Below the pieces are notes generated by a model. It did not search any database and was not told the origin of the DNA. It saw nothing but the letters and a program-made list of their open reading frames with translations. A program made the position numbers and the translations under genes. Below are positions 1-64,000 of a stretch of DNA of 64,000 bases, in pieces. Origin of the DNA: Pseudomonas petrae (lineage in GTDB: Bacteria > Pseudomonadota > Gammaproteobacteria > Pseudomonadales > Pseudomonadaceae); contig NZ_JAKJXE010000006.1 in the NCBI RefSeq assembly GCF_021728295.1, positions 310,001 through 374,000 of the forward strand, in the 5' to 3' direction. Each line of letters opens with the position of its first letter. Position 1 is the stretch's first letter.

Positions 1-152
1 CCAGTGGATACACCGCGATCAGAATCGCAGGCGTGACGGCCCCGTCGCCATGCGGCAGCGAGGCTGTTGGAGTGTAGTCAGGTCTGGGGATTTTGCAGAA
101 AGTATCTGGCCGGTCGTCAGGTCGGGTGGGCGACCGGCATGTGTGGCGGGTT
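1..152. other. Left edge, no gene assigned
   Basis: No convincing gene is seen. One minus-strand frame stays open through this edge, but its reading is not recognisable. An 8-bp stem (GCCGGTCG at 109-116 pairing with CGACCGGC at 131-138, 14-nt loop) lies just past the stop of the minus-strand gene at 153 and could act as a weak terminator, although no clear T-run follows it. Confidence 0.3.
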
Positions 153-446
153 TTACTCGTCTTCCGCCAGTCGCACGCCCGGCGGCATGTCGGGCAGTGC
201 ACGCAGGGCCGCTTCGTACCAGACGGTATTGAACGGGCGATCTTCGGCCAGGATCCCGTCGATCTCCAGCGCCAGAATGTGAGCCATCATCTGCAGAATC
301 TCTTCGCGCTCGATGCCCACCAGGGTCAGTTTGTTGAACGTGGCTTTGGCCGCAGGCGGATTGTCGCTCTCGATCTGATTTTCGATGGCTTCAATCAGCG
401 TCGCTTCAGCGAACTCTTCGTCGTCGATTTCGATGTTGTCGCTCAT
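153..446 (-). CDS. Conserved small acidic hypothetical protein
   Basis: This encodes 97 residues starting MSDNIEIDDEEF, very acidic at the N-terminus and mostly helical afterwards, with no signal peptide or membrane segment. I do not recognise a functional family. The start chosen is the ATG at 446, with AGGA about 13 bases upstream; an in-frame ATG at 488 would add 14 residues but sits within 25 bases of the argH stop. It lies 63 bp downstream of argH on the same strand, so it is probably cotranscribed with argH. Function is unknown; location suggests a Pseudomonas-conserved companion of argH rather than an arginine enzyme. Confidence 0.75.
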   Translation of the reverse strand: MSDNIEIDDEEFAEATLIEAIENQIESDNPPAAKATFNKLTLVGIEREEILQMMAHILALEIDGILAEDRPFNTVWYEAALRALPDMPPGVRLAEDE

Positions 447-509
447 GTTGTTCTCGATGTCCTGCCAATTGAATGGGGTAGCCCGCACCGGGCGACCCCG
501 TTTATGCGT

Positions 510-1904
510 TTAGCGGGTGGCGAGCAAATGCTGGCCGCGAACAGCCGCTGCCTTTACCTGATCCGGCGCCGTGCCGCCGATATGGTTGCGGGCATTGACC
601 GAACCTTCGAGCGTCAGCACCGCAAAGACATCCTGCTCGATCTGGTCACTGAACTGACGCAGTTCGTCCAGCGTCATCTCTGCCAGATCCTTGCCGGTCT
701 CAACGCCATATTTCACCGCGTGCCCGACGATCTCGTGGCAATCGCGGAACGGCAGGCCGCGGCGGACGAGGTAGTCGGCCAGGTCGGTGGCGGTGGAGAA
801 ACCGCGCAGCGCGGCCTCGCGCATGATGGCGTGCTTCGGTTTGATCGCCGGAATCATGTCGGCGAAGGCACGCAGCGAATCGCGCAAGGTGTCGGCAGCG
901 TCGAACAGCGGCTCCTTGTCTTCCTGATTGTCCTTGTTGTAGGCCAGCGGCTGGCCCTTCATCAAGGTCAAAAGCCCCATCAATGCGCCGAATACGCGGC
1001 CGCTTTTGCCGCGGACCAGTTCGGGAACATCAGGGTTTTTCTTTTGCGGCATGATCGAGCTGCCGGTGCAGAAACGATCAGGCAGGTCGATGAACTGAAA
1101 TTGCGCGCTGGTCCACAGCACCAGCTCTTCCGAGAAGCGCGACAGGTGCATCATCGCAATGCTCGCGGCGGAGCAGAACTCGATGGCGAAGTCGCGATCG
1201 GAGACGCTGTCCAGCGAGTTGCCGCCGACCGCTTCGAAACCCAGCAGCTGGCAGGTCAGTTCGCGGTCGATCGGGTACGTGGTGCCGGCCAGCGCGGCGC
1301 TGCCCAGTGGCATACGGTTGGTGCGTTTGCGGCAATCGACCAGACGCTCGTAATCGCGGCTGAGCATTTCGAACCACGCCAGCATGTGGTGGCCGAAGGT
1401 CACCGGTTGCGCGGTCTGCAGGTGAGTGAAGCCCGGCATGATGGTGTCGGCTTCGCGCTCGGCCAGCCCCAGCAGACCTTCTTGCAGGCGAGTGATCTCA
1501 GCCAGAATCAGGTCGATTTCATCACGCAGCCACAGGCGGATGTCGGTGGCGACCTGATCGTTACGGCTGCGCCCGGTGTGCAGTTTTTTACCCGTGACGC
1601 CGATGCGATCGGTCAGGCGCGCTTCGATGTTCATGTGCACGTCTTCGAGGTCCACGCGCCAGTCGAACGTGCCGGCTTCGATCTCGCCCTGGATGCTCTT
1701 CAGCCCGTCGATGATCGTGTCGCGCTCGGCGTCTGTCAGCACACCAACCTTGGCCAGCATCGTGGCGTGGGCAACGGAGCCCATGATGTCGTGGCGATAA
1801 AGGCGTTGATCAAAGGTGACGGAGGCGGTGAAGCGTGCGACGAAGGCGTCGACGGGTTCACTGAAGCGGCCGCCCCAGGACTGGTTGGTCTTGTCGGTGC
1901 TCAT
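510..1904 (-). CDS. argH: Argininosuccinate lyase
   Basis: ArgH splits argininosuccinate into arginine and fumarate, the last step of arginine synthesis, in the cytoplasm. The protein has 464 residues, the usual size. The fumarase/aspartase superfamily signature [11 protein letters not shown] is at residues 281-291, and the conserved TGRSRNDQ segment is near residue 110. The start ATG at 1904 faces algZ, which is divergent, with 146 bp between them. The argA and argE genes of the same pathway are at the far end of the window, so the pathway is not one operon here. Identification is secure. Confidence 0.97.
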
Positions 1905-2050
1905 GATTCGCTCGCTGCTGTGCTGGTGGCTGAAACTGATGAAAAACCGGCGCCGGCCGATTCTAAAGACGCGGGCGATGATAACAGCATTGCCGTTTAT
2001 TTATCCCCGGCGGCTTGCCCGCAACGGTATGAGCGAAGAGACTGGCGGCC

Positions 2051-3133
2051 ATGCAAAACGAGCGCAAACAACCGGGGCAGAGCAGTGCGCCCGGCAAAGA
2101 GTTCTTCCTCCCGGAACTGTGCCTGCCCCAGGCGTTGCTGATGCTGGTCGTGCTGGCGGAGTTGCTGGTCTTCGTGCTTGTGCTCATCGAACCCATGCGA
2201 CCGGATTTCGACTGGGTGCGGCTGGCGCTGATTTCTCTTTTCGTGCAGTGGATCGTGCTGTTGTCCGCCGCGCTGCTGTGTGGATTGCGCCCCTGGCTGG
2301 CGCGCCTGCGTGCTGGCGTGGCCGGCTGCATCGGTTGTCTGCTGGTGGTCGCGGTGACGCTGATGTGCACCGCCGTGACTGACTACTACCAGGTCAATCC
2401 CCCGACCTCCTTCGATGGCGTCGTCGAGCGGTACCTGCGCTACGCACTGATCGCCTTGATCATGTCCGCGCTGATGCTGCGCTACTTTTATCTGCAGAGT
2501 CAGTGGCGCAAACAGCAGCAGGCGGAGCTTCAGGCCAGGATCGAGTCCCTGCAAGCGCGTATTCGTCCGCATTTTCTGTTCAACACACTCAATAGCATCG
2601 CCAGTCTGGTCACCAGCGATCCGGTCAAGGCGGAGCAGGCGGTGCTTGATCTGTCTGACCTGTTTCGGGCCAGTCTGGGCAAGCCCGGCAGCCTGACGAC
2701 ATGGCGCGAAGAGCTTGAATTGGCGAAACGCTATTTATCGATTGAGCAATATCGACTTGGCGAGCGTCTACAGTTGGACTGGGCCGTAAGTGCAATTCCT
2801 GACGACTTGCCAATTCCCCAGCTAACCTTGCAGCCATTATTGGAAAACGCGTTGATTTACGGCATCGCGCCCCGTGTTGAAGGCGGCGTGGTCAGAGTTG
2901 AGGCAGACTACGAACGGGGAGTATTTATATTGCGCGTCAGTAACCCTTACGATGAGGTCGTCTTACGGCAAAACCCAAGCGGCACTCAGCAGGCCTTGGC
3001 AAATATCGGCGCTCGACTCACGGCACTTTTCGGCCCTCTCGCCAGTCTGAGCGTGGAGCGCCGAGACGGTCGTCACTTCACCTGTCTACGCTATCCTTGT
3101 GCGAGACTCACGCAGGAAGCCAGAGCAATATGA
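2051..3133 (+). CDS. algZ: Sensor kinase of the LytS/AlgZ type
   Basis: AlgZ (also called FimS) is the membrane partner of AlgR, controlling alginate and type IV pilus/twitching genes in pseudomonads. The 360-residue protein has hydrophobic membrane segments between about residues 25 and 145, then a His_kinase domain of the LytS class: RPHFLFNTLNS with the candidate phospho-acceptor His174, and an N-box like segment LQPLLENALIYG. It lacks the usual spaced G1/G2 boxes of orthodox kinases, as is known for AlgZ. Its stop overlaps the algR start by 4 bp (ATGA), showing translational coupling. Start ATG 2051 has only a weak ribosome site. Confidence 0.93.
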   Translation: MQNERKQPGQSSAPGKEFFLPELCLPQALLMLVVLAELLVFVLVLIEPMRPDFDWVRLALISLFVQWIVLLSAALLCGLRPWLARLRAGVAGCIGCLLVVAVTLMCTAVTDYYQVNPPTSFDGVVERYLRYALIALIMSALMLRYFYLQSQWRKQQQAELQARIESLQARIRPHFLFNTLNSIASLVTSDPVKAEQAVLDLSDLFRASLGKPGSLTTWREELELAKRYLSIEQYRLGERLQLDWAVSAIPDDLPIPQLTLQPLLENALIYGIAPRVEGGVVRVEADYERGVFILRVSNPYDEVVLRQNPSGTQQALANIGARLTALFGPLASLSVERRDGRHFTCLRYPCARLTQEARAI

Positions 3134-3876
3134 ATGTCCTGATCGTTGATGACGAACCCCTAGCCCGAGACCGCCTGAGCCGTATGGTAAGTGAGCTCGA
3201 GGGTTACAAGGTTCTGGAACCCAGCGCCACAAATGGCGAAGAAGCATTGCAGCTAATTGAAAATTTGAAACCCGACGTGGTGTTGCTGGATATCCGCATG
3301 CCTGGCCTGGACGGACTTCAGGTCGCGGCAAAGCTATGCGAGCGCGACACCCCACCTGCCGTCGTGTTTTGCACGGCCCACGACGAATTTGCGCTGGAAG
3401 CCTTCCAGGTCAGCGCCGTGGGTTACCTGGTCAAACCGGTTCGTCCCGAGCATCTGCTTGAGGCGTTGCGCAAGGCCGAGCGGCCGAATCGTGTGCAACT
3501 GGCGGCGATGACCCGGCCTGCTGCGGAAAGCGGCACCGGCCCGCGCAGCCACATCAGCGCACGTACCCGAAAGGGCATTGAGCTGATCCCGCTGGCCGAG
3601 GTCATCTATTTCATCGCTGATCACAAGTACGTGACCCTGCGCCACGAAGGCGGCGAAGTGCTGCTGGATGAGCCGCTCAAAGCCCTGGAAGACGAATTCG
3701 GCGACCGTTTCGTACGCATCCACCGCAACGCGCTGGTCGCCCGGGAACGCATTGAACGCCTGCAGCGCACGCCGCTGGGCCATTTCCAGTTGTTCCTGAA
3801 AGGGCTCAACGGCGATGCGTTGATCGTCAGCCGCCGGCACGTTGCCGGTGTGCGCAAGATGATGCAGCAGTTGTAA
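3130..3876 (+). CDS. algR: LytTR-type response regulator
   Basis: AlgR is a DNA-binding response regulator for alginate, pili and other virulence traits. The 248-residue protein has a receiver domain (residues 1-120; acidic pair D7/D8, phospho-acceptor Asp54 in LLDIRMPG, conserved Lys in YLVKPV) and a C-terminal LytTR DNA-binding domain (about 140-245, with the segment FVRIHRNALV). The start at 3130 is preferred over an upstream in-frame start at 3097 because it begins at the receiver domain and makes the ATGA overlap with algZ. It is followed after 160 bp by hemC, as in P. aeruginosa. Confidence 0.96.
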   Translation: MNVLIVDDEPLARDRLSRMVSELEGYKVLEPSATNGEEALQLIENLKPDVVLLDIRMPGLDGLQVAAKLCERDTPPAVVFCTAHDEFALEAFQVSAVGYLVKPVRPEHLLEALRKAERPNRVQLAAMTRPAAESGTGPRSHISARTRKGIELIPLAEVIYFIADHKYVTLRHEGGEVLLDEPLKALEDEFGDRFVRIHRNALVARERIERLQRTPLGHFQLFLKGLNGDALIVSRRHVAGVRKMMQQL

Positions 3877-3937
3877 GCGAGTGCCGCGAGGGGCATGCCG
3901 TGATGCGGGCGACACGCCGTCGCATGGCGTACGCAGG

Positions 3938-3951
3938 TTGATTGAGATCAT
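3938..3951 (+). promoter_or_regulatory. Possible ANR/FNR-type box upstream of hemC
   Basis: The 14-bp sequence TTGATTGAGATCAT matches the ANR/FNR consensus TTGAT-N4-ATCAA at nine of ten fixed positions. It is 85 bp before the hemC start codon, in the algR-hemC gap. A -10-like TTATTAT is near 4010-4016, which would place the box too far upstream for a classic -41.5 site, so its role is uncertain. Confidence 0.35.
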
Positions 3952-4036
3952 GATGCGCGCAGATTGAATACAGTCATTCGGCCCGATCTGGCCGAGCTGT
4001 TATTATTCGCCGCATTCACTCAGTACGGACCGGTTC

Positions 4037-4978
4037 ATGTCTTCTCGCGAAATCCGCATCGCCACCCGCAAAAGCGCCCTGGCTCTTTGGCAAGCAGAGT
4101 ACGTCAAGGCGCGTTTGGAGCAGGCGCATCCCGGCCTGATCGTGACGCTGGTGCCGATGGTCAGTCGCGGCGACAAGCTATTGGACTCGCCGCTTTCGAA
4201 AATCGGTGGCAAGGGTCTGTTCGTCAAGGAGCTGGAAACAGCCCTGATCGAGCGCCAAGCCGACATCGCCGTTCACTCGATGAAAGACGTCCCGATGGAC
4301 TTCCCTCAAGGGCTCGGCCTGTTCTGTATCTGCGAACGCGAAGACCCGCGCGACGCCTTCGTTTCCAACACCTATGCCAGTCTCGATGAGCTGCCCGCCG
4401 GCGCCGTGGTCGGGACGTCAAGCCTGCGCCGGCAGGCTCAGTTGCTGGCGCGTCGGTCTGACCTGCAAATCCGGTTTCTGCGCGGCAACGTCAACACGCG
4501 CCTCGCCAAGCTGGATGCAGGTGAGTACGACGCGATCATCCTTGCCGCGGCCGGCCTGATCCGTCTGGGTTTCGAAGACCGCATCACCGCCCCCATCAGC
4601 ATCGACCACAGCCTGCCGGCAGGCGGGCAGGGCGCGGTGGGCATCGAATGCCGCAGCGTCGATATCGAACTTCATGCTTTGCTGGCCCCGCTGCATCATG
4701 ACGACACCGCCGTGCGGGTCACGGCTGAGCGTGCGCTCAACAAGCACCTCAACGGTGGTTGCCAGGTGCCGATCGCCTGTTATGCCGTATTGGAAGGCGA
4801 ACAACTGTGGTTGCGCGGTCTGGTGGGCGATCCCTCCGGCACAGTGCTGCTGCACGCTGAAGCGCGTGCGCCACAAGTGGACGCTCAAGCCTTGGGCGTA
4901 CACGTGGCCGAAGCGCTGCTGGCTCAAGGTGCGGCGAAGATTCTCAAAGCGGTATACGGCGAGGCAGACGACGAGTGA
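4037..4978 (+). CDS. hemC: Hydroxymethylbilane synthase (porphobilinogen deaminase)
   Basis: HemC joins four porphobilinogens into hydroxymethylbilane in tetrapyrrole synthesis. The protein has 313 residues. The dipyrromethane-cofactor cysteine is Cys242 in [10 protein letters not shown], and the [10 protein letters not shown] segment near residue 127 and the HSMKDVP segment near 80 are diagnostic. It starts the hemC-hemD-hemX-hemY operon; the stop overlaps the hemD GTG by 4 bp (GTGA). The start ATG 4037 gives the usual N-terminus beginning with [14 protein letters not shown] a few residues in. Identification is secure. Confidence 0.98.
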
Positions 4979-5748
4979 AGGCCTGGCGTTTGCTGCTCAC
5001 GCGTCCTGCTGAAGAATCGCAGGCCCTTGCGCAGACGCTGGCTGAGGTCGGCGTGTACAGCGCCAGCCTGCCGTTGTTGGAGATCGAGCCTCTGCCGGTT
5101 TCAGAAGCCAACCGTTCCATCATTTACGACCTCGCGGGGTACTGCGCCGTCATCGTCGTCAGCAAGCCGGCCGCGCGCCTTGGGCTGGCGATGCTCGATG
5201 AAGTCTGGCCGCAGCCGCCGATGCAGGCGTGGTTTACCGTCGGCGCTGCAACCGCCCAGATCCTTGATGACTATGGCCTGCACGTGTTCTTCCCCGAACA
5301 CGGCGACGACAGCGAAGCGTTGCTCGACCTGCCGCAGTTTCAACAGGCTCTCTCGGGCTACGACCCCAAAGTGCTGATCATGCGCGGCGAAGACGGGCGC
5401 GAGCTGCTCGCCGAGCGTTTGCGTGAGCGTGGTGTAGTGGTCGATTACCTGCCGCTGTATCGTCGGCACCTGCCGCAATACCCGGCTTTCGCGCTGCCCG
5501 ACACGGTAAAAGCGGAACGCTTGAATGGGCTGGTGGTCAGCAGTGGACAGGGTTTCGAGCATCTGCGTGAGTTGGCGGGCGACGCCTGGCCTACGCTTGC
5601 GCAGATGCCTTTGTTTGTACCAAGCCCCCGGGTCGCCGAAAAGGCGCGTGCTGCCGGGGCTCTTAACGTAGTGGACTGCCGTGGCGCGAGCGCCCCGGCC
5701 TTGCTGGCAGCATTGCGCGAACACCCCGCGCCTGCCTCACAGGCGTAA
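4975..5748 (+). CDS. hemD: Uroporphyrinogen-III synthase
   Basis: HemD closes and inverts ring D of hydroxymethylbilane to give uroporphyrinogen III. The family is poorly conserved in sequence; the evidence is the 257-residue length, a two-domain alpha/beta pattern, the N-terminal [10 protein letters not shown] motif, the [11 protein letters not shown] segment around residue 190, and its position directly after hemC. It starts with GTG at 4975, overlapping hemC by 4 bp. hemX begins 50 bp after its stop. Confidence 0.95.
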
Positions 5749-5797
5749 TGGTCGATCAGTCGGATTACGCGACGCCCAAAATGCAAAGGATGGATAC

Positions 5798-6940
5798 GTG
5801 AGCGAAACAGTCTTGCCAAAAGATGACGTTGAACCGGTACTGGCCAAACCTGAGGCGCTGCCGGATCCAACGTACAAAGAACCGTCGAATCGCCGAAGCA
5901 GCAACGGGCTCGCCATACTGGCGCTGTTGCTGGGCGCTGCGGGCGTTGCCGTTGGCGGCTGGAGCGTTTGGCAACTGCGCGCCATGCAGGCCGGTCATCA
6001 GGAGCAGTCGGGGCAGTTGCAGGACATCGGCGCTCAGACTCAAGCCCTCAAGCAGAGCGAGCAGCAAATCGCCGCACGTCTGGGGCAATTGCCACCGGCT
6101 GAAGAGCTGGAAGATCGCCGTCGCCTCGTCACGCAGTTGCAGGGTGATCAGCAGCGCCTGAGCCAGCGTGTGGAGACCGTGCTCGGTGCCAGCCGCAAGG
6201 ATTGGCGGCTCGCCGAAGCGGAGCATCTGCTGCGCCTGGCAAGCCTGAGGCTGTCTGCGCTGCAAGACATCAACAGTGCTGCAGCACTGGTGCAGGGCGC
6301 TGACGAGATTCTGCGCGAGCAGGACGATCCCGGCGCCTTCGCGGCCCGCGAGCAATTGGCCAAAAGCCTGACTGCGCTGCGCAGCGTCGATCAACCGGAT
6401 CGCACCGGATTGTTCCTGCAACTGGCGGCAGTGCGTGATCAAGTCGCGCAGCTGAATGAGCTGGCGCCGGAATACAAGGACAAGGGCGATTCACTGTTCG
6501 GTTTGACCGATGGCAGCGAGGACAGCTATTGGGCCAAGTGGTGGGACAAGATCTCTCAGTACGTGCGAATCGACTTCCATGCGGACAAAAATATTCGTCC
6601 GTTGCTGGCAGGCCAGAGCCTGACCCAGGTTCGCCTGGCATTGAGCCTGGCGATCGAGCAGGCACAATGGGCCGCGCTCAACGGCCAGGCCCCGGTTTAC
6701 GAAAAGGCCATGGCTGAAGCCCGAAACGTTCTGGACAACAATTTCAATCGCGATAACCAGCAGAGCAAAGCCCTCGGCCAGCGTCTGGATGAGCTGGGCA
6801 AACAGCCGGTTTCAGTCGCCACCCCTGACCTGACACAAAGTCTGGCTGCGGTTCAGGCGTATCTCGAACAGCGTCACACGCCTGTAGGCGGTGCGCTGGA
6901 GAAACGCGCTGAAGAGGCGCAGCCCGGGAAACAGCCATGA
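5798..6940 (+). CDS. hemX: HemX-family membrane protein
   Basis: This HemX-family protein (380 residues) has one membrane anchor at about residues 37-57, followed by a long, Gln-rich coiled-coil stretch (60-150) and a helical periplasmic domain. It was once described as a uroporphyrin-III methyltransferase, but no SAM-binding motif is visible and the activity is doubtful. I chose the GTG at 5798, with AGGA 7 bases upstream; an open frame runs back to 5681 inside hemD but has no support. It sits between hemD and hemY, overlapping hemY by 4 bp, so it belongs to the haem operon. A role as an assembly or scaffold partner of HemY is inference. Confidence 0.9.
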   Translation: MSETVLPKDDVEPVLAKPEALPDPTYKEPSNRRSSNGLAILALLLGAAGVAVGGWSVWQLRAMQAGHQEQSGQLQDIGAQTQALKQSEQQIAARLGQLPPAEELEDRRRLVTQLQGDQQRLSQRVETVLGASRKDWRLAEAEHLLRLASLRLSALQDINSAAALVQGADEILREQDDPGAFAAREQLAKSLTALRSVDQPDRTGLFLQLAAVRDQVAQLNELAPEYKDKGDSLFGLTDGSEDSYWAKWWDKISQYVRIDFHADKNIRPLLAGQSLTQVRLALSLAIEQAQWAALNGQAPVYEKAMAEARNVLDNNFNRDNQQSKALGQRLDELGKQPVSVATPDLTQSLAAVQAYLEQRHTPVGGALEKRAEEAQPGKQP

Positions 6941-8184
6941 AGCGCGCTTACGTCATCCTCTTCGTGCTGGTGGTGGCCGCGGCGCTGATCGGTGTCGCGA
7001 TCTCCCGCCATGCGGGTTACGTGCTTATTTCCTACGACACTTTCCGCTACGAATCGAGTATCTGGGCAGCGCTGGCGTTACTCGTCGCCGTCCTGTTCAT
7101 TCTGTGGCTGGTGCGCGTGCTGATCACGTTGCTGACGACTTCTGGCGGGGTGGTCAATCCCTGGTCGCGTCGTAACAGAAGCCGCCGTGTGCAAAACGCG
7201 ATCGAGCAAGGCCAGATGGACCTCGCCGAAGGCCGTTGGGCCAGCGCGCAACGCAATTTGCATCGCGCCGCCGAGGCGGAACGTCAGCCACTGCTTTACT
7301 ACCTCGGTGCAGCCCGGGCAGCGAACGAGCAGGGCCGTTACGAGGAAAGCGATAACCTGCTTGAGCGCGCGCTTGAGCGTCAGCCGCACGCCGAACTGGC
7401 CATTGCGCTGAGCCACGCGCAATTGCAGGTGGACCGCGGGGATCTCGACGGAGCGCTGGTTACCTTGCAGGCCATGCAGGAACGCCATCCGCATAACCCG
7501 CAGGTGTTACGCCAGTTGCAGCGCCTGTACCGGGAGCGCGGTGAATGGGCGGAATTGATTCGCCTGATGCCTGAGCTGCGCAAGGACAAAGTGCTTCCGG
7601 CGCAAGAGCTGGCGGAACTGGAGAGACGCGCCTGGGGCGAGAATCTTTCGCTGGCGGCCCATCGTGAATCCGACAGCGATACCGTTGCCACGGGTTTACC
7701 GTCGCTGGAAAACGCCTGGCAGCAATTGACTTCGGCCCAGCGCCAGGAGCCTGCGCTGGTGCTGGCGTACGCCGAACAACTGCGGCGTTTGGGCGCCGAC
7801 GTGCAGGCCGAGGAAGTTTTGCGCACGGCCATGAAGCGCGATTACAACACCCACCTTGCGCGGTTGTATGGACTGGTGCGCGGCGCCGATCCTGCCAAAC
7901 AACTGCAGACCGCCGAAGGTTGGCTGAAAAGTCATACCAATGACCCAGGCTTGCTGTTGACCCTGGGCCGTCTGTGCCTGCAAAGCAGCTTGTGGGGTAA
8001 AGCACGTGATTATCTCGAGTCGAGCTTGAGGTTGCAGCGCAACCCGGAAGCGTGTGCCGAACTGGCTCGTTTGCTTGCGCAACTGGGCGAGACCGATCGC
8101 AGTAATCAACTGTTTCAGGAAGGCCTGGGTCTGCTGGATGAGCGTTTGCTCGCACGTCCGTTGCCAGCGCTGACACGCGCTTAG
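6937..8184 (+). CDS. hemY: HemY-type TPR membrane protein
   Basis: This is the gammaproteobacterial HemY protein, not the protoporphyrinogen oxidase of the same name in Bacillus. The 415 residues comprise two N-terminal hydrophobic segments (about 3-20 and 42-65) and a C-terminal helical array resembling tetratricopeptide repeats, including YYLGAARAANEQGRYEESDN near residue 125. Its exact part in haem synthesis is not established. ATG 6937 overlaps the hemX stop (ATGA). A strong stem-loop follows 21 bp after the stop and ends the operon. Confidence 0.93.
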   Translation: MKRAYVILFVLVVAAALIGVAISRHAGYVLISYDTFRYESSIWAALALLVAVLFILWLVRVLITLLTTSGGVVNPWSRRNRSRRVQNAIEQGQMDLAEGRWASAQRNLHRAAEAERQPLLYYLGAARAANEQGRYEESDNLLERALERQPHAELAIALSHAQLQVDRGDLDGALVTLQAMQERHPHNPQVLRQLQRLYRERGEWAELIRLMPELRKDKVLPAQELAELERRAWGENLSLAAHRESDSDTVATGLPSLENAWQQLTSAQRQEPALVLAYAEQLRRLGADVQAEEVLRTAMKRDYNTHLARLYGLVRGADPAKQLQTAEGWLKSHTNDPGLLLTLGRLCLQSSLWGKARDYLESSLRLQRNPEACAELARLLAQLGETDRSNQLFQEGLGLLDERLLARPLPALTRA

Positions 8185-8205
8185 ACTGGAGTAGGACGTC
8201 AAACC

Positions 8206-8231
8206 GAAGAGGCCCGATCGCGGGCCTCTTC
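8206..8231 (+). terminator. Stem-loop ending the hem operon
   Basis: A perfect 11-bp GC-rich stem, GAAGAGGCCCG pairing with CGGGCCTCTTC around an ATCG loop, lies 21 bp after the hemY stop. No T-run follows, so it may work as a processing or mRNA-protecting hairpin rather than a classic intrinsic terminator. Confidence 0.7.
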
Positions 8232-8435
8232 AGTGTCTGATTCGCTGATTTGTGTAGGACTTTTCTGTGCTTGTTGTGGCTTGTTGAGAGGATCTTAGGG
8301 CTATCGGTACAACCTCTTAAACACGGCGTCGGGATTTACCTACATCAACAAAGAAATATCCTCCGTTGGGTGCCTTGAAAGCGACTCGCGCTTTCCTCTA
8401 CCGTAGCCGCCTTCGTCTTTTGTTACGGATCTTCC
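8232..8435. other. Gap between hemY and dsbB
   Basis: About 200 bp with no open frame of merit. It must hold the dsbB promoter, but I see no clear -35/-10 pair or operator. Confidence 0.4.
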
Positions 8436-8963
8436 ATGCAGCTGGCTCGTACGCGCTCCTTGTTCTCTCTGGCGTTTCTGGCCTGCGCATCGATTGTGGG
8501 AGCGACGGTTTATCTCGGCCCTGTGGTTGATGCGGCGCCATGCCCGATGTGTCTGCTTCAGCGTGTGCTCATGGCGTTATCGGCGGGTGTGTGCCTGCTC
8601 GCCGCGCTGCACGCGCCGGGCAAATCCGGCTGGCGTATCTACGCGGGCTTTCTTTTACTGTTTTCCGCTTTGGGGGCGAGCGTCGCGGCACGTCAGGTCT
8701 GGTTGCAGGCATCGCCACCCGAGAACATGGCGGCGTGCATTGAAAACCTTCACTACCTGATGGAAACGCAAATCTACGTGAAGGTCATGGCGATGGTGCT
8801 GGCGGGAAGTGCAGGGTGCTCCGAGATCAACTGGTCGCTGTTCGGCATCAGCTTGCCGGAGTGGAGCCTGTTGGCATTTTCCGGCTTGGGACTGTTCGCG
8901 CTGTACTACCTTTTTATCGAGTTCCGTCGATTCAGATCAATGGATCTGGGGACCCCGGATTAA
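8436..8963 (+). CDS. dsbB: Disulfide bond formation protein B
   Basis: DsbB is the inner-membrane oxidase that re-oxidises DsbA and passes electrons to quinone. The 175-residue protein has four hydrophobic segments and both cysteine pairs: Cys36/Cys39 in PCPMCLLQR and Cys101/Cys128 in the second periplasmic loop. The position between the hem operon and algQ matches the DsbB-family gene known at this place in other pseudomonads, where a second copy is usually found elsewhere, so this may be one of two paralogues. The start ATG fits the membrane topology. Confidence 0.93.
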   Translation: MQLARTRSLFSLAFLACASIVGATVYLGPVVDAAPCPMCLLQRVLMALSAGVCLLAALHAPGKSGWRIYAGFLLLFSALGASVAARQVWLQASPPENMAACIENLHYLMETQIYVKVMAMVLAGSAGCSEINWSLFGISLPEWSLLAFSGLGLFALYYLFIEFRRFRSMDLGTPD

Positions 8964-9144
8964 ACACTTGTATGAACTTTCTGTCCTGCGTACCTTGATG
9001 GGCCAGTCATGCGGGCATAATCTGGCCCGCACGCATCATCGGATCAATGCTGCTGGCTACGCTTTCCCGGCCGGCTCCGACACATCTCGGGCCGAACAGG
9101 AAAGCGCTTGAAGCAGCATGCCCCTGAAGGGAAGAGAGAACATC

Positions 9145-9603
9145 ATGCTGGAAAGTTGTCAGAACGCTCAGGAACGCTGGGGTGGGGTCCATAAGCTGAT
9201 CGACCGCTGGTTGCTGGAGCGCAACGAGCTGATCAAGGCCTACGACGCCCTGGGTGCAGAGCCGGGAGCGTTCTCTGAAAAGCGCGTGCCCTTGCAGGAC
9301 TTCTGCGGCACTTTGGTCGATTACGTGTCGGCCGGCCATTTCGAAATCTACGAGCAACTCACCAGCGAAGCCAAGGCGTTCAACGATCAACGCGGCCTCG
9401 AGCTGGCTGACACGATCTATCCTCGCATCGACGTCATCACTGAAAAGCTGCTGGCGTTCAACGATCTCTGTGATCAAGGCGAGTGCGTCGCCGAGAAATT
9501 CAAAGAATTGGGCGGCTTGCTGCACGAGCGCTTTGAACTGGAAGATTGCCTGATCGAAGTGCTGCATAACGCGCACAAGGAACAGGTCGAGGAAGAGGTC
9601 TGA
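9145..9603 (+). CDS. algQ: Anti-sigma70 factor AlgQ (Rsd family)
   Basis: AlgQ is the Pseudomonas homologue of Rsd; it binds RpoD (sigma70) and so shifts RNA polymerase toward alternative sigma factors, with effects on alginate and siderophore genes. The predicted protein has 152 residues, all helical, with the Rsd-type start [19 protein letters not shown] and [10 protein letters not shown] near the end. I chose ATG 9145 because this is where family similarity begins; an in-frame ATG at 9118 would add nine residues. It is monocistronic and ends at a bidirectional terminator shared with the convergent FKBP gene. Confidence 0.95.
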
Positions 9604-9621
9604 AAAGGCCGCTGATGTAAG

Positions 9622-9648
9622 AAAGGGTGCCTTGGGCACCCTTTTTTT
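9622..9648 (+). terminator. Intrinsic terminator of algQ, likely bidirectional
   Basis: AAAGGGTGCC pairs with GGCACCCTTT around a 3-nt loop and is followed by further Ts up to 9648. A-residues on the left arm allow it to work in the reverse direction for the convergent FKBP gene. Confidence 0.9.
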
Positions 9649-9684
9649 ATGATCTGTCGCGGCGAGCCTCGGCCACTGCCGGCG

Positions 9685-10365
9685 CTACTGCGATACCCCG
9701 ATCAGCTCGATTTCGAACACCAGTGGCGTGTATGGATCGATCAGATCGCCTGCGCCTTCTGCGCCATACGCTTGAGCCGAGGGAATGACCAGCCGCCATT
9801 TGGCACCCACCGGCATGTCGGCAAGGGCGGTGGTCCAGCCGGCGATGACGCTGTCCAAACGGAACCATTGTGGCTGCTGGCTCTGATCGAAGATCGTGCC
9901 GTCAGGCAGACGGCCCACGTACTTCACTTGCACACGGCCATTGATGTCGGGTTTGGGGCCGTTGCCCGGCGTCAGCTCGGTCATCAGGATGCCGTCCGCG
10001 AGCTGGCGAACGCCCGGTTTGGCCTTCTCCCCGTCCATGAACTTGCGCTCGTCCTTCAGTGCCGCCTCAGTCTGCGGTTCGGTCTGGCCTGAGTTTTCAG
10101 CTTGGGCGAGGGCGGCGTCGTGGTCGCTGAGAATCTGCTCCATGCGTTCCTGTTTGATCGACAGCGGCTTGCCTTGATACGCCGACTGCAGACCTTCAAG
10201 CAGCGCGGGCAACTGCAGGTCGGGTGCTTCCTGACGCAGGCGCTCACCCAGGCTTGCGCCGAGGCTATAGGATAGGTCGTGGGTGTTGTCGGACGCCGGA
10301 GCATCGGTCGCGTGAGCAAGGGGTACCAAGAGGAACAACGACATAATAAACAGGTAGCGCGACAT
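9685..10365 (-). CDS. FKBP-type peptidyl-prolyl isomerase, exported
   Basis: This is a secreted or periplasmic prolyl isomerase of the FkpA/Mip class (226 residues). It begins with a signal peptide (cut likely after LLVPLAHA, residue 19), followed by an N-terminal helical dimerisation domain (about 30-115) and a C-terminal FKBP domain (about 125-224) with VQVKYVGRLPDGTIFD and the closing FEIELIGV strand. It is convergent with algQ and divergent from algP, the position occupied by an FKBP gene in P. aeruginosa. Substrates are unknown. Confidence 0.93.
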   Translation of the reverse strand: MSRYLFIMSLFLLVPLAHATDAPASDNTHDLSYSLGASLGERLRQEAPDLQLPALLEGLQSAYQGKPLSIKQERMEQILSDHDAALAQAENSGQTEPQTEAALKDERKFMDGEKAKPGVRQLADGILMTELTPGNGPKPDINGRVQVKYVGRLPDGTIFDQSQQPQWFRLDSVIAGWTTALADMPVGAKWRLVIPSAQAYGAEGAGDLIDPYTPLVFEIELIGVSQ

Positions 10366-10544
10366 GAATGCTCTCCGGCCTGGGAAGTGAGCGATTATGC
10401 CAGCGCTTAAGCCCGAGCGTGACGGGTATTGCCGCGTTTTTCGGCGTCTTGCAACAGAGCGGGGATTGTAGTGTCAAGATGCCCTAGCGGCGGTGCGGGC
10501 GGAGGTCTAGTATGGCCGCACTCAAATCAGCCAGGAGGTAAGTC

Positions 10545-11552
10545 ATGTCGGCCACCAAGAAGCCAGTAAACACTCCGTTGCATTTGCTACAGCAGCTTTC
10601 AGGCAGCCTGCTCGAACATCTCGAGAACGCCTGCTCCCAAGCATTGGCTGACGCTGAAAAACTGCTCGCCAAGCTCGAGAAACAACGTGGCAAGGCGCAG
10701 GAAAAACTGCACAAGTCGCGCACCAAATTGCAAGACGCTGCCGCTGCCGGTAAAGCCAAGGCGCAAGGCAAGGCCAAAGACAGCGTGTCCGAGCTCGAAT
10801 CGTTGCTCGATGCTTTGAAAGATCGTCAGACCGAAACCCGCAGCTATATCCTCAACCTCAAGCGTGATGCTCAGGAAAGCCTGAAGCTGGCCCAAGGCAT
10901 TGGCCGCGTGAAGGAAGCCGTTGGCAAAGCGCTGAACGATCGTGCCGCAAAAGCCCCGGCTCAAGCTGCTGCCAAGCCTGTCGCGGCAAAATCACCTGCG
11001 AAAACACCTGCGAAATCAGCAAAACCTGCAGCAAAAGCGGCCCCGGCAAAGCCTGCTGCTAAAACTGCAGTCAAAGCCGTCGCTGAAAAAACCGTTGCCA
11101 AGGTGACTGCGAAAACCGTCGCCGCCAAGCCGGCTGCGAGCAAGGCACCGGCTGCCAAGCCAGCCGCCAGCGCCGCGAGCAAGCCAGCTGCTAAAACCGC
11201 TGTTGCCGCGAAATCGGCCGCCAAGCCCGCCGCTGCCAAACCGGCTGCCGTGAAAGCCGCTGCCAAACCTGCTCCGGCTAAAGCGCCTGCTGCAAAACCG
11301 GCCGCCAGTGCCGCCGCCAAGCCTGCCGCCAAAGCGAGCCCGGTTGCCAAGCCGGCCGCCAAGCCAGCAGCATCGAAGCCTGCTGCTGCCAAGCCAGTCG
11401 CAGCGAAGACTGCGGCAAAACCCGCCGCCAAGCCTGCTGTCTCCGCAACAGCCAAGCCAGCGGCCGCAGCGCCTGCTGCTCCGGCAGCGTCCCCTGCGCC
11501 AGCCGCTCCGGCAGCGCCAGCTGCTGATTCGACGTCGAACAGCGCGTCCTAA
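10545..11552 (+). CDS. algP: Histone H1-like regulator AlgP
   Basis: AlgP (AlgR3) is a basic DNA-associated protein linked to alginate regulation. The 335 residues fall in two parts: a charged helical N-terminal part (1-135) that pairs as coiled coil, and a long tail from about residue 137 made of degenerate K-P-A-A units ending in an Ala/Pro stretch without lysine. The tail resembles histone H1. Start ATG 10545 follows AGGAGG with ideal spacing. The gene ends head-on against the TIGR02444 gene with a 4-bp overlap of stop codons. The repetitive DNA makes this locus prone to length change. Confidence 0.95.
   Translation: MSATKKPVNTPLHLLQQLSGSLLEHLENACSQALADAEKLLAKLEKQRGKAQEKLHKSRTKLQDAAAAGKAKAQGKAKDSVSELESLLDALKDRQTETRSYILNLKRDAQESLKLAQGIGRVKEAVGKALNDRAAKAPAQAAAKPVAAKSPAKTPAKSAKPAAKAAPAKPAAKTAVKAVAEKTVAKVTAKTVAAKPAASKAPAAKPAASAASKPAAKTAVAAKSAAKPAAAKPAAVKAAAKPAPAKAPAAKPAASAAAKPAAKASPVAKPAAKPAASKPAAAKPVAAKTAAKPAAKPAVSATAKPAAAAPAAPAASPAPAAPAAPAADSTSNSAS
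10955..11530 (+). repeat. Degenerate KPAA-coding repeat tract in algP
   Basis: Roughly 575 bp of imperfect 12-bp units (AAGCCGGCTGCC-like), coding Lys-Pro-Ala-Ala. The units vary at third positions, so it is old or shuffled by recombination rather than a fresh expansion. Confidence 0.85.
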
Positions 11553-12022
11553 GCGATATCGGTCCCGGCGCGAAGCAGAATCTGCAACGCGTCGGGACTG
11601 GCTTGAGCAGCACCTCCCGCCAGCGCTTCCAGCCACACTCCCGTAGGTTGAGCACCTCGCTCAGGCCAGCCTTTGGTCAGCCGTTGCAGCCGCACCAGTA
11701 ACTCACGCTCGGCATCAAGCTCCAGGGTTTTGAGCCTGTCGCGTAACGCCGTCAGTTCTTCGTCTTCTGCCGCGTCGGCCTTCCAGCGTGTCCGAATATC
11801 CCTCAATGGCCCCACCACATTCTCGTGCCACGGGTCGGCCAATTGTCCGATTTGTCGCGCTCGCTCTGAGTCGAACTGCACACCACGCCGGTCCATCCAG
11901 ACGCCGCACAGCAGCGCGCAGACATTGGCGCCATTGGCTTGCAGGTTCAGGCACGCTTGCTCGACGCCTGGGCGAGCATAGAAATCGAGGGTGAAACTCC
12001 ATAGGTCCGAAAGCATCGTCAT
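11549..12022 (-). CDS. TIGR02444 family protein
   Basis: A 157-residue cytoplasmic protein beginning MTMLSDLWSFTLDFYARPGV, with CLNLQANGANVCALLCGVWM in the first third. This N-terminal pattern defines the TIGR02444 family, found in gammaproteobacteria and of unknown function. The second Met (residue 3) is an equally possible start. It is divergent from the ABC-F gene at 12063 (40 bp apart) and its stop overlaps that of algP by 4 bp. Confidence 0.88.
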   Translation of the reverse strand: MTMLSDLWSFTLDFYARPGVEQACLNLQANGANVCALLCGVWMDRRGVQFDSERARQIGQLADPWHENVVGPLRDIRTRWKADAAEDEELTALRDRLKTLELDAERELLVRLQRLTKGWPERGAQPTGVWLEALAGGAAQASPDALQILLRAGTDIA

Positions 12023-12062
12023 CTACCTGTTCTGGGCGAAGCTGGTAGACTCCGCCGCCATT

Positions 12063-13973
12063 ATGATCAGACTTCAAAGCCTTACCTTACAGCGTGGTCC
12101 GCAACGTCTGCTAGAAGACGCCGAGCTGACCCTGCACGCCGGCCAGAAAGCCGGTCTGATCGGCGCGAACGGCGCCGGTAAATCCAGCCTTTTCGCGCTG
12201 CTGCGGGGTGAACTGACCCCCGACAATGGCGACTGCCTGCTGCCCGCCGATTGGCGCATCGCCCATATGCGTCAGGAGGTCGATACCCTTGATCGTCTGG
12301 CGGTCGACTACGTTCTCGACGGCGACCTGCGTCTGCGTCAGGTGCAGCATGACCTCGCTGCTGCCGAGGCCGCCCAGGACGGCGCCGCGCAGGCGCGTCT
12401 GCATTCGGAGCTCGACAGCGCCGATGGCTACACCGCCGATGCGCGGGCGCGCAAGTTGCTGGCAGGTTTGGGCTTCGCCAATGAGCAGATGGAGCGCCAG
12501 GTCAGCGACTTCTCCGGTGGCTGGCGGATGCGTCTCAACCTGGCGCAGGCCTTGATGTGTCCTTCGGACCTGCTGCTGCTCGACGAGCCGACCAACCACT
12601 TGGATCTCGATGCCATTCTCTGGCTTGAAGACTGGCTCAAGAGCTACCAGGGCACGCTGCTGCTGATCTCCCACGACCGCGATTTTCTTGATGCGGTGGT
12701 CGATCACGTTGCCCACGTCGAGCAGAAAAAGATCACGCTTTATCGCGGTGGTTACAGCGCTTTCGAACGCGCCCGTGCCGAGCGCCTGGCCCAGCAACAA
12801 CAGGCCTACGACAAGCAACAGGCCCAGCGCGCGCACATGGAGAAATTCATCACGCGCTTCAAGGCCCAGGCCACCAAGGCCAAACAGGCCCAGAGCCGGA
12901 TCAAAGCGCTTGAGCGAATGGAAGAGCTGTCGGCGGCCCACGTCGATTCTCCGTTCGACTTCACCTTCCGCGAGTCGAACAAGATCTCCAGCCCGCTGAT
13001 GGATTTGTCTGACGCGCGACTGGGCTACGGTGACAAAGCCATCCTGCAAAAGGTGAAGCTGCAACTGACGCCGGGTGCACGCATCGGCTTGCTGGGCCCG
13101 AACGGCGCCGGTAAATCCACGCTGATCAAAAACCTCGCGGGCGAACTCGAGCCATTGAGCGGGCGCATGGTGCGTGGCGAAAATACGGTGGTCGGCTACT
13201 TCGCCCAGCATCAGCTCGACTCTCTGGACGCCAAGGCCAGTCCGCTGCTGCACCTTCAGCGTATCGCGCCCACCGAGCGCGAACAGGCATTGCGGGATTT
13301 CCTGGGCGGTTTCGACTTCCGTGGCGCGCGCCTCGACGAACCGGTGCTGAATTTCTCCGGCGGCGAAAAAGCGCGGCTGGCGTTGGCCCTGATTGCCTGG
13401 GACAAACCCAATCTGCTGCTGCTCGACGAACCGACCAACCACCTGGATCTGGAAATGCGCCTGGCCCTGACCATGGCGCTTCAGGAGTTCAGTGGCGCGG
13501 TGCTGGTGGTCTCCCACGATCGTCATTTGCTCAAGAGCACGACTGACAACTTCCTGCTCGTTGCCGATGGCCTGGTTCAGGAGTTCGATGGCGATCTGGA
13601 CGACTACGCCCGTTGGCTGGTGGACTACCGCCTGCGCAATGCGCCGACAAGTAACACGCCGGTGAACGTCGACAAGACCGACAAAAAAGCCCAGCGTCAG
13701 CAGGCCGCCGCGTTGCGCCAGCAACTCGCGCCGCACAAGCGCGAAGCTGACAAGCTTGAAAAAGAGCTCGGCACGTTGCACGAGAAACTGGCGAAGATCG
13801 AAGTGGCCCTGGGCGACAGCGGCATTTACGAGGCGGCCAACAAAGATAAGTTGCGCGACCTGCTGGCCGATCAGGCCAAGCTCAAATCCCGTGAGTCCGA
13901 ACTCGAAGAAGCGTGGATGGAAGCACTGGAACTGCTGGAGTCGATGCAGGCCGAGCTGGAAGCGTTGTCCTGA
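12063..13973 (+). CDS. yheS: ABC-F ATPase, YheS type
   Basis: An ABC-F protein, i.e. two ATP-binding domains and no membrane domain; such proteins act on the ribosome. The 636 residues include Walker A GANGAGKS (34-41), signature FSGGWRMRL, Walker B LLLLDEPTNHLD, a charged linker rich in Gln/Lys/Ala, then a second set with GPNGAGKS, FSGGEKARLAL and LLLLDEPTNHLD, and a C-terminal coiled coil. This layout is typical for YheS. ATG 12063 begins at the first strand of domain one; an open frame back to 11991 overlaps the divergent gene and is rejected. Confidence 0.94.
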   Translation: MIRLQSLTLQRGPQRLLEDAELTLHAGQKAGLIGANGAGKSSLFALLRGELTPDNGDCLLPADWRIAHMRQEVDTLDRLAVDYVLDGDLRLRQVQHDLAAAEAAQDGAAQARLHSELDSADGYTADARARKLLAGLGFANEQMERQVSDFSGGWRMRLNLAQALMCPSDLLLLDEPTNHLDLDAILWLEDWLKSYQGTLLLISHDRDFLDAVVDHVAHVEQKKITLYRGGYSAFERARAERLAQQQQAYDKQQAQRAHMEKFITRFKAQATKAKQAQSRIKALERMEELSAAHVDSPFDFTFRESNKISSPLMDLSDARLGYGDKAILQKVKLQLTPGARIGLLGPNGAGKSTLIKNLAGELEPLSGRMVRGENTVVGYFAQHQLDSLDAKASPLLHLQRIAPTEREQALRDFLGGFDFRGARLDEPVLNFSGGEKARLALALIAWDKPNLLLLDEPTNHLDLEMRLALTMALQEFSGAVLVVSHDRHLLKSTTDNFLLVADGLVQEFDGDLDDYARWLVDYRLRNAPTSNTPVNVDKTDKKAQRQQAAALRQQLAPHKREADKLEKELGTLHEKLAKIEVALGDSGIYEAANKDKLRDLLADQAKLKSRESELEEAWMEALELLESMQAELEALS

Positions 13974-14112
13974 TGGCGTCACCTGCGTTGGCCGTATAAC
14001 GCAGCTGACCGGAACAGCTGTCTGCCAAGTCGCCGCAACAGTCAGAAATGGCTGGCCTTTAAAGGCCCGGAAACACTAGGTTAGGCGAAGATTTCGTTGC
14101 CTGAGGTGCGTG

Positions 14113-14739
14113 ATGTCGCTCGAAACATGGTTGGCGTTCTTCGCCGCTTGCTGGGTTATCAGTCTGTCTCCGGGCGCGGGCGCCATCGCCTCGATGTCCA
14201 GCGGTCTGCAATACGGGTTCTGGCGCGGCTACTGGAATGCGCTGGGCCTGCAGGTCGCCCTCGTCGTGCAGATCGCCGTGGTCGCCGCCGGGCTTGGCGC
14301 AGTGCTGGCCACTTCGGCGTTGGCGTTCACCCTGATCAAATGGTTTGGCGTCGCCTACCTGGTCTATCTGGGCATCAAGCAATGGCGTGCGCTGCCGAGC
14401 GATCTGGCGGATGAGTCGTCGGTACGCCCGGTGGGCAAGCCGCTTGTGCTCATGGCCCGTGGCTTTCTGGTGAACATCAGCAACCCCAAGGCGCTGGTGT
14501 TCATCCTGGCGATCCTGCCGCAGTTCATCGACACGCACCTGCCGCTGCTGCCGCAATACCTGATCATCGCCGCGACCATGGTGTGCGTGGATCTGATCGT
14601 CATGGCGGGCTACACCGGCCTGGCCTCGAAGGTGCTCCGCGCCCTCAAGACCCCCAAGCAGCAACGCCGGATGAACCGCACCTTTGCCGGATTGTTTGTC
14701 AGCGCAGCGGCGTTCCTCGCCACCTTGCACCGGGCCTGA
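14113..14739 (+). CDS. LysE/RhtB family amino-acid exporter
   Basis: A 208-residue inner-membrane protein with about six hydrophobic segments. The N-terminal LAFFAACWVISLSPGAGAI and NPKALVFILAILPQF near residue 120 are the hallmarks of the LysE/RhtB family, which exports amino acids and homoserine derivatives. The substrate cannot be read from sequence. GAGG at 14103-14106 sits 6 bases before ATG 14113, favouring it over the GTG at 14110. A REP pair follows, which may serve as its 3' boundary. Confidence 0.9.
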   Translation: MSLETWLAFFAACWVISLSPGAGAIASMSSGLQYGFWRGYWNALGLQVALVVQIAVVAAGLGAVLATSALAFTLIKWFGVAYLVYLGIKQWRALPSDLADESSVRPVGKPLVLMARGFLVNISNPKALVFILAILPQFIDTHLPLLPQYLIIAATMVCVDLIVMAGYTGLASKVLRALKTPKQQRRMNRTFAGLFVSAAAFLATLHRA

Positions 14740-14801
14740 TTCGGCAAAAGCCCGCTCCACAGTTGAGTCACAGCCGATCTCATTGGCTGCGCGCGGTGTT
14801 T

Positions 14802-14897
14802 TGTAGGACCGGCTTTAGCCGGGAAGAGGCCAGTGGCAGCACCCTCACCTCTGCGGTGTGACGGCTTAAGTCTTCCCGGCTAAAGCCGGTCCTACAA
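14802..14897. repeat. REP pair, family A, copy 1
   Basis: Two inverted arms, each with the core GGACCGGCTTTAGCCGG and the flank GGAAGA, separated by about 40 bp. It lies between the LysE-type gene and the FTR1 gene. Other copies of this family are at 23338, 47887 and 59331. Confidence 0.9.
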
Positions 14898-14988
14898 TTG
14901 GGTCACAGCCATCAACGCAGCGCTTGAGTCCTCAGCGCCTAACATGAACAATGGCAACCCTTCGCATTCCTATTTGAGAACCACCCCC

Positions 14989-16881
14989 ATGTTCCGCTCC
15001 CGCTTTTTGACCTGCCTGAGCCTCGTGCTGTTGAGCCTGTTCAGCGTCGGTGCCTGCGCAGCGCCTGCCGAGGACGCAGCTCAGGCTTTGCATTTGCTCG
15101 ATTACGTCGGGGCGGACTACCCGGCGACGGTCGCGGACGGCAAGGTCGTGGATGACGCCGAATACCGCGAGCAGGTGGAGTTTCTCGCGGCGCTGCAGGG
15201 CACGATCGCCGCGTTGCCGGCCAAGCCAGAACGCGCAGAGCTGGAGCAGGGCGTCAACGCGCTGTTGAATGCAGTCAAGCAGAAGCAGGACGGCGCTCAA
15301 GTGGCCCGTCAGGCGCGTCAGCTCGGCGCGAAGCTGGCAGTGGCGTACGAGGTCAGTCAGGCGCCGGCGATCACCCCGGATCCCGCACGTGGCGCGCCCT
15401 TGTATGCGCAGTATTGTTCGGTGTGCCATGGCGATGCGGGCGCAGGCGACGGCCCGGCCGGAATCGGTCTTTCGCCGCCGCCCGCCAATTTGCGTGACGC
15501 GGCGCGGGTGGACCGCCTGAGTCTCTACGACATCTACAACACACTCGGGCTGGGCATTGAAGGCACTGAAATGCCTGCATTCGCGGACCAACTGGATGAC
15601 CGCCAGCGTTGGGACGTCGCGACTTACATCGCAGGCTTCAGCGCGGATTCCGCTGCGAAGCAGGACAAGCCCTACAACCTCGCTGATCTCGCGCGGCAGA
15701 CACCCGCTGAGGTCAGTGCCAGCGAAGGTCTGCAAGCCGCAGCAAGCTTCCGTGCCCAGCGCGCGCAGCCGCCTCAGGTTCAACGCGGCCCGGCGCAGCT
15801 GCTCGATTACACCAGCGCAACCCTCGACAAGAGTCTCGCCGCGTACCAGTCCGGTGATCGCGAGCAGGCGTATGACCTGTCCGTGGCGGCGTATCTGGAG
15901 GGTTTCGAGCTGGTCGAAAGCTCGCTGGACAACGTCGATGCTACCGTGCGCAAGGACACCGAAAAAGCGCTTATGGCTTACCGGCAGTCGCTTCAGGACG
16001 GCTTGCCCGCCGCGCAGGCTGCGCAGAAGCTCGCTGATGCGAAGGTCAAGCTCAAGGAATCGGCCGATCTGCTCGGCAGCGATGGCCTGAGCACCTCATT
16101 GAGCTTCATCTCCGGTCTGCTGATCTTGCTGCGCGAAGGGCTGGAAGCGATTCTCGTGCTCGCCGCCATTCTCGCGTTCCTGCGCAACACCGGGCAGCAA
16201 TCGGCGGTGCGCAGCGTCAACGTCGGTTGGGGGCTGGCGTTGCTGGCGGGCCTGGGCACCTGGGCCTTGGCAGCGTACGTCATCGATGTCAGTGGTTCGC
16301 AGCGCGAGCTGTTGGAAGGCGCGACGGCGCTGTTCGCCAGCGTCATGGTGCTGTGGCTGGGCGTGTGGATGCACGACCGACGTCATGCCGCTGCCTGGCA
16401 GGACTACATCAAGAGCAGCCTGGTCGGCGGCGGTGGCCGTTTTGGTTTTGCGGTGCTGGCGTTCTTCTCGGTCTATCGCGAGCTGTTCGAAGTCATTCTG
16501 TTCTACGAAACCCTTTGGCTGCAGGCAGGCCCCGCTGGCCACAATGCCGTTTTGGCTGGTGGCGCCACGGCGCTGGTGCTGCTAGTCGGCTTGGCGTGGG
16601 TGATCCTACGGGGTTCTGCGAAGCTGCCGCTGACGCTGTTCTTCGGCATCAATGCTGCGCTGCTGTGTGCGCTGTCGGTGGTGTTTGCCGGCCATGGCGT
16701 CAAGGCGTTGCAGGAAGCCGGGATTTTCGGGACGCGTCCGGTGCCGTTCTTCGATTTCGACTGGCTGGGTATTCACGCCGACGCCTATTCCCTTGGCGCG
16801 CAAGCCATAGCCTTGGCGGCGATTGTGGTGTTGTATGGTCGCAGTCGGATAGCTGAGAAGCGCCGCGCGGCAACTGCCTAA
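14989..16881 (+). CDS. FTR1-type iron permease fused to cytochrome c
   Basis: A 630-residue membrane protein. A signal peptide (about 1-24) leads into an extracytoplasmic region with a haem c site CSVCH (143-147) and a distal Met region, then a helical segment (270-365), and from about 370 a seven-helix FTR1 permease with the two iron-binding motifs REGLE (382-386) and RELFE (497-501). FTR1 proteins import iron coupled to ferrous oxidation; here the oxidation partner may be the fused cytochrome. I chose ATG 14989 since the signal peptide begins there; an upstream ATG at 14944 is possible. No partner copper oxidase is adjacent. Confidence 0.9.
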   Translation: MFRSRFLTCLSLVLLSLFSVGACAAPAEDAAQALHLLDYVGADYPATVADGKVVDDAEYREQVEFLAALQGTIAALPAKPERAELEQGVNALLNAVKQKQDGAQVARQARQLGAKLAVAYEVSQAPAITPDPARGAPLYAQYCSVCHGDAGAGDGPAGIGLSPPPANLRDAARVDRLSLYDIYNTLGLGIEGTEMPAFADQLDDRQRWDVATYIAGFSADSAAKQDKPYNLADLARQTPAEVSASEGLQAAASFRAQRAQPPQVQRGPAQLLDYTSATLDKSLAAYQSGDREQAYDLSVAAYLEGFELVESSLDNVDATVRKDTEKALMAYRQSLQDGLPAAQAAQKLADAKVKLKESADLLGSDGLSTSLSFISGLLILLREGLEAILVLAAILAFLRNTGQQSAVRSVNVGWGLALLAGLGTWALAAYVIDVSGSQRELLEGATALFASVMVLWLGVWMHDRRHAAAWQDYIKSSLVGGGGRFGFAVLAFFSVYRELFEVILFYETLWLQAGPAGHNAVLAGGATALVLLVGLAWVILRGSAKLPLTLFFGINAALLCALSVVFAGHGVKALQEAGIFGTRPVPFFDFDWLGIHADAYSLGAQAIALAAIVVLYGRSRIAEKRRAATA

Positions 16882-16908
16882 ATTCATTTTCTGAAATCGG
16901 AGTCGCGT

Positions 16909-17397
16909 ATGCGCGTCTGGATCGATGCCGACGCCTGTCCCAAGGCTGCCAAGGACCTCGTCATCAAGTTCGCCCTCAGGCGCAAGTTCGAGGTCGTGCT
17001 GGTGGCGGGGCAGAGCCAGATCAAGCCGAGCCTGAGCCTGGTGAAGTTGATTGTCGTGCCCAGCGGGCCGGATGCGGCTGACGATTATCTGGTGGAGCAC
17101 GCCGTGCCGGGCGAGCTGGTGATCTGCAGCGACGTGCCGCTGGCTGATCGGCTGGTCAAGAAGGGCGTCGCGGCGCTCGATCCGCGGGGCAAGGAATTCG
17201 ATGCGCAGAACATGGGCCAGCGCCTGGCGATGCGTAACCTCTTCACGGACCTGCGTGAGCAAGGCCACGCCAGTGGCGGGCAGGGCACCTATGGCGAGCG
17301 GGAGAAACAGGCGTTTGCCAACTGCCTCGACCGGATCCTGACACGGTTGGCGCGCGAGTATCCCGCGCAGCCCACAGGCGAAAACCCGCAGGGTTGA
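16909..17397 (+). CDS. yaiI: YaiI/YqxD family protein (UPF0178)
   Basis: A 162-residue cytoplasmic protein of the DUF188/UPF0178 family. It shows the invariant start RVWIDADACPKAAKDL, the GPDAADDYLVEH segment, and ICSDVPLADRLV, which resemble the acidic active site of PIN-type nucleases, though activity is unproven. It follows the FTR1 gene by 27 bp with GGAG ahead of the ATG, so the two may be cotranscribed. It converges on elbB. Confidence 0.92.
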   Translation: MRVWIDADACPKAAKDLVIKFALRRKFEVVLVAGQSQIKPSLSLVKLIVVPSGPDAADDYLVEHAVPGELVICSDVPLADRLVKKGVAALDPRGKEFDAQNMGQRLAMRNLFTDLREQGHASGGQGTYGEREKQAFANCLDRILTRLAREYPAQPTGENPQG

Positions 17398-17438
17398 AGG
17401 CTAGTGCGCGGTAAATGCGTTACCAGCCCTTTTTCAAA

Positions 17439-18119
17439 TCAGTCGGGAAGGCGATCCTCGTTTTCCTGCACCAGCTCCAGAACCCGATCCACCAGCTTGT
17501 TGATCCCGGATGCCGCTTCACCAATGGACGTGGCGACCATGTACGCGGGTGTGCTCACCAGTTTGCGGTCCTTGTCTTCGACGATTTCCGTGACCTCGCA
17601 CTCCTGGTGAGTGCCGCCCATGCGGGTGATGGCTGCAGCGGTGTCGGCGTCGTTGCCGATCGTGCAGGTGACGCCCGGTCCATAGATTTTGGCGGCCAGC
17701 GCCGGCGATACACAGATGAGCCCGATGGGTTTGCCGGCTGCGGCGAACGCTTCGGCCATCGCCAGCACTTCAGCCTGGACCTTGCAGCCAGCGCCTTGGG
17801 TAGAGAAGTCCGACAGGTTTTTCGCGGCACCGAAGCCGCCGGGGATGATCAATGCATCGAATTCAGTGACGTCGGCTTCGCGGATGTCTTCGATGGCGCC
17901 ACGGGCGATGCGGGCTGATTCGACCAGCACGTTACGCGATTCGGGCATCTCTTCGCCGGTCAGGTGATTGATGACGTGGTGCTGAGAGATATTGGGTGCG
18001 AAGCACTTCACCGCAGCGCCGCGCTGATCGAGGCGCAGCAACGTCAGCACGCTTTCGTGGATTTCCGCGCCGTCGTAAACGCCACAGCCAGAAAGAATAA
18101 CGGCCACTTTTTTGGTCAT
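17439..18119 (-). CDS. elbB: ElbB, DJ-1/PfpI-type glyoxalase
   Basis: ElbB is a class I glutamine-amidotransferase-like protein reported to have weak glyoxalase activity and linked to isoprenoid work in E. coli. The 226 residues include the N-terminal VAVILSGCGVYDGAEIHE, the FDALIIPGGFGAAKNLSDF segment, and the nucleophile-elbow cysteine in IGLICVSPALAAK. All fit the family and length. It is transcribed toward yaiI with 41 bp between the stops. Its promoter must lie in 18120-18254. Confidence 0.93.
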   Translation of the reverse strand: MTKKVAVILSGCGVYDGAEIHESVLTLLRLDQRGAAVKCFAPNISQHHVINHLTGEEMPESRNVLVESARIARGAIEDIREADVTEFDALIIPGGFGAAKNLSDFSTQGAGCKVQAEVLAMAEAFAAAGKPIGLICVSPALAAKIYGPGVTCTIGNDADTAAAITRMGGTHQECEVTEIVEDKDRKLVSTPAYMVATSIGEAASGINKLVDRVLELVQENEDRLPD

Positions 18120-18254
18120 TCGCGTGTTCCTCTCTCGGGCGCTCCGGTCAGTAACCGGTTACGCAGGTCAGCATTGCGCTGATTGTCGCAAGCCATGAAC
18201 CTAGGACAACGCCGTCAGCGAATGTCTCCGGATTCATCGGCATGCGCCGAGGAT

Positions 18255-18881
18255 TTACTCGTCAGGGGTGTTCCTGGCTTCTACATTGCCTTCGGCATTG
18301 GCCGCGACGGCCAGCTTCTCTTCTCGGGCGATACGTGCGTTTTTGATGCGCCGGCGGACCCACAGCAGCACACCGATCACCAATAATGCGCCCAGAACCC
18401 ACAGCTCGTATTTCTTGACGTTGCCCAGCAGGCCTTCAAGCACCGAACCGAACTTGTACGCCGCTGCGCCCAGCGCTGCCGCCCATACTGCTGCGCCGAT
18501 ACCGTTGAGCAACAGATAGCGCCCTGGTGGATAACCGGACAGGCCGATAGCAACCGGCATGACCGTGCGCAAGCCGTAAACAAAACGGAAGCTCAGCACC
18601 CAGATGTCGGGGTGGCGCCGGATATGCTCCAGTGCACGGTCGCCCATCAACTGCCAGCGAGGCTTGCGTGCCAAGAGCTTGCGGCCATGCTTGCGTCCCA
18701 TGAAATACCAGAGCTGGTCGCCTGCGTAGCTGCCGAAGAAGGCAACGACCACGACCAGATTGATATCCATGTATCCGCGGAACGCAAGAAAGCCGGCAAG
18801 CACCAGAATGGTCTCGCCTTCAAAAAAGGTCCCGAGGAAAAGGGCGAAGTAGCCAAATTCTTGTAAAAAATGCTGGAGCAT
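18255..18881 (-). CDS. DedA family membrane protein
   Basis: A 208-residue inner-membrane protein of the DedA family, whose members recycle lipid carriers or flip lipids and support the proton motive force. Landmarks are LGTFFEGETILVLAGFLA at residues 16-33, FFGSYAGDQLWYFMGRKHG, and RFVYGLRTVMPVAIGLS; the FEGE and RxxxGxR elements are the conserved charged positions. The C-terminal 30 residues are charged and cytoplasmic. It is divergent from ppk across a 650-bp gap. Confidence 0.92.
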   Translation of the reverse strand: MLQHFLQEFGYFALFLGTFFEGETILVLAGFLAFRGYMDINLVVVVAFFGSYAGDQLWYFMGRKHGRKLLARKPRWQLMGDRALEHIRRHPDIWVLSFRFVYGLRTVMPVAIGLSGYPPGRYLLLNGIGAAVWAAALGAAAYKFGSVLEGLLGNVKKYELWVLGALLVIGVLLWVRRRIKNARIAREEKLAVAANAEGNVEARNTPDE

Positions 18882-19531
18882 TATTTGGGTGCTGGCGAAA
18901 TGAACGCGCAGCCTAACGCGCCCAAGTCATTCAGGAAAGTATGCAAATGTGTCACCGCGTTAAAGTTTCCTACGTTCGGGAGCGATTATTCGCTTGGAGA
19001 GGGGGTTTGTATCGCACACCTTACGTCGCAATTACACCTGTCACGCGAGTGTCATAATCGCCGCTTATAAATGTCACGCTTGCCCGCTTGGATGGGCTGG
19101 GAGCATTCCGTGCGCGTTGCCCTCATCTGCGAAGTTCAGCGTGCCAGTCCAATGGACTGCACCGATTCGTCCCCAACACTCGCTTTTAAGAGCCCGCTGT
19201 CGCCGCCGTTACCGTTCTCCTCGCGTGTTCCCGGACCCGAAATCCTGCTCGCGGGCGCAGGCAACCTCAGCGTGTTTGCAGATCAGGGGTTGCACGGCAC
19301 GGAAAAATCCGTAGCGTGGAGAGTCAAACCGCTCACCGCATCTCGCCTGACGCCGGCCGCCCCGCCGCACAATATCGAGTCAGGCTGCAAACATCTTCAG
19401 AACTGCCACGCCCTGGGCGTGACCGTTGTTCCGCGCTGTACGTCACCACTGTTGTGGCGCAAGCGGCATTCCGACATCGGCCGTATGCGCGGCCCAACTG
19501 TTACAAGGCCAATTGCCTTACAGGATTATTC
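18882..19531. other. 650-bp gap before ppk with PhoB promoter and long leader
   Basis: This gap contains a PhoB box at 19038-19055 and then about 450 bases before the ppk start. In P. aeruginosa hemB lies directly upstream of ppk; no hemB or remnant is visible here. A frame from 19071 to 19535 stays open but is not recognisable. Base composition from 19080 onward resembles coding DNA only in part. Confidence 0.6.
19038..19055 (+). promoter_or_regulatory. PhoB box upstream of ppk
   Basis: CTGTCAC-GCGA-GTGTCAT is two 7-bp PhoB half-sites with an 11-bp period, matching the consensus CTGTCAT-N4-CTGTCAT at 12 of 14 fixed positions. A third half-site ATGTCAC at 19071 is in register, 22 bp further. 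A -10-like TATAAA at 19066-19071 lies about ten bases after the box, the standard PhoB promoter geometry. Orientation is toward ppk. Confidence 0.8.
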
Positions 19532-19535
19532 ATGA
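19071..19535 (+). other. Doubtful 154-codon leader frame before ppk
   Basis: An open frame without recognisable motifs, rich in Ser, Pro and Cys, ends by overlapping the ppk start as ATGA. Its first ATG lies on the predicted promoter, so translation from there is unlikely; an in-frame ATG at 19092 is possible. I list it because the overlap would couple it to ppk if it were translated. More likely it is untranslated leader. Confidence 0.2.
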
Positions 19536-21754
19536 GCACCGAAGGATCTATCGAAGCCGCAGTCGAGCTTGACCCTCAGCCCGTCAATCAGGAAGTCACT
19601 CCTGTGGTCGAGCCGACCATTGAAGTGGTCCCCGCGCTGGAACCGCATCATCCACCCCCGCATGTCATCGCGGTGCCCAATCTGGATGACAGCAGTCTTT
19701 ATATCCATCGCGAGCTGTCGCAGCTGCAGTTCAACATTCGCGTGTTGGAGCAGGCGCTGGACGAGTCCTATCCGTTGCTCGAGCGGCTCAAGTTCCTGCT
19801 GATTTTCTCCAGCAACCTCGACGAATTCTTCGAAATCCGCGTCGCCGGTCTCAAGAAGCAAATCACCTTTGCTCGCGAACAGGCCGGCGCTGATGGCCTC
19901 CAGCCTCACCAAGCTCTGGCGCGCATCAGCGAGCTGGTGCACGGCCACGTGGATCGCCAGTACGCCATCCTCAACGACATCCTGTTGCCGGAGCTGGAAA
20001 AGCACCAGGTGCGCTTCATTCGCCGTCGCAACTGGAACGCCAAGATAAAGGCCTGGGTGCGCCGTTATTTCCGTGACGAGATCGCGCCGATCATCACGCC
20101 GATCGGTCTGGACCCGACGCACCCGTTCCCGCTGCTGGTGAACAAGTCGCTGAACTTCATCGTTGAGCTGGAAGGTATCGACGCTTTCGGCCGCGACTCG
20201 GGTCTGGCGATCATCCCTGCCCCGCGCCTGTTGCCGCGTATCATCAAGGTGCCGGAAGACGTGGGCGGCCCAGGCGACAATTATGTATTCCTGTCGTCGA
20301 TGATCCACGCCCACGCCGATGACCTGTTCCAGGGCATGAAGGTCAAAGGCTGCTATCAGTTCCGTCTGACCCGTAACGCCGACCTGGCCCTCGACTCCGA
20401 AGACGTCGAAGACCTTGCCCGCGCGCTGCGTGGCGAGCTGTTCTCGCGTCGTTACGGCGACGCAGTGCGTCTGGAAGTAGCAGACACCTGCCCGAAACAG
20501 CTGTCGGACTACCTGCTCAAGCAGTTCAATCTGAGCGAGAGCGAGCTGTATCAGGTCAATGGCCCTGTGAACCTGACGCGGCTGTTCAGCATCACTGGCC
20601 TGGACAGTCACCCCGAGCTGCAGTACATGCCGTTCACTCCGGCGATTCCGAAGCTGCTGCAGAACAGCGAAAACATTTTCAACGTGATCAGCAAGCAGGA
20701 CATTCTGCTGCTGCACCCGTTCGAGTCCTTCACCCCGGTCGTCGATCTGCTGCGCCAGGCGGCGAAAGACCCTCATGTGCTGGCCGTGCGCCAGACGCTG
20801 TACCGCAGCGGTGCCAATTCGGAAATTGTCGACGCGCTGGTGGACGCCGCGCGCAACGGCAAGGAAGTGACCGCCGTTATCGAGCTTCGTGCGCGTTTTG
20901 ACGAAGAGTCGAACCTTCAACTGGCCAGCCGCCTGCAAGCGGCCGGTGCCGTGGTGATCTACGGCGTAGTCGGTTACAAGACCCACGCCAAGATGATGCT
21001 GATCCTGCGCCGTGAAGCTGGCGAGATCGTCCGTTACGCGCATTTGGGTACGGGCAACTATCACGCCGGCAACGCGCGTCTCTATACCGACTACAGCCTG
21101 CTGACATCGGACGATGCGCTGTGCGAAGACGTCGGCAAACTGTTCAGTCAGTTGATCGGTATGGGTAAGACGCTGCGCATGAAGAAGCTGCTGCACGCGC
21201 CGTTCACCTTGAAGAAAGGCATGCTGGACATGATTGCCCGGGAGACGCAGTTCGCGTCCGAGGGCAAGCCTGCGCACATCATCGCCAAGTTCAACTCGCT
21301 GACCGACCCGAAGATCATTCGCGCGCTGTACAAGGCCAGTCAGACCGGGGTCAAGATCGACCTCGTCGTGCGCGGCATGTGCTGCCTGCGCCCTGGCGTG
21401 CCGGGTGTGTCCCACAACATTCAGGTGCGCTCGATCATCGGCCGCTTCCTTGAGCACACGCGGGTGTTCTACTTCCTTAATGGCGGTGACGAGCAGATGT
21501 TCCTGTCCAGTGCCGACTGGATGGAGCGCAACCTCGACAAGCGCGTCGAGACTTGCTTCCCGGTGGAAGGCAAGAAGCTGATCTTGCGTGTGAAGAAAGA
21601 GCTGGAAGGGTACTTGACCGACAACACCCATAGCTGGCTGCTGCAGCCGGACGGGCGCTATATCCGCAGCACCCCGACCGGCAACCAGAACCCCCGCAAT
21701 GTGCAGGCGAGTCTGTTGGAAAAACTCAGCAACCCGGTCCTCAGCGTACGTTGA
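19532..21754 (+). CDS. ppk1: Polyphosphate kinase 1
   Basis: Ppk1 makes polyphosphate from ATP reversibly. The 740 residues follow the PPK1 plan: N-terminal helical domain with [13 protein letters not shown] and [16 protein letters not shown], a head domain, and two phospholipase-D-like domains carrying the catalytic histidines in YKTHAKMML and [19 protein letters not shown]. About 55 extra residues precede the usual start of the fold and are acidic/Pro-rich. ATG 19532 has AGGA 6 bases upstream; the frame is open further back to 19316 but without a ribosome site. Its last codons overlap the convergent ppx by 14 bp. Confidence 0.96.
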
Positions 21755-23243
21755 GGATGATGCCGACTCGGGTCAGCCACTCCGCTTCGAGCGCGAAGTC
21801 GGCCTGAGTCAGCTGGTTGTTTTCCAGCCAGCCATCCGGGAACACGATGTCCAGGTGGTTATCGTTGGCGGTCAGCACAGGCTGCGGCATTTCCTGAGTG
21901 CCGCGAATGTGGTGAAACAGGATCGCAAAACGCAGCAGCACGCACAGACGAATCAGCTTCACACCTTCATTGCCGAACTCGGCAAACTTGTCCTTGGGAA
22001 TATTGCGACGATGACCGCGCACCAGCAGTGCGAGCATTTGCTGGTCTTCGCGCGAGAAACCGGCGAGATCCGAGTGCTCGATCAGGTAAGCACCATGCTT
22101 GTGGTAGTGATAGTGGGCAATGTCCAGACCCACTTCATGCACCTTGGCGGCCCAGCTCAGTAATTCGCGATACGAATTGTCCTCAAGCTCCCACGCCTTC
22201 GCCACTTGCTCCAGCGCCGACAGCGCCTTGCGCTCGACACGAGCGGCTTGTTCGAGATCAACGTGGTAGCGCTCCATCAACGAGCTGAGGGTGCGTTCGC
22301 GCACGTCTTCGTGGTGATGACGGCCAAGCAGGTCGTAGAGCACGCCTTCACGCAGAGCGCCTTCGCAATGGTCCATGCGCTTGAGGTCGAGGGCGTCGAA
22401 GATGGCTTCGAGAATCGCGAGGCCCGCCGGGAAGATCGCCCGACGGTCCGGTTTGAGGCCTTCGAAATCGATCTTGTCCACTTCGCCCAGCTTCATCAGC
22501 TTGCGCTTGAGCCAGGCCAGGCCTTCGGCGTTGACCTCGCCATTGCCGTGGCCGCCTGCCTTCAGCGCCAGGCCGATGGCGCGGATGGTGCCGGACGAGC
22601 CGATGGCCTCATCCCACGTCAGACGATGCAGCGCGTGCTCGATGCTCATGATTTCCAGCCGCGCTGCGGTGTAAGCCTGGGCGTAGCGCGCCGGGGTGAT
22701 CTTGCCGTCCTTGAAGTAACGCTGAGTAAAGCTGACGCAGCCCATCTGCAGGCTTTCGCGCAGCAAAGGCTCGAAGCGCTGGCCGATGATGAACTCGGTG
22801 CTGCCGCCGCCAATGTCGGCGACCAGGCGTTTGCCGGGCGTGTCGGCCAGGGTGTGGGAGACACCCAGGTAGATCAGTCGCGCTTCTTCACGGCCGGAGA
22901 TGACCTCGACCGGATGGCCGAGGATTTCTTCGGCGCGGTGAATGAATTCGTTGCGGTTGCGGGCTTCGCGCAGGGCGTTGGTACCGACGATGCGCACGGC
23001 GCCGGGCGGCATACCGTTGATCAGCTGGGCAAAACGCTTGAGGCAGTCGAGCCCGCGCTGCATGGATTCTTCGCTGAGGCGGCGGTCGTCATCGATCCCC
23101 GCGGCCAGCTGCACTTTTTCACCGAGCCGCTCAAGGATGCGAATTTCGCCCTGATTGGCTTTCGCGACAACCATATGGAAGCTGTTGGAGCCCAGGTCGA
23201 TCGCGGCGATCAGCGAGAGGTTTTTGGCTGTGGATAGCGGCAT
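21741..23243 (-). CDS. ppx: Exopolyphosphatase
   Basis: Ppx removes terminal phosphate from polyphosphate; the family also hydrolyses pppGpp. The 500 residues begin with the actin-like fold segment [17 protein letters not shown], followed by [10 protein letters not shown], the [14 protein letters not shown] phosphate-binding loop, and a C-terminal HD-like helical domain ([20 protein letters not shown]). I chose ATG 23243 at the normal family start; the frame extends to 23324 without support. The gene converges on ppk, and a REP pair lies 95 bp upstream of its start. Confidence 0.95.
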
Positions 23244-23337
23244 GGTCAAAAGGTCTCGGTCGATAACTCCGACATCGTGCCACGATCCATCACCGTCGCC
23301 AAACCGGCAACGCCTCGCCGACACTTTTGCACGGTAA

Positions 23338-23431
23338 GCAGGACCGGCTTCAGCCGGGAAGAGGCTGGTGTGTGCGACATCAGTTTCGCGGCATGACAGC
23401 TGACGCCTTCCCGGCTAAAGCCGGTCCTACA
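23338..23431. repeat. REP pair, family A, copy 2
   Basis: Inverted arms with GGACCGGCTTCAGCCGG and CCGGCTAAAGCCGGTCC enclosing about 45 bp. It lies one base beyond the stop codon of the ABC ATPase gene and upstream of ppx on the same strand, so it may separate the two transcripts. Confidence 0.9.
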
Positions 23432-23432
23432 G

Positions 23433-24167
23433 TCACCCCTGCTCAACCGAACCAATGAAATTCGCCAGCTCGGGCGTCTTCGGGTTGGCCATCAATTCTT
23501 TCGGGTCGCCGACTTCATGCACCTTGCCCTGATGCATGAACACCAGCTTGTCGCCCACCTCCCGGGCGAAGCGCATTTCGTGGGTCACCATGATCAGCGT
23601 CATGCCGTCTTTGGCCAGCTCGCGAACGACCGCGAGCACTTCGTTGACCAACTCCGGGTCGAGCGCCGAGGTGATTTCATCGCACAGCAGCACTTTGGGC
23701 GACATCGCCAGCGCACGCGCAATCGCCACGCGCTGTTGCTGACCACCGGACAGCCGGTCAGGGAAGGCGTCGAATTTCTCACCCAGGCCCACGCGATTGA
23801 GCATTTCCTTTGCCAGCTTGGTTGCTTCGGCTTTAGAGGCTTTCTTCACCACCTGCGGCGCGAGCATCACGTTCTCGCCCACCGTCAGGTGCGGAAACAG
23901 GTTGAATTGCTGGAAGACCATGCCGACTTTTTGTCTCAGGCTGCGCAGGTCAGCCCGCGCGGCGTCGAGGTATTCGCCGTCGACCTCGATCACCCCGTCG
24001 TTGATGGACTCAAGCCCGTTGAGCGTGCGCAGCAGCGTGCTCTTGCCCGAACCGCTGCGCCCGATGATCGCCACGACCTGGCCTTCCTCGACGCTGAGGT
24101 CGATGCCCTTGAGCACATGGTGGTCGCCGTAATACTTGTGCAGGGCGGAAATTCTAAGCAGAGGCAT
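23433..24167 (-). CDS. Amino-acid ABC transporter ATPase
   Basis: The ATP-binding subunit of a polar amino-acid uptake transporter (GlnQ/HisP class, 244 residues). Walker A GRSGSGKST, Q-loop VFQQFNLFPHLTVGENV, signature LSGGQQQRVAIARAL, Walker B VLLCDEITSALDPE and the H-loop in MVTHEMRFAREV are all intact. ATG 24167 has GGAG at ideal spacing. It overlaps the upstream permease by 14 bp and is the last gene of a four-gene operon read from about 26275 down. The substrate is not readable from sequence. Confidence 0.95.
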   Translation of the reverse strand: MPLLRISALHKYYGDHHVLKGIDLSVEEGQVVAIIGRSGSGKSTLLRTLNGLESINDGVIEVDGEYLDAARADLRSLRQKVGMVFQQFNLFPHLTVGENVMLAPQVVKKASKAEATKLAKEMLNRVGLGEKFDAFPDRLSGGQQQRVAIARALAMSPKVLLCDEITSALDPELVNEVLAVVRELAKDGMTLIMVTHEMRFAREVGDKLVFMHQGKVHEVGDPKELMANPKTPELANFIGSVEQG

Positions 24168-24801
24168 GAAGTCTCCTTTCCAGGTAGCGCGCGCTGAGCG
24201 ACAACGGATAGCAAAGCAGGAAGTAGCCCAAGGCAACGAAGCCGTAGACCATGAAAGGCTGGAACGTGGCATTGGCGAGCATGCCGCCGGTTTTGGTCAG
24301 CTCGGTGAAGCCGATGATTGACGTAACGGCCGTGCCTTTGACCACTTGCACAGAGAACCCCACGGTCGGCGCCACCGCAATGCGCAACGCCTGGGGCAGA
24401 ATCACATGGCGCAGTTGCTCGAACGGCGTCAGCGCCAGACTCGCGGAAGCTTCCCACTGGCCGTTGGAAATCGACTCCACGCAGCCGCGCCAGATTTCAG
24501 CCAGATACGCACTGGTGAACAACGTCAACGCCAGCGCCGCCGCGAGCCAGGGCGAAATGTCGATGCCCATCAGTGCCACGCCGAAGAACACCAGAAACAG
24601 CTGCATCAACAACGGTGTGCCTTGAAACAGCTCGATGTAGCAGCGCGCGAGCCTGCGCGGCATTGCCTTCTCGGAGATGCGCATGGTCATCACCAGCAAC
24701 CCGATCACGCCGCCGCCGATGAACGCCACCAGCGACAACGCCAGTGTCCATTGCAGGCCGGTCAGCAAGTTGCGCACGACGTCCCAAAGGGTGAAATCCA
24801 T
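24154..24801 (-). CDS. Amino-acid ABC transporter permease, second
   Basis: A 215-residue HisM/GlnP-class permease with several membrane helices and the EAA loop EASASLALTPFEQLRHVILPQALRI-like segment near residue 140, which contacts the ATPase. ATG 24801 is chosen since GAGG lies just upstream and it overlaps the preceding permease by one base (TGATG). Together with the other permease it forms the heterodimeric membrane channel. Confidence 0.93.
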   Translation of the reverse strand: MDFTLWDVVRNLLTGLQWTLALSLVAFIGGGVIGLLVMTMRISEKAMPRRLARCYIELFQGTPLLMQLFLVFFGVALMGIDISPWLAAALALTLFTSAYLAEIWRGCVESISNGQWEASASLALTPFEQLRHVILPQALRIAVAPTVGFSVQVVKGTAVTSIIGFTELTKTGGMLANATFQPFMVYGFVALGYFLLCYPLSLSARYLERRLHASA

Positions 24802-25466
24802 CAGCGGCTCCTCGCGATGTAACGTCGGCCGATCCACGCCAGAAACTGGCGCACCAGCAGCGCCATGCAGAGGTAGATCAGCGTGGTAATGATGTACGTC
24901 TCAAACGCGCGGAAATTGCGCGACTGAATGAAGTTGGCTGCAAAGCTCAGCTCCTCGGTAGCGATCTGCGAACAGACCGCCGAGCCGAGCATCACGATGA
25001 TGATCTGGCTGCTCAACGCCGGCCAGACCTTGCCCAGTGCCGGGACCAACACGACATGGCGGAAGGTCTCGAAGCGGGTCATCGCCAGCGCGGCCGAGGC
25101 CTCGATCTGGCCGCGCGGAATCGCCTGCACGCCCGCACGGATGATCTCCGTCGAATAGGCGCCGAGGTTGATGACCATCGCCAGCACGGCGGCCTGCCAC
25201 TCCGATATCTGCAGGCCCAGCGACGGCAGCCCGAAGAAGATGAAAAACAGCTGCACCAGAAACGGCGTGTTGCGGATCAGCTCGACATAGACACCGAAAA
25301 TGGCCGAGAACGGCTGGATTTTCCACGCCCTGACAATCGCCCCGACGATGCCGAGACTGACGCCGAGCAGGGTGCCGATGGCCGTCAGTTCCAGCGTGAA
25401 CAGTGCGCCGCGCAGGAGCAGGTCAGTGTTTTGCAGGACCGGGATAAAGTCGAACTGGTAAGCCAT
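24801..25466 (-). CDS. Amino-acid ABC transporter permease, first
   Basis: A 221-residue HisQ/GlnP-class permease. It has the typical N-terminal pattern with LTLELTAIGTLLGVSLGIVG, RNTPFLVQLFFIFFGLPSLG in the middle, and an EAA loop with ASAALAMTRFETFRHVVLV. It comes directly after the binding-protein gene (23 bp) and overlaps the second permease by one base, so all four are one transcript. Confidence 0.93.
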   Translation of the reverse strand: MAYQFDFIPVLQNTDLLLRGALFTLELTAIGTLLGVSLGIVGAIVRAWKIQPFSAIFGVYVELIRNTPFLVQLFFIFFGLPSLGLQISEWQAAVLAMVINLGAYSTEIIRAGVQAIPRGQIEASAALAMTRFETFRHVVLVPALGKVWPALSSQIIIVMLGSAVCSQIATEELSFAANFIQSRNFRAFETYIITTLIYLCMALLVRQFLAWIGRRYIARSR

Positions 25467-25489
25467 TTAAGCGTCTCGGCAGTCGATGA

Positions 25490-26275
25490 TCAGAGGTCGG
25501 CAGGCAATGGCTGCTTGAGCCAGGTCTGCGCGTTCTTTTCCAGCGTGCCGTCTTTCTTCGCCGCTTCGAGGATCTCGTTCACTTTGGCGAGCAACTCGGG
25601 CTGACCTTTGTTCACACCCACGTAGACCGGCGAGTCCTTGAGCTTCACTTTCAGCTCAGGGATGCGCTTGGGGTTCTTCTCGCTGATGGCGACCATCACC
25701 ACGTTGCCGCTGGCGATCAGGTCGGTCTGCTTGGCCAGATAGGCCGCAATGGTCGAGTTGTTGTCTTCGAAGCGTTTGATCGTCGCTTCCTTCGGCGCGA
25801 CAGCGGTCAGCTCAATGTCTTCGATGGCGCCACGGGTCACACTGATGGTTTTACCTTTCAGGTCGTCCACGGTTTTGATCGCGTCTTCAGGCGGACCGAA
25901 GACAGCGAGGTAGAACGGTGCGTAGGCGCGGGAGAAGTCGATGACCTTTTCGCGGTCCGGGTTTTTGCCGAGGCTGGAGATGACCAGATCCACCTTGCCA
26001 GTGGTCAGGTACGGGATGCGGTTGGTGCTGTTGACCGGCGTCAGTTGAAGTTTGACCTTCAATTGGTCGGCAATGAGCTTTGCCGTGTCGATGTCCAGTC
26101 CACGGGGCTGCATGTCGGGGCCGACCGAACCGAAGGGTGGAAAGTCTTGCGGAACAGCGACTTTCAGCGTGCCGCGGGCGGTTACATCATCCAGACCATT
26201 AGCGTGGGCGGGGGCCTGGCCGAGCATCAGGCTGGCAAACAGGGCGGCGAGCAGGGCGCTGTGACGCTGGGTCAT
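25490..26275 (-). CDS. Amino-acid ABC transporter binding protein
   Basis: A 261-residue periplasmic family-3 solute-binding protein. A signal peptide (about 1-25, ending GQAPAHA) precedes the mature LKVAVPQDFPPFGSVG start, the GLDIDTAKLIADQL segment of the family, and VDLVISSLGKNPDREKVIDFS. These mark binding of a polar amino acid or opine-like ligand; the ligand itself cannot be told. It is the first gene of the transport operon, divergent from a GntR-type regulator 266 bp away. Confidence 0.93.
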   Translation of the reverse strand: MTQRHSALLAALFASLMLGQAPAHANGLDDVTARGTLKVAVPQDFPPFGSVGPDMQPRGLDIDTAKLIADQLKVKLQLTPVNSTNRIPYLTTGKVDLVISSLGKNPDREKVIDFSRAYAPFYLAVFGPPEDAIKTVDDLKGKTISVTRGAIEDIELTAVAPKEATIKRFEDNNSTIAAYLAKQTDLIASGNVVMVAISEKNPKRIPELKVKLKDSPVYVGVNKGQPELLAKVNEILEAAKKDGTLEKNAQTWLKQPLPADL

Positions 26276-26393
26276 GTGGTGTCTCCGAATCGATCAATGT
26301 GTAGGCGAAGCCCGAGTGATGGCCAAGCACCAGTGCACAGCCCATGCCAGCCGCTTGTTTGCGACCATGGAATGCGGCCCGCAGACTTGATCC

Positions 26394-26414
26394 GGTCTAA
26401 CTGGTCTGAACAGT
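26394..26414. promoter_or_regulatory. Candidate operator in the ABC/GntR divergent gap
   Basis: Direct repeats of GGTCT at 26394 and 26403 overlap an inverted ACTG...CAGT pair (26400-26403 and 26411-26414). GntR-FCD regulators bind short GT/AC palindromes, so this is a plausible binding site, but no second copy was found and no promoter could be assigned. Confidence 0.3.
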
Positions 26415-26541
26415 GAGTTGGCGGGCCGCCCTGCTTTGGCGCGCCTGAAAGGCCCGGCGCCCTTCGCTTGGGCGTCACTTGCCGGATGCCTCCGATGGCG
26501 ATACAAGGGATTTTTCCTACGGTTTATGCACCTTGAACGCC

Positions 26542-27246
26542 ATGCATCCGAGCCCTGTCGCTGTGCCTGAAGCCGCCTTCCAGGCGATCCGCAAATTGAT
26601 CGCCGAGCAGGGCTATGTCCCCGGCGACAGACTGCCCTCACAGCGGGATCTGGCGATTCGTCTGGGCGTCAGTCGCGCTTCATTGCGTGAGGCATTGTCA
26701 TCGTTGAGCGCGTTGGGACTGGTCAGCGTGCAGCCCGGCAAAGGCGTGTTTGTGCAGGCGGTTTCTGAACCACAACGGAGCACGAGCGGATTTTCCTGGC
26801 CGTATGCAGCGCACGCATCACCTGCCGAGACTTTTCAGCTGCGCTATGCGCTAGAGGGGTTTGCCGCAGGGCTTGCAGCGGTCACGCTGACAGCCGATGA
26901 GCGCGATGTATTGGAAGACAACGTCGAGGCCATGCGCCTTGAGCTCAAGGCAGGGGATTTTGACTGCGCGGCCCGGCTGGACTTTGATTTCCACCGGCGC
27001 ATCCTCGTCGCCAGTGGCAATCAGGCGATTCTGGGGATCATCACCACCAGCGCCGACATTTTTCTGGAGAGCCAGAAACTGCCTTTTATTCGGGCGGGCA
27101 GGGCCATGGAAACCTGGCAGGAGCACCGCAAAATTCTGCGGGCGCTGGCGCGAAACGCGTCTGGCCCGGCGCAGAAAGCCATGCAAGAGCACATCCGCGG
27201 AGCAGCATTACGCACCGGCATCGTGTTCGTCGCACCCTCCGGTTGA
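26542..27246 (+). CDS. GntR-family regulator (FadR/FCD subfamily)
   Basis: A 234-residue transcription regulator. The winged-helix DNA-binding domain (about 10-75) contains PGDRLPSQRDLAIRLGVSRA and REALSSLSALGLVSVQPGKG; the C-terminal all-helical FCD ligand domain has FDFHRRILVASGN with the metal-binding histidine. ATG 26542 is chosen over a TTG at 26479 as family similarity starts after it, though neither has a good ribosome site. It faces the ABC transporter operon and most likely controls it in response to the transported compound (inference). Confidence 0.9.
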   Translation: MHPSPVAVPEAAFQAIRKLIAEQGYVPGDRLPSQRDLAIRLGVSRASLREALSSLSALGLVSVQPGKGVFVQAVSEPQRSTSGFSWPYAAHASPAETFQLRYALEGFAAGLAAVTLTADERDVLEDNVEAMRLELKAGDFDCAARLDFDFHRRILVASGNQAILGIITTSADIFLESQKLPFIRAGRAMETWQEHRKILRALARNASGPAQKAMQEHIRGAALRTGIVFVAPSG

Positions 27247-27369
27247 ATGTTGGTGATTGACGCAACCATACCGACTCATAGCGAGAGACAATTAAGCTCG
27301 GCTTCCTGTCACCGCGTGACACAGTTATGATGGCCCACGTTTTTTTGCCTATGACCTCGGAGAAATCTC

Positions 27370-27699
27370 ATGAGTAGCGACCTGATCAAACACGTCACCG
27401 ACGCGAGCTTCGACGCCGATGTCCTCAAGGCCAGCGGTCCTGTACTGGTCGACTACTGGGCTGAATGGTGTGGTCCGTGCAAGATGATTGCCCCGGTTCT
27501 GGATGACATCGCCGGCACTTACGAAGGCAAGTTGACCATTGCCAAGCTGAACATTGATGACAATCAGGAAACCCCGGCCAAGCACGGCGTTCGTGGTATC
27601 CCGACCCTGATGCTGTTCAAGGACGGCGAAGTCGCGGCGACTAAGGTCGGCGCACTGTCCAAGTCGCAGTTGCAAGCGTTCCTCGACGCCAACATCTGA
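27370..27699 (+). CDS. trxA: Thioredoxin 1
   Basis: TrxA is the general cytoplasmic disulfide reductase. It has 109 residues with the active site WCGPC (Cys34/Cys37), the conserved [10 protein letters not shown] strand before it, and the cis-proline loop [17 protein letters not shown] ribosome site lies 7 bases upstream of the ATG. An intrinsic terminator follows 11 bp after the stop, then rho on the same strand, the usual trxA-rho order. Confidence 0.98.
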
Positions 27700-27710
27700 T
27701 GACGATATAG

Positions 27711-27734
27711 CCCCGCAAATCGCGGGGTTTTTTT
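27711..27734 (+). terminator. Intrinsic terminator of trxA
   Basis: CCCCGC pairs with GCGGGG around a 5-nt loop (AAATC) and is followed by a run of seven Ts. Confidence 0.93.
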
Positions 27735-27927
27735 CGGGCCTCGTACTAGACGCTCAGAAAATCAAGTGGTACATTCGGCCCCGCAACGGCTTCTCCGTTG
27801 CCCCCTGCTAGCCGTCGCCGACCGTCTCCTTTCGATTTGCACGCGATCCTGTCGCCTTCTCTGCGGCGCGGCCTCATTAAGCCAAAAGCTTAATTTCCCC
27901 CTCCATACATGATTACGTCATTCCTAT
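27735..27927 (+). promoter_or_regulatory. rho promoter region and pyrimidine-rich leader
   Basis: This 193-bp stretch before rho has no gene. It holds a hairpin GCAACGGCTTCTCCGTTGC (27784-27802) and then a C/T-rich, G-poor segment ending in CCCCCTCC just before rho. In E. coli rho is autoregulated by attenuation in its leader; the C-rich, weakly structured composition here would suit a rut site. That role is inference. Confidence 0.45.
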
Positions 27928-29187
27928 ATGAACCTGACTGAACTCAAGCAAAAGCCTATTACCGATCTGCTCGAAATGGCCGAACAGATGGGCATAGAAA
28001 ATATGGCCCGTTCGCGCAAGCAGGACGTAATTTTCTCCCTGCTGAAGAAGCACGCGAAAAGCGGCGAGGAAATCTCGGGTGACGGTGTGCTGGAGATCCT
28101 CCAGGATGGCTTCGGCTTCCTTCGCTCTGCAGACGCCTCCTACCTTGCCGGCCCAGACGACATCTACGTCTCTCCCAGCCAGATCCGCCGCTTCAACCTG
28201 CGCACGGGCGACACCATTGTCGGCAAGATCCGTCCGCCGAAGGAAGGCGAGCGTTATTTCGCGCTGCTCAAGGTCGACACCATCAACTTCGACCGTCCAG
28301 AAAACGCGAAGAACAAGATTCTGTTCGAAAACCTGACGCCGCTGTTCCCGACCATTCGCATGAAGATGGAAGCCGGTAACGGTTCCACCGAAGACCTCAC
28401 CGGTCGCGTCATCGATCTGTGTGCCCCGATCGGTAAAGGTCAGCGCGGTCTGATCGTTGCTCCGCCAAAAGCGGGCAAGACCATCATGCTGCAGAACATC
28501 GCGTCGAACATCACGCGCAACAACCCTGAAGTCCATCTGATCGTTCTGCTGATCGATGAGCGTCCGGAAGAAGTAACCGAAATGCAGCGCACCGTGCGCG
28601 GCGAAGTGGTCGCTTCCACCTTCGACGAGCCGCCTACCCGTCACGTGCAGGTCGCCGAAATGGTGATCGAAAAGGCCAAGCGCCTGGTCGAGCACAAGAA
28701 AGACGTGGTCATTCTGCTCGACTCCATCACCCGTCTGGCTCGCGCCTACAACACCGTCATTCCAAGCTCCGGCAAGGTCCTGACCGGTGGTGTCGATGCC
28801 CACGCCCTCGAGAAGCCAAAGCGTTTCTTCGGTGCGGCACGTAACATCGAAGAAGGCGGCTCGCTGACCATCATCGCCACCGCGCTGGTTGAAACCGGCT
28901 CGAAGATGGACGAAGTGATCTACGAGGAATTCAAAGGTACCGGCAACATGGAGCTGCCTCTGGATCGCAAGATCGCAGAGAAGCGCGTCTTCCCGGCCAT
29001 CAACATCAACCGTTCCGGCACACGCCGCGAAGAGTTGCTGACGGCCGACGACGAGCTGCAGCGCATGTGGATCCTGCGCAAGCTGCTGCATCCTATGGAT
29101 GAAGTCGCAGCCATCGAGTTCTTGATCGACAAGCTGAAACAGACCAAGACCAACGATGAGTTCTTCCTGTCGATGAAGCGCAAGTAA
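27928..29187 (+). CDS. rho: Transcription termination factor Rho
   Basis: Rho is the hexameric RNA helicase that ends untranslated transcripts. The 419-residue length and sequence are standard: N-terminal helical domain ([17 protein letters not shown]), RNA-binding cold-shock-like domain with DGFGFLRS (60-67), Walker A APPKAGKT (178-185), Walker [17 protein letters not shown], and the R-loop/arginine finger region near 350-370. No insertion domain is present. A strong intrinsic terminator follows the stop. Confidence 0.98.
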
Positions 29188-29213
29188 CACCGCGCTGAAC
29201 CGAATGTAGAAAG

Positions 29214-29242
29214 ATGGTGTCCTTTTGGACACCATTTTTTTT
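29214..29242 (+). terminator. Intrinsic terminator of rho
   Basis: ATGGTGTCC pairs with GGACACCAT around TTTT, followed by a run of Ts to 29242. Notably rho itself ends at a factor-independent terminator. Confidence 0.95.
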
Positions 29243-29268
29243 GCCTCGAATTTGAGGCTCGGAGCGTC

Positions 29269-31227
29269 ATGCACACGTTTGGCAATCGTCGCGATATCGA
29301 CGGACTGCGGGCCTTGGCCGTGGTCCCGGTGCTGTTGTTTCACTTCGGTCTTGGCCTGAGCGGCGGCTTCGTCGGCGTCGACGTGTTCTTCGTCATTTCC
29401 GGCTACCTGATCACGTCCATCATCTTCCGCGAGATCAGCGCAGGGCGATTCAGCTTCATCGATTTCTGGGCCCGTCGCGCGCGGCGTATCGTCCCTGCCG
29501 TGACCGTTGTTGTGCTAGCGACGTTGATGTTTGGCTGGATATTGCTGACGCCCAAGGACTACGCCGAGCTGGGCCGCGAAGTGCGGTATCAATCGATGTT
29601 CATGTCCAACCTGCTGTTCATGCGGCATGACGGCTACTTCGATTCCGCGTCAGACTTCAAACCGCTTCTTCACACCTGGTCACTGGCGGTGGAAGAGCAG
29701 TACTACATTTTCTTTCCGCTGTTGATGGTGCTGGCGACGCGGTACGTGCGGCACTGGCGCTGGTTGCTGCTCGGCTTGCTGGTGCTGTCGTTCGGGCTGA
29801 ATATCTGGGCGATCAAGCACAAACCCGAGGCGGCGTTCTTTCTGCTGCCGATGCGTGCATGGGAACTGCTGTGCGGTGCCATGCTGGCCGTTGCGCCTGC
29901 GCCTAAACGCCCGCTGCCGAGTTGGGTGTACCAGGCAATCAGCCTGAGCGGCTTTGCGGCAGTCGTGCTGGCGATGCTGAGTTTTGACAAAACCACTCAA
30001 TTCCCCGGCTGGGCGGCGCTGCTGCCGGTGCTCGGCACCACGGCAATGATCTGGGCCAACGGTCATCCTGCGTCTTGGGTCGGACGTTTGCTGAGCATCA
30101 AACCGCTGGTGGCGATCGGGCTTATCTCCTACTCGCTGTACCTGTGGCATTGGCCTATTCATGTCTACGCCAACGCGATTTCCGCCGACGGTATTTCCGA
30201 TCTGGAAGCGATCGGCTGGATCCTTCTGGCAGGCGCCCTTGCCTGGCTGAGCTGGCGCTTCGTTGAGCTGCCGTTCCGTGAACGCCGCGTACTGGCCGGC
30301 CGCAAACCGGTGCTGATTGGCGGCCTGCTGACCCTGGCCGTTCTGGCGCTGATGGGGCAGGCGGTACGCTCCAGCGATGGCGTGCCGCAACGCATGTCAG
30401 GTCAGGCGCTTGCGTATGCTCAGTCGCAGGAATGGAACGCCGGCCAGATGGACTGCTTTCTGCTCGGTTCAAAGCACAGCAAAAGCCTGGACAAAGTCTG
30501 TCGGGCAGGTGGAAATGCGGACGCCGCGCCGTCCCATCTCATCTGGGGCGACAGTCATGCGGCGGCCTTGTGGCCTGGCGTCAGAATCGCGGCCGAGCAA
30601 GCGCACGTGCCTGTCTGGCTGGCGAGCATGAGCGGATGCCCGCCGCTTGTCAGCACCGCAACAAGTAAGCGCTGTCAGGACTTCAACGCCCTGAACGTCG
30701 AGCGCGTCCGAACGCAGAAGATCCCTGCCGTGACGCTGGCCGCGCGCTGGAGCTTGTACATCTATGGGCTGGAGGGCGGTGACAAGGGCTACGTGCTGCT
30801 GAAACGGGAATCCATTGCTCAAAACCAAGCGTATTTCGCGGACGCCCTGAAAGCGCAGGTCGCTGAGTTGCGGGCAGCCGGCGCGCAGGTCTGGCTGTTC
30901 AAGGAAGTGCCGCAGCAGCGCAAGGGCGCGATCGAGAGATTGAGCAGCCTGGCGAGAGTCGGGCGCTCGGCTGCGCAGGTTGGACGTCCATTGGTAGAGC
31001 TCGATGCGCGGCAGGCGTTCATCAATCAACTGTTCGCCAGCCTGAGCGAGGCGGATGCGGGCGTTCACCTGATAGACCCTAAACCGCTGCTGTGCGAAGG
31101 CGGCTTGTGCCCTGCCGAAGTTGACGGGCGTTCGCTGTACAAAGACGAAGATCACCTGTCGGATCTGGGCGGCGAGAAGATGCAGCCGCTGTTCACGCCG
31201 ATATTCCGCGACTCACCGCGCATTTGA
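29269..31227 (+). CDS. OafA-type acyltransferase with SGNH domain
   Basis: A 652-residue inner-membrane O-acyltransferase that probably acetylates a surface polysaccharide. The first 370 residues are the acyltransferase-3 domain with about ten helices, beginning DIDGLRALAVVPVLLFHFG and GGFVGVDVFFVISGYLIT, with catalytic His in LLFHFG. The C-terminal part is a periplasmic SGNH domain with IWGDSHAA and the paired DEDHLSDLGG near the end. A homologous acetylase gene sits between rho and ubiD in other pseudomonads. The target polysaccharide is unknown. Confidence 0.92.
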   Translation: MHTFGNRRDIDGLRALAVVPVLLFHFGLGLSGGFVGVDVFFVISGYLITSIIFREISAGRFSFIDFWARRARRIVPAVTVVVLATLMFGWILLTPKDYAELGREVRYQSMFMSNLLFMRHDGYFDSASDFKPLLHTWSLAVEEQYYIFFPLLMVLATRYVRHWRWLLLGLLVLSFGLNIWAIKHKPEAAFFLLPMRAWELLCGAMLAVAPAPKRPLPSWVYQAISLSGFAAVVLAMLSFDKTTQFPGWAALLPVLGTTAMIWANGHPASWVGRLLSIKPLVAIGLISYSLYLWHWPIHVYANAISADGISDLEAIGWILLAGALAWLSWRFVELPFRERRVLAGRKPVLIGGLLTLAVLALMGQAVRSSDGVPQRMSGQALAYAQSQEWNAGQMDCFLLGSKHSKSLDKVCRAGGNADAAPSHLIWGDSHAAALWPGVRIAAEQAHVPVWLASMSGCPPLVSTATSKRCQDFNALNVERVRTQKIPAVTLAARWSLYIYGLEGGDKGYVLLKRESIAQNQAYFADALKAQVAELRAAGAQVWLFKEVPQQRKGAIERLSSLARVGRSAAQVGRPLVELDARQAFINQLFASLSEADAGVHLIDPKPLLCEGGLCPAEVDGRSLYKDEDHLSDLGGEKMQPLFTPIFRDSPRI

Positions 31228-31297
31228 TTTGGACACAAGCTGCTGTCTGCGGTCAGAGCAGGTAGGATGTGCATCTATTTGGTGAGTGGCCGGGTTA

Positions 31298-32764
31298 ATG
31301 AAATTCAAGGATCTACGGGATTTCGTGCAGCAGCTTGAGCAGCGCGGAGAGTTGAAACGCATTCAGGTACCCATTTCCCCTGTGCTGGAAATGACCGAAA
31401 TCTGCGATCGGACCCTGCGTAGCAAAGGGCCGGCACTGCTGTTCGAGAAGCCAACGGGTTTTGACATTCCGGTGCTCGGCAATCTGTTCGGTACGCCCGA
31501 GCGGGTCGCCATGGGCATGGGCGCCGAGTCGGTGTCCGAGCTGCGGGAAATCGGCAAGCTGCTGGCGTTCCTCAAAGAGCCCGAGCCGCCCAAGGGCTTG
31601 AAAGACGCCTGGTCCAAGCTGCCTATCTTCAGAAAAGTCATCGCCATGGCGCCGAAAGTCGTCAAGGACGCCCCGTGCCAGGAAATCGTGATCGAGGGTG
31701 ACGACGTCGACCTCGGCATGCTGCCGGTGCAGACTTGCTGGCCCGGCGATGTCGGCCCGCTGATCACATGGGGCCTTACGGTCACTCGCGGGCCCAATAA
31801 GGAACGGCAGAATCTGGGTATCTACCGCCAGCAGGTGATCGGCCGCAACAAGGTGATCATGCGCTGGCTCAGCCATCGTGGCGGCGCGCTGGATTTCAAG
31901 GATTGGTGCGACAAACACCCGGGTCAGCCATTCCCGGTGTCCGTGGCCTTGGGCGCTGACCCCGCCACCATTCTCGGCGCCGTGACGCCAGTGCCTGACA
32001 GCCTCTCCGAATACGCATTCGCCGGCCTGCTGCGTGGCAATCGTACCGAGCTGATCAAATGCCGTGGCAACGACCTCCAGGTCCCGGCCAGCGCCGAAAT
32101 CGTCCTCGAAGGCGTGATTCATCCCGGCGAAATGGCCGATGAAGGTCCGTACGGCGACCACACCGGCTACTACAACGAGGTCGACAGCTTCCCGGTCTTC
32201 ACGGTCGAGCGCATCACCCACCGCATCAAGCCGATTTACCACAGCACCTACACTGGCCGGCCGCCTGACGAGCCCGCCATCCTGGGCGTTGCGCTGAATG
32301 AAGTGTTCGTGCCGATCCTGCAGAAGCAATTCCCGGAAATCGTCGACTTTTACCTGCCGCCCGAGGGGTGCTCGTACCGCATGGCGGTCGTGACGATCAA
32401 GAAACAGTATCCCGGCCATGCCAAGCGTGTGATGTTGGGTGTCTGGTCGTTTCTGCGACAGTTCATGTACACCAAGTTCGTTATCGTCACCGACGACGAC
32501 ATCAATGCCCGTGACTGGAATGACGTCATCTGGGCAATCACCACGCGCATGGACCCCAAGCGCGACACGGTGATGATCGACAACACGCCAATCGATTACC
32601 TCGATTTCGCCTCGCCGGTCTCCGGTCTGGGTTCGAAAATGGGGCTCGATGCCACGCATAAATGGCCGGGCGAAACCACCCGTGAATGGGGTCGCGCTAT
32701 CGTCAAAGACGAAGCGGTGACCCGCCGGATCGATGAAATCTGGACTCAGCTGGGAATTGATTGA
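31298..32764 (+). CDS. ubiD: UbiD decarboxylase (ubiquinone pathway)
   Basis: UbiD removes the carboxyl group from 3-polyprenyl-4-hydroxybenzoate using the prenylated flavin made by UbiX. The 488 residues start [21 protein letters not shown] and contain [19 protein letters not shown], the catalytic E-x-R region, and [10 protein letters not shown] with metal and cofactor contacts. ATG 31298 is the normal start; an in-frame start at 31286 is weaker. The stop overlaps the following reductase start by one base (TGATG), showing tight coupling. Confidence 0.97.
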
Positions 32765-33732
32765 TGCGTGTAACCTTGCAGCCATCGGGCGCAGTCATCG
32801 AGACATTGCCAGGCGAGCGGATCCTCGACGCCGCTCAGCGCCTGGGCTACGAATGCCCTCAGAGCTGTCGAAACGGCAATTGCCACATCTGTTCCGCGCT
32901 GCTGGTTGAAGGCAGCGTTGAGCAGGCCGGAGAGATCCGCACCCACGGCGAAATCTATACGTGCCTGGCGGTGCCGCAGCAAGACTGTGTTGTCCTCTGG
33001 GACAGCGTGCTGGCGCTCGGTGAGTTGCCGGTGCGCACGTTCGCCTGCCAGGTCAGCGAGTGCGTTGAAGTCGGAGGCGATGTCTGGCGGGTGATGCTCC
33101 GTGCGCCTGCGGGCAAGCCTCCGCGTTATCACGCCGGTCAGTACCTGATGATCCATCGGGACGACGGCGAGAAATCAGCGTTTTCCATGGCTTCAGCGCC
33201 GGAGAGCGGGCGAGAACTGGAAATCCACGTGCTTGCCCGCGAGGCGAGTGCGCAAAATCTGATCAAGCAGTTACAGCGCGATGGCATGGCCCGGGTCGAA
33301 TTGCCGTTCGGCGACACTCATCTGGGCGAATTGCCCGACGGGCCGCTGGTATTGATCGCAGCAGGCACCGGTATGGGGCAGATGCACAGCCTGATCGAGC
33401 ATTGCCGATCCAAGGGTTTTCCGTATCCGGTGCATGTCTATTGGGGAATGCGCCGTCCGGAAGATTTCTATCAGCTCACGCATTGGGATGAATGGCAGAC
33501 GCTACCCAACCTTTTCCTGCACAAGGTCGTCAGTGATCTGTGCGGTTGGGAAGGGCGCTGCGGCATGCTGCACGAGGCGGTCTGTGAGGACTTCAGCGAT
33601 CTGAAGTCGCTTTATGTGTACGCCAGCGGTTCACCGGCCATGGTCTATTCGACCCTTGATGCGCTGGTGCTGGCCGGCATGGATGCGCAGCAGATGCGTG
33701 CCGATGTTTTCGCTTACGCGCCGAGGCCCTAA
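32764..33732 (+). CDS. Ferredoxin-fused flavin/NAD(P)H reductase
   Basis: A 322-residue electron-transfer protein. Residues 1-90 are a plant-type 2Fe-2S domain with cysteines 35, 40 and 43 in SCRNGNCHIC and Cys67 in YTCLA. The rest is a ferredoxin-NADP reductase module: FAD-binding PPRYHAGQYLMIH and FSMASAPES, NAD-binding LVLIAAGTGMGQMHSLIEH, and a C-terminal YVYASGSPAMVYST. Such proteins are often labelled CDP-6-deoxy-glucoseen reductase. No sugar genes are nearby; its one-base overlap with ubiD suggests a role linked to prenyl-flavin or quinone chemistry (inference). Confidence 0.9.
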   Translation: MRVTLQPSGAVIETLPGERILDAAQRLGYECPQSCRNGNCHICSALLVEGSVEQAGEIRTHGEIYTCLAVPQQDCVVLWDSVLALGELPVRTFACQVSECVEVGGDVWRVMLRAPAGKPPRYHAGQYLMIHRDDGEKSAFSMASAPESGRELEIHVLAREASAQNLIKQLQRDGMARVELPFGDTHLGELPDGPLVLIAAGTGMGQMHSLIEHCRSKGFPYPVHVYWGMRRPEDFYQLTHWDEWQTLPNLFLHKVVSDLCGWEGRCGMLHEAVCEDFSDLKSLYVYASGSPAMVYSTLDALVLAGMDAQQMRADVFAYAPRP

Positions 33733-33942
33733 AGCGCAGCCACTCACCGAGCCGGATGTGGACAGCGTATTGCATGACTGTTTGTCAGATATCGGTTTTC
33801 CGGCGTGACCAATGCGCCGGTGGCCGAGTCACAACGTCACACTGCCTGCGATGCCGTCTGATTGTTCATTCGTTGTTGCCAGACCCGTTTCATGAGTGTT
33901 CAGCGTTGCACCGGCGTCAGCCTTGCCGGTGGGGGGAACCAG
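33733..33942. other. Gap between reductase and ChaC-like gene
   Basis: About 210 bp. Part of it is the in-frame upstream extension of the ChaC-like gene (from 33862). No repeat or terminator is seen. Confidence 0.4.
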
Positions 33943-34617
33943 ATGGGGAATCAAATCAATATCCTGGCGGAAGCCGTCCATGACGGCTTGGGCTTGTCCT
34001 ACCCGCCGGTCATCGATCTTGGGCCGAAACTGAGCCGCGAACAGCTGCTTGCTTCCATCCATGCCACGATGAGCCGCCATCAGGGCGGTCCGATCTGGTT
34101 ATTCGCTTACGGATCATTGATCTGGCGACCCGAGTGCAGCGCCGTCGAGCGTCAGCGCGGTCGGGTCCATGGCTATCATCGCGGTCTCTATCTCTGGTCC
34201 CACGAACACCGTGGCACGCCCGAGCAGCCAGGGCTGGTATTCGGTCTGGATCGCGGCGGCTCCTGCAGCGGATTTGCCTACCGATTGCCCGAAGACAATA
34301 TCGACGAATCCCTACTGGCGTTGTGGCAGAGAGAAATGCCGTTCCCGTCCTACCGCCCGCACTGGCTCAACTGCCGACTTGAAGACGGCACCAAGGTGCA
34401 GGCTTTGGGATTTGTGCTGGAGCGGCATCTGCCCAGTTACGCCGGCAACCTGCCCGACAGCGTGCTCACGCAGGTGCTGGCCAATGCCAGCGGGCGATAC
34501 GGAACCACGTGGGAATACGTCGAACAAACCATCCACGCACTGCGCACCCACGCCATGCCGGACTTGAGCCTGGAAGCGCGGTTCAAGCGGTGTAAGCCGG
34601 TGTTGTTGGCGATATAG
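33943..34617 (+). CDS. ChaC-like gamma-glutamylcyclotransferase
   Basis: A 224-residue cytoplasmic protein of the ChaC class, which cleaves glutathione to 5-oxoproline and Cys-Gly. The diagnostic WLFAYGSLIWRPE loop is near residue 52 and binds the gamma-glutamyl group; YRLPEDNIDESLLALWQREM and the C-terminal helices also fit. I chose ATG 33943 for its strong GGGGGG ribosome site 6 bases upstream. Earlier in-frame ATGs at 33892 and 33862 would add poorly conserved residues. It stands alone, followed by a REP pair. Confidence 0.88.
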   Translation: MGNQINILAEAVHDGLGLSYPPVIDLGPKLSREQLLASIHATMSRHQGGPIWLFAYGSLIWRPECSAVERQRGRVHGYHRGLYLWSHEHRGTPEQPGLVFGLDRGGSCSGFAYRLPEDNIDESLLALWQREMPFPSYRPHWLNCRLEDGTKVQALGFVLERHLPSYAGNLPDSVLTQVLANASGRYGTTWEYVEQTIHALRTHAMPDLSLEARFKRCKPVLLAI

Positions 34618-34672
34618 CCGCCTGACTCGCTCACGTTGGTTCTGACTGATGGGCACGCCTTAGCGCTTCACC

Positions 34673-34761
34673 TGTAGGAGCGCGCTTGCCCGCGAATGCT
34701 TTGTGTCAGTCAACAAATCTATCTCAGACAGATCGCAATCGCGGGCAAGCGCGCTCCTACA
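34673..34761. repeat. REP pair, family B, copy 1
   Basis: Inverted arms with core GGAGCGCGCTTGCCCGCG separated by about 45 bp, located between the ends of the convergent ChaC-like and glpT genes. Other copies are at 49158, 63628 and 63825. Confidence 0.92.
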
Positions 34762-34779
34762 TTTTCGCTGAGAAAGATG

Positions 34780-36129
34780 CTAAGCCATTTCCTCTCGCGA
34801 CTGACTTGCCACCCGCGTATGCCGCAGCGTCGGCACCAGGAACGCCATCGCGAGGATGCAAGCGGACACCAGCAGGACGAAGCCGCCGTCCCAGCCGAAG
34901 TGGTCGACCGTGTAACCCATCAGTGCGCTGGCCGCGACCGAGCCACCGAGGTACCCGAACAAGCCAGTGAATCCCGCTGCGGTGCCGGCTGCTTTCTTCG
35001 GTGCCAACTCAAGCGCTTGCAAGCCGACCAGCATCACCGGGCCATAGATCAGGAAGCCGATCGAGACCAGAGCAATCATGTCGACGGTGGGGTTGCCTGG
35101 GGGATTGAGCCAGTAGACCAGCGTCGCAACAGTCACCATCGCCATGAACACAATGCCGGTCAGGCCACGGTTGCCACGGAAGATCTTGTCGGACATCCAC
35201 CCACACAACAGCGTGCCCGGAATGCCCGCCCACTCATAGAAGAAGTAGGCCCATGAGGTCTTGTCTACGTCAAAGTGCTTGGCTTCTTTCAAGTACGTTG
35301 GCGCCCAGTCCAGCACGCCGTAACGCAGCAGGTAAACGAACACATTGGCCAGCGCGATGTACCAGAGCATTTTGTTGCGCAGAACGTATTTGACGAAGAT
35401 CTCTTTGGCGGTGAATTCCTCTTCGTGGCTCGCGTCGTAGCCTTCCGGGTAGTCGTTCTTGTAGTCCTCGACCGGCGGCAAGCCCACCGACTGCGGGGTG
35501 TCGCGCATGGTGACGAAGGCGAACAGGGCGACAAACAGGGCAACCGCCGCAGGCACGTAAAACGCTGCGTGCCAGTCGTTGGTCCATCCAAGTCCGAGCA
35601 GGAACAGCGGGCCGATCAAGCCACCGCCGACGTTGTGCGCCACGTTCCACACCGACACTACGCCGCCACGTTCCTTCTGCGACCACCAGTGCACCATCGT
35701 GCGTCCACTCGGCGGCCAGCCCATGCCCTGGGCCCAGCCATTGATGAACAGCAGAATGAACATGATTGTCACGCTGGACGTCGCCCAGGGCGCGAATCCG
35801 AACACGAACATCACCAGCGCGGAAATCACCAGCCCGAAGGGCAGGAAGTAACGCGGGTTGGAGCGATCAGACACCAGCCCCATCAGGAATTTCGACAGCC
35901 CGTACGCAATGGCAATCGCCGAGATCGCAAGCCCCAGCTGACCGCGGGTATATCCCTCATCGATCAGGTAAGGCATGGCCAGCGAGATATTTTTGCGCAG
36001 CAAATAGTAGCCGGCGTAGCCGAAGAAAATGCCGGCGAAAATCTGCCAGCGAAGGCGGCGGTAGGTGGAGTCGACACGCTCCTCAGGCAGCGGAGCCTGA
36101 TGTGCGGCAGGACGGAAAAAGGCAAACAT
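34780..36129 (-). CDS. glpT: Glycerol-3-phosphate transporter
   Basis: GlpT exchanges glycerol-3-phosphate for phosphate across the inner membrane and also imports fosfomycin. The 449 residues have twelve predicted helices and read closely like the E. coli protein: [20 protein letters not shown] at the start, [35 protein letters not shown], and [15 protein letters not shown]. The central loop is charged. No glpQ, glpD or glpR lies nearby, so it stands alone. Its promoter is in the AT-rich stretch 36130-36230. Confidence 0.95.
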
Positions 36130-36347
36130 CGGGACACTCCATTTATTTTCTTGTTATGCGAATCCGAATATTACATTTTCGTTACAGAAAATAGGAAGGC
36201 TTCTCATCGGATAATAAGGGCGTAAATACGGGCCAAGAGCGAATTCCTTTGCGAACATCGCGTTTGTGCAGTGCTGCGTACAGTTGGGTTTCGGTGCGCG
36301 GGACAGGTAAAGTGGCGCGCTCATGCGCTCACGATTGGCAAACCCAC
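36130..36347. other. Divergent gap between glpT and glycosyltransferase-like gene
   Basis: An unusually AT-rich stretch (36140-36230) for this genome, which should hold the glpT promoter and perhaps that of the next gene. No clear CRP or PhoB site is visible. Confidence 0.4.
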
Positions 36348-37298
36348 ATGCAGTCACCCACGCTTGGGATTCGGAATCAAAAGATCATCATTCTGTGCCG
36401 CGATGTCGGCGGATACCTTGGCCGGCTCAGTCACTTTCTCGGTAAGTCGAACGACGTTGTGTTCATTGACCTGACCCAAGGCGCGAAAGAGCTGCCCTGG
36501 CTTCCGGGGAAAATGCGGCGATGGCTGAAAAAGTACCTGATCGTTCGGCGTGCCAAGGCTGCGATCCGGGCAGCAGGGGATGTCGACGCGTTGCTGGTGG
36601 TGAACCCGAGTCAGCTGGATCACGGCCTGGTCCTGCAGGCCCAGGCTGCGGCAACGCTCACCGTCGCGTATTTGTCTGACGGGATTGCGCGATTGTCGAT
36701 GCCGATTGATCAACTGGCGACCTTCGACAAGGTCTACACCTTCGATGGCGCTGATGCTCACGAGTATCAACTGCGCAAGCTCTACAACTACATCTACGAA
36801 GAACACGCCGATTTCAAAACGACGTGCGACTTCAAGGCTTTTGTCGTGATGGGCGGCAAGCACCGCGTGGATGTGCTCGGCCGGGTGGCTCAAGCGTTTG
36901 AACAACTGGGCTACACCAGTACCTGCAAGTTTCTGGTGCAAAGCAAGCCTGTGCCGGGAGCCAGTCCACTACTGACCTTCTTTCGCCAGCGCATGGGCAT
37001 CGATGAAACGGCCGAATACGTCAGGCGTTCGGAAATACTGATCGACATCGTCCGGCCGGGGCACGCGGGTTTGAGCTTCCGTTTTTTCGAAGCGCTGCTC
37101 TATCGCAAGAAAATGATCACCAACAACGCATCGGTGGCGGATTACGACTTCTATGATCCGCGCAACATTCTGATCATCGACAGCGGTCACCCCATGATCC
37201 CTGAAGCGTTCATCAGCGGGGAATACGTGGACCCGCCCGAAGAAGTCGTGCAGCGGTACAGCATGGCCAGCTGGGCGAACGAGGTTTTCAGCCCATGA
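36348..37298 (+). CDS. Putative GT-B-like glycosyltransferase
   Basis: A 316-residue cytoplasmic protein that I can place only loosely. It begins with a Rossmann-like IIILCRDVGGYLGRLSHFLG strand-loop-helix and ends with IVRPGHAGLSFRFFEALLYR and KMITNNASVADYDFY, a pattern seen in the sugar-nucleotide-binding half of GT-B glycosyltransferases of surface polysaccharide pathways. ATG 36348 starts at the first strand; earlier in-frame starts to 36249 lie in the promoter region. It converges on an acyltransferase 26 bp away. Sugar and acceptor are unknown. Confidence 0.65.
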   Translation: MQSPTLGIRNQKIIILCRDVGGYLGRLSHFLGKSNDVVFIDLTQGAKELPWLPGKMRRWLKKYLIVRRAKAAIRAAGDVDALLVVNPSQLDHGLVLQAQAAATLTVAYLSDGIARLSMPIDQLATFDKVYTFDGADAHEYQLRKLYNYIYEEHADFKTTCDFKAFVVMGGKHRVDVLGRVAQAFEQLGYTSTCKFLVQSKPVPGASPLLTFFRQRMGIDETAEYVRRSEILIDIVRPGHAGLSFRFFEALLYRKKMITNNASVADYDFYDPRNILIIDSGHPMIPEAFISGEYVDPPEEVVQRYSMASWANEVFSP

Positions 37299-37324
37299 CT
37301 CCATCACCTGCCGATGAGCAAATC

Positions 37325-38467
37325 TTAAGGTCGCAGCAAGGCTGCGTCGGCCGTCGCAGACTTCTTGCGCAGGAACGGATGCTCGATGCACCAGTACGTC
37401 GCGACGCTGATACTGCTGGTCAGCAAGATGATCAGTGGTAAGTACAGTGCGTAGCTGAGTGGATCCGACGTGGCGAAGTCATACGCGCCCATCAGACTGA
37501 ACACGCTGTAGATGACGATGCCATGCAGCAGGTAAATGCTGAAGCTGGCCTCGCCCAGAATCTTCAACCCTCGAATCTCCAGCACCCCGTGCAGGCTGTT
37601 GCCGAGCACGAACAGCGCAAACGGAACCCCCAGAATCAGCATTTGCAGCGTCGAGTACGATTTGAGCTTCATGCTGATCAGCAGTACCGCGACCGCAACC
37701 AACGTGCAGCGCACGCCCGTGAAGTCGATTCGCCAGCGGCGCATCCGGTCTTCAGAGACCGCCACCGCGATGCCGACAGCAAACAGTTTGATGAACCGGT
37801 TGTGAAAGTGATGATGGTACTCACCCCACAGGCACGCCAGCGCAATCAGCGCGACGACGACGGCCATGCCGGGGAGCTTGCGCCGAAGCAGGCAATACAG
37901 CACCGGCAGCGACAGGTAGAAGACCGCTTCATAGAGCAGCGTCCACTGCACTGAAGCATTGATTCGGACTGTGTCCGGGAAACCATTGATGGGGCTACCG
38001 ATGAAAATCACCCATCGCCCGAGCGCCTTGATCGTGTCCATGACCGGCGCGTTGACGCCTGCGGATTGATACAGCGCGATGGCCGTGATCAGCGCGACGC
38101 TGAACAGGTACATCGGGAAGATTCGCCGTACCCGTGAAGACAGGATCAGCCGCCATTTCGGCTCGCTTCGGTAGATCTTCGCGGTAAACAGGTAACCCGT
38201 GATCATGAAAAACAGCGACACCGGTACCGTGCCCATGTTGTTCAGCACGCGGCTGTCCGTGGTTTCCCAGACCCCGTTGACGTGCCAGTAATAACTGACG
38301 ATGAAGTGATGAACGATGACTGCGGTTGCGAGCACGCCACGCAGCCCGTCCAGCGACGAAACACGATGGAGCGCTTCTTGGGAGAGGATCGGCATTCGCT
38401 GAGTGGCGAAGCAAAACATTGCGATCGTCAGCACGTACAGCGTGATCAGAATCAGGGTGACGGTCAT
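37325..38467 (-). CDS. OafA-family membrane acyltransferase
   Basis: A 380-residue inner-membrane acyltransferase-3 protein without the SGNH domain seen in the rho-linked one. SSLDGLRGVLATAVIVHHFI contains the catalytic His; MITGYLFTAKIYR, RVRRIFPMYL and GEASFSIYLLHG follow, and about ten helices are expected. ATG 38467 begins just before the first helix, but the ribosome site is poor; in-frame ATGs at 38554 and 38677 exist. It probably acylates a sugar of a surface glycan, perhaps that handled by the neighbouring glycosyltransferase-like protein (inference). Confidence 0.85.
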   Translation of the reverse strand: MTVTLILITLYVLTIAMFCFATQRMPILSQEALHRVSSLDGLRGVLATAVIVHHFIVSYYWHVNGVWETTDSRVLNNMGTVPVSLFFMITGYLFTAKIYRSEPKWRLILSSRVRRIFPMYLFSVALITAIALYQSAGVNAPVMDTIKALGRWVIFIGSPINGFPDTVRINASVQWTLLYEAVFYLSLPVLYCLLRRKLPGMAVVVALIALACLWGEYHHHFHNRFIKLFAVGIAVAVSEDRMRRWRIDFTGVRCTLVAVAVLLISMKLKSYSTLQMLILGVPFALFVLGNSLHGVLEIRGLKILGEASFSIYLLHGIVIYSVFSLMGAYDFATSDPLSYALYLPLIILLTSSISVATYWCIEHPFLRKKSATADAALLRP

Positions 38468-38722
38468 CAACACGGGGTCCGCAGTTCGTATGGGAGTCGA
38501 TACCGAATGAGCTCGTGTTCGGTATGTATCGGCCGTGAAATATACGGAACACATCAGGCGCCGTCGCGGGTTGTTTAACGAGGTGTTGATTTTGGGACCC
38601 GTCCTACGCAGCGTTGGGAAGTCATGAGCTGTTGCAGGCGCAGACCAACGCACAAAATGCGCGCCCGCCTTTTGCACCCACGCAGGAGGCAGACCGGAAA
38701 AAGCGCACAGGTGATAGCAGTG

Positions 38723-39358
38723 ATGAGCAGGTGGGTTTTATGTGTGATCTGTGCAATCTGTATCGCGGCCAACGCGGAGGAAGGCGATGTGGAGTTTGAC
38801 TACCGCAGGGCGCCCGCTTGGCCGTATTCGCTGCAGAAGTCGGGCGTGTCCGGGTGGGTTCTGCTCGACCTCAAGGCGCATCACGACGGGCGTGTTTCTG
38901 AGCCTGAAGTGCTGGAAAGCTCCCATCCCCTGATGTCCCGCGCGGTGGTAAATATTGTGCCCACATGGCGCGTGAAGCCCTGGGCGGTCAGTGACGAGCG
39001 TCCGGCAGTCGTCTCACTGCGCCACGAGCATTATTTTCTCCACCCGCGGGAAGGCACCAATCCTGTCACCTGGCTCCATCGCAGCCTGCGTCACCTGACC
39101 TGCACCCGGTTCAACAACCGGCTGGAGGACTTCCAGCAAAACTCATCCGGTCTTGAAGAGATCGACATGAGCGTTTTCCGACACACCTTCAAAGTGCTGG
39201 CGAGGGTCGCCACTTACCGCAAGCTGTCCGACGAGCAACGGTTCGCGCTAGGGGATGCGCTGGCAGTGGCCGCTCCGGAAGTCATTCAGCGCTGCGGCGC
39301 GAATCCTGAACTGCGTTATAAGGACGTGCTGCCTGATGAGGTGAGGAGGATGCTGTGA
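38723..39358 (+). CDS. Exported TonB C-terminal-like protein
   Basis: A 211-residue protein with a signal peptide (about 1-17, ending IAANA), then a TonB/TolA C-terminal-type domain (residues 25-85) with YRRAPAWPYSLQKSGVSGW and LDLKAHHDGRVSEPEVLESS. The rest (100-211) is not recognised. Unlike true TonB it has no proline-rich spacer and apparently no stable N-terminal anchor, so energy transduction is unlikely. ATG 38723 was chosen because the signal peptide begins there. It is divergent from the acyltransferase. Confidence 0.75.
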   Translation: MSRWVLCVICAICIAANAEEGDVEFDYRRAPAWPYSLQKSGVSGWVLLDLKAHHDGRVSEPEVLESSHPLMSRAVVNIVPTWRVKPWAVSDERPAVVSLRHEHYFLHPREGTNPVTWLHRSLRHLTCTRFNNRLEDFQQNSSGLEEIDMSVFRHTFKVLARVATYRKLSDEQRFALGDALAVAAPEVIQRCGANPELRYKDVLPDEVRRML

Positions 39359-39422
39359 GCGCGTGCAGAAACCTGCAGGATCAGCCCCGTTTCTCAACGA
39401 TCGGGTTCGATCCCGATGCACG

Positions 39423-40400
39423 CTACCTGACGCTAACCACCACCTTGCCCACCGCCTTGCGCTGCGCCAACGATTCAATCGCTTCACCCGCCTGCTCCAG
39501 CGGGTAAACCTTCGACACCAGCGGCTTCAGCTTGCCCTCGCTGAACCAGGTGAACAGTTGCTGGAAATTCGCCGCATTGTCTTGGGGCTGGCGTTGGGCA
39601 AATGAGCCCCAGAACACACCCACAACCGAGGCGCCTTTCAGCAGCGCGAGATTGACCGGCAGCTCGGGGATGCGACCACTGGCGAAGCCGACTACCAGCA
39701 ATCGACCGTTCCAGGCGATGCCGCGAACAGCTTGATCAAAAAGGTCACCACCCACAGGGTCATAGATCACATCGACGCCGTTGCCGTTGGTGAGGCGTTT
39801 GATTTCATCCTTCAGATTGCTTTCGCTGTAGTTGATCAGCTCGTCGGCGCCTGCGTTTTTGGCGACCTCAAGCTTGTCTGCGCTGCTGGCAGCGGCGATC
39901 ACGCGAGCGCCCATGGCTTTGCCGATCTCCACGGCAGCAAGGCCGACGCCTCCCGAGGCGCCAAGGACGAGGAGCGTTTCGCCGGCCTGCAGATTGGCGC
40001 GCTGTTTGAGGGCGTGCATGGACGTGCCGTAGGTCATGCTGAAGGCGGCGGCGGTGGTGAAGTCCATCGCTTCGGGAATGGGCAGGACGTTGTAACCGGC
40101 CACCGCGATCTGTTCTGCGAAGCTGCCCCAGCCGGTCAGCGCCATCACCCGGTCACCCACACGAACATGGCTGACCTTTTCGCCGACAGCCGTCACCACG
40201 CCCGACGCTTCACCTCCGGGCGAAAATGGAAAAGGCGGCTTGAACTGGTATTTGCCTTCGATGATCAGCGTGTCAGGGAAGTTGACCCCGGCAGCGTGTA
40301 CGTCCATAAGAATCTCGTTCTTCTTCGGCTCCGGGCTGGGGATGTCCTCCAGCACCAGATCTGCAGCGGGACCGAAGGCTTTACAAAGCACGGCTTTCAT
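39423..40400 (-). CDS. NADPH:quinone oxidoreductase-like enzyme
   Basis: A 325-residue medium-chain dehydrogenase of the quinone-reductase class. MKAVLCKAFGPAADLVLEDI, HAAGVNFPDTLIIEGKYQ and PGGEASGVV form the substrate domain; the cofactor loop is LVLGASGGVGLAAVEIGKAMGA-like. The zinc-ligand cysteines of alcohol dehydrogenases are absent, as expected for this subfamily. The natural quinone or enone substrate is unknown. It converges on the TonB-like gene (64 bp between stops) and is divergent from the FliL-like gene. Confidence 0.9.
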   Translation of the reverse strand: MKAVLCKAFGPAADLVLEDIPSPEPKKNEILMDVHAAGVNFPDTLIIEGKYQFKPPFPFSPGGEASGVVTAVGEKVSHVRVGDRVMALTGWGSFAEQIAVAGYNVLPIPEAMDFTTAAAFSMTYGTSMHALKQRANLQAGETLLVLGASGGVGLAAVEIGKAMGARVIAAASSADKLEVAKNAGADELINYSESNLKDEIKRLTNGNGVDVIYDPVGGDLFDQAVRGIAWNGRLLVVGFASGRIPELPVNLALLKGASVVGVFWGSFAQRQPQDNAANFQQLFTWFSEGKLKPLVSKVYPLEQAGEAIESLAQRKAVGKVVVSVR

Positions 40401-40535
40401 CGAAGGCTATTCCTTTTTCGGGGATGGCCGATAAGTACAGGTAGCGAGGTTGTGGGGTCAATGAGCATGCCCCGGCCTGATAGGTGTGCATAAGCTGAAG
40501 TAAGCTGTGCGGCGAAGCGGATTGAGGAGCGGACT

Positions 40536-40946
40536 GTGAAAGCGTGGATTCTGATGTTGATGGCATTGTCGATGCCTGTTGTGGCGCTGGCCGAAGAGGG
40601 CGGCGAGAAAGAAGATCCGAACAAGGTTTCCTACGTGGCGTTGACGCCACCCTTCGTAGGCAACTACTCACTGGACGGCAGCCCGAAACTGCACGTCTAT
40701 AAGGCCGACGTCGCCTTGCGGGTGACCGGCGCCGAAGCGCAGAAACTGGTGAAGCAAAACGAGCCACTGATTCGCAATCAACTGGTGGCGTTGTTCACTC
40801 AGCAAACGGTCGACAGCATGGGCAACGTCGATGCCAAGGAAAAACTGCGTCAGGAAGCGCTGAAGCAGACCCAGCAAGTGCTGACCCAGGAAACCGGCAA
40901 GCCCGTGGTTGACGATCTGCTGTTCAACAACTTTATCGCCCAGTAA
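40536..40946 (+). CDS. FliL-like exported protein
   Basis: A 136-residue protein starting with GTG. A signal peptide (about 1-19, ending PVVALA) is followed by a FliL-type periplasmic domain: KVSYVALTPPFVGNYS, YKADVALRVTGAEAQKLVKQ, EPLIRNQLVALFTQQTVD, and DLLFNNFIAQ at the end. True FliL is membrane-anchored and lies in the flagellar fliM operon; this copy has a cleavable-looking signal and no flagellar neighbours, so its role is unclear. Annotation as FliL rests on the domain only. Confidence 0.85.
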   Translation: MKAWILMLMALSMPVVALAEEGGEKEDPNKVSYVALTPPFVGNYSLDGSPKLHVYKADVALRVTGAEAQKLVKQNEPLIRNQLVALFTQQTVDSMGNVDAKEKLRQEALKQTQQVLTQETGKPVVDDLLFNNFIAQ

Positions 40947-40963
40947 CGCGCGGCATTCTGAAC

Positions 40964-41413
40964 TCAGCGCAGGCCCAGCACTGCGGCCCATTGTTCGTCC
41001 GTCACAGGCATGACGGACAAGCGGCTGCCTTTCTGCACCAGAGGCATCTGCTCCAGTGCGGCTTGTTGCTTCAGAAAACCCAGCCCCAGCACGTTCGGAA
41101 ACGCCTCGACGAATGCCACATCAAGAGCGCTCCAAGTGTTTTTCTCCTCGGTGGCTTTGGCGTCGAAGTAGGGGCTTTTGCCGTCCAGCGCGGTGGGGTC
41201 GGGATACGCGGCTTTGACGATTTTACCGATGCCGGCAATACCCGGCTCCGGGCAGCTGGAATGGTAGAAAAAGAACTGATCACCCACCGCCATCGCGCGC
41301 AGAAAGTTACGGGCCTGATAGTTACGGACCCCATCCCAGCGCGTGTGCCCAAGCTTTTTCAGCCCGCTGATCGAGAGCTCGTCGGGCTCGGATTTCATCA
41401 GCCAATAGGCCAT
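40964..41413 (-). CDS. EVE domain protein
   Basis: A 149-residue protein composed of one EVE domain, related to YTH and PUA-like folds that bind modified bases. Landmarks are YWLMKSEPDELSISGL, WDGVRNYQARNFLRAM and GDQFFFYHSSC, plus the later PYFDAKATEE segment. Such proteins may recognise modified DNA or RNA; no restriction or modification genes are nearby. It converges on the FliL-like gene with 17 bp between stops. Confidence 0.93.
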   Translation of the reverse strand: MAYWLMKSEPDELSISGLKKLGHTRWDGVRNYQARNFLRAMAVGDQFFFYHSSCPEPGIAGIGKIVKAAYPDPTALDGKSPYFDAKATEEKNTWSALDVAFVEAFPNVLGLGFLKQQAALEQMPLVQKGSRLSVMPVTDEQWAAVLGLR

Positions 41414-41606
41414 TTATACGGCTCCTGAACAGGTGTTGGGAAAGTTGTCCTACGTTTTTATGACAACCCGACAGTCGGCTGGCGTCAGTATTTGCGTGTT
41501 GCGTCACGTTGCCGCAGAATGCCGGCATTTTAAGGGCTGCACGATCTGGCAGCCTGTTTAAACGTTATTGATTTCAGATTCTGATTCGTTACAAAGGGGA
41601 CGATGA

Positions 41607-41756
41607 ATGCGACGCAAGCCGGATGTACTGTGGATTTTGGCAATTTTGTTCGGCTTGGGAATCGTCACCACCGGTTACGCGCAAAGTCTGTGGGCCGCGA
41701 AGGCAGACGCGCCGGTTGAAATCACTCAGCAACAGCAGCCACAGCTCCGCCGCTAA
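41607..41756 (+). CDS. 49-residue single-pass membrane protein
   Basis: A short gene of 49 codons beginning ATG at 41607 behind a good GGGGA ribosome site. The protein starts MRRKPDVLW, has a hydrophobic segment of about 18 residues (8-25, ILAILFGLGIVTTGYA), and ends in a Gln-rich polar tail QQQQPQLRR. The positive N-terminus and single helix suggest a small inner-membrane protein (or a signal-like anchor). No family is recognised. It lies between the EVE gene and fau, divergent from the first and convergent with the second. Confidence 0.7.
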   Translation: MRRKPDVLWILAILFGLGIVTTGYAQSLWAAKADAPVEITQQQQPQLRR

Positions 41757-41807
41757 ACCGCTTTTTCGCAGCGCGCTTTTTTCCCAGGAGCGCGCCATGC
41801 TGACGAT

Positions 41808-42437
41808 TCACCCCGCCATATACCAACGCTTATCCGTGACCGTTCCCGACAACGGGACATCCCAACTGGCGACCGCCAGCTTCCCGACTTTCTGACACTC
41901 GTGGGCCAGTCCCAGCAGCACCGGCTTGCGCCAGGTTTTACGACGCGCGAGATACGCCAGGCTGCGGTCGTAAAAGCCGCCACCCATGCCAAGACGACCC
42001 CCTTCCGGATCGAATCCCACGAGCGGCATCAGCACCAGGTCCAGCGTCCAGATCTTGCGCTGTCGCTTGGCATTGATGCGTGGCTCCGGGATGCGGAACC
42101 GGTTCGGCTTGAATTTCTCCCCGGGGCGCACGCGCTGAAACACCATTTTCGTTCGCGGCCAGGCACTGAGCACCGGCAGGTAGGTGGTCTTGCCGCGTTT
42201 TTGAGCGGCACGAAGTAGCAGGCGCGGGTCGATCTCACCGTCCATCGGAAGGTAGAGAGAAACGTGCCGGGCGCGGCGAAAGAGTGGATTTTGCGCAAGC
42301 TGACGGTACAAGCCCTGCGCCGCCTGTCGCTGTTCTGCCGGGCTGAGCGCGCGACGATTATGGCGAAGCAGCCGGCGCAACTGTGGCCGAGAGAGGCTTG
42401 AAGGATTTGGGAGGGGAGCGGCGCCGGATGAGGTCAT
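41808..42437 (-). CDS. fau: 5-formyltetrahydrofolate cyclo-ligase
   Basis: This enzyme (YgfA) converts 5-formyl-THF to 5,10-methenyl-THF. The 209 residues include RRLLRHNRRALSPAEQ, the LYLPMDGEIDPRLLL segment, and the ATP/folate-site LVGFDPEGGRLGMGGGFYDR. ATG 42437 is taken; an upstream ATG at 42500 is within the 6S RNA trailer. The order zapA-6S RNA-fau is conserved in gammaproteobacteria, and in E. coli fau is cotranscribed with 6S RNA. Confidence 0.95.
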   Translation of the reverse strand: MTSSGAAPLPNPSSLSRPQLRRLLRHNRRALSPAEQRQAAQGLYRQLAQNPLFRRARHVSLYLPMDGEIDPRLLLRAAQKRGKTTYLPVLSAWPRTKMVFQRVRPGEKFKPNRFRIPEPRINAKRQRKIWTLDLVLMPLVGFDPEGGRLGMGGGFYDRSLAYLARRKTWRKPVLLGLAHECQKVGKLAVASWDVPLSGTVTDKRWYMAG

Positions 42438-42536
42438 GCTGGCGGGTCCGTGAGGCTTTGAAAAGTGATGTCGTGGATCAGGCAGATTCACGATGCCCAC
42501 CGCCAGACGGGGCGCCTGGCGATGGGTAGAAGGTTC

Positions 42537-42717
42537 GAGACTCCCCGACGAACCGCTGTCGGTGTAGCCCTTGAACCCGAAAGTTCAAGGTGGAGATTGC
42601 AGGAGGTTTTAAGGCTTTCCGTCGAGCGGACATGCACACCAACCCCAACGTGCAACCCCCGTGGTTGTGCGTATCGGCTCAGGGACATGACCGACTGGCA
42701 AGCACTCCAGGGAGCGG
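42537..42717 (-). ncRNA. ssrS: 6S RNA
   Basis: The zapA-fau gap (about 310 bp) is where 6S RNA lies in gammaproteobacteria. On the minus strand the sequence carries blocks typical of Pseudomonas 6S RNA: CCCTGAGCCGATA, GACGGAAAGCCTTAA and CCTTGAACTTTCGGGTTCAAGG (the last an inverted pair). The ends can pair (CTCCC near the 5' end with GGGGAG at the 3' end). A -10 element TATACT at 42728-42723 sets a start near 42717. 6S RNA mimics an open promoter and sequesters sigma70 polymerase in stationary phase. End points are approximate by several bases. Confidence 0.88.
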
Positions 42718-42722
42718 TCGCA

Positions 42723-42728
42723 AGTATA
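42723..42728 (-). promoter_or_regulatory. -10 element of 6S RNA
   Basis: TATACT on the minus strand, about six bases before the predicted 6S RNA start and just beyond the zapA stop codon region. Confidence 0.6.
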
Positions 42729-42747
42729 CCGAATCATGTCCCAACAA

Positions 42748-43071
42748 TCAGCCTTGTGCTTTATCCGGATCCGTGGCAAGGACCAGGTCCACGCGGTCCA
42801 GCAAGTCGCGAACCTGTTCGCGGTTAGCGCCATTTGTCTGCGCTTGGGCTGGAGGCAGTTCCTGCTTGTGCAGAAGATCGTGGGTAATGTTCAGTGCGGC
42901 CATCACCGCAATACGGTCAGCGCCGATGACTTTGCCGCTGCTGCGGATCTCGCGCATTTTGCCGTCCAGGTAACGCGCGGCGCTGACCAGATTGGTGCGC
43001 TCCTCTTGCGGGCAGATAATCGAATATTCTTTGTCGAGGATTTGCACGGTGATGCTGTTGCCATTACTCAT
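42748..43071 (-). CDS. zapA: Cell division protein ZapA
   Basis: ZapA promotes bundling of FtsZ filaments at the division site. The 107 residues have the N-terminal beta part (ITVQILDKEYSIICPQEER), the NLVSAARYLDGKMREIR helix, the conserved DRIAVMAALNITHDLL helix, and a C-terminal coiled coil. Its start overlaps the stop of the upstream coiled-coil gene by 4 bp, so both are in one transcript, and 6S RNA follows. Confidence 0.95.
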   Translation of the reverse strand: MSNGNSITVQILDKEYSIICPQEERTNLVSAARYLDGKMREIRSSGKVIGADRIAVMAALNITHDLLHKQELPPAQAQTNGANREQVRDLLDRVDLVLATDPDKAQG

Positions 43072-43277
43072 GAGTCTTGCTCCAGGGCCTTGAGGCGCGA
43101 AATCATGGACTCGACCTTTTGCCGGGCGATTTCGTTTTTTTCAATGAGTTGAGCGCGTTCCTCGCGCCAGGATTTTTCCTGAGCTAATAGGAGTCCGTTT
43201 TGACTTTTTAGTTGCTCGACACGATTGATCAATAACTCCAGTCGAGCCATCAGCGCTTGCAGGTCGTTGTCTTCCAT
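43068..43277 (-). CDS. TIGR02449/ZapB-like coiled-coil protein
   Basis: A 69-residue protein that is one continuous helical coiled coil (DLQALMARLELLINRVEQL and later Lys/Glu-rich heptads). It fits the TIGR02449 family, which always stands beside zapA. By analogy with ZapB it may connect ZapA to the chromosome or the division ring; this is inference from size, coiled coil and the 4-bp overlap with zapA. Confidence 0.9.
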   Translation of the reverse strand: MEDNDLQALMARLELLINRVEQLKSQNGLLLAQEKSWREERAQLIEKNEIARQKVESMISRLKALEQDS

Positions 43278-43426
43278 TGTTTTCCACTGATTACTTTCAG
43301 ATGAGTGGTGCAGGCGCTGGCGTCTGGATTCGCCCCGGACATCGCCTGATAGCTTGGGCGCGTCTGCCGGTGCTACGATACAAGGCCTTCATTCTAGACA
43401 TTGCGCCGCCTGGCGCCTAGTTGCCC

Positions 43427-43984
43427 ATGCCTATTCAGAATTCCCCGTACAACGGCTTCGCCACCCTGCTTGCCAGCAGTGGTCATCATGTATCTCCTGC
43501 CGAATTGCACGGCCTTTTGCTGGGCCGCAGTTGCGCCGGCGCAGGCTTCGATGCAGATGATTGGTTGGCAGACGCTCACCTGCTGCTGGAAACAGAGCCT
43601 GACGACAAAGTGCGCCAAGCCCTGATCGGCCTGCAGGCAATGGTCAAAAACGAACTGACCGGCGACGACATGACTGTCGTGTTGCTGTTGCCCGGCGATG
43701 ATGAGCCTCTGGCTACCCGCACCGCCGCCATGGCCCAGTGGTGCCAGGGTTTCCTAAGCGGCTTTGCCCGGGTGGGTGGTCAGTCACTGAGCGATGATGC
43801 CAGGGACGTGCTCCAGGATTTGGCCGCCATCGCTCAGGTTCATGACGCGCTGGACGAGTCCGAAGACGGCGAGAGCGACTACATGGAAGTGATGGAGTAC
43901 CTGCGCGTTGCGCCGTTGCTGCTGTTCACCGAGTTCAACCAGAAAACCGAAGCTGAAGACGAAGCCAAGCCGTCTTTGCACTGA
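43427..43984 (+). CDS. ygfB: YgfB/YecA family protein (UPF0149)
   Basis: A 185-residue cytoplasmic, helical protein of the UPF0149 family. The N-terminal half has [20 protein letters not shown], and the second half has [14 protein letters not shown] and [16 protein letters not shown]. In P. aeruginosa a YgfB homologue is known to act as a regulator affecting beta-lactam resistance via AlpA; whether that holds here is inference. ATG 43427 is chosen; a TTG two codons earlier is possible. It is divergent from the zapA operon and starts the pepP-ubiH-ubiI set. Confidence 0.92.
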
Positions 43985-44065
43985 CAGCGCGTCATTGCTG
44001 CTTCGGCCACGCCGCCTTTGTGCGACGAAGGCCCAAGCGCACCTCCCGGAGAACCGCACTTGCCC

Positions 44066-45400
44066 ATGATTCATATCCCGAAAGCCGAATATGTCCGCCG
44101 CCGCAAGGCGTTGATGGAGCAGATGGAGCCCAACAGCATCGCCATTCTGCCAGCGGCGGCTGTGGCGATTCGAAATCGGGACGTTGAGCATGTGTACCGC
44201 CAGGACAGCGACTTTCAGTACCTGAGTGGATTCCCCGAACCCGAAGCGGTGATCGTGCTGATCCCTGGCCGCGAGTACGGTGAGTACGTCCTGTTCTGTC
44301 GCGAGCGCAATCCCGAGCGCGAGTTGTGGGACGGCCTGCGCGCGGGTCAGGACGGCGCGATGCGCGAGTACGGCGCCGACGATGCCTTCCCGATCACCGA
44401 CATCGACGACATCCTGCCCGGCCTCATCGAAGGTCGCGATCGGGTGTATTCGTCCATGGGCAGCAATCCTGAATTCGACCGACATGTGATGGAGTGGATC
44501 AACGTCATCCGCTCCAAGGCGCATCTGGGTGCGCAGCCGCCGAAAGAGTTCGTTGCGCTGGATCACCTGCTGCACGACATGCGCCTGTATAAATCGGCGG
44601 CCGAAGTGAAAGTGATGCGTGAGGCCGCGCAGATATCGGCCCGGGCCCACGTGCGGGCGATGCAAGCCAGTCGCGCCGGGCTCTACGAGTTCAGCCTGGA
44701 AGCGGAGCTTGATTACGAATTCCGCAAGGGCGGCGCTAAGATGCCGGCCTATGGCTCCATCGTCGCGTCGGGGCGCAACGCATGCATCCTGCACTATCAG
44801 GAGAACGACGCGCCGCTTAAAGACGGCGACCTGGTGCTGATCGATGCCGGTTGCGAGATCGACTGTTACGCCAGCGATATCACCCGCACGTTTCCGGTGA
44901 GTGGCAAATTCTCTCCCGAACAAAAAGCGATTTACGAGGTGGTGCTCAAATCCCAGGAAGCGGCGTTTGCGGCGATCAAACCCGGCAATCACTGGAACCA
45001 GGCCCACGAGGCTACGGTTCGTGTCATCACCGAAGGGCTGGTTGAGCTGGGGCTGCTGCGAGGCGCGGTGGATGAACTGATTGCCGCCGAAGCGTACAAA
45101 GCTTTTTACATGCACCGCGCCGGACACTGGCTGGGCATGGACGTGCACGACGTCGGCGAATACAAGGTCGGCGGCGAGTGGCGTGTGCTGGAGGCCGGTA
45201 TGGCGCTGACGGTCGAGCCCGGCATTTATGTGTCCCCGGACAATCAGACCGTCGCCAAAAAATGGCGCGGGATTGGCGTGCGAATCGAGGATGACGTCGT
45301 GGTGACCAAAAAAGGCTGTGAAATCCTGACGAGCGATGTGCCGAAGACCGTTGCCGAGATCGAGGCCTTGATGGCCGCAGCACGAACGCAAGCCGCATGA
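44066..45400 (+). CDS. pepP: Xaa-Pro aminopeptidase
   Basis: PepP removes the N-terminal residue when proline is second. The 444-residue size matches E. coli PepP. The metal-binding pita-bread fold is in the C-terminal half: DLVLIDAGCEIDCYASDITR holds the two Asp ligands, HRAGHWLGMDVHD the His, and LTVEPGIY plus IRIEDDVVV the Glu ligands. ATG 44066 is used; however GGAGA at 44048-44052 is better spaced for the TTG at 44060. Its stop overlaps ubiH by 4 bp (ATGA). Confidence 0.96.
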   Translation: MIHIPKAEYVRRRKALMEQMEPNSIAILPAAAVAIRNRDVEHVYRQDSDFQYLSGFPEPEAVIVLIPGREYGEYVLFCRERNPERELWDGLRAGQDGAMREYGADDAFPITDIDDILPGLIEGRDRVYSSMGSNPEFDRHVMEWINVIRSKAHLGAQPPKEFVALDHLLHDMRLYKSAAEVKVMREAAQISARAHVRAMQASRAGLYEFSLEAELDYEFRKGGAKMPAYGSIVASGRNACILHYQENDAPLKDGDLVLIDAGCEIDCYASDITRTFPVSGKFSPEQKAIYEVVLKSQEAAFAAIKPGNHWNQAHEATVRVITEGLVELGLLRGAVDELIAAEAYKAFYMHRAGHWLGMDVHDVGEYKVGGEWRVLEAGMALTVEPGIYVSPDNQTVAKKWRGIGVRIEDDVVVTKKGCEILTSDVPKTVAEIEALMAAARTQAA

Positions 45401-46584
45401 GCCGCTTTAATCTGGCCATCGTCGGTGGCGGACTGGTCGGCGCAAGCCTGGCCCTCGCCCTGCAAGCCGGGGCGAAAGCGCGGGGCTGGAAAATTGTCCT
45501 GATCGAGCCGTTTGCGCCTGGCGATACGTACCAGCCCAGCTACGACGCGCGGTCTTCAGCGCTGTCTTTCGGCGCGCGGCAGATCTACGAGCGCCTGGGG
45601 CTGTGGCAGCACATCAGCCGCCGCGCCGAGCCGATCCTCAACATTCACGTTTCCGACAAAGGCCGGTTCGGCGCTGCGCACCTGTCTTCGATGGAGGAAG
45701 GCGTTCCGGCGCTGGGCTATGTGGTTGAAAACGCCTGGCTGGGCCAATGCCTGTGGCAGGCGCTGGACAAGGACGTGATCAGTTGGCGCGTGCCGGCCGA
45801 AGTCACACACATGCAGGCGCTTACCGACGGCTACCGCCTGACCCTGAACGACGAAACTCAGCTCACCTGCGACCTGGCGGTGCTGGCCGACGGCGGCCGT
45901 TCCAGCCTGCGCGAGCAGCTGGGCATTGCAGTGCGAAATACGCCTTACGATCAAAGCGCGCTGATCGCCAACATCACGCCGGGCGACGCCCACTGTGGCC
46001 AGGCCTTCGAGCGGTTTACCGAAGATGGCCCCATGGCGTTGCTGCCACTTCCGGATAACCGCTGCGCACTGGTCTGGACGCGCACCGGCAATGACGTTCA
46101 ACGGCTGATGGCGCTGGACGACCGAAGCTTCCTGGAAGAACTGCAGGGCGTCTTCGGCTACCGGCTGGGCGCGCTGAAACAAGTAGGTGCGCGCCACAGC
46201 TATCCGCTGGCGCTGATCGAGGCCGAAGAGCAGATCCGCTCGCATCTGGTGGTGCTCGGCAACGCCGCCCACAGTCTTCATCCGATTGCGGGGCAGGGCT
46301 TCAACCTGTCGCTGCGTGATGCTGCCTCGCTGGCCGAGGCGCTGCTGGCCAGTGAAGCGCCGTTGGGCGAGCTGTCGACGTTGCAGGCCTACCGCGAGCG
46401 CCAGCGGGTTGATCAAAAACTGACTGTCGGCTTTTCCGATCAGGTTACGCGGGTGTTCAGCAGTCAGCAGTCCCTTGTGACTGCGGGCCGTAACCTGGGC
46501 CTCCTGGGCCTGGATCTGTTGCCTTCAGCCAAGAGCTGGTTCGCCCGTCAGGCCATGGGCCTGGGAACGCGAAGCGATGTCTGA
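45397..46584 (+). CDS. ubiH: UbiH hydroxylase (ubiquinone pathway)
   Basis: UbiH is the FAD monooxygenase for one ring hydroxylation (C1) in ubiquinone synthesis. The 395 residues have the dinucleotide fold FNLAIVGGGLVGASLALAL, the DARSSALSFGARQIYERLG segment of the UbiH/COQ6 family, DLAVLADGGRSSLREQLG (the DG motif), and LVVLGNAAHSLHPIAGQGFN (the second FAD contact). It follows pepP with an ATGA overlap, and ubiI follows 49 bp later. Confidence 0.95.
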   Translation: MSRFNLAIVGGGLVGASLALALQAGAKARGWKIVLIEPFAPGDTYQPSYDARSSALSFGARQIYERLGLWQHISRRAEPILNIHVSDKGRFGAAHLSSMEEGVPALGYVVENAWLGQCLWQALDKDVISWRVPAEVTHMQALTDGYRLTLNDETQLTCDLAVLADGGRSSLREQLGIAVRNTPYDQSALIANITPGDAHCGQAFERFTEDGPMALLPLPDNRCALVWTRTGNDVQRLMALDDRSFLEELQGVFGYRLGALKQVGARHSYPLALIEAEEQIRSHLVVLGNAAHSLHPIAGQGFNLSLRDAASLAEALLASEAPLGELSTLQAYRERQRVDQKLTVGFSDQVTRVFSSQQSLVTAGRNLGLLGLDLLPSAKSWFARQAMGLGTRSDV

Positions 46585-46633
46585 ACACTTCATTCATTCG
46601 TGGCCTTCGCCACAACCGAGAACGATTTAAAGC

Positions 46634-47854
46634 ATGGAAACGCGCGCAGATCTGCTGATTGTCGGGGCCGGAATGGTGGGGAGCGCGCTCGCGCTGGCGT
46701 TGCGAGACAGTGGGCTGAACATTCTTGTGGTGGATGGTGGACCGCTGACGGTCAAGCCGTTCGTGGCCGACGCGCCATTCGAAGCGCGTGTCAGCGCGCT
46801 GTCCATCGCCAGTCAGCGCATTCTCGAGCGGCTGGGTGTCTGGGACGGCATCGTTGCGCGGCGCGTCAGCCCCTACAGCGACATGCACGTGTGGGATGGC
46901 AGCGGCACGGGCAAGGTGCATTTCTCTGCCTCCAGTGTCCACGCTGACGTGCTCGGGCACATTGTCGAAAATCGCGTGGTGCAGGATGCACTGGTCGAAC
47001 GTCTGCATGACAGCGGCATCGGCTTGTTGGCTGATGCGCGTCTTGAGCAGATGCGTCACTCCGGCGATGACTGGCTTCTGACCCTGTCCGACGGCCGTAC
47101 CTTGCGCTCACCGCTGGTGGTTGCAGCCGATGGCGCCAACTCGACCGTGCGACGCATGACCGGCACTGCGACGCGGGAATGGGACTACCTGCATCACGCC
47201 ATTGTGACGAACGTGCGCACGGCGGACTCCCATCGAAAAACCGCGTGGCAGCGCTTCACTGACGAGGGCCCGCTGGCCTTTCTGCCGCTGGATCGAGAGG
47301 GCGAGCATTGGTGTTCCATCGTCTGGTCGGTGACGCCGGAGCAATCCGAGCGGTTGATGAAGCTCGACGACGAGCGCTTTTGCCGTGAGCTGGAAAATGC
47401 GTTTGAAGGCTGCCTCGGGCAGGTAATTTCTGCCGACCCCCGACTTAGCGTCCCGCTGCGTCAACGCCACGCCAAGCGCTATGTGGCTCCCGGCCTTGCG
47501 CTGATCGGCGATGCCGCGCACACCATCCATCCGTTGGCGGGGCAGGGCGTCAATTTGGGCTTTCTTGACGCAGCAGTGCTCGCCGAAGTGCTGCGCGATG
47601 CGGTCGAGCGCGGGGAGCGTCTGGCCGATGAACGTGTGTTGAGCCGTTACGAGCGTCGGCGCATGCCGCATAACCTGGCGTTGATGGCGGCGATGGAGGG
47701 CTTTGAACGACTGTTCCAGGCCGACGCGCTGCCGGTTCGCCTGTTGCGTAACGCCGGGCTGAAGATGGTCGATCATTCGGCAGAAGCCAAAGCGCTGTTC
47801 GTGCGCCAGGCCTTGGGCCTGACCGGTGATTTGCCCGAGTTGGCAAAGCTCTGA
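46634..47854 (+). CDS. ubiI: UbiI/VisC-type FAD hydroxylase
   Basis: A second flavin monooxygenase of the UbiH/UbiF/VisC family, 406 residues. It has LLIVGAGMVGSALALALR, FEARVSALSIASQRILERLG, LVVAADGANSTVRRM, and LIGDAAHTIHPLAGQGVNLG. Its position after pepP-ubiH matches visC, now known as ubiI (C5 hydroxylation) in E. coli. In pseudomonads the regiospecificity of such hydroxylases can differ, so it may also cover the UbiF step. A REP pair follows its stop. Confidence 0.88.
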   Translation: METRADLLIVGAGMVGSALALALRDSGLNILVVDGGPLTVKPFVADAPFEARVSALSIASQRILERLGVWDGIVARRVSPYSDMHVWDGSGTGKVHFSASSVHADVLGHIVENRVVQDALVERLHDSGIGLLADARLEQMRHSGDDWLLTLSDGRTLRSPLVVAADGANSTVRRMTGTATREWDYLHHAIVTNVRTADSHRKTAWQRFTDEGPLAFLPLDREGEHWCSIVWSVTPEQSERLMKLDDERFCRELENAFEGCLGQVISADPRLSVPLRQRHAKRYVAPGLALIGDAAHTIHPLAGQGVNLGFLDAAVLAEVLRDAVERGERLADERVLSRYERRRMPHNLALMAAMEGFERLFQADALPVRLLRNAGLKMVDHSAEAKALFVRQALGLTGDLPELAKL

Positions 47855-47886
47855 CGACACAGCACTTTCACTCCGCGCGCTTCACT

Positions 47887-47979
47887 GTGGGACCGGCTTT
47901 AGCCGGGAAAGCGCCATTCGTTACGCCGGGAATCTGATGGCGTTCAAGCTGGCCTCTTCCCGGCTGAAGCCGGTCCCAC
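47887..47979. repeat. REP pair, family A, copy 3
   Basis: Inverted arms GGACCGGCTTTAGCCGG variant (GGGACCGGCTTT / GAAGCCGGTCCC) separated by about 45 bp, 33 bp after the ubiI stop and upstream of the hitA promoter. Confidence 0.9.
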
Positions 47980-48071
47980 TGAAACCGCGCGCGTATCCAG
48001 TGAGTCTGGGTGTGGCACCGCTGGCACTCAGCAACATCCGGTAACGGCTCAATCCTGACTTCGGTTGAGAT

Positions 48072-48090
48072 GGCAGATGCGATTCACTAC
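48072..48090 (+). promoter_or_regulatory. Weak Fur-box candidate before hitA
   Basis: GCAGATGCGATTCACTACC matches the 19-bp Fur consensus at about 11 positions, 45 bp before the hitA start. This is near the threshold of real Fur sites; support comes mainly from the gene's role in iron uptake. Confidence 0.3.
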
Positions 48091-48134
48091 CATTTCGCTT
48101 CGTTTTTCCCCTCTCTCGAATCAGGAGAACCTGC

Positions 48135-49136
48135 ATGCAGGCGAGCAAGCGTCTTTTGGCTGCCTTGGCATTAACCATGCTCGGCAGCACCGCCCAGGCC
48201 GCAGATGAAGTGGTGGTGTATTCCTCCCGAATCGATGAGCTGATCAAACCGGTGTTCGATGCCTACACCGCCAAGACCGGCGTGAAGGTCAAGTTCATCA
48301 CCGACAAGGAAGCGCCCCTGATGCAGCGCATCAAGGCCGAGGGCCAGAACGCAACGGCTGACCTGCTGCTCACCGTCGACGCCGGCAACCTCTGGCAAGC
48401 TGAACAGATGGGCATCCTGCAGCCGTTCACTTCGCCGGTCATCGACGCAAACATTCCGCCCCAATACCGTTCTTCCACCCACAGCTGGACCGGCCTGAGC
48501 CTGCGCGCGCGGACCATTGCCTACTCCACCGATCGCGTCAAACCTGAAGAACTCACCACCTACGAAGCGCTGGCCGACAAACAGTGGGAAGGGCGTCTTT
48601 GCCTGCGTACCGCCAAGAAGGTCTACAACCAGTCGCTGACCGCCACGCTGATCGAAACCCATGGCGCCGAGGCGTCGGAGAAGATCCTCAAGGGCTGGGT
48701 GAACAACCTCTCGACCGACGTGTTTTCCGATGACATCGCGGTGCTGGAAGCCATCAATGCAGGCCAATGCGACGTCGGCATCGTCAACACCTACTACTAC
48801 GGTCGCTTGCACAAGGACAATCCGGATCTCGCCGTGCGCCTGTTCTGGCCCAATCAGTCGGACCGTGGCGTGCACGTCAATCTTTCCGGCATTGGCCTGA
48901 CCAGGTACGCGCCCCATGCCGACGCCGCCAAAGCGTTGGTGGAATGGATGACGGGCCCCGAAGCCCAGACGATATTCGCCGGCACCAATCAGGAATTCCC
49001 GGCCAACCCGAAAGTCGCACCGTCTGAAGAAGTGGCGAGCTGGGGCGCGTTCAAGGCGGACACGATCCCGGTGGAAGTGGCGGGTCGGCGGCAGGCCGAG
49101 GCGATTCGCATGATGGACCGCGCGGGCTGGAACTGA
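48135..49136 (+). CDS. hitA: Ferric-iron ABC transporter binding protein
   Basis: A 333-residue periplasmic ferric-binding protein of the FbpA/HitA class. The signal peptide (about 1-22, ending TAQA) precedes [18 protein letters not shown]; the C-terminal lobe contains [13 protein letters not shown], with the tyrosines that bind iron. AGGAGA lies 8 bases ahead of ATG 48135. hitB is the next gene on the same strand, but a REP pair is inserted between them. The ATPase subunit is not in the window. Confidence 0.94.
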
Positions 49137-49157
49137 TTGCAACCAGGCAGCACCCTT

Positions 49158-49246
49158 CTGTAGAAGTGCGCTTGCCCGCGAAGGCTATGTCTGTGACATA
49201 AAAGGTGTCTGACACTCTGTCATCGCGGGCAAGCGCGCTCCTACAG
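49158..49246. repeat. REP pair, family B, copy 2, inside hitA-hitB
   Basis: Arms AAGTGCGCTTGCCCGCG (slightly changed) and CGCGGGCAAGCGCGCTCC enclose about 40 bp. It fills the hitA-hitB gap and ends 15 bp before the likely ancestral hitB ATG, an unusual place for a REP within an operon. Confidence 0.9.
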
Positions 49247-49274
49247 GGGATCTCTAACGCTATGAGTATTCTCC

Positions 49275-50891
49275 TTGGCCCACTCCCCCCAGCGTCGCTG
49301 GTACCCCCTGGTTTTCACCATCGCCGCCCTGGTGCTGCTGCCGTTAAGCGTGCTGCTATTCTCCTGGCAAACCATCGATCAGCAGATCTGGTCCCACCTC
49401 TGGGAAACCCAGATGCCACGGTTGCTGGGCAACACCTTCACGCTGATGATCGGGGTGGGTCTTGGCGTTACGCTGCTGGGCGTGAGTCTCGCGTGGCTGA
49501 CGGCGCTGTGCGAGTTTCCGGGACGGCGCTGGCTGGACTGGGCGCTGATGCTGCCGTTTGCCATCCCGGCGTATGTGCTGGCGTTCGTCTTTGTAGGTTT
49601 GCTGGACTTTGCCGGCCCGGTGCAGACGCTGTTGCGCGAGTGGTTCGGTTCGGGTCTACGTCTGCCTCGGGTGCGCTCTACCGGCGGTGTGATTATCGTG
49701 CTGGTGCTGGTGTTTTATCCCTACGTGTATCTATTGGCACGCACGGCATTTCTTGCGCAGGGCAAAGGCCTGATGGAGGCCGCCCGGATTTTGGGGCAGT
49801 CGCCGTGGCAAGCGTTCTGGCGCGTGGCTTTGCCCATGGCGAGGCCGGCAATCGGTGCCGGTGTTGCGTTGGCGTTGATGGAAACCCTGGCTGATTTCGG
49901 CGCGGTGTCGGTGTTCAATTTCGACACCTTCACTACCGCGATCTACAAGACCTGGTACGGCTTCTTTAGCCTGTCGAGCGCGGCGCAACTGGCGAGCCTG
50001 CTGCTGCTGGCCGTCATGGTCCTGCTGTACGGCGAGCATCGCGCGCGGGGGGCGAGCCGGCCGAGCAACGAGCGCCCGAGGGTGAAGGCGCTGTATCACC
50101 TGCATGGCCTGAAAGCCGCCGCCGCCAGCGCATGGTGTGTACTGGTGTTCGCCTGCGCGTTTGTCGTGCCGCTGTTGCAGTTGATTGCCTGGGTCTGGCA
50201 ACGCGGGCGTTTCGACCTCGACGAGCGCTACGCCGGGCTGATTCTGCACACGCTTTATCTGGGCGGCCTCGCTGCGCTGGTCACGGTGTGCGTCGCGATG
50301 ATCCTCGTGTTTGCCCGGCGCCTTGCCCCCACCCGCGCCATTCGCTCGGGCGTCAGTGTCGCCAACATTGGCTACGCGCTGCCCGGCTCTGTGCTGGCGG
50401 TGTCGATCATGTTGGCGTTCAGTTATCTGGACCGGGAACTGGTCGTGCCGTTATCCAGCTGGCTGGGCGGTGCTGGCAGGCCATTGCTGCTGGGCAGCCT
50501 GGGGGCGCTCGTGCTCGCGTATCTGGTGCGCTTCATTGCGGTTGCGTACGGGCCGCTCGAGAACAGCCTGTCGCGCATTCGCCCGTCACTGCCCGAAGCC
50601 GCGCGCAGTCTGGGGGTCAGCGGGCCACAATTGTTTTTCAGGATTTATCTGCCGCTGCTCATACCGGGTACGTTGAGCGCTGCGCTCCTGGTCTTCGTCG
50701 ATGTCCTCAAGGAAATGCCCGCCACGCTGCTCATGCGCCCGTTTGGCTGGGACACGCTGGCCGTGCGCGTCTTCGAAATGACCAGCGAAGGTGAGTGGGC
50801 ACGTGCGGCTTTGCCTGCGCTGACGTTGGTGCTGGTCGGGCTCCTTCCGGTCATCGGTTTGATCAGACGTTCGGCCAAGCCGATTGGTTAG
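49275..50891 (+). CDS. hitB: Ferric-iron ABC transporter permease
   Basis: A 538-residue permease with about twelve helices, made of two duplicated halves, each with an EAA loop (MEAARILGQSPWQAFWRVAL and EAARSLGVSGPQLFFRIYLP). This is the FbpB/HitB plan. The first in-frame start is TTG 49275, with no ribosome site. An ATG at 49262, with GGGGA upstream, is one base out of frame: dropping one C at 49273-49274 would give MSILLAHSPQRRWYPLVF. So the gene either uses TTG or carries a one-base insertion at its start. Confidence 0.85.
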   Translation: MAHSPQRRWYPLVFTIAALVLLPLSVLLFSWQTIDQQIWSHLWETQMPRLLGNTFTLMIGVGLGVTLLGVSLAWLTALCEFPGRRWLDWALMLPFAIPAYVLAFVFVGLLDFAGPVQTLLREWFGSGLRLPRVRSTGGVIIVLVLVFYPYVYLLARTAFLAQGKGLMEAARILGQSPWQAFWRVALPMARPAIGAGVALALMETLADFGAVSVFNFDTFTTAIYKTWYGFFSLSSAAQLASLLLLAVMVLLYGEHRARGASRPSNERPRVKALYHLHGLKAAAASAWCVLVFACAFVVPLLQLIAWVWQRGRFDLDERYAGLILHTLYLGGLAALVTVCVAMILVFARRLAPTRAIRSGVSVANIGYALPGSVLAVSIMLAFSYLDRELVVPLSSWLGGAGRPLLLGSLGALVLAYLVRFIAVAYGPLENSLSRIRPSLPEAARSLGVSGPQLFFRIYLPLLIPGTLSAALLVFVDVLKEMPATLLMRPFGWDTLAVRVFEMTSEGEWARAALPALTLVLVGLLPVIGLIRRSAKPIG

Positions 50892-51045
50892 GTGCGGGGT
50901 CCCAACCTTGCGGCTACAATGCGCCGCAATCGACTCGGTCTGTCAGACAATTCCACAAATTAGCAAAGGTTTCAGACCCCAATTCACGGGGGATTTGCGG
51001 GATTGCCAGTGACTGCGTCTTCGCCACGCCCGGAAGGAGAAACCC
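50892..51045 (+). promoter_or_regulatory. Leader/promoter region of gcvT
   Basis: A 154-bp gap with AAGGAGA just before gcvT. I looked for a glycine riboswitch and saw no matching conserved core. The stretch ACAATTCCACAAATTAGCAA is AT-rich and may hold the promoter. Confidence 0.4.
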
Positions 51046-52128
51046 ATGGGACAGCGTACGCCCCTCTTTGACCTGCACCTCGCGCTCGGCGCGAAGCTGG
51101 TCGATTTTGGTGGTTGGGACATGCCCTTGCACTACGGCTCCCAGGTCGAGGAGCACCATCAGGTGCGCCGGGACTGCGGGATTTTCGACGTGTCGCACAT
51201 GCATGTGCTCGACGTATCCGGCAGTCAGGCCAAGCCCTGGCTGCAGCATCTGCTGGCCAACGACGTCGGTAGATTGCAACAGACCGGGCAGGCGCTTTAC
51301 AGCGCGATGCTCGACACCCACGGCGGTATCGTCGACGACATGATCGTTTACCAGACCGACGAAGGTTATCGACTGGTGGTCAACGCAGCCACCGGCGACA
51401 AGGACCTGGCTTGGATGAACGCCAACCTTGCCGGCTACGACGTGCGCGTCAAGCACCGCTCGGAGCTGGCCATGCTCGCCATTCAGGGGCCGAACGCCCG
51501 GCAGAAGATCGGCGAACTGGTCAACCAGGAACGTACCGCGCTTATCCACACCCTAAGACCCTTCGAAGGCCAGCAAGAAGGCGACTGGTTCATCGCGCGC
51601 ACGGGTTATACGGGTGAAGACGGCCTGGAGATCATCCTGCCGGCCACCGAAGCCTGCAGTTTCTTCAACGACATGGTCGGTGCCGGCATTTCACCAATCG
51701 GACTGGGCGCACGCGATACGCTGCGCCTGGAAGCGGGCATGAACCTGTACGGTCAGGAAATCGACGAGCAGGTCTCGCCGCTGATCTCCAACATGGCCTG
51801 GACGGTCGCGTGGATGCCTGAAGAACGCGAGTTTATCGGTCGCGCTGCGCTTGAAGCAGAGCGAGCGCGAGGCATCTCCTCAAGGCTTGTAGGACTGGTC
51901 CTCGAAGAGCGGGGCGTTTTGCGCGCTCATCAGGTCGTCCGAATAGCGGAAGTTGGCGAAGGAGAGATCACCAGTGGTAGTTTCTCTCCTACGCTAAGCA
52001 AGTCGATCGCGCTGGCGCGAGTGCCGATGGCCACCGCTGACCGTGCCGAGGTTGAAATCCGGGGCAAGTGGTACCCGGTTCGAGTGGTTCGACCCGCATT
52101 CGTGCGTCACGGCAAGGCCCTGATATAA
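51046..52128 (+). CDS. gcvT: Glycine cleavage T protein (aminomethyltransferase)
   Basis: GcvT passes the methylene group from the lipoyl arm of GcvH to tetrahydrofolate, releasing ammonia. The 360 residues begin RTPLFDLHLALGAKLVDFGG, followed by CGIFDVSHMHVLDVSG (catalytic region), GGIVDDMIVYQ with the key Asp, YTGEDGLEIILP, and GARDTLRLEAGMNLYG. An ideal AAGGAG ribosome site precedes ATG 51046. gcvH follows by 65 bp, but gcvP is not present. Confidence 0.96.
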   Translation: MGQRTPLFDLHLALGAKLVDFGGWDMPLHYGSQVEEHHQVRRDCGIFDVSHMHVLDVSGSQAKPWLQHLLANDVGRLQQTGQALYSAMLDTHGGIVDDMIVYQTDEGYRLVVNAATGDKDLAWMNANLAGYDVRVKHRSELAMLAIQGPNARQKIGELVNQERTALIHTLRPFEGQQEGDWFIARTGYTGEDGLEIILPATEACSFFNDMVGAGISPIGLGARDTLRLEAGMNLYGQEIDEQVSPLISNMAWTVAWMPEEREFIGRAALEAERARGISSRLVGLVLEERGVLRAHQVVRIAEVGEGEITSGSFSPTLSKSIALARVPMATADRAEVEIRGKWYPVRVVRPAFVRHGKALI

Positions 52129-52193
52129 CCCTGATTTGAAAGCCATCCCTGGCGGGTTTTCCGCTGACCTGATGAAGTAGAGAGGATAAGAAC

Positions 52194-52577
52194 ATGAGCA
52201 CTATTCCCGCCGAACTGCGTTTTGCCGAGAGCCACGAGTGGGCGAAGCAAGAGGGTGATCTGATCGTTGTCGGTATTTCCGATCATGCGCAGGAAGCGCT
52301 GGGTGACGTCGTGTTCGTCGAGCTGCCTGAGGTGGGCAAAGTTTTCTCCGCCGCAGGCGATCAGGCCGGTGTCGTTGAGTCAGTGAAGGCTGCGTCTGAC
52401 ATCTACTCGCCAGTGGCGGGTGAAGTCGTTGAAGTCAACGAGGCGCTGGCCGGGGAGCCAGAGGCATTGAACAACTCGCCTTACGATTCGTGGATCTTCA
52501 AGGTCAAGCCTGCCAATGCCGCAGACCTGGGCAAGCTGCTCGATGCAGCGGGCTACAAGGCACTGATCGGCGAATAA
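52194..52577 (+). CDS. gcvH: Glycine cleavage H protein
   Basis: GcvH is the lipoyl carrier of the glycine cleavage system. The 127 residues show the typical hybrid motif, with lipoylated Lys65 in [19 protein letters not shown] and the [14 protein letters not shown] segment upstream. AGAGGA precedes the ATG. A bidirectional terminator follows, so the transcript is gcvT-gcvH only. Confidence 0.97.
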
Positions 52578-52595
52578 GCCGGTCGGTCAGACACA

Positions 52596-52626
52596 AAAAA
52601 GCCGCTCGGATGAGCGGCTTTTTTTT
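52596..52626 (+). terminator. Bidirectional terminator between gcvH and DUF2388 gene
   Basis: GCCGCTC pairs with GAGCGGC around GGAT; the stem is flanked by an A-run on the left and a T-run on the right, so it can end transcription from both sides. Confidence 0.95.
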
Positions 52627-52674
52627 GGGAGCGAGATCGGCTTTATGTTGCCAACTCGTCACGACAGGTCCGAC

Positions 52675-52992
52675 TTATTGCTCGGCAACCAGATTCTTCG
52701 CCAGGATGGCGTTTGCCAAGTCCATGTCCGATGCCTTGAGGGCCGGGTTGTCCTTGCGCACCTGGTCCATGGCTGCTTCCAGGTATGGGCCACGGATTTC
52801 GCCGTTGCTGGCCACGAAGCTGCCAGCGTCGTCTTGTGCAGCGACGATCAGCTTGTGGTGACGAAAGGTGAGGTAAGTGGAACCGGTTGTGGCACCAGAC
52901 GAAAGCACGTCCCGCAGAAAACCGTCGGCCATCGCTGAACCGACCGGCAGGGAAAGCAAGGCTAACGTGGCTACAGCAAGTTTAAGACGCAT
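52675..52992 (-). CDS. DUF2388 exported protein
   Basis: A 105-residue periplasmic protein. The signal peptide (about 1-22, ending GSAMA) is followed by DGFLRDVLSSGATTGSTYLT and the C-terminal MDLANAILAKNLVAEQ, the pattern of DUF2388, a family nearly confined to pseudomonads. Some databases mislabel it as a Holliday-junction helicase; nothing in the sequence supports that. ATG 52992 starts at the signal peptide. Function is unknown. Confidence 0.9.
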   Translation of the reverse strand: MRLKLAVATLALLSLPVGSAMADGFLRDVLSSGATTGSTYLTFRHHKLIVAAQDDAGSFVASNGEIRGPYLEAAMDQVRKDNPALKASDMDLANAILAKNLVAEQ

Positions 52993-53070
52993 GAAGGGTA
53001 CTCCGATGTTGGTTTGTTCTGAAACGATTTGATACGCCATCTCCCGTTCTAGTTCCCCATGCGCAGGGCC

Positions 53071-53517
53071 TCATATAGCCTCGACCTGCAAAATCGTCCC
53101 GTCCTGGGCAATCACCCGGACCTGGTCGCCGGCCGGCGTATCCGGGCCGGTGACCATCCAGACGCCGTCGCCGACTTTGATTTTGCCGCGGCCGCTGACA
53201 ATGGCGTCGTGGACGGCAAACGTGTGCCCGATCAATTCCGAACCGCGCATGTTCAGGCCAGGCTGATCCGACCTGCGCTGCACACTGCGCTGACGCCGCC
53301 ACCAGTACAGCGCCGTCAGGACCGACAGCACGGCGAAAAGCAGGAACTGCACTTCCCAGCTCAAGCTCGGCAGAATGTAAGTGAGAACGCCGACGCCCGC
53401 CGCAGCGACCCCGATCCACAGCAGATAACCGCCCGCGCCGAACACCTCCAGAATCAGCAGCACAGCGCCGAGCCCCAGCCAGTCCCAGAACGACAGATCT
53501 TGCAGATAATTCCACAT
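53071..53517 (-). CDS. NfeD family membrane protein
   Basis: A 148-residue membrane protein with a hydrophobic N-terminal half (about 10-80, helices around GAVLLILEVFGAGGYLLWIG and LLFAVLSVLTALYWW) and a C-terminal OB-fold-like soluble domain (95-145, VSGRGKIKVGDGVWMVTGPD). This is the short NfeD class, which works with SPFH proteins. It starts 3 bp after the paraslipin stop and is clearly in the same operon. Confidence 0.93.
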   Translation of the reverse strand: MWNYLQDLSFWDWLGLGAVLLILEVFGAGGYLLWIGVAAAGVGVLTYILPSLSWEVQFLLFAVLSVLTALYWWRRQRSVQRRSDQPGLNMRGSELIGHTFAVHDAIVSGRGKIKVGDGVWMVTGPDTPAGDQVRVIAQDGTILQVEAI

Positions 53518-53520
53518 GGC

Positions 53521-54459
53521 TCACACTCGCTTGCCGGCTTCAGGCTTGGGCGTGTCGAACGATGCCTTGACGATCTCGCTGATACCGCCAATGGCTCCGA
53601 TCATCTGACTGGCCTCCAGCGGCATGAGGATGACCTTGCTGTTATTGGCCGACGCCAGTTTCCCCAGCGCATCAATGTATTTCTGCGCGACGAAATAATT
53701 GATTGCCTGCACGTCACCTGCCGCGATGGCTTCGGAAACCACCTGGGTTGCGCGTGCCTCAGCCTCGGCCTGACGCTCCCGGGCTTCGGATTCCAGAAAG
53801 GCTGCCTGGCGCTCACCCTCGGCTTCCAGAATCTGCGCCTGCTTCTTGCCCTCCGCAGTGAGAATGGCTGAAGCGCGAAGGCCCTCGGCCTCAAGGATCT
53901 GCGCACGCTTGATACGCTCGGCCTTCATCTGGCCCGACATCGCCGCCATGAGGTCGGCGGGCGGGCTGATGTCCTTGATTTCAATCCGGGTGATCTTGAT
54001 GCCCCAAGGGGCAGTGGCCTCATCAACGATGCGCAGCAGGCGCTCGTTGATGCCGTCACGCTGGCTGAGCATCGCATCCAGCTCCATCGAACCCAGCACG
54101 GTCCGGATATTGGTCTGCAGCAGGTTGCGGATAGCGTGTTGCAGGTTGTTGACCTCATAGGCGGCCTGGGCGCAGTTGACCACTTGATAGAAACACACGG
54201 CGTCGATCTGCACCGTGGCATTGTCGGACGTGATGACCTCCTGGGGCGGGATGTCGAGCACGGTCTCCATCATGTTCAGCTTGTGCCCGATGCGGTCGAC
54301 CAGCGGCACGATGATGTTCAGTCCGGGCTTGAGCGTGTTGGTGTAGCGCCCGAAGCGTTCGACGGTCCACTGGTAACCCTGGGGCACCACCTTGAAGCCC
54401 ATGAACACGATGGCGATGGCCAGCGCCACGAAAAGTAAAACCACACTACCGGTTTGCAT
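53521..54459 (-). CDS. Paraslipin, SPFH/Band-7 protein
   Basis: A 312-residue stomatin-like (QmcA-type) protein. One N-terminal helix (about 5-22) anchors it, followed by the SPFH domain ([20 protein letters not shown] through about 190) and a long Ala/Glu/Arg-rich coiled coil (190-265) that forms oligomers. Together with NfeD it probably organises membrane microdomains and influences membrane proteases (known for the family; inferred here). It is divergent from the idonate genes. Confidence 0.94.
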
Positions 54460-54604
54460 AACGGATCCCTGTTGATGACGATGAGAAGTTGATAAGGCAG
54501 AGTACGGTGACTGGCTTATGCGCCGCGAACCTTTCTTGTATCACTGGAAGAATAGCTGGCGCAGCACATTGAGATTTAAGCGGCAAAAACAATAGGAGGG
54601 CGTC

Positions 54605-55375
54605 ATGGCTGTTCTGGAAAGTTTTCGTCTCGACGGCAGGGTGGCGCTGATCACCGGCTCCAGCGCAGGTATTGGTCTGGCCATTGCCCGGGGCCTGGCC
54701 GAAGCGGGCGCCACGGTCGTGCTCAACGGCCGCAGTGCCGAGACGCTGCAATCGGCCGTCCAGGCCCTGGCGGCCGAGGGGCATGCGGTCCACACCCAGC
54801 GTTTTGATGTGACGGACAGCGCGGCGGTCGCCGCTGCGGTTCAGGAAATCGAAGAGCGCGTCGGGCCGCTGGAAATCCTGGTCAACAATGCAGGCATCCA
54901 ACGGCGTGGGCCGCTGGCGGAGTTCGCCGAGGCGGACTGGCACGAGCTGATGCGCACCAACCTGGACAGCGCCTTCTTCGTCGGCCAGGCCGTCGCGCGC
55001 TGCATGATCCCGCGTGGACGCGGGCGCATCATCAACATCTGTTCGGTGCAGAGCGAGCTGGGCCGCCCGGGTATTGCGCCGTACACGGCAAGCAAGGGCG
55101 CGCTGAAGATGCTGACCAAAGGCATGGCGATTGACTGGGGCCCGTTCGGGCTCAACGTCAACGGGATCGGGCCGGGCTACTTCAAAACCGAGCTGAACGC
55201 TGCGCTGGTGGCCAATACCGAATTCAGCGACTGGCTGGTGCAGCGCACGCCGAGCCGTCGTTGGGGCGAAGTGTCGGAGCTGGCGGGCGCGGCGGTGTTC
55301 CTGGCCTCCGACGCGGCCAGCTTCGTCAACGGCCACATCCTTTACGTCGACGGTGCCATCACGGCATCGCTGTAA
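54605..55375 (+). CDS. idnO: SDR oxidoreductase, likely gluconate 5-dehydrogenase
   Basis: A 256-residue short-chain dehydrogenase. The cofactor loop is TGSSAGIGLAIA, followed by NNAGIQRRGPL, a catalytic Ser in ICSVQSELGRPG, and the catalytic Tyr/Lys in YTASKGALK. Sequence feel and the partner gene suggest reduction of 5-ketogluconate to gluconate. AGGAGG lies before ATG 54605. The idnD-like gene follows by 14 bp, so the pair is one operon. No transporter or kinase for gluconate is adjacent. Confidence 0.85.
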   Translation: MAVLESFRLDGRVALITGSSAGIGLAIARGLAEAGATVVLNGRSAETLQSAVQALAAEGHAVHTQRFDVTDSAAVAAAVQEIEERVGPLEILVNNAGIQRRGPLAEFAEADWHELMRTNLDSAFFVGQAVARCMIPRGRGRIINICSVQSELGRPGIAPYTASKGALKMLTKGMAIDWGPFGLNVNGIGPGYFKTELNAALVANTEFSDWLVQRTPSRRWGEVSELAGAAVFLASDAASFVNGHILYVDGAITASL

Positions 55376-55389
55376 TCCGGAGAATGACC

Positions 55390-56439
55390 ATGCAAGCGAT
55401 TGTCTGCCATGCCGCGAAAGACCTGCGTGTCGAGCCCGGCAACGAAGCATTGCCGCTGACTGCTGGCCAGTTGCGCGTACGCGTTGCTCGAGGCGGTATC
55501 TGCGGCTCGGATCTTCACTACTACCAGCACGGCGGCTTCGGTGCGGTTCGGCTGAAAGAGCCGATGGTCCTCGGTCATGAAATCTCGGCGGTCATCGAAG
55601 AAGTCGGCGACGCGCAGAGCGCGTTCAGCGTCGGGCAACGGATTTCCGTGTCACCGTCACGGCCGTGCGGAGACTGCAAATACTGTCACGAAGGCCTGCC
55701 CAACCATTGCCTGAACATGCGTTTTTACGGCAGCGCGATGCCGTTTCCGCACATCCAGGGCGCATTCCGCGAGCATCTGGTGATCGAATCGAGCCAGGCC
55801 CATGTGCTGGCGCGGACCACTAGCCTGGCTGAAGGCGCACTGGCCGAGCCCCTGTCGGTCGGGCTTCATGCGATCCAGCGTGCCGGCGGTGTGTTCGGCA
55901 AGCGTGTGCTGGTGACCGGCTGCGGCCCGATCGGCAATTTGCTGATCGGCAGCCTGCGCGCGGCGGGTGCGTTGCAGATTATCGGCGCAGACCTGAGCGA
56001 CAGCGCGCTGGCGTGCGCGCGCCGCATGGGTGCCAGCGAGACCCACAATCTGCGCGACGAGCCCGAAGCACTGGCGCGCTATACCGCCGACAAGGGTTAT
56101 TTCGACGTGATGTTCGAGGCCTCCGGCAGCGCGCAAGCCTTGCGCGATGGCCTGACCTGCATACGCCCGCGCGGGATTGTGGTGACGGTCGGGCTCGGTG
56201 GCGATGTGGCGATTCCGCTGAATCTGGTGGTGGGCAAGGAAATCGACCTGCGCGGCACCTTTCGCTTCCACCCCGAATTCGCCCAGGCGGTGGATTTGCT
56301 CAATCGCAAGGTGATCGACGTGACGCCGGTGATCTCCCACACCCTCGCGTTCCAAGACGCGGTCCAGGCGTTCGAGCTGGCGGGCGACAAGCAGCAGGCG
56401 ATGAAAGTCGTGCTGGATTTCGGGGTGCCGGACCAGTGA
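55390..56439 (+). CDS. idnD: L-idonate 5-dehydrogenase-like, zinc-dependent
   Basis: A 349-residue medium-chain dehydrogenase. The catalytic zinc region is GGICGSDLHYYQHGG and GHEISAVI; the structural zinc is bound by the four cysteines of CGDCKYCHEGLPNHC; the cofactor loop is VTGCGPIGNLLIG. It fits L-idonate 5-dehydrogenase, oxidising idonate to 5-ketogluconate, the substrate of the preceding enzyme. ATG 55390 has GGAG 7 bases upstream and is preferred over ATG 55384. Its stop abuts the stop of the convergent GspE gene. Confidence 0.87.
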   Translation: MQAIVCHAAKDLRVEPGNEALPLTAGQLRVRVARGGICGSDLHYYQHGGFGAVRLKEPMVLGHEISAVIEEVGDAQSAFSVGQRISVSPSRPCGDCKYCHEGLPNHCLNMRFYGSAMPFPHIQGAFREHLVIESSQAHVLARTTSLAEGALAEPLSVGLHAIQRAGGVFGKRVLVTGCGPIGNLLIGSLRAAGALQIIGADLSDSALACARRMGASETHNLRDEPEALARYTADKGYFDVMFEASGSAQALRDGLTCIRPRGIVVTVGLGGDVAIPLNLVVGKEIDLRGTFRFHPEFAQAVDLLNRKVIDVTPVISHTLAFQDAVQAFELAGDKQQAMKVVLDFGVPDQ

Positions 56440-58224
56440 CTAACGCTGCTCGCTCTGCGGTGTCACACGCAGCACCTCTTCAACCGTTGTCAGCCCCGCT
56501 GCGACCTTTTGCGCGCCGGACAACCGCAGGCTGCGCATGCCGTCCTTGAAGCCCTGGCGACGCAACGCCGTCAGGTCCAGGTCCGCCGTGATCAGTGACT
56601 TCACGGCGTCGGACATCAGCATGATCTCGTACACCCCCGCACGCCCGCGATAACCCGTGTCCCGGCACTCCGCGCAACCCACCGCCCGGTGCGCGCCGCT
56701 TGGAACGGGTGCCTGCCACGGCCGCGTCAGGGTCTGCCAGTCAACCTCATCCATTTCGATCGGCGCCTTGCAATGCGGGCAGAGCGTACGCACCAGGCGC
56801 TGGGCCATTACGCCGAGGATCGTCGCCTTGAGCAGGTAATGCGGCACACCCAGCTCCAGCAGACGGCTGATGGCGCTGGGCGCGTCGTTGGTGTGCAGCG
56901 TCGACAGCACCAGGTGACCGGTCAGCGCCGCCTGAATTGCCATTTCTGCGGTTTCCAGGTCGCGAATCTCGCCGATCATGATGATGTCCGGGTCTTGTCG
57001 CATCAGCGCGCGCACGCCGCTGGCAAAGGTCAGGTCGATATTGTGCTGCACCTGCATCTGATTGAACGCAGGCTCAACCATCTCGATCGGGTCTTCGATG
57101 GTGCAGAGGTTCACTTCCGAAGTCGCGAGCATCTTCAGCGTCGTGTACAGCGTGGTGGTCTTGCCGGAACCGGTCGGGCCGGTCACCAGAATGATGCCGT
57201 TGGGCTGCCGGGTCATGCCCTCCCAGCGACGCAGGTCATCGCCGGAGAACCCGAGCTGGTCGAAGTCCTTGAGCAGCACTTCCGGGTCAAAAATCCGCAT
57301 GACCATCTTTTCGCCGAAGGCCGTGGGCAGCGTCGATAGCCGCAGCTCCACTTCGCCGCCGTCTGGCGTCTTGGTCTTAACCCGGCCGTCCTGTGGCTTG
57401 CGCTTCTCGGCCACATTCATCCGACCAAGGCTTTTCAGGCGGCTGGTGACGGCCATCGCCACCTGTGGCGGGAATTGATAAACGTTGTGCAGCACGCCGT
57501 CGATGCGGAAGCGGACGGTACCGGCTTCACGGCGTGGCTCGATGTGAATGTCGCTCGCCCGCTGCTGGTAGGCGTACTGGAACAGCCAGTCGACGATATT
57601 GACGATATGCGCGTCGTTGGCGTCCGGCTCCTGATCGCTGGCGCCGAGTTTGAGCAACTGTTCGAAATTGCCCATGTTGCTGATTTTCTGATCGCTGGCA
57701 CTCGCGCCGCTGACCGATTTCGCCAGCCGATAAAACTCGACGGCCAGTTTCTGCACGTCGACGGGATTGGCGACGACTCGCTTGATCGGCATCTTCAGCA
57801 CGTGGGTCAGGTCGGCTTCCCACGCATTCACGTAGGGTTGCGCGCTGGCGATGGTCACCGCGTCGCGATCGACGTCCACTGCAAGAATCTTGTGGCGCTG
57901 GGCGAAAGCGTAGGACATCAACGGGGTCACGGCGGCCACGTTGATTTTCAGCGGGTCGATGCGCAGGTACGGCTGGCCGGATTGCTCAGCCAGCCAGGCG
58001 GTCAGGGTTTCGAGGTCGAGTTTCTTGCCGGGCCGTTTGTGGTTGTCGAACTGCTGGGTGGCGATGAGTTCGAGCGGGTGGGCGTGGAGGTTCTGCGCGG
58101 CTCGGCGCAGCGTGAGCGCATATTCGGCGTTGTCCTGATCGAGGTATCCCTGCGCGACGAGGTCACGCAATACTTCGTTCAGATCCAGCCAGCGGTCCTG
58201 AGATGATGAGGCGAGGACGGACAT
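56440..58224 (-). CDS. GspE/PulE/PilB-type secretion ATPase, orphan
   Basis: A 594-residue ATPase of the type II secretion/type IV pilus class. The N-terminal T2SSE_N-like region (1-150) leads to ASDIHIEP (224-231), Walker A GPTGSGKTT (349-357), the Asp and His boxes including LSTLHTNDAPSAI, and a zinc site of two CxxC pairs (LCPHCKAP, GCAECRDT). No other secretion or pilus genes are near. It may power a pilus or secretion machine encoded elsewhere, or act alone in another role. Confidence 0.92.
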   Translation of the reverse strand: MSVLASSSQDRWLDLNEVLRDLVAQGYLDQDNAEYALTLRRAAQNLHAHPLELIATQQFDNHKRPGKKLDLETLTAWLAEQSGQPYLRIDPLKINVAAVTPLMSYAFAQRHKILAVDVDRDAVTIASAQPYVNAWEADLTHVLKMPIKRVVANPVDVQKLAVEFYRLAKSVSGASASDQKISNMGNFEQLLKLGASDQEPDANDAHIVNIVDWLFQYAYQQRASDIHIEPRREAGTVRFRIDGVLHNVYQFPPQVAMAVTSRLKSLGRMNVAEKRKPQDGRVKTKTPDGGEVELRLSTLPTAFGEKMVMRIFDPEVLLKDFDQLGFSGDDLRRWEGMTRQPNGIILVTGPTGSGKTTTLYTTLKMLATSEVNLCTIEDPIEMVEPAFNQMQVQHNIDLTFASGVRALMRQDPDIIMIGEIRDLETAEMAIQAALTGHLVLSTLHTNDAPSAISRLLELGVPHYLLKATILGVMAQRLVRTLCPHCKAPIEMDEVDWQTLTRPWQAPVPSGAHRAVGCAECRDTGYRGRAGVYEIMLMSDAVKSLITADLDLTALRRQGFKDGMRSLRLSGAQKVAAGLTTVEEVLRVTPQSEQR

Positions 58225-58336
58225 GCGGGCTCCTTCGGACGAGACGGCTTACTTCGGTGATAAGCAAGAGTAGTCCCAAGCGTGCCAGTTGTTGCGCCCT
58301 GCCGGTAGCGAAGCGTTGCCAATATTTTCGGAGCAC

Positions 58337-58684
58337 TCAACTGGCGGCGAGTGAGACGGCCTCGGTTACGACGTGCAAATCGCCCATGGGTTCAAGTTCG
58401 ACCGAGCAAACACTGACCAGGTTGCGCATTTTTTCGCCAATCACCCGAGCGCGGTGCCACGTCATGCCGCCCACCTCGACGCTCACCATCAGCATGCCTT
58501 CCTGCTGCAACACGCTGATCTGTTGGGGAATCAGGTACTGCATCGCGAACAGGTTGAGCAGCCGGCAGAGTACGTCAGCTTCTGCCTCGGCGAGGATTTG
58601 ATAGCGCGACAGGCAATGAGCGTTGCCGACGGACCAGACATCGTGGCGAAGAGGTGCAGGGCTGGCGGGTTCGAAATGCGGCAT
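58337..58684 (-). CDS. Hypothetical protein
   Basis: A 115-residue soluble protein with no recognised motif. It begins MPHFEPASPAPLRHDVWSVG; the middle is ADVLCRLLNLFAMQYLIPQQ, helical and hydrophobic, and the end is a beta-like VSVEVGGMTWHRARVIGEKM. ATG 58684 is chosen, as GGAG precedes it; an in-frame start at 58714 is possible. Same strand as the GspE gene but 112 bp upstream, with a divergent Lrp regulator on the other side. Confidence 0.7.
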   Translation of the reverse strand: MPHFEPASPAPLRHDVWSVGNAHCLSRYQILAEAEADVLCRLLNLFAMQYLIPQQISVLQQEGMLMVSVEVGGMTWHRARVIGEKMRNLVSVCSVELEPMGDLHVVTEAVSLAAS

Positions 58685-58831
58685 GTGGATCTCCTGACAG
58701 TCTCGTCGTTGCAATGACGTTGAATGGCAGAAAGTTTTACACGCTGAAAAAGAAATTTCTGATCGAAGACGCGCTTTATTAGTCTGTGCCAGACTTGTTT
58801 ATGTGCAGAAGCCTACTTTCAGGAATTGACT

Positions 58832-59302
58832 ATGCAAATTGCGCTGGATGCCTACGATCGCAAGATTCTGGCGCTGCTGCAGGAAGATGCGTCGCTGTCC
58901 AGCGCGCAGATCGCCGAGCAGGTCGGCCTGTCGCAGTCGCCTTGCTGGCGGCGGATCCAGCGGCTCAAGGAGGAGGGTGTGATCCGGCGGCAAGTGACGC
59001 TGCTGGATCGCAAGAAGATTGGCCTGAATACGCAGATCTTTGCGGAGGTAAAACTCAACGCCCACGGTCGGTCCAATTTCACTGAATTCACCGAGGCGAT
59101 CCGTGGTTTTCCCGAAGTGCTGGAGTGTTATGTGCTGATGGGGTCGGTGGACTTTTTGCTGCGCATCGTTACGCCCGACATCGAAGCGTACGAGCGATTC
59201 TTCTTCGAAAAGCTCTCGCTGGTGCCGGGGATTCAGGAAGTGAATTCGACAGTGGCGCTGTCGGAAATCAAATCGACGACGAGCTTGCCGATCAACAGAT
59301 AG
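58832..59302 (+). CDS. Lrp/AsnC family transcription regulator
   Basis: A 156-residue regulator. The helix-turn-helix lies at about residues 20-45 (LSSAQIAEQVGLSQSPCWRR), starting after ALDAYDRKILALLQEDA; the C-terminal RAM ligand domain has FAEVKLNAHG and VLECYVLMGSVDFLLRIV. AGGA is 7 bases before ATG 58832. Lrp-type proteins sense amino acids and often control a neighbouring gene; no obvious target is adjacent here. Confidence 0.92.
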   Translation: MQIALDAYDRKILALLQEDASLSSAQIAEQVGLSQSPCWRRIQRLKEEGVIRRQVTLLDRKKIGLNTQIFAEVKLNAHGRSNFTEFTEAIRGFPEVLECYVLMGSVDFLLRIVTPDIEAYERFFFEKLSLVPGIQEVNSTVALSEIKSTTSLPINR

Positions 59303-59330
59303 GGTGCCAATTCCGCGCTGCGTGCATTTA

Positions 59331-59446
59331 GTGGGACCGGCTTCAGCCGGGAATGCGTCGGTAGGCACGCCGCAAAACTGCGGGTGCTGCAACTGACCTA
59401 TTCCCGGCTAAAGCCGGTCCTACGAAACAGCGTCAGCCGGTCCTAC
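59331..59446. repeat. REP pair, family A, copy 4, with an extra half
   Basis: Inverted arms GGACCGGCTTCAGCCGG (59334-59350) and CCGGCTAAAGCCGGTCC (59404-59420), followed by a third partial arm GTCAGCCGGTCCTAC (59431-59445). It fills the gap between the convergent Lrp and CYTH-CHAD genes. Confidence 0.9.
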
Positions 59447-59456
59447 TGACGGCGTC

Positions 59457-60824
59457 TTACAACTTCAATAATGTCTTCCACGCCCGGCTTTGCAGCACGG
59501 TGATGGTTTGCTGGACGCGGGCATCGAGGATTTCGTCGGTGATGTCCAGATGCGCCAGTTGCTCGAGCTTGTTCAGCTCGCCGTACAAGCGATCCAACTC
59601 AGGCAGGTCGAGTGCCTGGCGGGCGTAATGCAGCCAGACCTGAATCCGTTCGATGCGTGGCAGCTGCTCGGCAAGGTCTTCCGGCTGCTGCTGATAGCGC
59701 GGCAGGTTCAGCGCGGTGGCTTCATCGCCCAGGAAACGCGGCACCCAGCTGCTGAGCATCGCGTGGCCCTGACGGTTGCCACGGTTGTTACGCTCCACCG
59801 TCCAGCTGCGCGCCATCAACCAGCGCGAGGTGGTCAGCGAGAACAGACCCCAGCGGGTGTCTTGCAGCTCTTCGATGAACTGCTCGTGGGCGGCGGCGCG
59901 TACATCGCCATCTTCCTGGCCGGCGAGGACCAGCGTGCGCCAGTCCTCCAGCAAGGCATCCAGCGCAGCACGCAGGTCATGGGTCGTTGCGCGCGGAGCG
60001 GCCTGACCGAGGCTGCCGGCCAAAGCGCGCAGTTCAGCGAGCACTTCGACCCATTCCTGCAACAGGCTCCAGTGACCGTTGAAACGGTATTGCTCGGCCA
60101 GACGCTGGCTGCTGCCGAGCAGGAACCAGGCGATTGCGCTGAACGCGTCGTCTACCGAGAGTTCGCCATCCAGCTCGGGCGTCGGCAGCTTGATCGAGTA
60201 GCTGCTGGCGTCGAACAGGCGATAGCCACGTTCGGCCTTGCTGATATCGCAGGGCATCAGCGGCAGTTTCTCGGCCAGCTCTGCGGCCAGTTCCAGCAGC
60301 GCGGCAGGGTCGCCTTCGCGCAATTCCAGTTCCAGCTCGCAGATTTCTTCCTGCTGCTTGCCGGCGACCACCTTGCCCAGGTCCAGCGCTGCCTCGATCA
60401 CCACCTTGGACTTGCCACGGCCCCAGGCGATTTCCGCTTTCTCACGGACGAAATCAGTGGTGAACACCGGCTTGATGGTTTTCTTGTCCAGATCCGCCAG
60501 TTGCTCGGGCCAGCATTCGCCGTCGAGCTTCTTCAGGTCCAGCTTGGCCTTTGGCACGTCCCAGTTGTATTCGTTGCGCTCGGACAGGCCCGCCACGCTC
60601 TGGCCGCGGGTCTTGAGGGTCTGAATGATTGCGTCGCCGTCGCGGCGCAGGCGTAGCGCAACCTTGGCATGGGCCAGCTCGCGCTCGGGAGTGTCGAAGT
60701 ACTGGTTAAACAGCTCCAACCGCTCCCAGCCGCTCTTGTTGCGCTTCTTCAGCAACGGGTGCTCGCGCAGGGCTATGAGGGTTTCGCGGCTGACGCGGAG
60801 TTTGATTTCGGTTTCTTTCTGCAT
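59457..60824 (-). CDS. CYTH-CHAD protein (YgiF-like triphosphatase)
   Basis: A 455-residue cytoplasmic protein. The N-terminal CYTH domain (1-200) carries the ExExK signature KETEIKLRV at residues 3-11 and forms the tunnel that hydrolyses inorganic triphosphate. The C-terminal CHAD domain (about 215-450) is a helical domain rich in His and Arg that binds polyphosphate, with HDLRAALDALLEDWR-like helices. YgiF of E. coli has this fusion and is a triphosphatase. ATG 60824 fits the motif; an ATG at 60839 is possible. Confidence 0.92.
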   Translation of the reverse strand: MQKETEIKLRVSRETLIALREHPLLKKRNKSGWERLELFNQYFDTPERELAHAKVALRLRRDGDAIIQTLKTRGQSVAGLSERNEYNWDVPKAKLDLKKLDGECWPEQLADLDKKTIKPVFTTDFVREKAEIAWGRGKSKVVIEAALDLGKVVAGKQQEEICELELELREGDPAALLELAAELAEKLPLMPCDISKAERGYRLFDASSYSIKLPTPELDGELSVDDAFSAIAWFLLGSSQRLAEQYRFNGHWSLLQEWVEVLAELRALAGSLGQAAPRATTHDLRAALDALLEDWRTLVLAGQEDGDVRAAAHEQFIEELQDTRWGLFSLTTSRWLMARSWTVERNNRGNRQGHAMLSSWVPRFLGDEATALNLPRYQQQPEDLAEQLPRIERIQVWLHYARQALDLPELDRLYGELNKLEQLAHLDITDEILDARVQQTITVLQSRAWKTLLKL

Positions 60825-60990
60825 GGCCGGAGAATCCAAACGCTCTATCGCTGATAACAGGGGTCGCAGCCGGAATCGACACAGCTGCGTGGGCCGTGCA
60901 GTGTACAGGACATCAACCGTGACAGTTTATTCATGCGGGCCAATCGACCTATGATGGCTTGCGTGTCGCACCCCATCACCGGAGTCGCCT

Positions 60991-62139
60991 ATGCCGTTGC
61001 CGTCCATGAAAGACCAGTTCGCCGCCCTGATCGCCGCGCCTTCTGTGAGCTGTACGCAGCCTGCGCTCGACCAGTCCAATCGCGCCGTCATTGATCTGCT
61101 GGCAGGCTGGCTGGGCGACCTGGGTTTTGCCTGTGACATCCAGCACGTGAGCCCCGGCAAGTTCAATCTGCTGGCGACGTATGGCACCGGCCCCGGCGGG
61201 CTGGTACTGGCGGGCCACAGCGATACGGTTCCTTACGACGATGCGTTGTGGAAGACCGATCCACTGAAACTGACCGAAGTTGACGGCAACTGGGTAGGGC
61301 TGGGCAGCTGCGACATGAAGGGCTTCTTCGCCCTGGCCATCGAAGCGCTGCAGCCCCTGCTCGATCAGCCGTTCAAGCAGCCGCTGATCATTCTCGCCAC
61401 CTGCGATGAGGAAAGCTCGATGGCCGGTGCCAAGGCGCTGGCTGCGGCGAGCGGTGTGCTGGGGCGCGCCGCGGTTATTGGCGAGCCGACCCGGCTCAAG
61501 CCGGTCCGGCTGCACAAGGGCGTGATGATGGAGCGCATCGAGATTCTTGGCCGCAGCGGTCACTCCTCGGACCCAAGCCTGGGGCGTAGCGCACTTGAAG
61601 CCATGTACGACGCCATTGGCGAGCTGAAAGGCCTGCGCCGACAATGGCAGGAGCAGTACCGCAATCCGCAGTTCAGCGTGCCGCAACCGACCCTGAATTT
61701 CGGATGTATCCATGGCGGCGACAACCCGAACCGGATTTGCGGGCAATGCTCGCTGGAGTTCGACCTGCGCCCGCTGCCGGGCATGGACCCTGAAGTGCTG
61801 CGCGCCGCGATTCGGCAGAAATTGCAACCCCTCGCCGAACTGCATCAGGTGCAGATCGATTACGCGCCGCTGTTTTCGGAAGTGTCCCCGTTTGAAGAAA
61901 GCGCCGATGCGGAACTGGTGCGAATCGCCGAGCGGCTGACCGGTCACACGGCCGAAGCAGTGGCATTTGGCACTGAAGCGCCTTATCTTCAGCGCCTTGG
62001 TTGCGAAACCATCGTGATGGGGCCCGGGGATATTGCCTGTGCGCACCAGCCCGGTGAGTATCTTGAAATGTCACGTTTGCAGCCTACAGTGCGTCTGTTA
62101 CGTCAATTGATCGAACATTACTGCCTGGCTACCCCTTGA
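60991..62139 (+). CDS. argE: Acetylornithine deacetylase
   Basis: ArgE releases ornithine and acetate from N-acetylornithine. The 382-residue M20 metallopeptidase has the metal sites in LAGHSDTVPYDD, GSCDMKGFFA, ATCDEESSMAGA and GEPTRLKPV; the last His is in ACAHQPGEY. Pseudomonads usually recycle the acetyl group with ArgJ, so a functional role for argE as a linear route or as a related amidohydrolase is open. It is upstream of argA (149 bp), same strand. Confidence 0.93.
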   Translation: MPLPSMKDQFAALIAAPSVSCTQPALDQSNRAVIDLLAGWLGDLGFACDIQHVSPGKFNLLATYGTGPGGLVLAGHSDTVPYDDALWKTDPLKLTEVDGNWVGLGSCDMKGFFALAIEALQPLLDQPFKQPLIILATCDEESSMAGAKALAAASGVLGRAAVIGEPTRLKPVRLHKGVMMERIEILGRSGHSSDPSLGRSALEAMYDAIGELKGLRRQWQEQYRNPQFSVPQPTLNFGCIHGGDNPNRICGQCSLEFDLRPLPGMDPEVLRAAIRQKLQPLAELHQVQIDYAPLFSEVSPFEESADAELVRIAERLTGHTAEAVAFGTEAPYLQRLGCETIVMGPGDIACAHQPGEYLEMSRLQPTVRLLRQLIEHYCLATP

Positions 62140-62288
62140 GTGTGCCCAAGTGCTGCTTGAGTCAGGGCCTGTCTGAGCATTACCCGAAAAGGAGAATACG
62201 CGTGTTGCTATGCCTGTTCCGACGATAACGCTCATGCCGTCTTGAGTGTTTCCACCCTTCGTCCATCCACTACAGGCTCCTTTCGGAT

Positions 62289-63587
62289 ATGCCCGATTAT
62301 GTCAATTGGCTCCGCCACGCGTCTCCCTACATCAATGCCCACCGGGATTGCACCTTCGTCGTCATGCTTCCGGGCGATGGCGTCGAGCACCCCAACTTCG
62401 GCAACATCGTCCACGACCTTGTGTTGCTGCACAGCCTCGGCGTGCGCCTCGTACTGGTTTATGGCTCTCGCCCGCAGATCGAAAGCCGCCTGCAAGCGCG
62501 TGGCCTGACGCCGCATTTCCATCACGACATGCGCGTGACCGATTTCGCCACGCTCGAATGCGTGATCGACGCCGTCGGCGCCCTGCGAATTGCCATCGAA
62601 GCGCGTTTGTCGATGGACATGGCCGCCTCGCCAATGCAGGGCTCGCGGCTACGTGTGACGGGCGGCAACTTTGTCACGGCGCGCCCGATCGGCGTCCTTG
62701 AAGGCGTCGATTTCCAGCACACCGGCGAAGTACGCCGCATTGACCGCAAGGGCATCAGTCGGCTGCTCGACGAACGCTCCATCGTGCTGCTGTCACCGCT
62801 GGGGTATTCGCCCACTGGCGAGGTCTTCAACCTGGCCTGCGAAGACGTTGCGACGCGCGCGGCGATTGATCTGGGTGCGGAAAAGCTGCTGTTGTTTGGC
62901 GCCGAGTCAGGCTTGCTGGACGAGCAGGGCCGATTGGTCCGTGAGCTGCGCCCACAACAGGTCCCTGCGCACCTTCAGCGCCTGGGCAGTAACTACCAGG
63001 CGGAGCTGCTGGATGCGGCGGCTCAGGCCTGTCGCGGTGGTGTGGCGCGCAGTCATATCGTCAGCTACGCCGAAGACGGCGCGCTGCTCTCCGAGCTGTT
63101 CACCCGCGCCGGCGGCGGCACACTGGTGGCCCAGGAGCAATTCGAACTGGTGCGCGAAGCGTCGATTGGCGATGTCGGGGGGCTCATCGACCTCATCACC
63201 CCGCTGGAAGAACAGGGCATTCTCGTGCGTCGTTCGCGAGAAGTGCTGGAGCGGGAAATCGAGCAGTTCAGCGTGGTCGAGCGTGAAGGCTTGATCATCG
63301 CCTGCGCGGCGCTGTACCCGATTGCCGATTCCGAAGCGGGTGAGTTGGCGTGTCTGGCGGTGAACCCCGAGTACCGCCATGGCGGGCGCGGCGATGAGCT
63401 GCTCGAACGCATCGAGGAGCGTGCCCGGGCATTGGGTCTGAAAACCCTTTTTGTCCTCACCACGCGCACCGCGCACTGGTTCCAGGAGCGTGGTTTCGAG
63501 GTCAGCAGCGTTGATCGTCTGCCGAGCGCGCGTGCGTCGCTGTACAACTATCAGCGTAATTCGAAGATTTTCGAGAAGGCGATCTAA
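62289..63587 (+). CDS. argA: N-acetylglutamate synthase
   Basis: ArgA acetylates glutamate with acetyl-CoA, the first step of arginine synthesis. The 432 residues comprise an amino-acid-kinase-like domain (1-280; FVVMLPGDGVEHPNF, LVLVYGSRPQIE) that binds arginine for feedback control, and a GNAT acetyltransferase domain (about 295-430) with LACLAVNPEYRHGGRGDEL. The ATG at 62289 gives a complete N-terminus. Family-B REP pairs follow. Confidence 0.96.
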   Translation: MPDYVNWLRHASPYINAHRDCTFVVMLPGDGVEHPNFGNIVHDLVLLHSLGVRLVLVYGSRPQIESRLQARGLTPHFHHDMRVTDFATLECVIDAVGALRIAIEARLSMDMAASPMQGSRLRVTGGNFVTARPIGVLEGVDFQHTGEVRRIDRKGISRLLDERSIVLLSPLGYSPTGEVFNLACEDVATRAAIDLGAEKLLLFGAESGLLDEQGRLVRELRPQQVPAHLQRLGSNYQAELLDAAAQACRGGVARSHIVSYAEDGALLSELFTRAGGGTLVAQEQFELVREASIGDVGGLIDLITPLEEQGILVRRSREVLEREIEQFSVVEREGLIIACAALYPIADSEAGELACLAVNPEYRHGGRGDELLERIEERARALGLKTLFVLTTRTAHWFQERGFEVSSVDRLPSARASLYNYQRNSKIFEKAI

Positions 63588-63627
63588 GGTGTCATGCCGG
63601 ATTTCAAACCGGCATCGACCCGACCAC

Positions 63628-63716
63628 CTGTAGGCGCGCGCTTGCCCGCGAACGCATTCTGGCTGTGACGGATCTGTTGTTGACACTCTGCCTTCGCGGG
63701 CAAGCGCGCTCCTACA
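63628..63716. repeat. REP pair, family B, copy 3
   Basis: Inverted arms GGCGCGCGCTTGCCCGCG and CGCGGGCAAGCGCGCTCC; the interior contains ATTCTGGCTGTGACGGAT, which is also found in copy 4. Confidence 0.93.
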
Positions 63717-63761
63717 TTGCGTTGTTGCACACCGAAGATGGGCGTTGGATGCTAAACCTGT

Positions 63762-63794
63762 TGGAGTGAGCTTGCTTGCGAAGGCGGTGGGTCA
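63762..63794. repeat. Decayed family-B REP arm
   Basis: TTGGAGTGAGCTTGCTTGCG resembles the family-B left arm with several changes and no intact partner. It lies between copies 3 and 4. Confidence 0.55.
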
Positions 63795-63824
63795 GCTGCC
63801 CAGGTGCTTAACGACCGAAATCCA

Positions 63825-63915
63825 CTGTAGGAGCGCGCTTGCCCGCGAACGCATTCTGGCTGTGACGGATCGGTTGATTGACACTCCGCCTTCGCGGGCA
63901 GGCGCGCTCCTACAG
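63825..63915. repeat. REP pair, family B, copy 4
   Basis: Inverted arms GGAGCGCGCTTGCCCGCG and CGCGGGCAGGCGCGCTCC with nearly the same interior as copy 3, giving a direct repeat of about 90 bp spaced 197 bp apart. Confidence 0.93.
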
Positions 63916-63944
63916 GGGGGCGTGGCACTCCCGCAGGGTTGATC

Positions 63945-63976
63945 GGGTCGTGTCAGTTGATGACACGACCCATTTT
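63945..63976. terminator. Stem-loop at the right edge
   Basis: GGGTCGTGTCA pairs with TGACACGACCC around GTTGA, followed by ATTTTG. It may end argA transcription or that of a minus-strand gene that would end at a TTA near 63983, of which only a few codons would be inside the window. Confidence 0.7.
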
Positions 63977-64000
63977 GATCAGTTACTGATCGCCAGAATG

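Follow-up and report, generated by a model that had tools for sequence, protein, structure and literature searches.

The window analyzed here is a 64,000-nt stretch of the Pseudomonas petrae genome, in which a polyphosphate kinase gene (identified as ppk1 via TIGR03705, with its ATG at 19532) is preceded by a divergently oriented DedA-like gene, hereafter dedA, and by a long intergenic region containing a Pho-box-like promoter (Table 1). The earlier note on this DNA had described a PhoB-type arrangement of CTGTCAC-GCGA-GTGTCAT followed by TATAAA at the appropriate distance, a third half-site in register, and a leader of about 450 nt. All of these elements are found exactly as described: the three half-sites start at 19038, 19049 and 19071, and a putative transcription start near 19078 leaves about 454 nt up to the ppk ATG.

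Table 1. Features of the dedA-ppk region (window coordinates)
Feature	Coordinates	Strand	Basis or remark
VTT-domain (DedA-like) gene	18255..18881	-	Divergent neighbor; synteny anchor; under NCBIfam DedA cut-off
Pho-box-like half-site pair CTGTCAC-GCGA-GTGTCAT	19038..19055	+	Occupies the -35 place
Predicted -10 element TATAAA	19066..19071	+	10 bp past the 18-bp box
Third half-site ATGTCAC	19071..19077	+	+33 from the first half-site
Former hemB 5' UTR, retaining traces of a hairpin and a ribosome site	19078..19109	+	nhmmer, profile 1-60
hemB scar	19110..19531	+	nhmmer and tblastn; holds the ppk ribosome-binding site
Open frame, relic GTG to TGA overlapping the ppk ATG (ATGA)	19110..19535	+	Possibly kept open
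ppk, polyphosphate kinase 1	19532..21754	+	Family matches

The 18-mer pattern of the half-site pair has a single zero-mismatch match in the window; with up to three mismatches the count rises to 8 against 4.74 expected by chance, so that the loose pattern is uninformative. Across the 5.85-Mb genome, TGTCAY-N5-TGTCAY occurs 8 times, versus once for the reversed control. Among the seven further genomic sites, one precedes a GDPD-family gene (L161, around 1501), another lies between genes read as pstS and pstC, another precedes a gene without a known link to the Pho regulon, and the other four are on the minus strand. A joint pattern of box and hexamer, which required T at the last place of the hexamer, returned one site in the genome, other than that of ppk. 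Scoring with a weight matrix derived from 23 pstS and 23 phoB promoters from this genome and its relatives (two promoter families only, with pstS named by our own reading and phoB by TIGR02154) placed the site upstream of ppk first among 127,966 window 18-mers, with 16.8 bits against 14.1 for the runner-up.

In P. aeruginosa the PhoB motif is reported as a pair of (T)GTCAT boxes 5 nt apart (PMC4513871). The site upstream of ppk comprises two 7-nt direct repeats that follow each other at a period of 11 bp and resemble (T)GTCAT-N5-(T)GTCAT, with the predicted -10 element about 10 bp downstream and no -35 element. It shares with the pstS and phoB promoters of the genus a 7+4+7 pair of half-sites standing where a -35 element would be, and with pstS promoters a hexamer 10 bp further on (in pstS, TAGAGT in 19 of 23) and a TCA at +33. 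In pstS promoters as many as four half-sites succeed one another every 11 bp, running through and beyond the hexamer, as in L169 (CTTTCAT, TTGTCAT, CGGTCAT and TGGTCAC).

Repeated absence of hemB upstream of ppk

A DNA search of 57 genomes with the region yielded matches in 36, all within the genus. In the majority of them the match falls into two pieces, one for the promoter side and one for the ppk side, about 0.6 kb wider apart than in the window (e.g. G002). The intervening sequence is an operon-type hemB. Such a gene, 67-99% identical to the query, stands at this place in 69 of 80 named loci (the best 80 of 588, with L086 ending at a contig edge); where the ppk match starts at residue 1, hemB mostly stops about 20 nt before ppk. 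Among 298 genomes drawn from the genus, 51 showed a weak match or none to operon-type hemB and were followed up. Three of them gave no ppk, two (L137 and L158) carry pieces of hemB where their contigs break off, and 46, that of the window included, show a dedA-ppk gap without hemB, with a 26-residue relic retained in L118. At least 46 of the 298 genomes thus lack operon-type hemB before ppk, the dedA-ppk gap having been checked in the 51 only.

A ppk tree with 140 rows, 42 of them hemB-less, requires at least seven changes in the presence of hemB, three of which are forced by starred branches; the tree counts changes of presence and does not distinguish gain from loss. Relics show that hemB was lost by decay in the window clade as well as in L133, L132, L127, L117, L116 and L121. 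In the nhmmer profile search L134 gave only a weak relic (E 0.049) and L140 none, so that the case for loss by decay does not extend to these two. The window clade (10 rows) is a single starred group, placed in an unresolved fork with hemB-carrying rows, P. viridiflava, P. cerasi and P. tremae among them. The leader varies from about 40 to 460 nt across the hemB-less genomes compared, with 455-459 nt in L112, L115 and L123, 326-336 nt in L113, L114, L230 and L231, and 137-154 nt in L119, L122 and L125. In putida-type genomes the hexamer lies 46 or 47 nt from ppk and the promoter nearly abuts the last hemB codons. There (L138, L139, L141-L157, L159, L135, L068-L070, L072-L074) a deletion has fused the promoter (GTCATAATGG...GCTTAT) to those codons, and all putida-type rows have TATCTT or TATCGT in place of TATAAC.

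To search the window for hemB remnants we used an nhmmer profile built from the promoter-to-ppk stretch of 12 hemB-carrying loci (three of the 15 intended loci had no TATAAC match and are absent). This revealed three fragments colinear with the profile: model positions 1-60 at 19066-19124 (E 1.8e-5), 386-435 at 19413-19462 (E 1.1e-3) and 1002-1077 at 19464-19533 (E 1.9e-7). The hemB C-terminus is also matched in the leader by tblastn (E 0.003). The scar accordingly comprises a relic GTG start at 19110, a decayed body, the fragment at 19413-19462 and the hemB 3' end from 19464. Because hemB is absent from the window and three colinear hemB fragments lie in its place, at the syntenic position and without an open hemB, the ~450-nt leader of ppk is, on this comparison, the scar of a decayed hemB that once stood between promoter and ppk.

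Pseudogene scars are known from operons in which a gene was lost while a paralogue backed it up. The present case resembles them in the decayed hemB lying between a promoter and its downstream gene and in the persistence of a second hemB; it differs in that the absence recurs at one locus and that the promoter half-sites are still recognizable. The genome of the window holds one other hemB elsewhere, 44% identical, free of stops and assigned to the ALAD family. This remaining copy (L031:1507-2481, contig C2) has the cysteine motif DTCFCEYTDHGHCG, which we take to be the zinc-type signature, and the operon-type hemB has DVALDPFTTHGQDG. Zinc and non-zinc HemB paralogues have been described in P. 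putida (PMC2770081), and the window clade could rely on zinc-type HemB.

Promoter letters with and without hemB

Allowing up to 8 mismatches in 29, the promoter motif was found in 80 of 97 hemB-carrying loci; of the 17 misses, 11 carry a name other than Pseudomonas and one is truncated where its contig stops. Across 57 distinct hemB-carrying sequences, the first half-site keeps G in 55 and T and A in all 57. The second half-site keeps GTCAT at 56-57 of 57 and is followed by AAT in every sequence, and GTCATAAT is present at 56-57 of 57 per place. The T that would precede this GTCAT in a full half-site is found in none of the 57 (C 29, G 22, A 6). TATAA is kept in 55-57, and the third half-site has T in 55, G in 57, T in 49, C in 51 and A in 47. 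No -35 element is conserved at 16-18 bp in these sequences. Their matrix scores have a median of 13.8 and range from -3.9 to 21.2, with 39 of 57 at 10 or above. Relative to pstS and phoB promoters, the hemB-carrying promoters thus differ in that the second half-site never has its first T, in the greater invariance of GTCATAAT and TATAACTG, and in having hemB as the first gene.

The comparison of hemB-less loci covered 59, namely 27 of the putida type and 32 others. Automatic site choice gave shifted sites in L119, L122, L125, L135 and L140. Boxes in the 32 were picked by eye with a nearby TATAA required, and the 27 putida-type rows were set apart. Both half-sites are recognizable in the 32, with TATAA[AC] 10 bp on, the nearby TATAA being a condition of selection. 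In 15 spread rows, hand-chosen and preselected for box and TATAA, mean information is 1.70 bits in the first half-site, 1.23 in the second, 1.85 in the -10 element and 1.01 in the third half-site, against 0.22 upstream, 0.65 in the spacer, 0.59 in the 10-bp gap and 0.49 downstream. The second half-site reads TGTCA[CT] in 7 of the 32 non-putida rows (L112, L114, L230 and L231; L134, L136 and L140), as against a first T in 0 of 57 hemB-carrying sequences, and in two hemB-less lineages the box has thus moved nearer to the consensus. Fragi-type rows have TTGTCAT (GTGTCAT in L121) plus TGTTCAT.

The same comparison bears on the choice of -10 element. A generic sigma-70 scan prefers ATTACA-16-CATAAT at 19031-19058. 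As hemB-less clades that have lost CATAAT retain TATAA, CATAAT is disfavored and TATAAA is the better candidate.

Candidate PhoB control of ppk

These comparisons support the earlier note's reading of a PhoB-type promoter before ppk. We consider it probable that this is the promoter that precedes hemB and ppk in most relatives, is activated by PhoB, and now drives ppk alone after the decay of hemB, whose scar forms the leader. The two genes would once have shared a transcript, and hemB decay would have left their promoter with ppk as its only target. PhoB~P would most likely bind at 19038-19055 as a head-to-tail dimer replacing the -35 element, and recruit sigma-70 polymerase to TATAAA at 19066-19071; low phosphate would then raise ppk transcription above a basal level. 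The genome encodes one PhoB above the family cut-off, which would be the protein concerned, and PhoB control of ppk is likely as judged from the DNA. Heme synthesis needs hemB, and a promoter that depends purely on starvation is therefore unlikely.

The published record touches this proposal at several points. Starvation is reviewed as inducing PpK for phosphate storage in most bacteria (PMC4415409). In its main text, the PhoB ChIP-seq study mentions neither ppk nor hemB; it describes quadripartite PhoB/TctD promoters in which a TctD motif lies within a further 22 nt of the PhoB box (PMC4513871). Our literature search found no direct study of the hemB-ppk promoter and nothing pairing PA5242 with PA5243, and the polyphosphate kinase reported in the portion of PMC9769906 consulted is only PA0141, a different one. 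By contrast, PPK of P. putida BIRD-1 is listed as unaffected by PhoBR, with log2 values of 1.34 in the wild type and 0.89 in the mutant (PMC5082522, Table 2). This proteome counts against PhoB control in P. putida, for which the comparison covers putida-type rows rather than the BIRD-1 promoter itself. The box of putida-type rows is mostly weak, at 4.8 bits in most of them (18.2 in L157, 14.6 in L148 and 12.4 in L159).

PhoBR independence in BIRD-1 would also fit a promoter of another kind. No hemB-carrying sequence has the T that opens the second TGTCAT, while GTCATAAT is nearly invariant, so that another constraint may act on these letters: GTCATAAT-N7-TATAAC could be the site of a different OmpR-family regulator, or a constitutive promoter, with the perfect Pho box of the window having drifted on top of it. 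The variation between L113 (CGTCAT) and L112 (TGTCAT), both among the window's closest kin, agrees with such drift. Against this, L134, L136, L140 and the fragi-type rows have lost GTCATAAT and kept TGTCAT-type repeats, or TTGTCAT plus TGTTCAT, together with the 10-bp spacing; no -35 element is conserved at 16-18 bp; and the window site is the one ranked first by the pstS/phoB matrix. We regard this explanation as rather unlikely and favor activation by PhoB.

The third half-site had been proposed to limit output, with PhoB bound there contacting the -10 element. Its register, its retention in hemB-carrying sequences and its information content in hemB-less rows, above that of the downstream flank, speak for such a role. 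A special repressor function is made less likely by the pstS promoters, 20 of 23 of which have TCA at the same +33 offset (10 of 23 also have it at +22), and several hemB-less clades have dropped the site: it is absent from fragi-type rows, L134, L136, L140 and L114, and was removed by the putida-type deletions. A repressing third site thus seems quite improbable, and the half-site may instead serve as an accessory PhoB contact.

The leader and the meaning of the scar

An open reading frame at 19071-19535 was rejected as a gene, its ATG preceding the predicted transcript start, with no Pfam or NCBIfam match and no third-position bias. Differences at the three codon positions are 12/7/11, 17/18/19 and 27/27/22, compared with 4/2/19, 3/2/22 and 4/4/22 in ppk, and give no sign of protein selection in the leader frame. 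In nine of the ten clade genomes the leader is free of stops in the frame whose TGA overlaps the ppk ATG, and the frames have 11, 1 and 13 distinct stop columns, the single one belonging to this ATGA frame (nominal P 5e-4, for a frame chosen post hoc and with ancestry uncorrected). By shuffling within each genome, an open frame is expected with a chance of 3.6-8.0% in L112-L115 and L123, and 12 of 14 controls, taken from other hemB-less clades, carry stops in the corresponding frame. Within the first 60 nt, in-frame starts are GTG in L112, L115, L123 and L125, ATG in L113, L230, L231 and L112, and TTG in L119; none was found there in L114 or L122. Selection might have kept this hemB-relic frame open, irrespective of the peptide, so that ribosomes entering close to the former hemB start read on through the leader up to the ATGA; this would couple the translation of leader and ppk or shield the transcript from Rho-dependent termination, a possibility that we hold to be unlikely.

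Conservation along the region was compared with L115 and L123, in which identity is 81-84% in the promoter, 87-90% in the 5' UTR, 53% in the relic body and 89-96% in the hemB tail with the ribosome site, and dedA and ppk stand at 84-85% and 82-84%. The closest kin are less telling for the relic body, at 87% in L113 (130 gap columns) and 81% in L114 (82 gap columns); their promoters are 88% and 95% identical, respectively, the tail matches at 53/53, and the 5' UTR is 77% identical in L113 and unaligned in L114. In hemB-carrying relatives a short GC hairpin lies just past the predicted start (e.g. L020, about 283-315).

The earlier note had also suggested that the leader could add a second layer of control, as a regulatory RNA or riboswitch; this is highly improbable, for the leader, long and GC-rich as it is, folds no more stably than its shuffles (z = 0.19, 56 of 100 as stable), an Rfam search of 18200-20200 gave one match, far short of its threshold (15.6 bits where 50 are required), on the minus strand and outside the leader, the relic body is less conserved than dedA and ppk, leader length differs widely between losses, and the hairpin at the 5' end in hemB-carrying relatives, present in all 50 distinct 21-base stretches folded, has a 4-bp stem that also forms in 710 of 1000 letter shuffles.

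The locus is ordinary in kind, with a probable PhoB promoter whose odd part is well explained by the hemB scar. An unusually long leader is thereby accounted for without a new regulator, which cautions against taking such scars for control RNAs. The repeated absence of hemB amounts to a natural experiment that sets apart what hemB requires of the promoter from what ppk requires, and the letters left after that absence, even sharpened in two lineages, resemble a Pho box. The strong box predicts stronger control in the window clade, and across the genus heme synthesis and polyphosphate would be tied to one probable phosphate-responsive promoter.
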